Of a stretch of DNA of 33,450 nt, positions 1 through 33,450 are shown piece by piece. The notes below the pieces were generated by a model, which had not been told where the DNA came from, searched no databases, and was given only the letters and a program-made list of their open reading frames with translations. The translations under genes and the position numbers were made by a program. The stretch is from Myxococcaceae bacterium. GTDB lineage: Bacteria > Myxococcota > Myxococcia > Myxococcales > Myxococcaceae. Position 1 is the stretch's first letter. Every line of letters begins with the position of its first letter. The stretch lies in the NCBI GenBank assembly GCA_022616315.1, contig JAKEEX010000550.1:1-33450 (forward strand). Direction: 5' to 3'.

Positions 1-588
1 CTCCACCGGGCCCCAGTGGAACGACAGGTGGCCCCCGCTGCCGGCGGCGTCGTAGTAGCCGAGCAGCTGCACCTTGAAGTAGCGCCCCTCCGTGGTGTGC
101 ACCACGTACACGACGTCGCGCGGCGTGAGCTTGTGCTTCAGCAGGTCGTAGGCATACCAACCATCTCCCGCGAGGAACGCCGACACCGCGTCCGCGCCAT
201 TGGCCACGTCCGCCACGAAGCCGTCCGCGGGCGCGCGCACGAGCGCGTCGAAGTCCTGCTCCGGCAGCGCCGCCACCTCCACCGTGCCGGGGCCGCTCAC
301 GCCGCCATTGGTGATGAGCTCGAAGCGCTGGAAGGCCACGTCCCACGCCTGGGTCGTCAGCGCCGTGGGGGTGTCCAGCTCGGCGCGGGTGTCCAGGTCC
401 AGGTACACCCACGCCCCCTTGTCGCTCGCGTCCACGTGCGTGAGGGACGAACCGTCACCCAGCTCCTCGTGGCTCACGCGCGGACCGGAGGGCCGCTCGC
501 CGTCGAAGGGGAAGTCGTCGCGCAGGTCCGGGGCGCAGGCGGCGAGCAGCAGGGCGAGGGCGCCCGTGTGGAAGAGGGGAGCGCGCAT
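1..588 (-). CDS. HmuY-family lipoprotein (3' end beyond window)
   Basis: Partial gene. 196 codons are visible from the ATG at 588, and the C-terminus lies off the left edge. The N-terminus is a lipoprotein signal with lipobox L15-A16-A17-C18. The central W82-DVAF-QRFELITNGG stretch is the hallmark of HmuY-type heme-binding proteins, and the visible end (GRYFKVQLLGYYD, then SFHW) matches the final strands of that family, so only a few residues are probably missing. HmuY proteins (best known in Bacteroidota) are surface or periplasmic lipoproteins that capture heme and pass it to a TonB-dependent receptor. The ATG overlaps the stop of the upstream receptor gene (TGATG), which implies translational coupling and a shared function. 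The heme ligands cannot be assigned from the sequence, so the ligand could be another iron compound. Confidence 0.8.
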   Translation of the reverse strand, partial: MRAPLFHTGALALLLAACAPDLRDDFPFDGERPSGPRVSHEELGDGSSLTHVDASDKGAWVYLDLDTRAELDTPTALTTQAWDVAFQRFELITNGGVSGPGTVEVAALPEQDFDALVRAPADGFVADVANGADAVSAFLAGDGWYAYDLLKHKLTPRDVVYVVHTTEGRYFKVQLLGYYDAAGSGGHLSFHWGPVE

Positions 589-2609
589 CACAGCTCCGCG
601 GTGAGGCCGCCGTACACCTGGCGCGGCGGGAGGGGGACGTAGAGGTCGTCGCCGGCGTCGAGCACGTTGTTCACGCCCGCGAAGACGGTGAAGCGCTCGA
701 GGAAGCGGTGCCCGACGCGGAGCTGGAGCTCGGTGGTGGGGGATGCCCACGTCGGTTCTCCCGCACTGGGCACGCCTACCGCATCCAGCGAGGAGGCGAA
801 GCGGCGAGGCCCGGTCCACGCACCACGCGCGGACACCTCGAGCCCGAGCGGTCGCACGCGCCCGGACAGCTGCGCGGTGGCCCGGTGAACGGCGCGACCG
901 TCGAGGAGCTCTCCCGTCCCGACATCCCGCGCGTCCGTGAGTCCGTAGCCCGTATCCAGCCAGAGACCCTCCCAGAGGCGGACGCGCGCCGTGGCCTCAC
1001 CACCCCGCATGCGTGCCCGGTCCACGTTGCCGTAGCCGAAGCGCGTGGGGCTGTCCGCGGTGGCCTCGGCGAGGGTGGCCACTGAGATGAGGCCCTTCAC
1101 CTCGTTGTCGAAGAGCGAGAGCGCCAGTTGCACGCCGTCCCGCGGGGCCCAGTCCACCGCCAGTGTCGCTCCCTGGGAGCGCTCGGGGCGGAGGGAGGCG
1201 TTGCCCTGCACGACGTAGCCGACCGCGGGGTTCTCGAAGCGCAGCAGCAGCTCCTGGAAGGAGGGGGCGCGGAAGCCCCAGCCGTACGCCAGGCGGACGT
1301 TGAGCGCGTCCGTCAGTGCGAGCTGGGCGGCGAGTCGCGGCGAGGGCGTGAGGCCGAACTGCGAGTCCGCGTCGAGGCGCACACCGGGCAGCAGCACCAG
1401 CCGCGGCGCCTGCAGGACGTGCCACTCGTCCTGGACGAAGAGGCCCGTGCGCCACCGCTCACCGCGTCCGCCCTCCAGCCGGTCCGCGCGCAGCCGGAAG
1501 AGGGACTGCTCGAGCCCTGCGGTCAGCAGGTGCCCGCCGTGAAGCGGGACGTCCGCGGCGGCGCTCGCCTCCCAGAGCTGCTCGCGCGAGAGCTCGTAGC
1601 GGTCCGACTCGAGCGAGGCCCGCTGGTCCTGCTGCAGCTGGTCGCGCCAGAGCGAGTGGCGCAGGCTGAAGGTGAGGCCGCTGTCCTCGCCGAGGCGCCA
1701 GCGTCCTCCGAGCGCGGCGTTGAAGAGCTCGGTGCGTCCGCGCCGGTCGAAGACGGCGCCGGTGGGCAGTGCGTCCACGCCCGTGGTGTCGCGCCACAGG
1801 TAGTCCACCTCCGTGTGCAGGCGGGGCCCGTCCTCGGGGGCATAAGAGGCGCCGCCGCTCACGTCGAAGCCGGAGTGGGCGCTGCCCGTGAGGGCCACGT
1901 CGGAGAGGTCGCGGTCGTAGCCGAGCGCGCTCCGCCTGCCGCCGCCGAGACGCAGCTGCCAGGGCCCCTCGTTGAGCCCCGCGTGGCCGCGCACGTCCAG
2001 CTCGCTTCGCATGCCGTAGGAGGCGGTGAGGGCTACCTCGCGGGGCTTGCCGCCGCGCCGGGTGATGAGGTTGATGACGCCGCCCATGGCGTCCGAGCCG
2101 TAGAGCGCGGCGGCCGGGCCCTTCACCACCTCCACGCGCTCCACGTCGCGCAGGGTGTAGCGCGAGAGGTCCACCACTCCGCCCACGCGCCCCGTCACGC
2201 GCTGGCCGTCCACGAGCACCGCCACGCCCTTGGGGTCCAGCCCCTGCAGCGACACGCCGGTGCCGCGGAAGGAGCGGCTCAGCTGCACGCCGGGGTGGGC
2301 CTGCAGCAGCTCGGCGAGGTCGCGCGCACCGGAGCGCTCGATGTCGCGGCGGGTGAGGACCTCGGTGGGCACGGGCGTCTCCGTGGAGAGGCGCTCGGTG
2401 CGCGTGCCGGTCACGACGGTCCGGGGACCCTCCGCCAACTCTCCCCTCTCCCCCTGGGAGAGGGACGGGGTGAGGGGGTTGGAGGACACCGTACTCTCCC
2501 CCGTGCCCCCCTCAGCGCGAGCACTCGAGGACACACCCACCGCAACCACCATGCCCCAAGCCCTCCACCTCGCCACCGTGCTCCTCCACTCACCGCGTCC
2601 TGTCCTCAC
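588..2609 (-). CDS. TonB-dependent outer-membrane receptor (heme/siderophore type)
   Basis: 673 aa. An Arg-rich start and a hydrophobic segment ending near ARA (residue 32) look like a signal peptide. A TonB-box-like RTVVTGTR lies at 63-70. The plug domain (about 75-185) contains the typical LLQAHPGVQL, VAVLVDGQRV, RVEVVKGPAAALYGSDAMGGVINLITRR signatures (described here in pieces). The rest is a 22-strand-type barrel with the usual GWGFRAPSFQELL and NVLDAGDD elements. It probably imports an iron complex, with the downstream HmuY-like lipoprotein as its partner. Residues 45-56 are encoded by a 34-bp palindromic repeat that also occurs after dnaN. This adds a Pro/Ser-rich linker between signal peptide and TonB box. 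A Fur-like palindrome sits in the promoter. A start at Met20 would leave a very short signal peptide, so the first Met is preferred. Confidence 0.9.
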   Translation of the reverse strand: MRTGRGEWRSTVARWRAWGMVVAVGVSSSARAEGGTGESTVSSNPLTPSLSQGERGELAEGPRTVVTGTRTERLSTETPVPTEVLTRRDIERSGARDLAELLQAHPGVQLSRSFRGTGVSLQGLDPKGVAVLVDGQRVTGRVGGVVDLSRYTLRDVERVEVVKGPAAALYGSDAMGGVINLITRRGGKPREVALTASYGMRSELDVRGHAGLNEGPWQLRLGGGRRSALGYDRDLSDVALTGSAHSGFDVSGGASYAPEDGPRLHTEVDYLWRDTTGVDALPTGAVFDRRGRTELFNAALGGRWRLGEDSGLTFSLRHSLWRDQLQQDQRASLESDRYELSREQLWEASAAADVPLHGGHLLTAGLEQSLFRLRADRLEGGRGERWRTGLFVQDEWHVLQAPRLVLLPGVRLDADSQFGLTPSPRLAAQLALTDALNVRLAYGWGFRAPSFQELLLRFENPAVGYVVQGNASLRPERSQGATLAVDWAPRDGVQLALSLFDNEVKGLISVATLAEATADSPTRFGYGNVDRARMRGGEATARVRLWEGLWLDTGYGLTDARDVGTGELLDGRAVHRATAQLSGRVRPLGLEVSARGAWTGPRRFASSLDAVGVPSAGEPTWASPTTELQLRVGHRFLERFTVFAGVNNVLDAGDDLYVPLPPRQVYGGLTAEL
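2443..2476. repeat. 34-bp palindromic repeat, copy 1 (in frame inside the TonB receptor gene)
   Basis: The arms CCCTCTCCC and GGGAGAGGG with a 3-nt loop form a strong hairpin, followed by a GACGGGGTGAGGG tail. It matches copy 2 (11563-11596) at 32 of 34 positions by direct comparison. Similar 'PLTPSLSQGERG / PSPRPSPRGRGE' translations are familiar from dispersed intergenic palindromes in high-G+C bacteria. Here the element lies in frame in the 5' part of a coding region. Confidence 0.85.
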
Positions 2610-2650
2610 GTGACGGCCGCCTCCACCGGCAGCAGGCCGGAGACGGCGGC

Positions 2651-2679
2651 GTGATATTGCAAATCAATCTCAATGTCGA
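2651..2679 (-). promoter_or_regulatory. Predicted promoter of the TonB receptor/HmuY operon
   Basis: On the minus strand, TCGACA (2679-2674) and TATCAC (2656-2651) are separated by exactly 17 bp, a plausible sigma-70 type -35/-10 pair (5/6 and 4/6 matches). The region is an A+T-rich pocket in otherwise G+C-rich sequence. It lies 42 nt upstream of the ATG at 2609. Confidence 0.5.
2657..2673. promoter_or_regulatory. Fur-box-like operator
   Basis: TTGCAAATCAATCTCAA is a 17-bp imperfect palindrome (5 of 8 symmetric pairs) resembling Fur-family operators built on TTGCAAAT/TTGAGAAT half sites. It coincides with the whole spacer between the predicted -35 and -10, where a bound repressor would exclude RNA polymerase. 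Position and the operon's iron-uptake content support the call. The match is by eye only. Confidence 0.5.
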
Positions 2680-2717
2680 GCCCCACGGCCCGAGGCGTCC
2701 ACGGCCCATCACGGCCC

Positions 2718-3155
2718 CTAATCCGTGGCCCTGCCGAGAAGGATCGAGAGCGCGAGCAGGGTGAGCACCACGGACGTCATCCGGACGAAGGCGCGGTCCC
2801 GCTGCTGACGGAAGCTGAAGAACGCGATGAGGACGCGCAGGACGGGCACGGCCATCATCACGAGCAGGCCCATCATGACGAAGGCCTGCCCGCGCACCTC
2901 GCGCGCCAGGACGAGCACGGCCTCCAGGCTGGACGGGCCATGCTCGGGGGAGAGGAGCGGTGTCAGGTCCACGCGGGAGGTGAGCCGCTCCGGGTTGTGG
3001 AAGAAGGAGAGCGTCACTCCCACCCCGATGAGCGCCACGCTGAGCACCACGCCGCTGCGCAGGAGCGTGCTGATGAGCAGCTCCACCCCTCCGGGCGCCA
3101 GTGGCCCCGAGGTGTCCCGGGCCTGCGCGGCTTCTTCCGAGCGCTCCACGCTCAC
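2718..3155 (-). CDS. DUF1634 family membrane protein
   Basis: 145 aa from a GTG at 3155 that overlaps the stop of the upstream exporter gene (GTGGTGA). The frame is open further upstream, but that part lies inside the exporter gene. Three hydrophobic segments are visible: about 19-40 (ELLISTLLRSGVVLSVALIGVG), about 88-108 (FVMMGLLVMMAVPVLRVLIAF) and the C-terminal SVVLTLLALSILLG. Small DUF1634 proteins of this form are regularly encoded next to TauE/SafE permeases, as here. The role is unknown, and an accessory subunit of the exporter is the likely job. The next GTG/Val, two codons downstream, is an alternative start. Confidence 0.8.
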   Translation of the reverse strand: MSVERSEEAAQARDTSGPLAPGGVELLISTLLRSGVVLSVALIGVGVTLSFFHNPERLTSRVDLTPLLSPEHGPSSLEAVLVLAREVRGQAFVMMGLLVMMAVPVLRVLIAFFSFRQQRDRAFVRMTSVVLTLLALSILLGRATD

Positions 3156-3985
3156 CACCCCTTCCGCAGCATCTGGATGGCGACCCACAGCAGGACGCCC
3201 ACGAAGAGAGCGCGCACGGTGCGGCTGTGCAGCCGTCCCAACAGGCGCGTCCCGGCCATGGCGCCCACCGTCGCCCCCGCGCACACGGGGCCCGCGATGA
3301 AGGGGTTGATGTCACCGCGCGCGAAGTAGACGCCCGCGCTCGCCGCGGCCGTCACGCCAATCATGAAGTTGCTGGTGGCCGTGGACACCTTCACGGGCAG
3401 CCGCATCGCGAGGTCCAGGGCGGGCACCTTGAGGGCCCCCGCGCCGATGCCGAGCATGCCGCTCACGGTTCCCGCCACGTACATGAGGGCGAGGCCCGCG
3501 CGCGTGCCCGTCACGCGGTAGGGGACCTCGCATTGCTCGGCGACGTCGTAGTAGCTGCCGTGGAGACCGAGCCGGTCGGCCAGCGCGTCCGGAGCAGGGG
3601 GCTCCTCGACGCCTCCGCCCAGCCTGCGCAGCATGGCCAGCGCGGACCAGGCCAGCACCGCGCCGAAGAGGAGGAAGAGCCAGCGCCCGTGCAGCGACGT
3701 GGCGAGGAGGGCGCCGGTCAACGCCCCCGCGGCGGTGCCCACCTCGAGGAACATGGCCACGCGCAGGTTGGCGAGCCTGTCACGCACGTAGGCCGCCGCC
3801 GCGCCGCTGGAGGTCGCGATGACGGAGACGATGGAGGCGCCCACTGCGAAGCGGATGTCCACCCCGAATCCGAGGGTGAGCAGCGGCACCAGGAGCAGGC
3901 CGCCGCCGATGCCCAGCACCGCGCCGAGGGCACCGGCCCCGAGGGAGAGGCCGAAGAGCAGGGCGGTGAAAGTGAAGGGCGTCAT
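3152..3985 (-). CDS. TauE/SafE family sulfite/organosulfonate exporter (anion permease)
   Basis: 277 aa and highly hydrophobic, with about eight membrane segments. The two internally related halves both carry the glycine-rich family motif: GAVLGIGGGLLLVPLLT near the N-terminus and GTVSGMLGIGAGALKVPAL in the second half. Members export sulfite, sulfoacetate or related small anions across the inner membrane, but the substrate cannot be read from sequence. It is followed at once, with overlapping stop/start, by the DUF1634 gene, so the two form one translational unit. A central hydrophilic loop (GGGVEEPPAPDALADRLG) is normal for the family. The start ATG gives MTPFTFTALLFGLSLGAG with the first membrane segment at the very N-terminus, as usual. 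Confidence 0.9.
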   Translation of the reverse strand: MTPFTFTALLFGLSLGAGALGAVLGIGGGLLLVPLLTLGFGVDIRFAVGASIVSVIATSSGAAAAYVRDRLANLRVAMFLEVGTAAGALTGALLATSLHGRWLFLLFGAVLAWSALAMLRRLGGGVEEPPAPDALADRLGLHGSYYDVAEQCEVPYRVTGTRAGLALMYVAGTVSGMLGIGAGALKVPALDLAMRLPVKVSTATSNFMIGVTAAASAGVYFARGDINPFIAGPVCAGATVGAMAGTRLLGRLHSRTVRALFVGVLLWVAIQMLRKGW

Positions 3986-4167
3986 CGCGGGCCGGGCGAT
4001 GGTGGCGTTGTCACGACCGGGACCGCAACCAGGCCCACAGGTCCCCGCGCCTCCCTGCCTGGTGACGGACGCGCCGAGTCGGCGGAGACCCTCGGGGTGG
4101 ACACGAGCACGCGCGCGAGCGAGTGGATGTGCCGTTTCGACCTACATGCGTTCGCCCGACGAGCCGG
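3986..4167. other. Gene-poor spacer
   Basis: 182 bp between the exporter gene and the O-antigen ligase gene, both on the minus strand. It should hold the exporter promoter. No convincing -35/-10 pair, hairpin terminator or operator could be picked out by eye. Confidence 0.4.
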
Positions 4168-5499
4168 TCAGGACGCTCGCCGTTCCGGCGCTGATGCGTC
4201 GCTCACTGACGAGGACTCGTCGGACGACTCAGCTTCCCCGGCCGCGTCGCCCTCGTCGCGCGTGAACGCCGCGCCGAGCGCCAGCGCGAGGGCCATCGAG
4301 AACTGGGCGTGGAAGAGCGGGTCGTGCACGAGCGAGAGGAGCGCGAAGAGAGTCAGGGAGCCCAGCCCCGCGGCGCCTTCCCAGCGAGAGGGCTCGAGCT
4401 TGCGAGCCAGGCCCGCGAGCAGCAGGAGGAAGAGGACCGCTCCGACGACGCCCGTCTCCGCCGCCATCGTGACGAGCTGGTTGTGGGCCTTGCCCCCGTG
4501 CTCACGCACGTGTTGGGGCGTGTCCGCGGTGGCGAAGAGACCCGGATTGAAGCGCCCGGGCCCCACTCCGGCCACGGGGTGCCCGCGCACGGCCCGCAAG
4601 CCCGTGGCAAGCAGCGCGTTCCGGTCTCCGTTCCCTTCGGAGGTGGCGCTAGTGAGGAAGCGCTCGCGCAGCGGCGTGTAGAACGCCACCGCGAGGGCTC
4701 CCGCCACCAGGACACCCGTGCCGAGCGCAAGCGCGAGTCTGCGTGGGAGGGCGAGGCCGACGAGCAGCGCGGTCGTGAGCACGAGTGCAGCGCTCGCGGC
4801 GCGCGCGAAGGGGAACGCCAGCACCGAGACTGCGCCCAGAATGCCTACCCCGAGCGCCACCCAGCCAGAGCGCCCGCGGTGCCTGAGCCCATAGGCGAGC
4901 GCCCACACCACGGCAATCGCCCCCACGTGAGCGAACTTCAGCCTGTGGAACACGAGCCCAACGCCCATGAAGCGGCCCTCGGCCCCCGGCACCGGTTCCG
5001 TCATGCGGTGGAACCTCAGGCGCGTCCAGGCGAGCGGCTCGAGCTGCTCCGGAGAAGGCCACGCGCCGAAGTGCTGCAGGCCCGCAGCGAGGCAGGACAA
5101 GAGCAACAGCGTCGCCCACGTCCAGGCCGCGCGCGCGCGGGACTCGGGCGTCAGGCGCGCCAGGGCGGCAGCCGCCACCGGTACCGACGCCCAGTCCATC
5201 AAGCGCGCCACTCCGGAGCCGCGGGGCAGGTGTCCGGCGAGCATCGGCGCGACCAGGGCCCAGGCGAGGAAGGGCCACAGCATCCACCAGCGGCGCAGCG
5301 CCCGCGCCATCGCTCCCGGTTGGCGGCGGCGGATCGCCTCCACTCCGAGCGCCAGCGCGCAGCCGACCATCCCCACCGAGGAGAGTGCCTCCATGGTGAG
5401 GACTCCCGCTCCCCACAGCGCCACCATCACGGCGAGCCACCGTTGGGTGAGCACGCTGTCGGTACGGACATGGGCGTGGGGTGGGGGGAGATTGCTCAT
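4168..5499 (-). CDS. O-antigen ligase/polymerase-like polytopic membrane protein (Wzy_C domain)
   Basis: 443 aa from the ATG at 5499 (MSNLPPPHAHVR). The frame is open back to 5889, but that part overlaps the divergent glycosyltransferase gene and has no coding character. About ten membrane segments are visible. The large periplasmic loop carries the Wzy_C/WaaL signature: GLRAVRGHPVAGVGPGRFN, then GGKAHNQLVTMAAETGVVGAV, with the conserved His-Asn and Glu-Thr-Gly. Such proteins join or polymerise undecaprenyl-linked glycans, either ligating O-antigen to lipid A-core or polymerising repeat units. Ligase and polymerase cannot be told apart from sequence. The C-terminal 30 residues are a soluble acidic/Ser-rich tail. 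The neighbouring divergent glycosyltransferase supports a surface-polysaccharide role. Confidence 0.85.
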   Translation of the reverse strand: MSNLPPPHAHVRTDSVLTQRWLAVMVALWGAGVLTMEALSSVGMVGCALALGVEAIRRRQPGAMARALRRWWMLWPFLAWALVAPMLAGHLPRGSGVARLMDWASVPVAAAALARLTPESRARAAWTWATLLLLSCLAAGLQHFGAWPSPEQLEPLAWTRLRFHRMTEPVPGAEGRFMGVGLVFHRLKFAHVGAIAVVWALAYGLRHRGRSGWVALGVGILGAVSVLAFPFARAASAALVLTTALLVGLALPRRLALALGTGVLVAGALAVAFYTPLRERFLTSATSEGNGDRNALLATGLRAVRGHPVAGVGPGRFNPGLFATADTPQHVREHGGKAHNQLVTMAAETGVVGAVLFLLLLAGLARKLEPSRWEGAAGLGSLTLFALLSLVHDPLFHAQFSMALALALGAAFTRDEGDAAGEAESSDESSSVSDASAPERRAS

Positions 5500-5688
5500 G
5501 CGGTGAGGGGGTCTACCGCAGCCACCGGCCGGCTCAAAACGTGACAGCGGCTCGCGGGGTGTTCGACGACCTGGGTCCGCACCCAAGCAGGGCAGACGGG
5601 CAGGCCCGCGCTTCCCGCTCCTCGCGCGCGATGCTGGCCGCGTCGACCCGGCTTCCCTCTCCGGATGGGAGAACGTAGAAGGCAGGAC
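5500..5688. promoter_or_regulatory. Divergent intergenic region between the two glycan genes
   Basis: 189 bp separating two divergent starts, so both promoters should lie here. A purine stretch (AAGGCAGG, about 5 nt before 5689) serves as the ribosome-binding site of the glycosyltransferase. No strong promoter or operator is visible by eye. Confidence 0.4.
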
Positions 5689-6546
5689 ATGGAACGTTCC
5701 GGCGACGCGGGTCATGTGGAGCTGAGCGCTGTGGTGATGGTCTTCAACGAGCGGAAGACCATTGCCCGGTGTCTGGATGCTTTGGTGGCAGCCTGCGACG
5801 AGGTGGTGGTGGTGGACGACGTGTCCACCGACGGCACATGGGAGTACCTCCAGTCCCGCGGCGACGTGCGGGCCGTGCAGCACAAGCACACCACCTTCGC
5901 GGCCCAGCGCGAGTACGGCAAGTCGCTCGCGCGTGGACGCTGGGTCCTCACCATGGACGCGGATGAGTACGTGAGTCCCGCGTTCGCCGCGGCCATCCGC
6001 CAGGCCATCCGCCGCCCGGACGCGCCGGACGGCTTCTACATCTGGTGGCGCACGCCCTATCCGCCCTCACTCGTGGGTGCGAGCTGGAGCAAGTACCCGC
6101 GGCTGGTACGCACGGACAGGTGCCGCTGGGTCCAGACCGACAACCCGCACTCGCCGCTGGACATGACGGGTCTGCGGATGGAGGTGCTGAGCGGGGCGCA
6201 CATGGAGCACGCGCCGCTGCCCAACCTGGCCACCGCGCTGCGCAAGAGCATCAACCGGAGCCTCATCGTCGCCACCCAGGAGAGGGCAGTTGGCCGCAGG
6301 ACGAACGGGCTGAAGCTCTTCGGCAGCACGCTGGCGCGCTTCCTCAAGATGTACGTGCGGGGAGGGGCGTGGCGCCACGGCACTAGCGGCTTCATCATGG
6401 CGTGTGCAGCAGCGTTCGAGGCCTTCGCCAAGCAGGCGTTCCTCTACGAGACGCCGCTGCAGGCCGCCGAGCAGCTGCAGGACGGCGGGCCCGGCTCCTA
6501 CCCGCAGGGTACGCGGTTCGCCAGTCCCCGTGCTGAGGCCCCTTGA
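5689..6546 (+). CDS. Glycosyltransferase family 2, WaaE/KdtX-like
   Basis: 285 aa. The GT-A fold signature is complete: LSAVVMVFNERKTIARCLDAL, the nucleotide-binding VVDDVSTDGT with D43-D44, and the metal-binding D90-A-D92-E93 in LTMDADEYV. The later WSKYPRLVRTDRCRW segment and the HxxH-like AHMEHAPLP segment match the WaaE group, which adds sugars to LPS core. A C-terminal hydrophobic helix region (GGAWRHGTSGFIMACAAAFEAFAKQAFLYE) may contact the membrane. I chose the ATG at 5689 over 5665 because AAGGCAGG lies just upstream of 5689 and nothing similar precedes 5665. It is divergent from the O-antigen-ligase-like gene, so both probably act on the same surface glycan. The donor sugar is unknown. 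Confidence 0.88.
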   Translation: MERSGDAGHVELSAVVMVFNERKTIARCLDALVAACDEVVVVDDVSTDGTWEYLQSRGDVRAVQHKHTTFAAQREYGKSLARGRWVLTMDADEYVSPAFAAAIRQAIRRPDAPDGFYIWWRTPYPPSLVGASWSKYPRLVRTDRCRWVQTDNPHSPLDMTGLRMEVLSGAHMEHAPLPNLATALRKSINRSLIVATQERAVGRRTNGLKLFGSTLARFLKMYVRGGAWRHGTSGFIMACAAAFEAFAKQAFLYETPLQAAEQLQDGGPGSYPQGTRFASPRAEAP

Positions 6547-6589
6547 GCCTTGAGCTCGAGGCGCTCGCGACTCGTTCGCTGGGACGTCG

Positions 6590-8100
6590 TTCAGGCTCGC
6601 ATGCACTGCCGGCAGGCTAAAGAACGTCTGTCACTAGAACGCGAAACGGGCACTTTTCGCACCACTATGGACAGGATTGTGAGGAGGAGACGCACAGCGC
6701 ACATTGGTCTACACCTGGCTCGCAGCAAGTCTGCCCGTTCGGGCACTCCCACGGGTCTGGAGGGGGGGCGGTACCAAGGTCAATTCAACTCTGAGGTGGG
6801 TCGCAGGGTGGTCGCTAATATGGGTCCCTTGGTAACTCGCACCTTCCGTGACGACACTGTACGAACGTGCAATAACTCGCTTTGCCCCCGCGAAGGCTGA
6901 GGACTTTCCGATAAAGAACATCTCAACCCTCTCGTCCGTGTTCTGGGGTTCGAAGTCAGAGAACGCCGAAGATACGGCGGGATCGGACTTCCCGATATTA
7001 AAGTCACCCGCCACAATCGGAGTCAGGTCGCCTTGGCGATATTCGTTTCGAATTCAGTTGCGAAGATCGGTTAGGTAGTTGTCGTGAGGGCCATTCGTGT
7101 TGAGGTGGACGCTCCACACTGGAAGAGTTTGGCTCGTGCCGACGATTCGAAAGCGCTCGCCTGAAGCAATTCTAACGGCGCTTGTGGGGTCCCACTCGTT
7201 CTCAATCCAACATTCCACATGCGACCCGCTCACGTGCTGAAGTTTCGGCGTTGGGGCGAGGATTGCAATCTCCCCCTGCGCCGACACGGACAAGTTGGGA
7301 AACACCGTCGGCGAAAAGTGCGAAAGACGATGGGCAATGCATTCGCCAGACGGCACATGTCCATGAACATCGCAGGTCAGGCAAAGTTGCGTAGCGTGTA
7401 CTTTCTTGAACCACCAGTTGAATGGCTCTGAGAACATCTCGTTTAGCAGCAACAAGTCCGCGGGCCGGATCGATGCGTTGTCAACGACCATTTGGGCGAA
7501 TGCGTTGTAGCGATCAAAGTCGCCACCGGTCTCTAGGTTGTGGTTGTAAATCCCAAGCGATATGGTTGTCGTTTGTGTGACCACGGGATCGACTACAATG
7601 TGATCTTGGGCGACTGCAGCAGTTGCGGCAAACATCGCGGCAACCGCAGCATTGCGAATCAGCGCACTTTCGTTCATGCTCGAGCCCTCCCCAGTGCGAG
7701 TATGAGTGATGTGCCCCATTGCGGAACTCCTCGGCGCTGCTTTGGACCACATCGGCTTTGACCCTGCTCGTTCGTCGGTGCTCATGCCAATGGCCTAGGC
7801 AGAGGGTGTCTCCGTGGTGTGACGTTTTGAGTGCCCGTTCAGCCTTCCGGGCTCGCCTGAGCAGGGCGGCAGGCACCCGAAGGAGGCCGACCGTCGCTCG
7901 CCGGGGGTGGAGGATGGAGGTGGCGCGAGAGACGGCGATGCGTGGCCGAGATCGACTCTAAGATTGCGCGCATCGCCCACCCTCTGTGTCAGCGAAGGTG
8001 TCGCCGCGGCTGGCCGACGAACTGCTTTCCACGCAGGGCAGGTGAGCAAGCCCGCTCGAACTGCTCGCGTCATTGGCATCGCTGGGTAGAGTGCGTTCGC
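6590..8100. other. Lower-G+C island
   Basis: Hand-counted 60-bp blocks give 31/60 G+C at 7561-7620, 34/60 at 7441-7500 and 34/60 at 6841-6900, against roughly two-thirds or more in adjacent conserved genes. The island centres on the broken EEP gene. Its edges are gradual and my limits are approximate. No transposase, integrase, tRNA or clear flanking direct repeat was found. Confidence 0.55.
6709..7677 (-). pseudogene. Secreted endonuclease/exonuclease/phosphatase (EEP) family gene interrupted by in-frame UGA
   Basis: Reading from the ATG at 7677 (GGGGAGGG nine nt upstream), the protein has a signal peptide ending near AAVAQ. It then shows EEP-fold motifs in order: the Asn-containing LGIYNHNLETGG, catalytic Glu in LLLLNEMFSE, SVHLNTNG, GDFNIG, and the terminal SDHPATHLRVEL. 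A single TGA at 7056-7054 follows NYLTDLRN, and the same frame continues directly with IRNEYRQGDLTPIVAGDFN. One nonsense codon, not a frameshift, therefore separates the N-terminal half from the part carrying GDFN and SDH. The original codon may have been TGG or CGA. The truncated product would lack two catalytic motifs. A 5-bp stem (ATTCG/CGAAT) follows the TGA but is too short for a bacterial SECIS element. Codon use is clearly more A/T-rich than the neighbours, suggesting transfer. A sequencing error is possible. Confidence 0.75.
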
Positions 8101-8155
8101 GCGCGCAGGTGGTGTGAACCCTCGATGCCGTTGAGCGCGTCCAGAGGCCCCCGGT
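7678..8155. other. Long non-coding stretch
   Basis: 478 bp between the divergent EEP gene and the ceramidase-like gene. Open frames here are short, overlap on both strands and show no recognisable domain. The first part has the island's lower G+C and rises towards normal by about 8100. It must contain the promoter of the hydrolase and once contained that of the EEP gene. I see no hairpin terminator, repeat or RNA gene. Confidence 0.5.
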
Positions 8156-9433
8156 TTGCGTCGCTCTTCCGTCCTTCGTGGAGCACTCGTGCTCCTCTCG
8201 CTGCTTGCCGTCGCTGGCGGGCTCGTGCTCGCGCTGGTGGACCTGTGTGCTCCGCGCACACCGGGCGCACCGCGGCTCGTGACGTCTGCGGGTGCGGAGG
8301 GCTCCTTGCGCGCGGGTGCGTCCCGGGTGCGGCTCGAGCCGTCTCTGCCATTGCCGCTCGCGGGCTACTTCCCTCCGCTGGAGGAGCGCGCGGCGGCGGA
8401 ACCTGCGCTCCAGGCGCGCGCCGTGGTGCTGGAGGTGGCCCCGCATTCGGTGGGGCTCGTGTCGCTGGACCTGCTCAGCGTGCCCGACGACGTGGTGGCC
8501 GAGGTCCGCTCACGCATCGGAGCCACGCTCGGCGAGGTGTGGGTGCTCGCGACGCACACGCACTCGTCCTTTGGTGGCTACGATTCGCGTCCGGTAGCAC
8601 AGGTGGCGGCGCTTGGCCGCTTCCGATCGGAGGCGCGCGCGGCGGTCGTGGAGGCGGCGGTTCGTGCGCTCCAGGCGGCGCGCGCGGCGCTGCAACCTGT
8701 CCAGCTCGCCGTCGGGACCCAGGGCGTGGCGGGGCTCGTGCGCGCACGAAGTGGCGAGCCGCCCGACGACCGCTTCACACGCGTGGTGCTGACCGGGGCA
8801 CGTGGGCGCGTGGCAGAGCTCTGGCACGTCGCGGCGCACCCCACGCTCGCCGGGCGTGAGCCACCTGCGCTCACCGGAGACTTCCCCGCGCTGCTCGATG
8901 ACGACGCGGACGGCCCGGTGCGCCTCCTCCTCCAGGGCGCCGTGGGAAATGCGTCGGCCGTCGTGCCGGACGGAGAGGGTGAGGCTCCTGTGCGCTTTGC
9001 CCGCGCTCTCCGGGAGGTCGCCGAGCAGGTGACGACGGTGCCCGCGGGCCCTGTTGCGCTCCGCACAGCGCGCGTGGAGGTGGGGCTTCCGCGGCCGGAT
9101 GCCTCACGACTGCTCCCCCGTGCCCTTGCGAAGGCCGGTGACAATCTCCTGTGCACATCGGCCCCACTCTCGGCCCAGGTGTCGGCGCTGCGCCTTGGAC
9201 CTGTGGTGCTCGTGGCACTTCCTGGCGAGCCCACCTCCGGGGCTGTTCGCGCGCTCGAGTCAGCGAGCCACGCAGGAGGGGTGGTGGCGCTGGCCAACGG
9301 CTACGTCGGCTACCTGGACACGCGCGCATTGGTGGAGGCGCGTGAGGGTGAGGCGCAGCGTCAGTACTTCGGACCGGAGCTGCTCGAGGTGCTCACCGAA
9401 GCTGCGACGGTCGGAGTGGGCGCGGTGCGCTGA
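8156..9433 (+). CDS. Neutral/alkaline ceramidase-like zinc hydrolase, N-terminal catalytic domain only
   Basis: 425 aa. The start is taken as TTG at 8156, because an in-frame stop at 8132-8134 leaves no upstream ATG and AGAGG lies just before it. Residues 1-28 form an uncleaved anchor or signal peptide. Motifs of the neutral ceramidase N-terminal domain follow in order: GASRVRLEP...LAGYFPP, SLDLLSVPD, ATH134-TH136-SSFGG, AAH228PTL...TGDFP, LQGAVGNAS267, LPGE358PTS and ANGY383VGYLDT. These correspond to the zinc ligands (two His, Glu, Tyr) and the region of the catalytic Ser of Pseudomonas ceramidase. The C-terminal immunoglobulin-like domain of true ceramidases is absent, and the nucleophile region is divergent (GNAS, not GDVSPN). 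The substrate may be another amide or lipid. Secreted or membrane-anchored. Confidence 0.75.
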   Translation: MRRSSVLRGALVLLSLLAVAGGLVLALVDLCAPRTPGAPRLVTSAGAEGSLRAGASRVRLEPSLPLPLAGYFPPLEERAAAEPALQARAVVLEVAPHSVGLVSLDLLSVPDDVVAEVRSRIGATLGEVWVLATHTHSSFGGYDSRPVAQVAALGRFRSEARAAVVEAAVRALQAARAALQPVQLAVGTQGVAGLVRARSGEPPDDRFTRVVLTGARGRVAELWHVAAHPTLAGREPPALTGDFPALLDDDADGPVRLLLQGAVGNASAVVPDGEGEAPVRFARALREVAEQVTTVPAGPVALRTARVEVGLPRPDASRLLPRALAKAGDNLLCTSAPLSAQVSALRLGPVVLVALPGEPTSGAVRALESASHAGGVVALANGYVGYLDTRALVEAREGEAQRQYFGPELLEVLTEAATVGVGAVR

Positions 9434-9557
9434 GGGTAGAGCGCGGGCTGGCGCTCAGGGGATTCGAAAGGCTGGCTCGGAGAGCGGGCGGTCGCGGTGA
9501 GGCTGCGCGCTCGAGCCTTGCGACGACGGCCCGGCTGGGATTCATTGCCGCGCCACC

Positions 9558-9842
9558 ATGGCAGCCCAGAGCGAGACATCAAGCAAGGCGCACGAGATGG
9601 CGGCCCAGGGGGCCACGCTGCTCGACGTGCGCACCCCCGAGGAGTACGTCCAGGGACACCTCCCCGGCGCCCGCAACATCCCCGTCCAGGTGCTTTCGCA
9701 GCGGCTCGACGACGTGGGGCCGCGCGAGACGCCCGTCATCGTCTACTGCGCGGCCGGCGGGCGCTCGGCCACCGCCGCGGAGCTGCTCAAGCGCGCGGGC
9801 TTCCGCGAGGTCCTCAACCTCGGGCCCATGAGCGCCTGGTAG
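9558..9842 (+). CDS. Single-domain rhodanese-like sulfurtransferase
   Basis: 94 aa, the usual size of a one-domain rhodanese (GlpE/PspE type). The family signatures are intact: TLLDVRTPEEYVQGHLPGARNIP near the N-terminus and the active-site loop C64-AAGGRS at the edge of the central sheet, followed by AAELLKRAGFREVLNLGPM. Cys64 would carry the persulfide, and the six-residue loop favours sulfur substrates (thiosulfate or protein persulfide) over phosphatase activity. No signal peptide, so cytoplasmic. It stands alone, convergent with the following lipoprotein gene and 9 bp from that gene's stop. The physiological partner is not evident. Confidence 0.88.
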   Translation: MAAQSETSSKAHEMAAQGATLLDVRTPEEYVQGHLPGARNIPVQVLSQRLDDVGPRETPVIVYCAAGGRSATAAELLKRAGFREVLNLGPMSAW

Positions 9843-9851
9843 CGCCGCCGC

Positions 9852-10280
9852 TCACCGCTTCACGCCTTCCAGCGCCACCACCTGCACCACCCGCGCATCC
9901 CCCGCCGGCCCCGCCTTGGGCTTGGTGACGATGCGCGCGCGGACGACGAGGCCACCCGTGTACAGGGCCTTCATCGCCGCGTCCCTCTCGGCGGCGCTCA
10001 GGCCGAGCGCGGACAGGTCCACCTCGTGCACCTGCTCCGGCTCACCCCCGTCCAGGGGCACCGCGTCGTAGCTGGGGCAGGGGTAGGTGATGCAGCGCGT
10101 CCCATTGTCCAGCACACGGTAGCGGTGGACGGTCTCGTCTGCGGGCGGGACGGTCTCGTCTGCAGGCGGAGGTGTCTGACTCACGGGAGTGGAACCCATC
10201 CCGGGCTCCTGGGGACCGGACGGCGCACGGGGGCACGCGAGGAGAACAGGGGCGAGCAGGCAGGCGACCAGGACGCGCAT
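9852..10280 (-). CDS. Small lipoprotein, unknown function
   Basis: 142 aa from the ATG at 10280, preceded by AGAGGGTGAGAGGGG, a strong ribosome-binding region. A lipoprotein signal MRVLVACLLAPVLLAC is followed by a Pro-rich linker carrying a direct repeat (PPADETV twice). The globular part starts at HRYRVLDNGTRCITYPCPSYDAV, contains two Cys that could pair, and ends RIVTKPKAGPAGDARVVQVVALEG. The RCxxxPCPS pattern is reminiscent of myxobacterial DUF6748-type lipoproteins, but I hold that only weakly. The protein should sit in the inner or outer membrane facing the periplasm or surface. It is divergent from dnaN with 167 bp between the starts, and no functional link is apparent. Confidence 0.7.
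   Translation of the reverse strand: MRVLVACLLAPVLLACPRAPSGPQEPGMGSTPVSQTPPPADETVPPADETVHRYRVLDNGTRCITYPCPSYDAVPLDGGEPEQVHEVDLSALGLSAAERDAAMKALYTGGLVVRARIVTKPKAGPAGDARVVQVVALEGVKR
10128..10169. repeat. 21-bp tandem duplication in the lipoprotein linker
   Basis: Two adjacent 21-bp units (10128-10148 and 10149-10169) differ at one position and encode the repeated PPADETV on the minus strand. This is consistent with recent slippage in a disordered linker. Confidence 0.85.
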
Positions 10281-10371
10281 GGCCCCTCTCACCCTCTTTT
10301 CCTGCAAGACGTCAAGTCACACACGCGCCCTTCGGGGGAAGTTCACGGGCTCGCGTACCCTGGACGTTGCG

Positions 10372-10400
10372 TTGACTGGCCCCCCGCCAGGGTCTAAACC
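10372..10400 (+). promoter_or_regulatory. Predicted dnaN promoter
   Basis: TTGACT (10372-10377) with TAAACC at 10395-10400 (17-bp spacer), or TCTAAA at 10393 (15 bp), gives a sigma-70-like candidate. It would leave a leader of about 40-45 nt before the dnaN ATG at 10448. The -35 is good and the -10 only moderate. Confidence 0.4.
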
Positions 10401-10447
10401 CGCACCTATCCCCACCGCCGCGCATGCGCACGAGGTGAGCGCGTTCC

Positions 10448-11554
10448 ATGGAATTCCGGATTGCCGTCGAAGAGCTGAAGAAGGCCCTCCATCGCTCCCT
10501 TGGCATCGTGGAGCGCAAGACGACGATGCCCATCCTCGCCAACGTCCTGCTCAACGCGAGCAAGACCGGGGTGACGGTGACGGCGTTCGACCTGGACATC
10601 GGCATCGTCAGCGAGCACGCCGCGGAGGTGCTCAAGCCGGGCGCGGTGACGGTGTCGGCGAAGTACCTCTTCGACATCGTCCAGAACCTGCCCGAGCCCG
10701 CCGTCACGCTGAAGAAGCTGGCGAACAACTACGTGGACATCAGCAGCGGCCCGGTCCACTTCAAGATCGTGGGCATGGCGCCGGAGGAGTACCCCAAGCT
10801 CCCCAAGGAGGAGAGCGCGCCGCTGGTCCACGTGAACGGGGCCACGCTGCTGGAGATGATCAAGAAGACGGCCTTCGCCATCTCCTCGGACGAGACGCGC
10901 TACATCCTCAACGGCGTCTTCTTCGAGCCCCGCGCGGACGGCAAGGTGCGCATGGTGGCCACCGACGGCCACCGCCTCGCGCTCATCGAGCGTGAGATGG
11001 AGGGCGAGTTCAAGCTGAAGAGCGGCGTCATCATCCCGCGCAAGGGCCTCTTCGAGCTCAAGCGGCTCCTGGACGAGGCGCCCGAGGCGGAGTGCCAGCT
11101 GGGCTTCGCGGAGAACTCGGCGCTCTTCAAGAAGCCGGGCCTCACCATGGTGATGCGCCTCATCGACGGGCAGTTCCCCGAGTACCAGCGCGTCATCCCC
11201 AAGGAGGGCGAGAAGCAGGTGGGCGTGCCGAAGGTGCGCTTCCTGGAGGCGCTCAAGCGCATTGCCCTCCTGAGCGCGGACAAGAGCAATGCCATCCGCG
11301 TGGGGCTCTCCGACAACCAGCTGCGCATCACGAGCCACAACCCGGACCTGGGCGAGGCGAAGGACGACGTGGATGTGACGTTCCGCGGAGAGGCCTTCGC
11401 CATCGGCTTCAACGCGAAGTACATCATCGACGTCCTCTCCGTGCTGGAGCAGGACGAGGTGATCTTCGAGCTGGGGGACGAGCACAGCCCCGGCGTCCTC
11501 CACGCACCCGGTGACCGCAGCTTCACCGCCGTGGTCATGCCCATGCGCGTCTGA
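10448..11554 (+). CDS. dnaN: DNA polymerase III beta subunit (sliding clamp)
   Basis: 368 aa, normal length for DnaN. It forms the dimeric ring that tethers the replicative polymerase and other DNA-processing factors to DNA. The first domain opens MEFRIAVEELKKALHRSLGIVERKTTMPILANVLL. The central FAISSDETRYILNGVFFEP...VATDGHRLALIE element is the most conserved clamp signature. The C-terminus ends VVMPMRV, the usual clamp tail that lines the peptide-binding pocket used by the polymerase. In many bacteria dnaN follows dnaA. Here the preceding gene is an unrelated divergent lipoprotein and dnaA is not in the window. It is followed by a palindromic repeat and then a good intrinsic terminator, so dnaN is probably monocistronic. 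Confidence 0.98.
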   Translation: MEFRIAVEELKKALHRSLGIVERKTTMPILANVLLNASKTGVTVTAFDLDIGIVSEHAAEVLKPGAVTVSAKYLFDIVQNLPEPAVTLKKLANNYVDISSGPVHFKIVGMAPEEYPKLPKEESAPLVHVNGATLLEMIKKTAFAISSDETRYILNGVFFEPRADGKVRMVATDGHRLALIEREMEGEFKLKSGVIIPRKGLFELKRLLDEAPEAECQLGFAENSALFKKPGLTMVMRLIDGQFPEYQRVIPKEGEKQVGVPKVRFLEALKRIALLSADKSNAIRVGLSDNQLRITSHNPDLGEAKDDVDVTFRGEAFAIGFNAKYIIDVLSVLEQDEVIFELGDEHSPGVLHAPGDRSFTAVVMPMRV

Positions 11555-11562
11555 GAAGGAAC

Positions 11563-11596
11563 CCCCTCTCCCCCTGGGAGAGGGACAAGGTGAGGG
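11563..11596. repeat. 34-bp palindromic repeat, copy 2 (downstream of dnaN)
   Basis: It begins eight nt after the dnaN stop. The perfect 9-bp inverted arms CCCTCTCCC/GGGAGAGGG have a CCT loop (11564-11584), then GACAAGGTGAGGG. It differs from copy 1 at 2443-2476 at only two positions (GG versus AA). Lacking a T-run, it is not itself a canonical terminator, but it could stabilise the 3' end of the mRNA. Confidence 0.85.
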
Positions 11597-11628
11597 CCAG
11601 CCGCAACCGGCCTCCTTCACCGTGAACC

Positions 11629-11669
11629 AAGGGGCGAGCCTCCACGCGGGGCCCGCCCCTTCAGTTTTT
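11629..11669 (+). terminator. Rho-independent terminator of dnaN
   Basis: A perfect 8-bp stem, AAGGGGCG (11629-11636) with CGCCCCTT (11654-11661), is followed three nt later by TTTTT (11665-11669). The G+C-rich loop can pair further. It lies about 75 nt after the dnaN stop, in the right orientation. Confidence 0.65.
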
Positions 11670-11735
11670 CCGGGGATGTCCCAGGAGCGGACACGCCGTG
11701 TCACCTGCCCAACTCAGTCCCCCGCCGTGGGGTGC

Positions 11736-11764
11736 TTGCAGGTTTTTTAGCACGCTGCTAAAGA
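11736..11764 (+). promoter_or_regulatory. Predicted promoter of the BlaI/M56 operon
   Basis: TTGCAG (11736-11741), a 17-bp spacer and TAAAGA (11759-11764), 31 nt before the repressor ATG. The -10 match is weak (3/6), but the sequence is locally A+T-rich and coincides with the palindromic operator. Confidence 0.4.
11746..11762. promoter_or_regulatory. Palindromic operator, presumably bound by the BlaI-type repressor
   Basis: TTTAGCA-CGC-TGCTAAA is a perfect inverted repeat with 7-bp arms. It overlaps the predicted -10 of the BlaI-type gene, and an extra partial half site (CTAGCA) follows at 11766-11771. BlaI/MecI/CopY repressors bind dyads at their own promoters as dimers. The sequence differs from the TACA/TGTA core known in staphylococci, so the assignment rests on position and symmetry. 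Confidence 0.6.
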
Positions 11765-11795
11765 ACTAGCATCCTCGATTGAGGGAGGCACGGGC

Positions 11796-12185
11796 ATGGC
11801 GAAGGACCCCACGACGGACCTGAGTCGACGCGAGCGGCAGATCTTGGACGTCATCTACCGGCTCGGCCGGGCCACGGTGGCGGAGGTGGTGGCGGACCTG
11901 CCGGACGCGCCCAGCTACTCCGCGGTGCGTGCGCTGATGGGCATCATGGAGGAGAAGGGCCAGCTGACGCACGAGCAGGACGGTGCGCGCTACATCTACC
12001 TCCCCACCGTGTCCCGGGAGAAGGCGCGCAAGGGCGTGCTGAAGAGCGTGGTGCAGACGTTCTTCGACGGCTCGTCGCGGCAGGCCATCGCCGCGCTCCT
12101 GGAGCTGCCGGAGTCGAAGTTTTCGCGCGAGGAGCTGGATGCGCTCTCCGCGCTCATCGAGAAGGCCAAGAAGGAGGGGAGGTGA
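11796..12185 (+). CDS. BlaI/MecI/CopY family transcriptional repressor
   Basis: 129 aa, the standard length of the family. The N-terminal winged helix-turn-helix is clear: LSRRERQILDVIYRLGRATVAEVVADLPDAPSYSAVRALMGIMEEKGQLTHEQDGARYIYLP (shown in part by its order of helices and wing). A C-terminal helical dimerisation region of about 50 residues follows (VQTFFDGSSRQAIAALLELPESKFSREELDALSALIEKAKK). These repressors are inactivated by proteolysis triggered by a BlaR1-type M56 membrane protease. That partner gene starts 3 nt after this stop, with its ribosome-binding site (GGAGGGGAGGTGAG) inside the end of this gene. Autoregulation through the palindrome at 11746-11762 is likely. Confidence 0.93.
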   Translation: MAKDPTTDLSRRERQILDVIYRLGRATVAEVVADLPDAPSYSAVRALMGIMEEKGQLTHEQDGARYIYLPTVSREKARKGVLKSVVQTFFDGSSRQAIAALLELPESKFSREELDALSALIEKAKKEGR

Positions 12186-12188
12186 GCC

Positions 12189-15100
12189 ATGGACACGCTG
12201 CTCGACTTCGTTTCTGCGCGCGGCCTCTCGGAGGTCGCAGGCTGGCTTCTGGTGGACGCGTCGCTGCGGGTGACGGTGCTGCTCGCGGCGGTGGCGCTCG
12301 TGGCATTCGGTCTGAAGCGTGCCTCGGCCACCGCGCGTCACCTCATCTGGTGCCTGGGCGTGTGTGGCGCGCTGGGCTTGCCGCTGCTCGGGGTGCTGCT
12401 GCCCGCGTGGGAGCTCGCGGTGCTGCCCTCCGCGGAGCCGCGCCCGGTGTTCCACCCCACGCGTGACGACGCGCCGATGCTGCTGGCGCCGAGGCCGAAG
12501 GAGCATCACGCGCCGCTGCGCACCGGGGTGCTGACGGTCACGCGGATGCCCGTGGGAGGGGACATGCGCGGCGAGAGCGCGGTGGCGGTCATCGTGCCCG
12601 CGGTGGGCGAGCAGCTCGTGCCCATGGCCTTGCACGTCAACGCTGCGCCCGTGGTGCCGGCGGCCCCGGTAGCGGTGGAGCGTCCCTCGCGCGGGGCGGG
12701 CCCGTGGGCGTGGGCGCTGGGCGCATGGCTCCTCGGCGCGGTCCTCGTGTCCCTGCGGCTGGTGCTCGCGCGAGTGGCCGTGTGGCACCTGGGGGCGCAG
12801 GCCGAGCCGGTCGCGGACGGGGAGCTCCTCGCGCACCTCCAGAACACGATGCGTCGGCTCCGCGTCGAGCGTCCGGTGCGCCTGCTCGAGTCGGACGCGG
12901 TGACGTTGCCCCTCACCTGGGGCGTGCTGCACCCGACGGTGCTGCTGCCGCTGGACGCAAGGACCTGGACGACGGAGCGGCTGGACCAGGTGCTGCTGCA
13001 CGAGCTGGCGCACGTGAAGCGGCTGGACGCGCTCACGCAGCTGCTCGCGCAGGTGGCCTGCGCCTTCTACTGGTTCCACCCGCTGGTGTGGCTCGCCGAG
13101 CGGCGCATGCGCACCCTGCGCGAGTACGCGTGTGACGACCAGGTGCTCGCCGCAGGGACCCGCGCGTCCGACTATGCGCGCGAGCTGCTGGAGATGGTGC
13201 GGACCCTGGGACGTGGGGACCTGGCGCACTCGGCCACGCTGGCCATGGCCAGGCCCTCGCAGGTGGAGGACCGGCTGCGCGCCATCCTGGACCCGGCCCG
13301 GCGCCGCGCCGCGCTCGGACGCGTGCGGGCCGCGTTGCTCGGCCTGGTCGCCTTCGCCTTCGTCGTTCCCCTGGCGGCGCTCCAGCCCGCGCAGGCCCAG
13401 GAGACGCCGCGCGCGGAGCAGCGCCGCTCGCGCACCCTGCCTCGGCTGAGCGCCGAGGAGAGCGAGCGCCGTCAGACCGACTACCGCCCGGAGGCGCTGG
13501 AGGAGACCGGCCCGAAGGCCCGCGAGGAGGAGGCGGGGAACGAGGAGACGCAGGGCGGCGGCTGGATGGCGGACCCGGTGGAGGAGGCCCGCAAGAAGGC
13601 GCGCGAGCAGGGCGTGGCCGTCGGCACCGGAACGGAGTCCGGGGAGGAGCAGGGGCGCGACACCGGGGAGCCGCAGGAGCGGTTCGGACGCGGGAGTGAC
13701 CCCGAGGCCGCCATCGCCCTCGCGTTGAAGAAGGCCCGCTCCGACGAGGAGCTCGTCGCCGGGCTGAAGCTCGTGCTGCGCGAGAGCGACCTCCCGCGGG
13801 AGGAGACGCGTCAGGCGTTCCTCAAGGCCGTGGAGCGGGTGCGGGACCCGGCGCGGCGGAGCGGCCTACTGGTGCAGGTGCTGCGCGAGTGCACCATCAC
13901 GGAGGACACCGGCCGAACGCTGCTCCACGTGTCCCGCGGCGTCGAGGACGACGGCCACCTCCTCAAGGTGCTGGGCATGGTCCACAGCATCAAGGAGACG
14001 GACGTGATGTATGGCCCGCTCATGGTGGATGTGCTGAAGACCGCCGAGGTGCTCCGTGCGCCCCCCGCGCGGGCGAAGGCGCTGCGCCAGGTGCTGGACG
14101 AGGCGCCCATCTCCGTGGAGACCGGCCGCTCCGTGCTCGGGCTGGCCGCGGGCCTTGGCGACGACGTGCTCGCGCGCAAGGTGCTGACGCGCATGCATGA
14201 GATCAACGAGCGCAACCTGGTGCGCGGTCCCCTCGCCAACGACTACCTCGAGGTGACGCGGCGCATGGGCTCCGAGACGGAGAAGGGGCGCGCGCTGGCG
14301 GCCTTCCTGGAGGCCGAGCCCCACAAGCGGGAGGCCACCCTTCGCGCACTCGAGCTGGCGCAGTCCCTCGGCTCCGTCGAGGCGCGCGCCTCCGTCCTCA
14401 ACTCCGCCGTCTCGCTGCGCGATGGTGACCCGGAAGTGCGTCGTGCCGTGGAGGCGCTGGCCCGCTCCACGCCGGGAGGGATGTCCGAGGTCCTCGTGCA
14501 GGCCGACGACCACGACCACAAGCACAAGCACAAGGACAAGGACAAGGATCAGCACGGCCGGCACTGGGTGTCCGCCCAGGAGTGGCGGTCCATGTCCGAG
14601 GAGGAGCGCGAGCGCATCCGCAAGGAGTCCAGCGAGGCGTGGAGCTCCATGTCCGAGGAGGAGCGCGAGCGCATCCGCGAGGAGTCCCGCGAGGCCGCGC
14701 GGCAGGCCCGGGAGGCGGGGCGCGAGGCAGCGCGGCAGGCCCGCCAGGAGGGGCGCGAGGCGGCGCAGCGTGCACGCGAAGAGGCGCAGCGAGCACGTGA
14801 GGAGGCGCAGCGGGAGCGTGAACGCGCGCACGAGGAAGCACGGCGCGCACGCGAGGAGGCACAGCGCGCGCGTGAGGAGGCGCAGCGGGAGCGCGAGGAG
14901 GCCCAGCGGGAGGCGCAGCGGGAGCGCGTGGAGGCCCAGCGGGAGGCGGAGCAGGAGCAGGCCATCGCCCAGCGCAACTCGGCGCGCGACAGCCAGGCGC
15001 GCGAGCGCGTCGAGGCGGAGAGGAAGCGCTTCGAGGAGGCCAAGCAGTCCCTGCGCGCCCAGGCGGAGAAGCTCCGCGCCGAGGCGAACAAGCTGGCCGA

Positions 15101-15230
15101 GCAGATGCGCGAGCAGGTGAAGCAGATTCGCGAGCGCGTGCAGCGTGAGCTCGAGAGCGCGGAAATCGAGGACATCGACCTGGACGACGCCTTCGAGTAC
15201 GAGTTCGACGTGGACATCGACGTCGAGTGA
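12189..15230 (+). CDS. M56 (BlaR1-like) membrane metalloprotease fused to a long helical repeat/E-R-rich rod domain
   Basis: 1013 aa. Topology resembles BlaR1: membrane segments near 12-37, 47-66 and 172-197, then a cytoplasmic zinc protease domain with HELAH (271-275), the downstream Glu312 in REYACDDQVL, and a fourth membrane segment at about 380-398. Everything after residue 400 should be periplasmic. In BlaR1 this part is a penicillin-binding sensor, but no SxxK/SxN/KTG serine-transferase motifs are found here. Instead there is an acidic linker (about 405-505), degenerate helical repeats (about 505-770), a tract alternating H/K/D at 773-787, a very long E/R/A-rich helix with heptads (about 801-990), and an acidic end (EIEDIDLDDAFEYEFDVDID). 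The rod includes a 57-bp tandem repeat. Presumed role: on sensing an unknown envelope signal, trigger cleavage of the co-encoded repressor. The sensor part is unlike any domain I can name. Confidence 0.85.
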   Translation: MDTLLDFVSARGLSEVAGWLLVDASLRVTVLLAAVALVAFGLKRASATARHLIWCLGVCGALGLPLLGVLLPAWELAVLPSAEPRPVFHPTRDDAPMLLAPRPKEHHAPLRTGVLTVTRMPVGGDMRGESAVAVIVPAVGEQLVPMALHVNAAPVVPAAPVAVERPSRGAGPWAWALGAWLLGAVLVSLRLVLARVAVWHLGAQAEPVADGELLAHLQNTMRRLRVERPVRLLESDAVTLPLTWGVLHPTVLLPLDARTWTTERLDQVLLHELAHVKRLDALTQLLAQVACAFYWFHPLVWLAERRMRTLREYACDDQVLAAGTRASDYARELLEMVRTLGRGDLAHSATLAMARPSQVEDRLRAILDPARRRAALGRVRAALLGLVAFAFVVPLAALQPAQAQETPRAEQRRSRTLPRLSAEESERRQTDYRPEALEETGPKAREEEAGNEETQGGGWMADPVEEARKKAREQGVAVGTGTESGEEQGRDTGEPQERFGRGSDPEAAIALALKKARSDEELVAGLKLVLRESDLPREETRQAFLKAVERVRDPARRSGLLVQVLRECTITEDTGRTLLHVSRGVEDDGHLLKVLGMVHSIKETDVMYGPLMVDVLKTAEVLRAPPARAKALRQVLDEAPISVETGRSVLGLAAGLGDDVLARKVLTRMHEINERNLVRGPLANDYLEVTRRMGSETEKGRALAAFLEAEPHKREATLRALELAQSLGSVEARASVLNSAVSLRDGDPEVRRAVEALARSTPGGMSEVLVQADDHDHKHKHKDKDKDQHGRHWVSAQEWRSMSEEERERIRKESSEAWSSMSEEERERIREESREAARQAREAGREAARQARQEGREAAQRAREEAQRAREEAQRERERAHEEARRAREEAQRAREEAQREREEAQREAQRERVEAQREAEQEQAIAQRNSARDSQARERVEAERKRFEEAKQSLRAQAEKLRAEANKLAEQMREQVKQIRERVQRELESAEIEDIDLDDAFEYEFDVDIDVE
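14589..14702. repeat. 57-bp (19-residue) tandem repeat in the rod domain
   Basis: The units starting at 14589 and 14646 each encode SMSEEERERIR followed by (K/E)ES(S/R)EA. The first 33 bp are identical in both. This is a recent duplication inside the E/R-rich helix. Confidence 0.9.
14758..14948. repeat. Degenerate 21-bp repeats encoding heptads (AREEAQR type)
   Basis: Successive variants of GCGCGTGAGGAGGCGCAGCG encode A/E-R-E-E-A-Q-R heptads with Ala at regular spacing. The pattern is typical of a coiled coil or a single-alpha-helix (ER/K) domain, and of sequence prone to length change by slippage. Confidence 0.75.
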
Positions 15231-15313
15231 ACACCAGAAGGCGTCATGTGCGTGTGTCACGGCGCGCCGCGGCAATGACGGCAACGAGAGGCCTCTGCTA
15301 CGCATGAGAGGCC

Positions 15314-17320
15314 ATGCGCTCCACGCCGAGGTTCGCTCGCGTCGCGCCTCTCTGGTTCCTCGCCGCCTGCGCCGCGGTGCAGGTGCCGGGGGATGCGGAG
15401 CGTGAGGCGCCCGTCGAGGACACGCAGCGAAGGACCCTGTCCGGCGCCACGTTCGTCGTGCCCTCGGGCTGGTTCCTGACCGAGCACGGGGACCACTTCA
15501 CCCTCGAGGACCCTGAACGCGAGCTTCGCCTCACCCTGCTCGAGCTCCCCGGGCCCAGCGCCGAGGCTGCGGTCCGGGATGCGTGGCAGAAGGCTGAGCC
15601 CGGCTTCGCACGGCCGGTGCTTCAGTCCCTTCGCCCGCCTCCCCGCGACGGGTGGGACGAGCTGAGTCAGGTCAGCTACGAGACGGGCGCGCAGCAGGCT
15701 CGGCGGGTGCTCGCCCTGGCGCGCAGGGTTGGGGGCACCAACTACGTGGCGCTGCTCGACGGCACTTCTGCTGCGGTGGACCGTCGTGGCGCGCAGGTGA
15801 ACCAGGTGGTGCTCGGCTTCAAGCCACCGTCGCTCGGCGAGGAGTCCTTCGCCGGAAGGTCGCCACGCAGCCTCTCCCCCGAGCGGTTCGAGGCGCTGGG
15901 CGCATTCGTCGAGCAGACGCGAATGCAGGTGGGCATTCCGGGTGTGGCGCTCGCCGTGGTGCAGGACGGGCGCGTCGTCTACGCGCGAGGCTTCGGCGTG
16001 CGGGAGCAGGGAAGCAAAGAGCCCGTCACGACGGAGACGCTGTTCCTCATCGGCTCCACCACCAAGTCACTCACCACGCTGATGATGGCGCGGCTGGTGG
16101 ACCAGGGGAGGCTCGCCTGGGACACGCCCGTCACCCGGCTCCTGCCCACGTTCGCGCTCGCGGACGCGGAGGTGACGAGCGCGCTGACCCTGAAGGACAC
16201 CGTGTGCGCCTGCACCGGACTGCCGCGGCAGGACATGGAGATGCTCTTCGAGTTCGCGGGCGTCAGCGCGGAGCAGCGCATCGCCGAGCTCGGGGGCATG
16301 CGCCCCACCACGGGTGTGGGCGAGACGTTCCAGTACAGCAACCCCATGGTGTCCGCGGGCGGCTACATGGCGGCGCATGCGTACGCACCGGAGTTCCCGC
16401 TCGAGCAGGCGTATGACCGGGCCATGCGAGCACTCGTCTTCGACGCGCTCGGGATGAAGGCCACCACCTTCGACTTCGGCAAGGCGCTCCGCGGGAACCA
16501 CGCCAGCCCGCACGGTCAGCGCCTCACGCGTGAGTACAGCCCGGTGCCAGTCAGCGCGGAGGCGGCGCTCGTGCCCGTGCGCCCGGCGGGTGGGGCCTGG
16601 TCCAACGTGCGAGAGCTCTCGCGCTACGTCCTGCTCGAGCTCTCGGAGGGCCGGCTTCCCGGGGGCAAGCGGCTCGTCACGGCGGAGAATCTGCTCGAGC
16701 GGCGTCAGCCCCGCGTGAAGGCCTCGGACACGGTGAGCTACGGACTGGGTCTCTTCGCGGGAGACGACCACGGCGTGCGCGTCGTCGGGCACGGGGGAAA
16801 CACGCTCGGCTTCAGCTCGGACCTCTTCTTCCTCCCCGAGGCCGGCGTGGGCGCGGTGCTCCTCACCAACGTCCAGGGGGACAGCACCTTCCGCAACGCC
16901 GTGCGCCGCAAGCTCCTGGAGCTCCTCTACGACGGCAGGGACGTGGCGCGGGAGCAGCTGGAGTTCGCGCTCCTCGCCCAGCGTGAAGCGGCGGAGAAGC
17001 AGCTCTCACGCTTGAAGCCGGAGGCGGACGCGGCGTGGCTCGCGGGACTCGCGGGGAGCTACCGCCACCCGGGCCTCGGCCCCATCACGCTCGAGGTGGA
17101 AGGAGCGAGCGCGGTGGTGGATGCCGGCGAGTGGCGGAGCGCCGTGGGGGAGAAGGTGGAGCCGGACGGGACGCGCAAGCTCGTCCTCCTGGACGCCCCC
17201 ATGGCGGGACTGGAGCTGCTGCCCCGCCAGGAGGGAGGCCGCACCGTGCTCGCGCTCGAGCTGCCGCAGCAGCGCTACGTCTTCGAGCCGGAGAAGACGC
17301 GCGCCGCCGACTCACGGTGA
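15314..17320 (+). CDS. Lipoprotein serine hydrolase of the class C beta-lactamase/esterase family
   Basis: 668 aa. A lipoprotein signal ends in the lipobox LAAC19. Residues about 40-175 form an extra N-terminal domain (TFVVPSGWFLTEHGDHFTLED...) of unknown function. The serine hydrolase domain begins near LSPERFEALGAFVEQTRMQVGIPGVALAVVQDG. It has all three active-site motifs of the family: S248-TTK251, Y341-SN343 and H493-GG495. A C-terminal domain of about 150 residues follows (ending LPQQRYVFEPEK), typical of PBP-AmpH/esterase-like relatives. Such enzymes hydrolyse peptides, esters or D-amino-acid links, and few are resistance beta-lactamases. It lies 83 bp after the M56 gene in the same direction, so it may be the output of the BlaI/M56 switch. 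GAGAGG precedes the ATG. Confidence 0.85.
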   Translation: MRSTPRFARVAPLWFLAACAAVQVPGDAEREAPVEDTQRRTLSGATFVVPSGWFLTEHGDHFTLEDPERELRLTLLELPGPSAEAAVRDAWQKAEPGFARPVLQSLRPPPRDGWDELSQVSYETGAQQARRVLALARRVGGTNYVALLDGTSAAVDRRGAQVNQVVLGFKPPSLGEESFAGRSPRSLSPERFEALGAFVEQTRMQVGIPGVALAVVQDGRVVYARGFGVREQGSKEPVTTETLFLIGSTTKSLTTLMMARLVDQGRLAWDTPVTRLLPTFALADAEVTSALTLKDTVCACTGLPRQDMEMLFEFAGVSAEQRIAELGGMRPTTGVGETFQYSNPMVSAGGYMAAHAYAPEFPLEQAYDRAMRALVFDALGMKATTFDFGKALRGNHASPHGQRLTREYSPVPVSAEAALVPVRPAGGAWSNVRELSRYVLLELSEGRLPGGKRLVTAENLLERRQPRVKASDTVSYGLGLFAGDDHGVRVVGHGGNTLGFSSDLFFLPEAGVGAVLLTNVQGDSTFRNAVRRKLLELLYDGRDVAREQLEFALLAQREAAEKQLSRLKPEADAAWLAGLAGSYRHPGLGPITLEVEGASAVVDAGEWRSAVGEKVEPDGTRKLVLLDAPMAGLELLPRQEGGRTVLALELPQQRYVFEPEKTRAADSR

Positions 17321-17327
17321 CGGTCTC

Positions 17328-18275
17328 TCAGCTCTCCGCGCTGCCGCTGCTGCCGCGCTTGAACAGGCGAGCAATCATGGCGCCGATGGCCACCACGCCG
17401 ATGATGATGAACTTCTTGCCCGCGACGAGCAGGGCGATGAGGGCCTTGAAGAGACCCGCCTTGACCGCCAGCTTGCCCGCGACCAGGCCGCCGATGCCGT
17501 AGGCCGCCAGCCGGCCGGTGTCCGGGTCGAACTCCTCGTAGCGGTGGCCCGGCTGGAACTCCACGAAGGCGAGCACCTGCTTCATGTTCTCCTTCACCTG
17601 CGGGAGCGCGCCCATGTCCGCCACCGCGTTGAGCTCGAGCACGCCCTCCTTGCCCAGTGCGCGGATGTTGTAGTTGAGCGTGTGGGGGGACTCACCGAAG
17701 GCGAGCTCCTTGGCCCAGTAGAGCTTCTTGGTCGCGGTGTCGTAGTGCGGCGGCTCGGCCCAGCCCACGAGCTCGAGCGACTCGAAGCCGGCCTTCACCC
17801 GCTCCTCGCTCGCCTCCGCGGTGGACTCCTGCATCTCCTGGAGCAGCTCGGCGTAGTCGATGCTCGCCGCGTCCTCGTCGTCCACGTGGCCATCGTCCGC
17901 ATAGGTGATGACCACGCCCCAGCTCTCCTTCTCGGCGGGGTGCACGTCCGCGGGCACGAGCATGCCGAGCGTGCCGAGCGTGCCGCTGCCTTCCGGGTTG
18001 CCCCAGATCTTCGTCAGCACCAGCTCCGCCTGCTTCGGGTCGAGGTAGCCGAAGCTCTCGGGCACCGTCAGCTTCGCCATGCCGCCAGGGAGCACCACCT
18101 CGCCGCGCTGGAGCGCGAGCTCCGGAAGCGCAGCCTCCTCACCCTCCGCGGAAGCCACTCCGGGAGCGCCCTCGGCAGGCTCGGCCTCTGCGGGTGGCGC
18201 CGGGGGCACTGCAGGGGCCTGGGCCCAGGCGGACAGCGCGGACAGGGCCGCGGCGAGTGCCAGACTGCGCTTCAT
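17328..18275 (-). CDS. DUF2167 membrane protein
   Basis: 315 aa from the ATG at 18275 (GAGGAGAAC ribosome-binding site). The frame is open to 18857, but the upstream part overlaps the divergent glutaredoxin gene. A signal peptide (LALAAALSALSAWAQA) and a Pro/Ala/Glu-rich linker are followed by the DUF2167 core. Its characteristic features are LQRGEVVLPGGMAKLTVPESFGYLD, WGVVITYADDGHVDDEDA, DYAELLQEMQ, LVGWAEPPHYD, KLYWAKELAF and LNYNIRALGKEGVLELNAVA. Near the C-terminus two closely spaced hydrophobic segments (LVAGKLAVKAGLFKALIALL, FIIIGVVAIGAMIARLF) give a membrane anchor. Most of the protein faces the periplasm. Function is unknown for the whole family. It is convergent with the serine hydrolase gene, with seven bp between the stops. 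Confidence 0.88.
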   Translation of the reverse strand: MKRSLALAAALSALSAWAQAPAVPPAPPAEAEPAEGAPGVASAEGEEAALPELALQRGEVVLPGGMAKLTVPESFGYLDPKQAELVLTKIWGNPEGSGTLGTLGMLVPADVHPAEKESWGVVITYADDGHVDDEDAASIDYAELLQEMQESTAEASEERVKAGFESLELVGWAEPPHYDTATKKLYWAKELAFGESPHTLNYNIRALGKEGVLELNAVADMGALPQVKENMKQVLAFVEFQPGHRYEEFDPDTGRLAAYGIGGLVAGKLAVKAGLFKALIALLVAGKKFIIIGVVAIGAMIARLFKRGSSGSAES

Positions 18276-18443
18276 CGATGTTCTCCTCAGGTGGGGGCAA
18301 TGCGCTGCCCGGCGACATCCTAAGGGGACGAAGGAGCGAGCAGGGAATCGGGCTCTCGCCCACGCGCCTCCCGAGGGGCAACGCGCCGCGGCAGGGCTTC
18401 CGCTGGTGCCTACCTTTCCCCCCAAATCCGGAGAGCTGCCGCC
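18276..18443. promoter_or_regulatory. Divergent intergenic region (DUF2167 / glutaredoxin-like)
   Basis: 168 bp that must hold both promoters. I see no clear -35/-10 pair or dyad in it. Confidence 0.35.
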
Positions 18444-18728
18444 ATGACCACCATCGTCCTTTACACCCGGCGCGACCACCCCGAGTGCGCCCTGGCCCGG
18501 GAGCTCCTGTGGGCCAGGAGCCTCCACTTCGAGGAGGTGGACGTCGGTGATGAGCTGCGCTTCGCCGAGATGGTGGCGCGCACCGGAGGAGCGGGCGCGG
18601 TGCCGCAGCTCTTCATCGACGACTACCACATCAACGGCTGGCGCGAGCTCAAGCACCTGGAGGAGACAGGCGTGCTCGAGAACATGGTGAGCGACGTGGC
18701 CACCATGGTGGCGCAGCCGAGCAGCTAG
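18444..18728 (+). CDS. Glutaredoxin-like protein lacking the nucleophilic cysteine (HPEC in place of CPYC)
   Basis: 94 aa, the length of a small glutaredoxin. The fold signature is good: a beta strand VLYTRRD, the active-site turn, helix ALARELLWARSLHFEEVDVGD, then the cis-Pro element GAVPQLFIDDYHINGWRELKHLEETG, which corresponds to the TVPQIFI...HIGG glutathione-binding region. At the active site the usual C-P-Y-C is H12-P13-E14-C15, so the N-terminal nucleophilic Cys is replaced by His and only the second Cys remains. Classical disulfide reduction is therefore unlikely. A glutathione- or metal-binding role or a non-catalytic role is possible. The stop codon shares CTAG with the stop of the convergent acetyltransferase gene. 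Confidence 0.85.
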   Translation: MTTIVLYTRRDHPECALARELLWARSLHFEEVDVGDELRFAEMVARTGGAGAVPQLFIDDYHINGWRELKHLEETGVLENMVSDVATMVAQPSS

Positions 18729-19210
18729 GTGCCCAGGCGCAGGCGGTACACGTGCTCGCCATCGCTCAGGGCGCGCAGCTCCGTGAAGCCGACCTTCTCG
18801 TAGAGCCTGCGCGCGCGCTGGTTCTCCGCGTGGACGGTGAGCTGGAGCGCGCGGCATGAGGGGTGCTCTGCCTCGAGCTTCCGGGCGAGCGTCTCGAGTG
18901 CACGCCCTCCATAGCCCTGCCCCTGGTAGCGCCGGTCCACGAAGAAGTGGGAGAGCCAGTAGTTCTCTTCGCTCCCCGGCTCGTACGCGAGCACCAGGAA
19001 GCCCACCATGGCGATGCCGGCGTAGATGCCGAAGGGCACGACGGGAATGCCCGAGGGACGCACGTAGGCCTTGGCCAGCGCGATGGCGGCCGGCGGCTCC
19101 ACGTCCGCGACGAAGCGCTGCTGTGCGGGGTGCACTCCCAGGGCGAGCGCGTCCCGCCAGTTGGCGCGCGTCACCTCCTGGAGGGAGACCTCCAGTCGTG
19201 GATTGAGCAT
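18725..19210 (-). CDS. GNAT family N-acetyltransferase
   Basis: 161 aa from the ATG at 19210 (GGAGGGGGCAGTGAGG just upstream). The frame is open further upstream through low-complexity sequence that overlaps recF on the other strand. The acetyl-CoA-binding motif A is intact: LSHFFVDRRYQGQGYGGRALETLARKL (Q/R-x-x-G-x-G form). Motif B follows as LQLTVHAENQRARRLYEKVGFTEL. The N-terminal LEVSLQEVTRANWRDALALGVHPAQQRFVADVEPP matches spermidine/diamine acetyltransferase-like relatives of the SpeG/BltD group. The substrate is thus perhaps a polyamine or amino compound, but this is uncertain. Cytoplasmic, no partner gene evident. Confidence 0.88.
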   Translation of the reverse strand: MLNPRLEVSLQEVTRANWRDALALGVHPAQQRFVADVEPPAAIALAKAYVRPSGIPVVPFGIYAGIAMVGFLVLAYEPGSEENYWLSHFFVDRRYQGQGYGGRALETLARKLEAEHPSCRALQLTVHAENQRARRLYEKVGFTELRALSDGEHVYRLRLGT

Positions 19211-19493
19211 CCTCACTGCCCCCTCCCTACCACCGCCGCGCCATCGCGTGCGCGCGTCGCCCATCCACACAGGTAGGGCGCCACGCCCCGGTGTGGGAGC
19301 GCCCCGGGGGATGCCCACGTGGCTCACGCAGTGGACAGCCCCGCCTGCGCCGCGCCCGGCCTGCCCACCGTTGACGCACCACCCTCCGCCTGCTCTATGC
19401 CTCCCGCCCCCGGATCCGCTTCCGGTCCCGGTCCCGCCGCCGAACCCGTTCCCGGTCCCCCCTCCGCTCCCGCTCCTGCTCCCGGTCCACCGC
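19211..19493. promoter_or_regulatory. Divergent region upstream of recF
   Basis: 283 bp. The part next to the acetyltransferase holds its ribosome-binding site and presumably its promoter. The part next to recF (about 19400-19493) is almost purely C-rich on the plus strand, with recurring CCCGGTCC units and no purine-rich ribosome-binding site. The recF frame is open throughout, so a Pro-rich N-terminal extension cannot be excluded. Confidence 0.45.
19445..19471 (-). other. Candidate G-quadruplex motif on the recF template strand
   Basis: On the minus strand, four G-runs of at least three (19471-19469, 19462-19457, 19453-19451, 19447-19445) are separated by loops of 6, 3 and 3 nt, meeting the usual G3+N1-7 rule. 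Further GGG runs flank it (19483-19481, 19435-19433, 19429-19427). Confidence 0.5.
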
Positions 19494-20606
19494 GTGCGCC
19501 TCCTCTCCCTCCACGTCCAGCGCTTCCGCAACCTCACCGAGGTGTCGCTGGTGCCCGGGGCGCACGCCACCGTGGCGGTGGGGCAGAACGGGCAAGGGAA
19601 GACGAACCTCCTGGAGGCCATCTACCTCCTCGCCACGCTGAAGCCGCTGCGCGCGAGCCGCCTCTCGGAGCTGGTGCAGTTCGGCGCGCAGGGAGCGCGG
19701 GTGTCGGGGCGCTTCCTGCTGAAGGGGGCCGAGCGGGAGATTGCGGTGGAGCTCGCCGAGGGGACCCGCCAGGCCTTCGTGGACGGCAAGAAGGCCGCGA
19801 GCCTGGAGGACTACTTCGGGGGCGTGTCGGTGGTGGCCTTCACTCCGGACGACCTGGAGGTGGTGAAGGGCGCGCCGGAGGCACGGCGCCTCTTCCTCGA
19901 CAGGGCCGTCTTCAACCGCTTCCCCGCATACCTGCGCGAGACGCGCTCCTACGCCCGCGCCCTCAAGAGCCGCAACCGCCTGCTGAAGGAGCGCGCGCCG
20001 GAGGAGGTGCGCGAGGCCTTCGACGAGACGCTGGCCCGCGCGGGCGCGCGGCTGTGGGTCCGTCGCCGGGCCCTGGTGGACGAGGTGGCCCCGCGCGCGC
20101 AGAGGGCCTTCGCGTCCATTGGACGCACGCCCCTGCCACCCGGCTATGCCTACACGCCGGTGGGCCTGCCGAAGGGCCTCGACTTCGCCGTGGCGGAGGA
20201 GGCGGCCCTCGTGGAGGTGCTCGCCGCGGCGCTGCGGACCCGCGCCCCGCGCGACACCGAGCGCGGCTTCACCAGCGTGGGTCCGCACGCGGACGACCTC
20301 ACGCTGACGCTCGGCGAGCGCAGCGCCCGTGCATATGCGAGCCAGGGCCAGCAGCGTGCCCTGGTGCTCGGCTGGAAGATTGCGGAGATCGAGAACCTGG
20401 AGCTCGCCACCGGCGTGAAGCCGCTCCTGTTGCTGGACGACGTCTCCAGCGAGCTGGACCCGGAGCGCAACGCCTACCTGATGGAGTATGTCGCGGCCAG
20501 CGGCGCGCAGGTGTTCCTCACCACCACCGACGCGGGGCTGGTGGCCCGGGCCGCGGGTCCGGACACCCTCTGGCTCACCGTGCGCGGCGGAGCGGTGACG
20601 GATTGA
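19494..20606 (+). CDS. recF: DNA replication/repair protein RecF
   Basis: 370 aa from a GTG at 19494 (VRLLSLHVQRFRNLTEV), which matches where RecF proteins normally begin. RecF is an SMC-like ATPase that loads RecA at single-strand gaps with RecO and RecR. Walker A is G30-QNGQGK36-T37, the signature region is YASQGQQRALVLGWKIAEIE, and Walker B is LLLLDDVSSELD, followed by QVFLTTTDAGL. No ribosome-binding site precedes the GTG. The leader is C-rich and the open frame reaches back to 19071, so either the start is unusual or initiation is leader-dependent. The stop is 15 bp before the next gene. It lies about 8 kb from dnaN and 2.3 kb before gyrB, a loosened version of the common dnaN-recF-gyrB order. 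Confidence 0.95.
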   Translation: MRLLSLHVQRFRNLTEVSLVPGAHATVAVGQNGQGKTNLLEAIYLLATLKPLRASRLSELVQFGAQGARVSGRFLLKGAEREIAVELAEGTRQAFVDGKKAASLEDYFGGVSVVAFTPDDLEVVKGAPEARRLFLDRAVFNRFPAYLRETRSYARALKSRNRLLKERAPEEVREAFDETLARAGARLWVRRRALVDEVAPRAQRAFASIGRTPLPPGYAYTPVGLPKGLDFAVAEEAALVEVLAAALRTRAPRDTERGFTSVGPHADDLTLTLGERSARAYASQGQQRALVLGWKIAEIENLELATGVKPLLLLDDVSSELDPERNAYLMEYVAASGAQVFLTTTDAGLVARAAGPDTLWLTVRGGAVTD

Positions 20607-20621
20607 GGAAGCGGAGAGCCC

Positions 20622-21095
20622 ATGGCCGCGGAGCTGATGCGTACGCACTTCCACCCGTACGACGCGCGTGTGCCCCGTCTTCTCCTCGCGGTGGTGGCCG
20701 CGGGGTGTCTCGGGCTCGTCGCGTGGGCGGTGCGCAATGCGCTGACCGGGGTGGAGCCCTACGCGTGGGCACGCGCTGGTGTCGCGGCGCTCCTGTGGAC
20801 GAGCCTCGTCGTGTCCCTGCTCCGTCTGCGTCCCCGCGACGGCTTCGGTGTGCTGCTCACCTCGCCGGGCGTCGTCCTCTCGCGTCCGCTGTATGGGGGC
20901 CCCATCGAGCTGGCCTGGCGACAGGTGCAGCGGCTCAGTCGCGAGGGTCGGAGGCGTGACAGGTTGGTGCTGGTGCTGCAGGAGGGGATGGGGCGCGTGG
21001 TCATCCCCCGCCTCCTCTTCCCCTCGCGGGAGGCCTTCGAGGCGCTGGCGCAGGACCTCGAGTCGCACCTTCCCCGCGGCCCGTTCGATGCCTGA
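20622..21095 (+). CDS. Small membrane protein with two N-terminal TM helices and a PH-like C-terminal domain
   Basis: 157 aa. Two hydrophobic helices lie at about 20-40 (LLLAVVAAGCLGLVAWAV) and 48-66 (AWARAGVAALLWTSLVVSLL). The cytoplasmic part reads LLTSPGVVLSRPLYGGPIELAWRQVQRLSREGRRRDRLVLVLQEG. That is the strand pattern of bacterial PH-like domains, with the typical 'I.W..V......' element. I cannot name a characterised family. The ATG follows recF by 15 bp with a GCGGAGAG ribosome-binding site, so it is probably co-transcribed with recF. Function unknown. Confidence 0.75.
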   Translation: MAAELMRTHFHPYDARVPRLLLAVVAAGCLGLVAWAVRNALTGVEPYAWARAGVAALLWTSLVVSLLRLRPRDGFGVLLTSPGVVLSRPLYGGPIELAWRQVQRLSREGRRRDRLVLVLQEGMGRVVIPRLLFPSREAFEALAQDLESHLPRGPFDA

Positions 21096-21217
21096 CGGAC
21101 GCGCACGAGGTCGACGCTGACGCGGGAATGTGACACCCGGCTCCCCCGCTCCCGCGTGACAGCCGACGCGTGAGACACGACACTGGGTGCCGCACGTTGA
21201 CCGGAGGGAGGCGCGCC

Positions 21218-21589
21218 ATGGCCAAGAGGCGGAGCGAGCTGGAGACGGGCTGGACGTTCCTGACCAACCACGCGCACGTGCTCCTGTGCATCGCCCGTGA
21301 GCCGGACCTCCGCATGCGGGACCTCTCCGAGCAGGTGGGCATCACGGAGCGCGCGGTGCAGCGAATCGTCGCGGAGCTCGAGGAGGGCGGCTACCTCAAG
21401 CGCACGCGCGATGGGCGCCGCAACCACTACCAGGTGCGCGGGGAGCTCCCGCTGCGCCACCCGGTGGAGGCCCACCGGCGCGTCTCCGCGCTCATCGCCA
21501 TGGTGTACGGCGGGGACGCGTTCGCACCGCCTTCCCGCACCGCGGAGAAGGCCACGTCCACGAGGCGCAGGAGCCGCTCCGCGGCGTGA
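21218..21589 (+). CDS. Winged helix-turn-helix regulator (MarR/ArsR-like)
   Basis: 123 aa from the ATG at 21218, preceded by GGAGGGAG. The frame is open back to 21170 without a better start. The helix-turn-helix reads [63 protein letters not shown] (in part), including the wing ([11 protein letters not shown]). The C-terminal part is short ([18 protein letters not shown]) and ends in a basic tail [10 protein letters not shown] that could contact DNA. It has no ligand-binding domain, so it probably reads its signal through a partner or controls constitutively. It lies in the same direction as, and 117 bp before, the flavin reductase gene, which is a candidate target. Confidence 0.82.
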
Positions 21590-21706
21590 GAGGCACGCGG
21601 TGACAGCACCTCACCCCGGTGCACTTCCGCGCCCAACCACCCATCCCTAACTTCCCCCCCGCCGAGTGCACGCGGGGGCGCCTGCCCTGCGGGGAGGGGG
21701 AGGGGC

Positions 21707-22672
21707 ATGGGACAAGACACTCTGCGCGTGCGTGTGGCACGCATCACGCGCGAGGCCGAGGACATCCAGAGCTACGAGCTGGTGCCCGTTGACGCCCAGG
21801 CCCTCCCAGAATGGGACGCGGGCAGCCACCTGGACGTGGCGCTCCCCGGCGGCATGGTGCGGCCGTACTCCCTCTGCGGTGAGCCCACGGAGACGCACCG
21901 CTACCTCATCTCCGTGCTCCGCGAGGCGAACGGAAGGGGCGGCTCGCGCGCCATGCACGAGCAGGTGCGTGAGGGCACCATCCTCGCGGTGAGCCGGCCG
22001 CGCAACGCGTTCCGCCTGCGGCAGGCCCCCTTCTCCCTGCTGATTGCAGGCGGCATCGGCATCACGCCGCTGCTCGCCATGGCGCGCACGCTGCTTCGCG
22101 AGGGACGCGCCTTCGTGCTGCGCGTGTGCACGCGCTCGCCGGAGCGGACGCCCTTCACCACGCTGCTCGGCTCTCCCGAGTGGGCGCCGCACGTGCACCT
22201 CCACCACGACGGAGGGGACCCGTCGAAGGGCCTGGACGTGCGGGCGCTGCTCGCCCACCGGCCCCAGGGCGCGCACCTCTACTGCTGCGGCCCCGGCGGG
22301 CTCATGAGCGCGGTGCGCAGCGCGGCGCTCGGCGGCGCGTGGCCCGAGGAGGCGGTGCACTTCGAGTCCTTCACCGCCGAGCCACTGGTGGCGCGGGAGG
22401 GCGACGAGGGCTTCGAGGTGGTGGTCAAGTCCACCGGCCAGGTGCTGAAGGTGCCTCCGGGCAAGAGCATCCTCAACGTCCTCGTCTCCGCTGGCGTGAT
22501 GGTGCCCTCCGACTGTCAGGCGGGCACCTGCGGCACCTGCCTGACGAACGTCCTGGAGGGGGAGCCGGAGCACCGCGACTCCTTCCTCTCCGACGACGAG
22601 CACAAGGGCGGCAAGTGCATGACGGTGTGTGTCTCGCGGGCCCGCTCCAGGCGCCTCATGCTGGACCTCTAG
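21707..22672 (+). CDS. PDR/VanB-type oxidoreductase (FMN/NAD(P)H reductase with C-terminal 2Fe-2S)
   Basis: 321 aa, the typical size of phthalate dioxygenase reductase. Order of domains: a flavin-binding beta barrel with VRPYSLCGEP, the NAD(P)-binding domain with LLIAGGIGITPLLAMARTL and LYCCGPGGLM, and a plant-type ferredoxin domain from about 235. The latter has C270-x4-C275-x2-C278-x29-C308 within SDCQAGTCGTC...MTVCVSRA. Such reductases pass electrons from NAD(P)H to a Rieske oxygenase that demethylates or hydroxylates aromatic compounds. No oxygenase gene lies nearby, so the terminal acceptor is encoded elsewhere or is different. Cytoplasmic. The extra Cys305 close to the fourth ligand is unusual but probably harmless. 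Confidence 0.92.
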   Translation: MGQDTLRVRVARITREAEDIQSYELVPVDAQALPEWDAGSHLDVALPGGMVRPYSLCGEPTETHRYLISVLREANGRGGSRAMHEQVREGTILAVSRPRNAFRLRQAPFSLLIAGGIGITPLLAMARTLLREGRAFVLRVCTRSPERTPFTTLLGSPEWAPHVHLHHDGGDPSKGLDVRALLAHRPQGAHLYCCGPGGLMSAVRSAALGGAWPEEAVHFESFTAEPLVAREGDEGFEVVVKSTGQVLKVPPGKSILNVLVSAGVMVPSDCQAGTCGTCLTNVLEGEPEHRDSFLSDDEHKGGKCMTVCVSRARSRRLMLDL

Positions 22673-25367
<2,695 letters not shown>

Positions 25368-25482
25368 CGAGCGCCTGCTCCTCCGCCATCCCCGTTGGAG
25401 CCGGGCACGGCCATGCGCACCGTCCACTCGCGGGGACCTCCTCTGGCCTCCTTGGCCCGGAGGTCCGCGAAAGGAGTGGCGG

Positions 25483-26319
25483 ATGACGACGCCCACACGG
25501 CCCAGGCCGCAGCCCCGGCGGGCCCGCAACGTCGACCGTGCGGGCGTGGCGTCCGCGGCCCGGCTGGCCTATGGCGCGCGGGCGGCCATGTACACGGGCC
25601 TCGGTCTCCTGTCGCTGATGCTGGCGTTCTTGGGCGGCCGTGCCCGGGGCTCCCAGGGAGTGCTCGAGGCGCTGGCGCGCAATCCGCTGGGCGCCGCGCT
25701 CCTCGGCATCGTTGGTCTTTGCCTGCTGGCCTTCGCGGCGTGGCGCTTCGTCCAGGCGCTCATGGACCTCGAGGGCGCGGGGAGCTCGGCGAAGGGCATG
25801 CTGGCACGCGGTGCGCTCGTGCTCAGCGGGCTCATCCACACGTTCCTCGGTGCGCTCTGCTTCCGGATCCTCGCGGGGAGAGAGGGAACTGGTGCGACCG
25901 GCGTGCAGAGCCTCGGTGAGAGGCTGCTGGCCCAACCCGTTGGACAGGTCCTTGCGGCAATCGTGGGCGCAGGAGTCGTCGTCTTCGCGCTGCACCAGCT
26001 GTGGCGCGCGTGGACGGGACGGGCGGTAGACATGCTGCAGGTGTCGGGCCCGGCGGCAAAGAAGCGCACGGAGGTGGAGCGCCTCTGTCGTGCCGGAGTG
26101 GCCGCGCGTGCGCTGGTGCTCGTGCCGCTGGGCGCGTTCCTCCTGAGCGCCGCGCTGAGGGCACGGCGTGGGGAGGCAAGCGGGCCCGTCGAGACCCTGG
26201 CGACCCTGGCGCAGCAACCCTTCGGCCGGTGGCTGTTCGCCGCAGCTTCCCTGGGACTCCTCGCGTTCGCCGCGGCGCAACTGGTCACGGCACGCTTCCG
26301 TCGCGTCGTCGCGGCGTGA
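25483..26319 (+). CDS. DUF1206 integral membrane protein
   Basis: 278 aa with six hydrophobic segments arranged as three repeats of two helices, the DUF1206 pattern. Each repeat starts with an A-R-x-x-Y/V-x-A-R-A-like helix (AARLAYGARAAMYTGLGLLSL, ARGALVLSGLIHTFLGALCF, RAGVAARALVLVPLGAFLL). Each then continues with an LAxxPxGxxLLxxVGxGLxxFA-like helix (NPLGAALLGIVGLCLLAFAAW, QPVGQVLAAIVGAGVVVFAL, QPFGRWLFAAASLGLLAFAA). GAAAGGAGTGG precedes the ATG. Function is unknown. A remnant of a second gene of this family lies at 30588-30690, with about 80% identity to positions 25896-25990 of this gene. Confidence 0.88.
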   Translation: MTTPTRPRPQPRRARNVDRAGVASAARLAYGARAAMYTGLGLLSLMLAFLGGRARGSQGVLEALARNPLGAALLGIVGLCLLAFAAWRFVQALMDLEGAGSSAKGMLARGALVLSGLIHTFLGALCFRILAGREGTGATGVQSLGERLLAQPVGQVLAAIVGAGVVVFALHQLWRAWTGRAVDMLQVSGPAAKKRTEVERLCRAGVAARALVLVPLGAFLLSAALRARRGEASGPVETLATLAQQPFGRWLFAAASLGLLAFAAAQLVTARFRRVVAA

Positions 26320-26398
26320 GGTGCGGTCGTCACGAGGACAGTTGCCGAAATACCTCCAGGGCGGCAGCCTCTCCGGGTTCCCTGGAGGTGGTCACCGC

Positions 26399-27070
26399 AT
26401 GTCCCCAGCAAACGTCCTGCGTGATGCCGTTGGTCAGGAGCTCCCCGGCTACCTCAACGCGAGCGCAGGCAAGGGCAAGCCCGGGCTCATCGTGCTGCAC
26501 GAGTGGTGGGGCCTCAACGCGCAGACACGCGGAGTCGCGGACCGGTTCGCTCAGGAAGGCTTCGTCGTCTTCGCGGCGGACCTCTACGGCGGCCAGGTGG
26601 CGACCACGCGCGAGGATGCCGGCCGGCTGGCGCAGGAGCTCGACCGGGAGAAGGCAGTCACGCTCCTGCTCCGTGCCACCGCGGCGCTCAAGTCCGAGCA
26701 GCTGGGCGCCAAGGTGGGCATCACCGGCTTCTGCATGGGAGGCTCGCTGGCGTTGCTGGCCGCGACGCGCATCCCGGGCCTCGCCGCGTGCGTGCCCTTC
26801 TATGGATTGCCGGACCGGGGCCGCGCGGACTACTCGGTCATGCGCGCCGCGGTGCAGGCCCACTTCGCCCAGCACGACGACTGGTGCACACCCGAGCGGG
26901 TGGACCAGCTGGAGCAGGACCTCCAGCGGCTGAAGGTGCGCTACGAGCTGTACCGATACGACGCCCAGCACGCCTTCATGAACGAGCAGCGCCCCGAGGT
27001 GTACAGCGCGGAGAACGCGCAGCTGGCGTTCCGCCGCGCCGTGGACTTCCTTCACCGGGAGCTCGGGTGA
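26399..27070 (+). CDS. Dienelactone hydrolase family protein
   Basis: 223 aa from the ATG at 26399 (GGAGG ten nt upstream). The alpha/beta-hydrolase fold has the Cys-Asp-His triad of dienelactone hydrolases: C112 in GITGFCMGGSLALLAA, D161 in AQHDDWCTPER and H191 in YDAQHAFMNEQRPEVY. Glu35 in LIVLHEWWGLN corresponds to the Glu that controls the nucleophile in the model enzyme. Such enzymes open cyclic esters (dienelactones from chlorocatechol breakdown) or hydrolyse other small esters. With no catabolic cluster around it, the substrate is unknown. No signal peptide, so cytoplasmic. Confidence 0.92.
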   Translation: MSPANVLRDAVGQELPGYLNASAGKGKPGLIVLHEWWGLNAQTRGVADRFAQEGFVVFAADLYGGQVATTREDAGRLAQELDREKAVTLLLRATAALKSEQLGAKVGITGFCMGGSLALLAATRIPGLAACVPFYGLPDRGRADYSVMRAAVQAHFAQHDDWCTPERVDQLEQDLQRLKVRYELYRYDAQHAFMNEQRPEVYSAENAQLAFRRAVDFLHRELG

Positions 27071-27119
27071 GTCCGCTCGTGCGGGGGCCAGGGGAGGCGG
27101 TGGGGCGGGCAGCTTCACT

Positions 27120-27338
27120 TGCCTCAACACGCCTCTCCAGCACCTCCGCCTCGTCCAGGGAGCCGGAGGTGCCGAGTCCGCGGATGGTGAAGGCAACCTT
27201 CACCCGCTGGGGCTGTGCAGTGGGCCCGGGACGCTCCAGGAACGCATTCATCTGCGCCCGCACCGACCGGATGCCATCCCGCAGCCCCTCCACGTTCGCA
27301 CTGCCGGTGTGTTCCGCCTTCGCAGGTGCGGCGGCGGC
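27120..27338 (-). pseudogene. Possible AgmX/PglI (TonB-like) C-terminal fragment
   Basis: The 300 bp between the dienelactone hydrolase and M13 peptidase genes contains no full gene. In one minus-strand frame (after an in-frame stop at 27341-27339) it reads ANVEGLRDGIRSVRAQMNAF, then PQRVKVAFTIRGLGTSGSLDEAEVLE. This resembles the 'I...I..VRACYE...L....G.V.V.FTI.PDG.V' C-terminal module common in myxobacterial AgmX/PglI and energy-transducer proteins. The expected Cys-Tyr is changed to Ala-Phe, no start or membrane anchor is present, and the frame runs on without family similarity. It may be a decayed remnant or chance. Confidence 0.3.
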
Positions 27339-27370
27339 TCACACGGCGCTTCAGCGAGCCGGCGTTCCCG

Positions 27371-29407
27371 CTACCAGACCTCGCAGCGCTGCTCGGCGGG
27401 GCGCACCATGGGCGTCCCCTTCTTGCAGGCGAAGGCCTTCTGGAACTCCTGCAGGTTGGAGAGCGGCCCGACCACCCGGTACCTGCCGGTGGGATGCGGG
27501 TCGGACTGCACCATCAGGCGCTGCGTCTCCGGGCGGATGGCGTCCCCGCGGAACTGGCCCCACGCGATGAAGAACTGCTGCTCAGGGGTGAACCCGTCCA
27601 CCACGGGCACCGGCGTGCGCTTCATCGCCTTCTGCAGCGCCAGGTAGGCAATCTTGGCGCCGGCCAGGTCACCGATGCTCTCCCCGAGCACGAGCTTGCC
27701 GTTGTGGTGCACGCCCGGCTCGATGGCGTAGCCGTCGAACTGCGACACCACGCACTGCCCGCGCTCCGAGAAGGCCTTCAGGTCCGCGTCCGCCCACCAG
27801 TTCTTCAGGCGCCCCTTCGCGTCGAACCTGGCGCCCTGGTCGTCGAAGCCGTGGCTGATCTCGTGGCCAATGACGACACCGATGGCGCCGTAGTTGACCG
27901 CGTCGTTCGCCTCCATGCTGAACGCGGGCGACTGCAGGATGCCTGCGGGGAAGACGATCTCGTTCAGCAGCGGGTTGTAGTAGGCGTTGGAGGTGGGCGG
28001 CGTCATGCCCCAGCGGTCACGGTCCACCGGCTTGCCGATGGTCTGCAGCCCGTCCCGCACGTTGAACTGGCGGCCCGCCACGACGTTCTGCCAGTGCTGG
28101 GCGCGGTCCACGCGGACGCTTCCGTAGTTCTTCCACTTGTCCGGGTAGCCAATCTTCGGGTTGAAGGTGGAGAGCTTCTCGAGCGCCTGCGTCTTCGTCT
28201 CGGGTCCCATCCAGTCCAGGCCCCCGATGGAGTCCTTCATCGCGGCGAGCAGGTCCTTCACCATCACCTGCATGCGTGCCTTGGCCTCGGGCGGGAAGTA
28301 CCTCTCCGCGTACTTCTTGCCGAGCGCCTCACCGAGCAGCGCGTCGGTGGAATCGACACACAGCTTCCACCGCGGCTTCATCTCCTTGGCACCGCCGAGG
28401 TACTGCTGGTTGAAGGCGAAGTCCTCCTCCACGAAGGCCCTGGACAGCTCGGGGGCCGCGGAGCGCAGCACCTGCCACTTCAGGTACGTCCTCCAGCGGG
28501 CGAGCGGCGTCTCGCGCAGCTGCCGGTCGAACTCCTGCAGGAACCTCGGCTCCATCACGTTGAGGTCCGCCGGCTTCACCCCCGCGCTGCGGAAGTAGCC
28601 CGCCCAGTCGAACGCCGGCGCGAGCTTCTTCAGCGCGGCGAACGTGGTCGGGTGGTCCAGATTCGACGGGTCCCGCTGCGCGACGAGGTCGAGCGAGTCC
28701 TCGGCGAGCTCGGTCTCCATGGCGAAGACGGCGTCGGAGGCCTGCTTCGCGTCCGCCTCGCTGGCGCCGGCCAGCTGGAACATGCGGGCCACGTGCGCGC
28801 GGTACTTCTCGCGCGCCTCGACGAAGCGCGGCTCGGACTTGAAGTAGTAGTCCCGGTCCGGCAGGCCCAGACCGCTCGCGTAGAGATGGGCGATGACGCG
28901 GGTGGGCTCCTTGAGGTCGGACTCCGCCAGCAGCCCGAACGGCACGTTGACCTGCATCAGATGCAGCGTGCCAATCATGCGCTGCACGGCGGCCAGGTCC
29001 TTCAGCGAGTCGATCTTCGTGAGCAGCGGCTGGAGGGGACGCGTCCCCAGCGCCTCCACCGCGGTCTCGTCCATACATGCGCCGTAGTGGTCCGCGATGA
29101 GCTGCTCGTCGCTGCCCTTATTCCAGTCCTTGCGCTGGGAGACCTCGTCCAGGATGCCCTTGAGCTTCTCCTTCGCCTGCTCACCCGCCTGCCACCTGCG
29201 GCTCCAGCGGACCATGGAGGGAGGAATGGGATTGCTGGAGCGCCAGGTGCCGTTGGCGAACTCGTAGAAGTCCGAGCACGGGTCGGCCTGGCGGTTGAGG
29301 TCCCCCAACTCGATGCCCCGCTCGGCGGCCTTCGCGGTGGTGGTGGCCGCGCCGAGCGCGGGTGCCGCAACGAGAGTCGCGGCGAGGAGTGTCTGTCCGA
29401 GTCGCAT
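27371..29407 (-). CDS. M13 family zinc metallopeptidase (neprilysin/PepO-like)
   Basis: 678 aa with a cleavable signal peptide (MRLGQTLLAATLVAAPALGA), so exported. The zinc site is complete: H515-E516-xx-H519 in VVIGHEISHGFDDQGARFD, and the third ligand E576 with D580 in LGESIGDLAG. The substrate-binding NAYYNP motif, the N-terminal DPCSDFYEFANGTW signature and the C-terminal CKKGTPM...RCEVW close are all typical of the family. Members cleave peptides of limited size. In a predatory or saprophytic myxobacterium it may degrade prey peptides or process its own, which is inference. It is transcribed towards the dienelactone hydrolase gene, 300 bp away. A 62-bp gap separates it from the epimerase gene upstream on the same strand. 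Confidence 0.95.
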   Translation of the reverse strand: MRLGQTLLAATLVAAPALGAATTTAKAAERGIELGDLNRQADPCSDFYEFANGTWRSSNPIPPSMVRWSRRWQAGEQAKEKLKGILDEVSQRKDWNKGSDEQLIADHYGACMDETAVEALGTRPLQPLLTKIDSLKDLAAVQRMIGTLHLMQVNVPFGLLAESDLKEPTRVIAHLYASGLGLPDRDYYFKSEPRFVEAREKYRAHVARMFQLAGASEADAKQASDAVFAMETELAEDSLDLVAQRDPSNLDHPTTFAALKKLAPAFDWAGYFRSAGVKPADLNVMEPRFLQEFDRQLRETPLARWRTYLKWQVLRSAAPELSRAFVEEDFAFNQQYLGGAKEMKPRWKLCVDSTDALLGEALGKKYAERYFPPEAKARMQVMVKDLLAAMKDSIGGLDWMGPETKTQALEKLSTFNPKIGYPDKWKNYGSVRVDRAQHWQNVVAGRQFNVRDGLQTIGKPVDRDRWGMTPPTSNAYYNPLLNEIVFPAGILQSPAFSMEANDAVNYGAIGVVIGHEISHGFDDQGARFDAKGRLKNWWADADLKAFSERGQCVVSQFDGYAIEPGVHHNGKLVLGESIGDLAGAKIAYLALQKAMKRTPVPVVDGFTPEQQFFIAWGQFRGDAIRPETQRLMVQSDPHPTGRYRVVGPLSNLQEFQKAFACKKGTPMVRPAEQRCEVW

Positions 29408-29469
29408 GCGAAGTCCTCACGGTGCAGGGCCGCTCGAGAGAGCGGCCGGAGTGAGGACAGCTTTGTACC

Positions 29470-30447
29470 TCAGATGAGGCGCTCGCGCATGAGCCAGTCG
29501 AAGCAGTCGCGTAGCATCACGTCGATTGGCGCCGTCTTGTAGCCGAGCTCCTTGCTCGCTTTCTCCGAGCTCACGCTGCGGTGCTCGCACCCGATGTGCG
29601 CGAGCTCCGGCGTAATCTCCGGAGCGCGGTTGGTGAAGCGCGAGCCGAGATCGGCGAGGTGTGCGTACGGTTTGAGCACCCACGCGGGCAGGGCGCGCGG
29701 CGCCTTCTTCCCGAGCAGGTGCGCGATCTCGGCGAAGATCTCGACGTACGTCGCGTCGACGCCGCCGAGCAGGTAGTTGTCGCCGACGCGTCCCTTCTCT
29801 GCCGCGACGACGTGCGCGCGACCGACCTCTTCGCCGAGGGTCCACGATCCGGAGCCCGGCGGCACGCCGGGGATCGCACCATCGCGCACGAGACGGAATG
29901 CGCGCCCCCAGCTCCGATCGTCGTAGCGACCGAGGACGTGCGCGGGGTTCATGATTACCGCCTGCAGGCCGCGATCGATAGCGCGATGCACCTCGACCTC
30001 GGCGAGGAACTTGGTGCGGTCGTAGTCGATGAACGACTCGTCGCCGCGTTTGCGCACGGTCTCGTCGAGTGGTTGTCGCTCCGGATCGCCCCACGCCGAT
30101 TCGCTGGATGTGTAGACGAACCGATTCACGTTCCGACGCAGCGCAGCTTCGACCATGTGCCTCGTGCCGTCGACGTTGTCGCGCTCGAGGTTCTTGCGAT
30201 CGCGCGACCAGAAGCTGGTGTTGCCGGCGACGTGAAAGACGGCATCGCAGCCCTCGGGCATGGCACTCGCGATCGAGTCCGCCGAGTCCAACGATCCTTC
30301 CGCGAACGTCGGTGCGTAATGGGCGAGCCGCCGCGTGTTCGAACCGGCGCGATGAAAGACGATCACGTCGTAGCCCGCCGCCTTGGCCTGCTCGACGACG
30401 TGCTGTCCGACGAATCCCGTGCCACCGGTGACGAACGCGGTCTTCAT
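29470..30447 (-). CDS. NAD(P)-dependent epimerase/dehydratase family (extended SDR)
   Basis: 325 aa. The Rossmann motif GGTGFVG lies at residues 8-14. An active-site YDRTK (YxxxK) and the upstream VYTSSESAWG serine region are present, so catalysis is plausible. The later VIMNPAHVLGRYDDRSWGR and GDNYLLGGVDATYVEIFAEIAHLLG resemble hydroxysteroid dehydrogenase/dihydroflavonol-reductase-like SDRs more than sugar epimerases. Substrate unknown. Sequence composition is unlike its neighbours: GATC occurs about a dozen times here against three in the longer dnaN gene, and TCG, CGA and GAT codons are frequent. This suggests acquisition from another lineage. The gap to the M13 gene is only 62 bp, but this composition argues against an old operon. 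Confidence 0.85.
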   Translation of the reverse strand: MKTAFVTGGTGFVGQHVVEQAKAAGYDVIVFHRAGSNTRRLAHYAPTFAEGSLDSADSIASAMPEGCDAVFHVAGNTSFWSRDRKNLERDNVDGTRHMVEAALRRNVNRFVYTSSESAWGDPERQPLDETVRKRGDESFIDYDRTKFLAEVEVHRAIDRGLQAVIMNPAHVLGRYDDRSWGRAFRLVRDGAIPGVPPGSGSWTLGEEVGRAHVVAAEKGRVGDNYLLGGVDATYVEIFAEIAHLLGKKAPRALPAWVLKPYAHLADLGSRFTNRAPEITPELAHIGCEHRSVSSEKASKELGYKTAPIDVMLRDCFDWLMRERLI

Positions 30448-30587
30448 GCGGCAACACTAGGGCACCGGGCGCAGGAAACACAAAAGCACCGTTGGCGAGT
30501 GGAAGCGAGTGACGACCAGAGCGACTGCCCCTGGCGGCGCGTGGTTGGCAAGAGGAGAGGAGGGGTGTCACTCAGCGCTCGCAAAGT

Positions 30588-30690
30588 GGGGAGTCCGGCG
30601 TGCAGAGCGCTGGTGAGAGAATGCTGGCCCAGCCCTTCGGGCAGCCGTTGTGGGCGGTCCTGTGCGCAGGAGTCATCGTCCTGGTCGCAC
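30588..30690 (+). pseudogene. Remnant of a second DUF1206 gene
   Basis: The frame from 30594 reads SGVQSAGERMLAQPFGQPLW then AVLCAGVIVLVARRA. It aligns without gaps to TGVQSLGERLLAQPVGQVLA AIVGAGVVVFALHQL of the intact DUF1206 gene (nucleotides 25896-25990), at roughly 80% DNA identity by eye. Homology stops near 30690, inside the 3' end of the alcohol dehydrogenase gene on the opposite strand. Homology is not evident before about 30588. Only one helix pair of the six-helix protein remains. Confidence 0.7.
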
Positions 30691-31677
30691 GACGAGCACC
30701 GCGGCCCCGTGCACCCGCCCCGAGCGCAGGTCGTCCAGGGCCCGAGGGGCCTCCTCGAGCGGATACGTCTTCACGGTGGAGCGCACCGGCACCTTGGGTG
30801 CGAGCGCCAGGAACCGCGCCGTGTCCATGCGCGTGAGGTTGGCCACCGAGCGCACCACCCGCTCGCCCCACAGCAGCGCGTAGGGGAAGGACGGGATGTC
30901 GCTCATGTGGATGCCGGCGCACACGACCACGCCCGCCTTGCGCACCGCCCGCAGCGCCGCGGGCACGAGCGATCCCACCGGGGCGAACAGCAGCGCGGCG
31001 TCCAGCGGCTCCGGTGGCAGCACATCCGAGCCGCCGGCCCACACCGCGCCGAGCTCGCGCGCCAGCGATTGCCCCTCCGTGTCTCCGGGCCGCGTGAAGG
31101 CATACACCTCGCGGCCATCGTGCCGAGCCACCTGGAGGAGGATGTGCGCCGACGCGCCGAAGCCGTACAGCCCGAGCCGCTGCGCATCCTCCGCGAAGCC
31201 GTAGGCACGGTAGCCGATGACGCCCGCACACATCAGCGGCGCCAGCTGCAGCGCATCCGCGTCCTCGGGCAGGGGAAACGCGAAGCGCGCGTCGACCACG
31301 ATGAGCTCGGCGTAGCCGCCGTCGCGGTCGTAGCCGGTGAAGCGTGCATGGTCGCAGAGGTTCTCCTGGCCTGCCTCGCAGAAGGCGCAGATGCCGTCCG
31401 TCCAGCCCAGCCAGTGGATGCCCACCCGCGCCCCCTCCGGCAGCACCGCCCCCTCGCCCCGCCGCACGACCCTGCCCACCACCTCGTGGCCGGGGATGAT
31501 GGGCACCCGGACGTCGGGCAGCTCGCCGTCCACCACGTGGAGGTCCGTGCGGCACACCGCGCAGGCCTCCACCTCCACCAGGACCTCGCCCGGAGCGGGG
31601 ACGGGCTCGGGCCAGTCCGCGTGGAAGCGGGGCGCACTGCGCGGCTGTTCCAGGACGACGGCGCGCATTGGAGACAT
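30673..31677 (-). CDS. Zinc-dependent alcohol dehydrogenase family protein
   Basis: 334 aa from the ATG at 31677 (MSPMRAVVLEQP). Met4 is an alternative start, and the open frame further upstream lies in the asnS promoter region. A medium-chain dehydrogenase: catalytic zinc ligands C42 in ACAVCRTDLHV and H64-E65 in IPGHEVVGRV, and later the APLMCAGVIGYRA element. The structural-zinc loop, normally C-x2-C-x2-C-x7-C, reads D94-GIC97-AFC100-EAGQENLC108, so the first Cys is Asp. The nucleotide-binding motif is LGLYGFGASAHI. The WLGWT...ARFTGYDRDGGYAEL sequence places it with AdhA/AdhP-like bacterial enzymes oxidising short-chain alcohols or reducing aldehydes. Its last 18 bp overlap the DUF1206 remnant on the other strand. 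Confidence 0.9.
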   Translation of the reverse strand: MSPMRAVVLEQPRSAPRFHADWPEPVPAPGEVLVEVEACAVCRTDLHVVDGELPDVRVPIIPGHEVVGRVVRRGEGAVLPEGARVGIHWLGWTDGICAFCEAGQENLCDHARFTGYDRDGGYAELIVVDARFAFPLPEDADALQLAPLMCAGVIGYRAYGFAEDAQRLGLYGFGASAHILLQVARHDGREVYAFTRPGDTEGQSLARELGAVWAGGSDVLPPEPLDAALLFAPVGSLVPAALRAVRKAGVVVCAGIHMSDIPSFPYALLWGERVVRSVANLTRMDTARFLALAPKVPVRSTVKTYPLEEAPRALDDLRSGRVHGAAVLVVRPGR

Positions 31678-31835
31678 GAATGCGCCGGGCCCTTGCTCTC
31701 CGCAGGGGCCGCCCGCTTGCCCGTCCGCCTTCCGGGGAGCACCCGGAAGGGGTCGGCAGGACGGACGCCGCGCTTGTAGAACCAGGGGCCTCTGTGGTCT
31801 GCAGCAGGCCCTCAGGAACGCAGAGAACCGAAACC
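31678..31835. promoter_or_regulatory. Divergent region between alcohol dehydrogenase and asnS
   Basis: 158 bp that should carry both promoters. No clear promoter, T-box leader or attenuator hairpin is visible upstream of asnS. Confidence 0.35.
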
Positions 31836-33236
31836 ATGCCACGTACGACGATTGCCGAGCTCCTCGCGGGCAAGCAGCAGCCCGGAACCTCCGTCACGGT
31901 GAAGGGGTGGGTCCGCACCCGCCGCGACTCCAAGGCGGGTGTCTCCTTCATCCACCTGCACGACGGCTCCTGCTTCAACGCCATCCAGGTGGTGGCGCCC
32001 AAGGAGCTCGACAACTACGCGTCCGAGGTGCTGAAGCTCACCACGGCGTGCGCGGTGGAGGCGCGGGGACAGCTGGTCGCCTCGCAGGGCAAGGGGCAGA
32101 CGGTGGAGGTGCTCGCCTCCGAGCTGAAGGTGCTCGGCTGGGTGGACGACCCGGACACCTACCCCATGCAGCCCAAGCAGCACTCCTTCGAGTTCCTGCG
32201 CGAGCAGGCCCACCTGCGCCCGCGCACCAACACCTTCGGCGCGGTGGCCCGGGTGCGCCACACGCTGGCCATGGCCATCCACCGCTTCTTCCACGAGCGG
32301 AGCTTCTACTGGGTCCACACGCCCATCGTGACGACGAGCGACGCGGAGGGCGCCGGTGAGATGTTTCGCGTCTCCACACTCGACCTCCTCAACGTGCCCA
32401 GGGACCCGAAGGGCCAGGTGGACTTCACGAAGGACTTCTTCGGTCGCTCGGCCAACCTCACGGTGTCCGGCCAGCTCAACGTGGAGGCCTACTGCCTCGC
32501 GCTGAGCAACGTCTACACGTTCGGCCCCACGTTCCGTGCCGAGAACTCCAACACCACCCGCCACCTGGCGGAGTTCTGGATGGTGGAGCCGGAGATTGCG
32601 TTCGCGGACCTGAAGGACGACGCGGACCTCGCCGAGGACTTCCTCAAGTCCATCTTCAGGGCCCTGCTGAACGAGCGCCAGGACGACATGGCGTTCTTCG
32701 CGGACCGCATCGACAAGGACTGCATCAAGCGCCTGGAGGGCTTCCTCGAGGGCAGCTTCGAGCGGATGGACTACACGGACGCCATCCGCGCGCTCGAGAA
32801 GAGCGGCAAGAAGTTCGAGTACCCGGTGAAGTGGGGCATCGACCTGCAGACCGAGCACGAGCGCTACCTCACCGAGGAGCTCGTGAAGCGGCCCGTGGTG
32901 GTGATGAACTACCCCGCGGACATCAAGGCCTTCTACATGCGCATGAACGAGGACGGCCGCACCGTGGCCGCCATGGACGTGCTGGCCCCGGGCATCGGCG
33001 AGATCATCGGCGGCTCGCAGCGCGAGGAGCGGCTGGACGTGCTCGACCGGCGCATGGAGCAGCTGGGCCTGTCGAAGGAGACGTACTGGTGGTACCGGGA
33101 CCTGCGGCGCTACGGCACGGTGCCGCACGCGGGCTTCGGGCTCGGCTTCGAGCGGTGCATCCAGTACGCCACGGGCATGGCCAACATCCGCGACGTCATC
33201 CCGTTCCCGCGCACGCCTGGCAACGCGAGCTTCTGA
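31836..33236 (+). CDS. asnS: Asparaginyl-tRNA synthetase
   Basis: 466 aa from the ATG at 31836, the classic length of bacterial AsnRS. The open frame extends back to 31680 without coding character. It charges tRNA-Asn with asparagine in the cytoplasm. The N-terminal OB-fold anticodon-binding domain reads [27 protein letters not shown]. The class II catalytic core has motif 1 around [25 protein letters not shown], motif 2 as [25 protein letters not shown] and motif 3 as [15 protein letters not shown]. The ENSNT and EFWMVEPE wording distinguishes AsnRS from AspRS. Having AsnRS means the organism does not depend solely on GatCAB amidation for Asn-tRNA. Confidence 0.97.
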
Positions 33237-33450
33237 CGCCCACGCACCACCGTCCGCGGGTCCGTTCGCTGGATGGTGCACACGACCCCGGTCTACGACT
33301 GTCGCCTGGTGGAGACTGTCCAGCGGCGTCAGTGCGCTAGCCTGCAACATTCGCGGGGCGCATCCTTCCTTCCCACACAGGCGCGCCGGGGGGTGCGCCG
33401 ACACGCGCACCACACGGGAGGGGCGTGCCTTCCCGTGCCCACCCCGGCCC
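33237..33450. other. Right-edge non-coding stretch
   Basis: 214 bp after asnS. An imperfect dyad (GCACCACCGTCC with GGATGGTGC, about 33244-33280) could end the asnS transcript but lacks a T-run. Nothing else is recognisable before the window ends. Confidence 0.35.

Follow-up and report, generated by a model that had tools for sequence, protein, structure and literature searches.

The window analysed here, a 33,450-nucleotide stretch that makes up the entire contig G000:C3 of a Myxococcaceae genome (5.5 Mb, 912 contigs, 93% complete, 3.8% contaminated), probably encodes an autoregulated switch of the BlaI-M56 derepression type in which another sensor has replaced the usual one. An earlier note on this DNA had described a bla-like three-gene set at 11736-17320 and proposed a BlaR1-type switch that senses something other than penicillin. 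Open reading frames and Pfam matches bear out the gene set, and the proposed switch is supported by intact protease residues, conserved predicted BlaI operators and a sensor modeled as an all-helical repeat.

Gene order, protease core and sensor fold

The three genes lie on the forward strand: a BlaI/Penicillinase_R repressor (11796..12185, 129 aa; PF03965, E 1.2e-25); an M56 metalloprotease-sensor that starts, as previously described, 3 nt past the blaI stop (12189..15230, 1013 aa; PF05569, E 1.6e-33, residues 179-366); and a lipoprotein serine hydrolase of the S12/class C beta-lactamase fold family (15314..17320, 668 aa; PF00144, E 3.3e-55). They follow dnaN and are succeeded by a convergent DUF2167 gene, GNAT, recF and gyrB. 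The interval 10448-25364, in which dnaN, recF and gyrB are present and the block stands between dnaN and recF, contains a single DnaA-box-like site with one mismatch, which is at chance level. The BlaI-M56-solenoid-rod architecture described below recurs in one relative, G047, the only orthologue among 96 family genomes; relatives were sought in genomes of the window's family, order and phylum.

The M56 gluzincin domain (12723..13286, +, residues 179-366) aligns to cryo-EM structures of BlaR1, 8EXS among them. HELAH (residues 271-275) and Glu312, both noted earlier, were found on residue check, and all eight BlaR1 catalytic residues that were checked have counterparts in the alignment. BlaR1 H201, E202, H205, D210, E242, D246, Y261 and R294 correspond to window H271, E272, H275, D280, E312, D316, Y329 and R362, which completes the HExxH...ExxxD peptidase motif together with the equivalents of Asp210, Tyr261 and Arg294. 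Asp210, Tyr261, Asp246 and Arg294 are described as critical in BlaR1 (PMC9834060). Because HExxH, the zinc Glu and the Asp/Tyr/Asp/Arg counterparts are present, the window protease is probably active. The four membrane segments claimed previously are also evident from hydropathy (centers at ~24-40, 58-73, 178-194 and 382-395), and a low-confidence full-length model (mean pLDDT 51.8) places helices at residues 10-41, 47-70, 172-203 and 374-396. Autocleavage is uncertain, since the residue aligned to Phe284, the bulky P1' residue that BlaR1 requires for this step (PMC9834060), is about Ala352, with Met353 next to it. Release of the BlaR1 sensor by the signal peptidase SpsB has also been reported (PMC9834060); by analogy, an AxA-like motif (AQA-Q) read after the fourth membrane segment in the window, with similar motifs in several relatives, could let a signal peptidase release the M56 sensor.

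In the 613 residues that follow (401-1013), SxxK, SxN/SxC and K(T/S)G motifs are all absent, in agreement with the earlier note's statement that a penicillin-binding domain is absent, and the profile search that it recommended found no Pfam domain in this C-terminal part. Against NCBIfam blaR1_generic, the M56 protein scores 113 bits, where the equivalog cut-off is 400. Lacking the motifs and a Pfam match, and modeled as a helical solenoid, this part is not the penicillin-binding sensor of BlaR1/MecR1, and the locus is therefore an M56/BlaI system, not a BlaR1.

In an AlphaFold2 model built from a single sequence, without alignment depth, residues ~500-765 (13686..14483, +) form an alpha-hairpin solenoid, all helical, with consecutive helix pairs at a pitch of ~35 residues (pLDDT 73.8). 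The nearest PDB folds are TPR/HAT-type solenoids with Foldseek TM-scores of only 0.3-0.4, a modeled likeness of fold class for which homology is not claimed; searching PDB sequences with a profile of the sensor returned no match. A profile built from the window sensor, its G047 orthologue and a paralogue in the window's own genome matches M56 repeat proteins at 1.3e-9 to 6e-7. These proteins belong to another family of the order and carry arrays such as LSSDYERGKVLNAL...MRSDYELGRVLQGF ('SDYExxxVL' repeats). In the opposite direction, a profile made without the window recovers the paralogue at 1.1e-11 and G047 at 4.3e-7, and hhalign of the solenoid against the SDYE repeats gives 96.9% (1.5e-10). 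Because both profiles and hhalign agree, we assign the sensor, as a divergent member, to a class of repeats already present behind BlaI proteins of this subfamily; homology of helical repeats to the SDYE array served as our informal mark of that class. SDYE-type sensor repeats are rare, occurring in 7 of 195 genomes of the phylum. We discounted weak profile matches in G013, G006, L058 and L059 as noise, since they were to TPR-like proteins, a histidine kinase and an ORF without relation to the sensor.

The repressor and its operators

The window BlaI scores 90.5 bits against PF03965 (cut-off 22.6), placing it among Penicillinase_R winged-helix proteins. It is 61% identical to the BlaI of G047 and 53-58% identical to those of M56-SDYE loci, versus 30-35%, at most 35%, for the other BlaI lineage of its own family. 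Staphylococcus aureus BlaI is cut by its partner protease at Asn101-Phe102. The stretch that we matched to this site by eye, with no proper alignment, is AIAALLEL, which has no Phe.

Two tandem putative operators lie 25-59 bp 5' of blaI. Relative to the canonical site TGCTAA-N4-TTAGCA, defined by comparing BlaI-M56 loci, O1 (11737..11752, +; TGCAGG-tttt-TTAGCA) has three mismatches and O2 (11756..11771, +; TGCTAA-agaa-CTAGCA) has one; at the O1 position, G047 has a perfect TGCTAA-gttt-TTAGCA. Judged from sequence, the alternating TGCTAA/TTAGCA half-sites give blaI a palindromic operator at its own promoter, a feature that counted toward membership in the BlaI systems. A first operator pattern, TTAGCA-N3-TGCTAA, was dropped because it is the junction of two tandem canonical operators. 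The start coordinate of the earlier note, 11736, falls on this tandem operator, which went unmentioned there. A weak candidate promoter (11736..11764, +; TTGCAG -17- TAAAGA) overlaps the operators and has a counterpart at the same place in G047 (TTGCTA -17- TAAGAA); it fell below threshold in a sigma-70 scan upstream of blaI.

Across its 5.5 Mb, the window genome, G000, contains one exact TGCTAN6TAGCA core (O2, at the blaI promoter); G047 contains two, one of them at its blaI. Controls with the pattern reversed matched 2 and 6 times, so the count by itself is unremarkable; the noteworthy point is the position of the core at blaI in both genomes. The second G047 site, a perfect TGCTAAATAATTAGCA (G047:C240:11134-11149), lies close to a contig end, and no target gene for it could be named or recognized on that contig.

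Beyond the tandem pair in G047, TGCTAA-N4-TTAGCA is present in two perfect copies in L089, and related sites occur in L088, L006 and L007 (TGCTAC-N4-GTAGCA in the last). In L005, from a MAG of Planctomycetaceae, a single half-site, ATTAGCAC, is clear; a full operator palindrome was not found at its BlaI locus. This operator type accompanies 'SYSAVR'-type BlaI proteins in the window's phylum and in Armatimonadaceae- and Aridibacter-titled MAG records, and tandem TACGAA-N4-TTCGTA sites accompany 'GYTTVL'-type BlaI proteins elsewhere in the window's own family. In these sequences operator class and BlaI lineage change together, and the second lineage within the family provides a natural control. 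The loci L010-L037, which pair tandem TACGAA-N4-TTCGTA with M56 proteins bearing 'AGVTPEYV' repeats, form a large uncharacterized set of M56 switches.

What the switch may control and sense

In the derepression switch that we favor, BlaI would occupy both tandem operators at the promoter of its gene, keeping the blaI-M56 transcript low. Four helices would anchor the M56 protein in the inner membrane and leave its gluzincin site on the cytoplasmic side; outside, in place of a penicillin sensor, would lie the TPR/HAT-like solenoid, then the long helix rich in charge and the acidic tail. A protein or polymer partner may alter the solenoid or rod and turn the protease on; active M56 would then cleave BlaI, derepressing the operon. 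With a single strict operator core in the whole genome, BlaI would directly regulate no operon but its own.

The blaI-M56 transcript possibly reads through into the hydrolase gene, since sequence scans of the 83-nt gap between them (15231..15313, +) found no BlaI operator, sigma-70-like promoter or terminator-like site, although in DNA this GC-rich, consensus scans for promoters and terminators carry little weight. The hydrolase has the S248-TTK, Y341-SN and H493-GG motifs reported earlier, scores 188 bits against PF00144 and thus carries the SxxK, YxN and HxG elements of the S12/class C family. It reaches 78 bits versus a cut-off of 415 for the class C beta-lactamase equivalog, and its best PDB match is IS11 (7spn, 1e-26). 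The shared strand, the featureless gap and the convergent gene immediately after the hydrolase would suit a three-gene system in which a BlaI-M56 switch evolved to control an envelope hydrolase, a reading that we consider rather unlikely in view of where its homologues lie. Hydrolase homologues above the cut occur at 12 places in 10 of 92 other genomes (36-63% identity), and none of the ten surroundings read, mostly ~4-5 kb either side and shorter at contig ends, has BlaI, M56 or other window neighbors beside them. In G047, which has the orthologous switch, the homologue sits on another contig; the BlaI-M56-SDYE loci L087-L090, which are short stretches, show no hydrolase-like match. The earlier expectation that the three genes stay together therefore holds for BlaI-M56-solenoid-rod, conserved in G047, and fails for the hydrolase, whose synteny is lost and which had been counted as a fixed part of the system. 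Because the G047 copy lies elsewhere and homologues never adjoin BlaI or M56 where read, the hydrolase is probably a local neighbor and at most a local cotranscribed output, its adjacency to BlaI-M56 being seen only in the window. In an Aridibacter-titled MAG (L007 9105-15893), a BlaI gene, an ankyrin-repeat M56 gene, a long ORF resembling a protease (S41-like by eye) and, farther downstream, an S12-type hydrolase gene lie in a row; the product of the last is 24% identical to the window hydrolase and keeps a functional link between switch and hydrolase open.

It is also conceivable, if improbable, that M56 acts mainly on substrates other than BlaI, with BlaI solely an autoregulator and the whole a self-limiting envelope protease, not a gene switch. 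In keeping with this, the G047 operon has no obvious further gene and is followed by a convergent one; besides the copy at blaI, G047 has just one other strict operator, close to the end of a contig, and G000 has none away from the blaI promoter. On the other hand, control of a single operon is equally normal for bla systems, and weaker operators would escape an exact-core search.

What the favored switch senses depends on the C-terminal part of M56, where the helical repeats, H/K/D tract and E/R-rich rod described earlier are all real. The E/R/A/Q rod (14589..15158, +, residues ~801-990) consists partly of in-frame tandem repeats of 21, 33, 57 and 75 nt. Across 14504-15160 the tract and rod are made of in-frame tandem DNA repeats, and for this reason their length may vary between strains. 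Large hydrophobics make up only 5% of residues 801-915, and E-to-R/K i,i+3 pairs are overrepresented in the rod (27 versus 12.5, sd 2.7, in shuffles). This composition agrees better with a single charged helix than with a coiled coil; in the low-confidence full-length model the rod is drawn as one helix, 823-990. An acidic C-terminal tail, DIDLDDAFEYEFDVDIDVE (15159..15227, +), follows. G047 keeps the solenoid, a shorter rod and a shorter acidic tail (DDFDIDVDE).

The sensor paralogue in the same genome (L038 4916-6748, on G000:C390) is a stand-alone 611-aa protein, predicted to be secreted, with a signal-peptide-like start, the TLPRL..ES.RR motif found after the fourth membrane segment of M56, a solenoid 47-49% identical to the window's and a C-terminal helix. 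It has no protease, adjoins FUSC-like and NADH-dehydrogenase-like ORFs (named by eye), and neither an operator of the BlaI type nor a BlaI gene was found nearby. It reads like a sensor cut loose at the fourth membrane segment. We regard as doubtful a mechanical or structural sensor reaching into the periplasm, in which lost or changed contact with the wall or outer membrane would trigger BlaI cleavage and the paralogue would compete for that contact as decoy, partner or reporter. If this were true, a charged helix of ~170 residues, roughly 25 nm if straight and acidic at its tip, would together with the solenoid span from the inner-membrane protease toward the wall or outer membrane.

A metal was among the cues suggested earlier. 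Sensing of zinc or copper, for example, through the H/K/D tract (14502..14549, +, residues 772-787), comparable with the copper-dependent activity proposed for PetP (PMC7896320), is very improbable despite six His among Asp and Lys in residues 771-800, because the tract is a 12-nt tandem DNA repeat found only in the window and missing from both the paralogue and the G047 orthologue, which retains solenoid, rod and tail without it.

Relation to known systems

As a BlaI-M56 switch with an exchanged sensor, the window locus resembles BlaI-BlaR1 and MecI-MecR1 of Staphylococcus and Bacillus in its repressor-M56 gene pair, four membrane segments, palindromic promoter operators and HExxH...E gluzincin with conserved Asp, Tyr and Arg. 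It differs in having a solenoid and rod without a penicillin-binding sensor, and a hydrolase that is no recognized beta-lactamase. Non-beta-lactam switching of this type is already known from PetR/PetP of Synechocystis, a BlaI-like regulator and BlaR1-like protease that respond to copper and have a very small regulon (PMC7896320). The window shares the type of switch and, as predicted from its sequence, the non-beta-lactam signal and very small regulon; the regulated genes differ, and the copper sensing of PetP has no conserved counterpart in the window.

Closer likenesses are found within the order. The M56-SDYE loci of another family (G084, G086, G092 and G094) share the BlaI subfamily and homologous helical repeats, and the two with upstream sequence (G084 and G086) have the same operator class; unlike the window, they have Pro-rich linkers and, in some of them, a beta-rich stretch before the repeats, and lack the rod and acidic tail. 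The common BlaI-M56 loci with 'LSVDQLVxLKxAGVTPEYV' repeats in the window's own family likewise have an M56 with a repeat C-terminus, and several have a BlaI-like ORF upstream, but the BlaI lineage, operator and repeats are different. Given that M56 proteins with this repeat class, and others with different C-termini, follow the same BlaI subfamily elsewhere, and given the PetR/PetP precedent (PMC7896320), the earlier statement that the combination matches no described system was too strong. A search for literature on M56 systems in soil phyla found nothing useful.

Sensors on other BlaI-M56 loci include ankyrin repeats and carboxypeptidase-regulatory domains, and the switch core and its DNA site appear, from the loci compared, to be common to several phyla. 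These observations support a view of BlaI-M56 as a general module, consisting of a conserved repressor, operator and protease, with exchangeable sensors. The operator class offers a direct route to regulon prediction, and the signals to which BlaI-M56 switches respond outside antibiotic resistance become amenable to testing.
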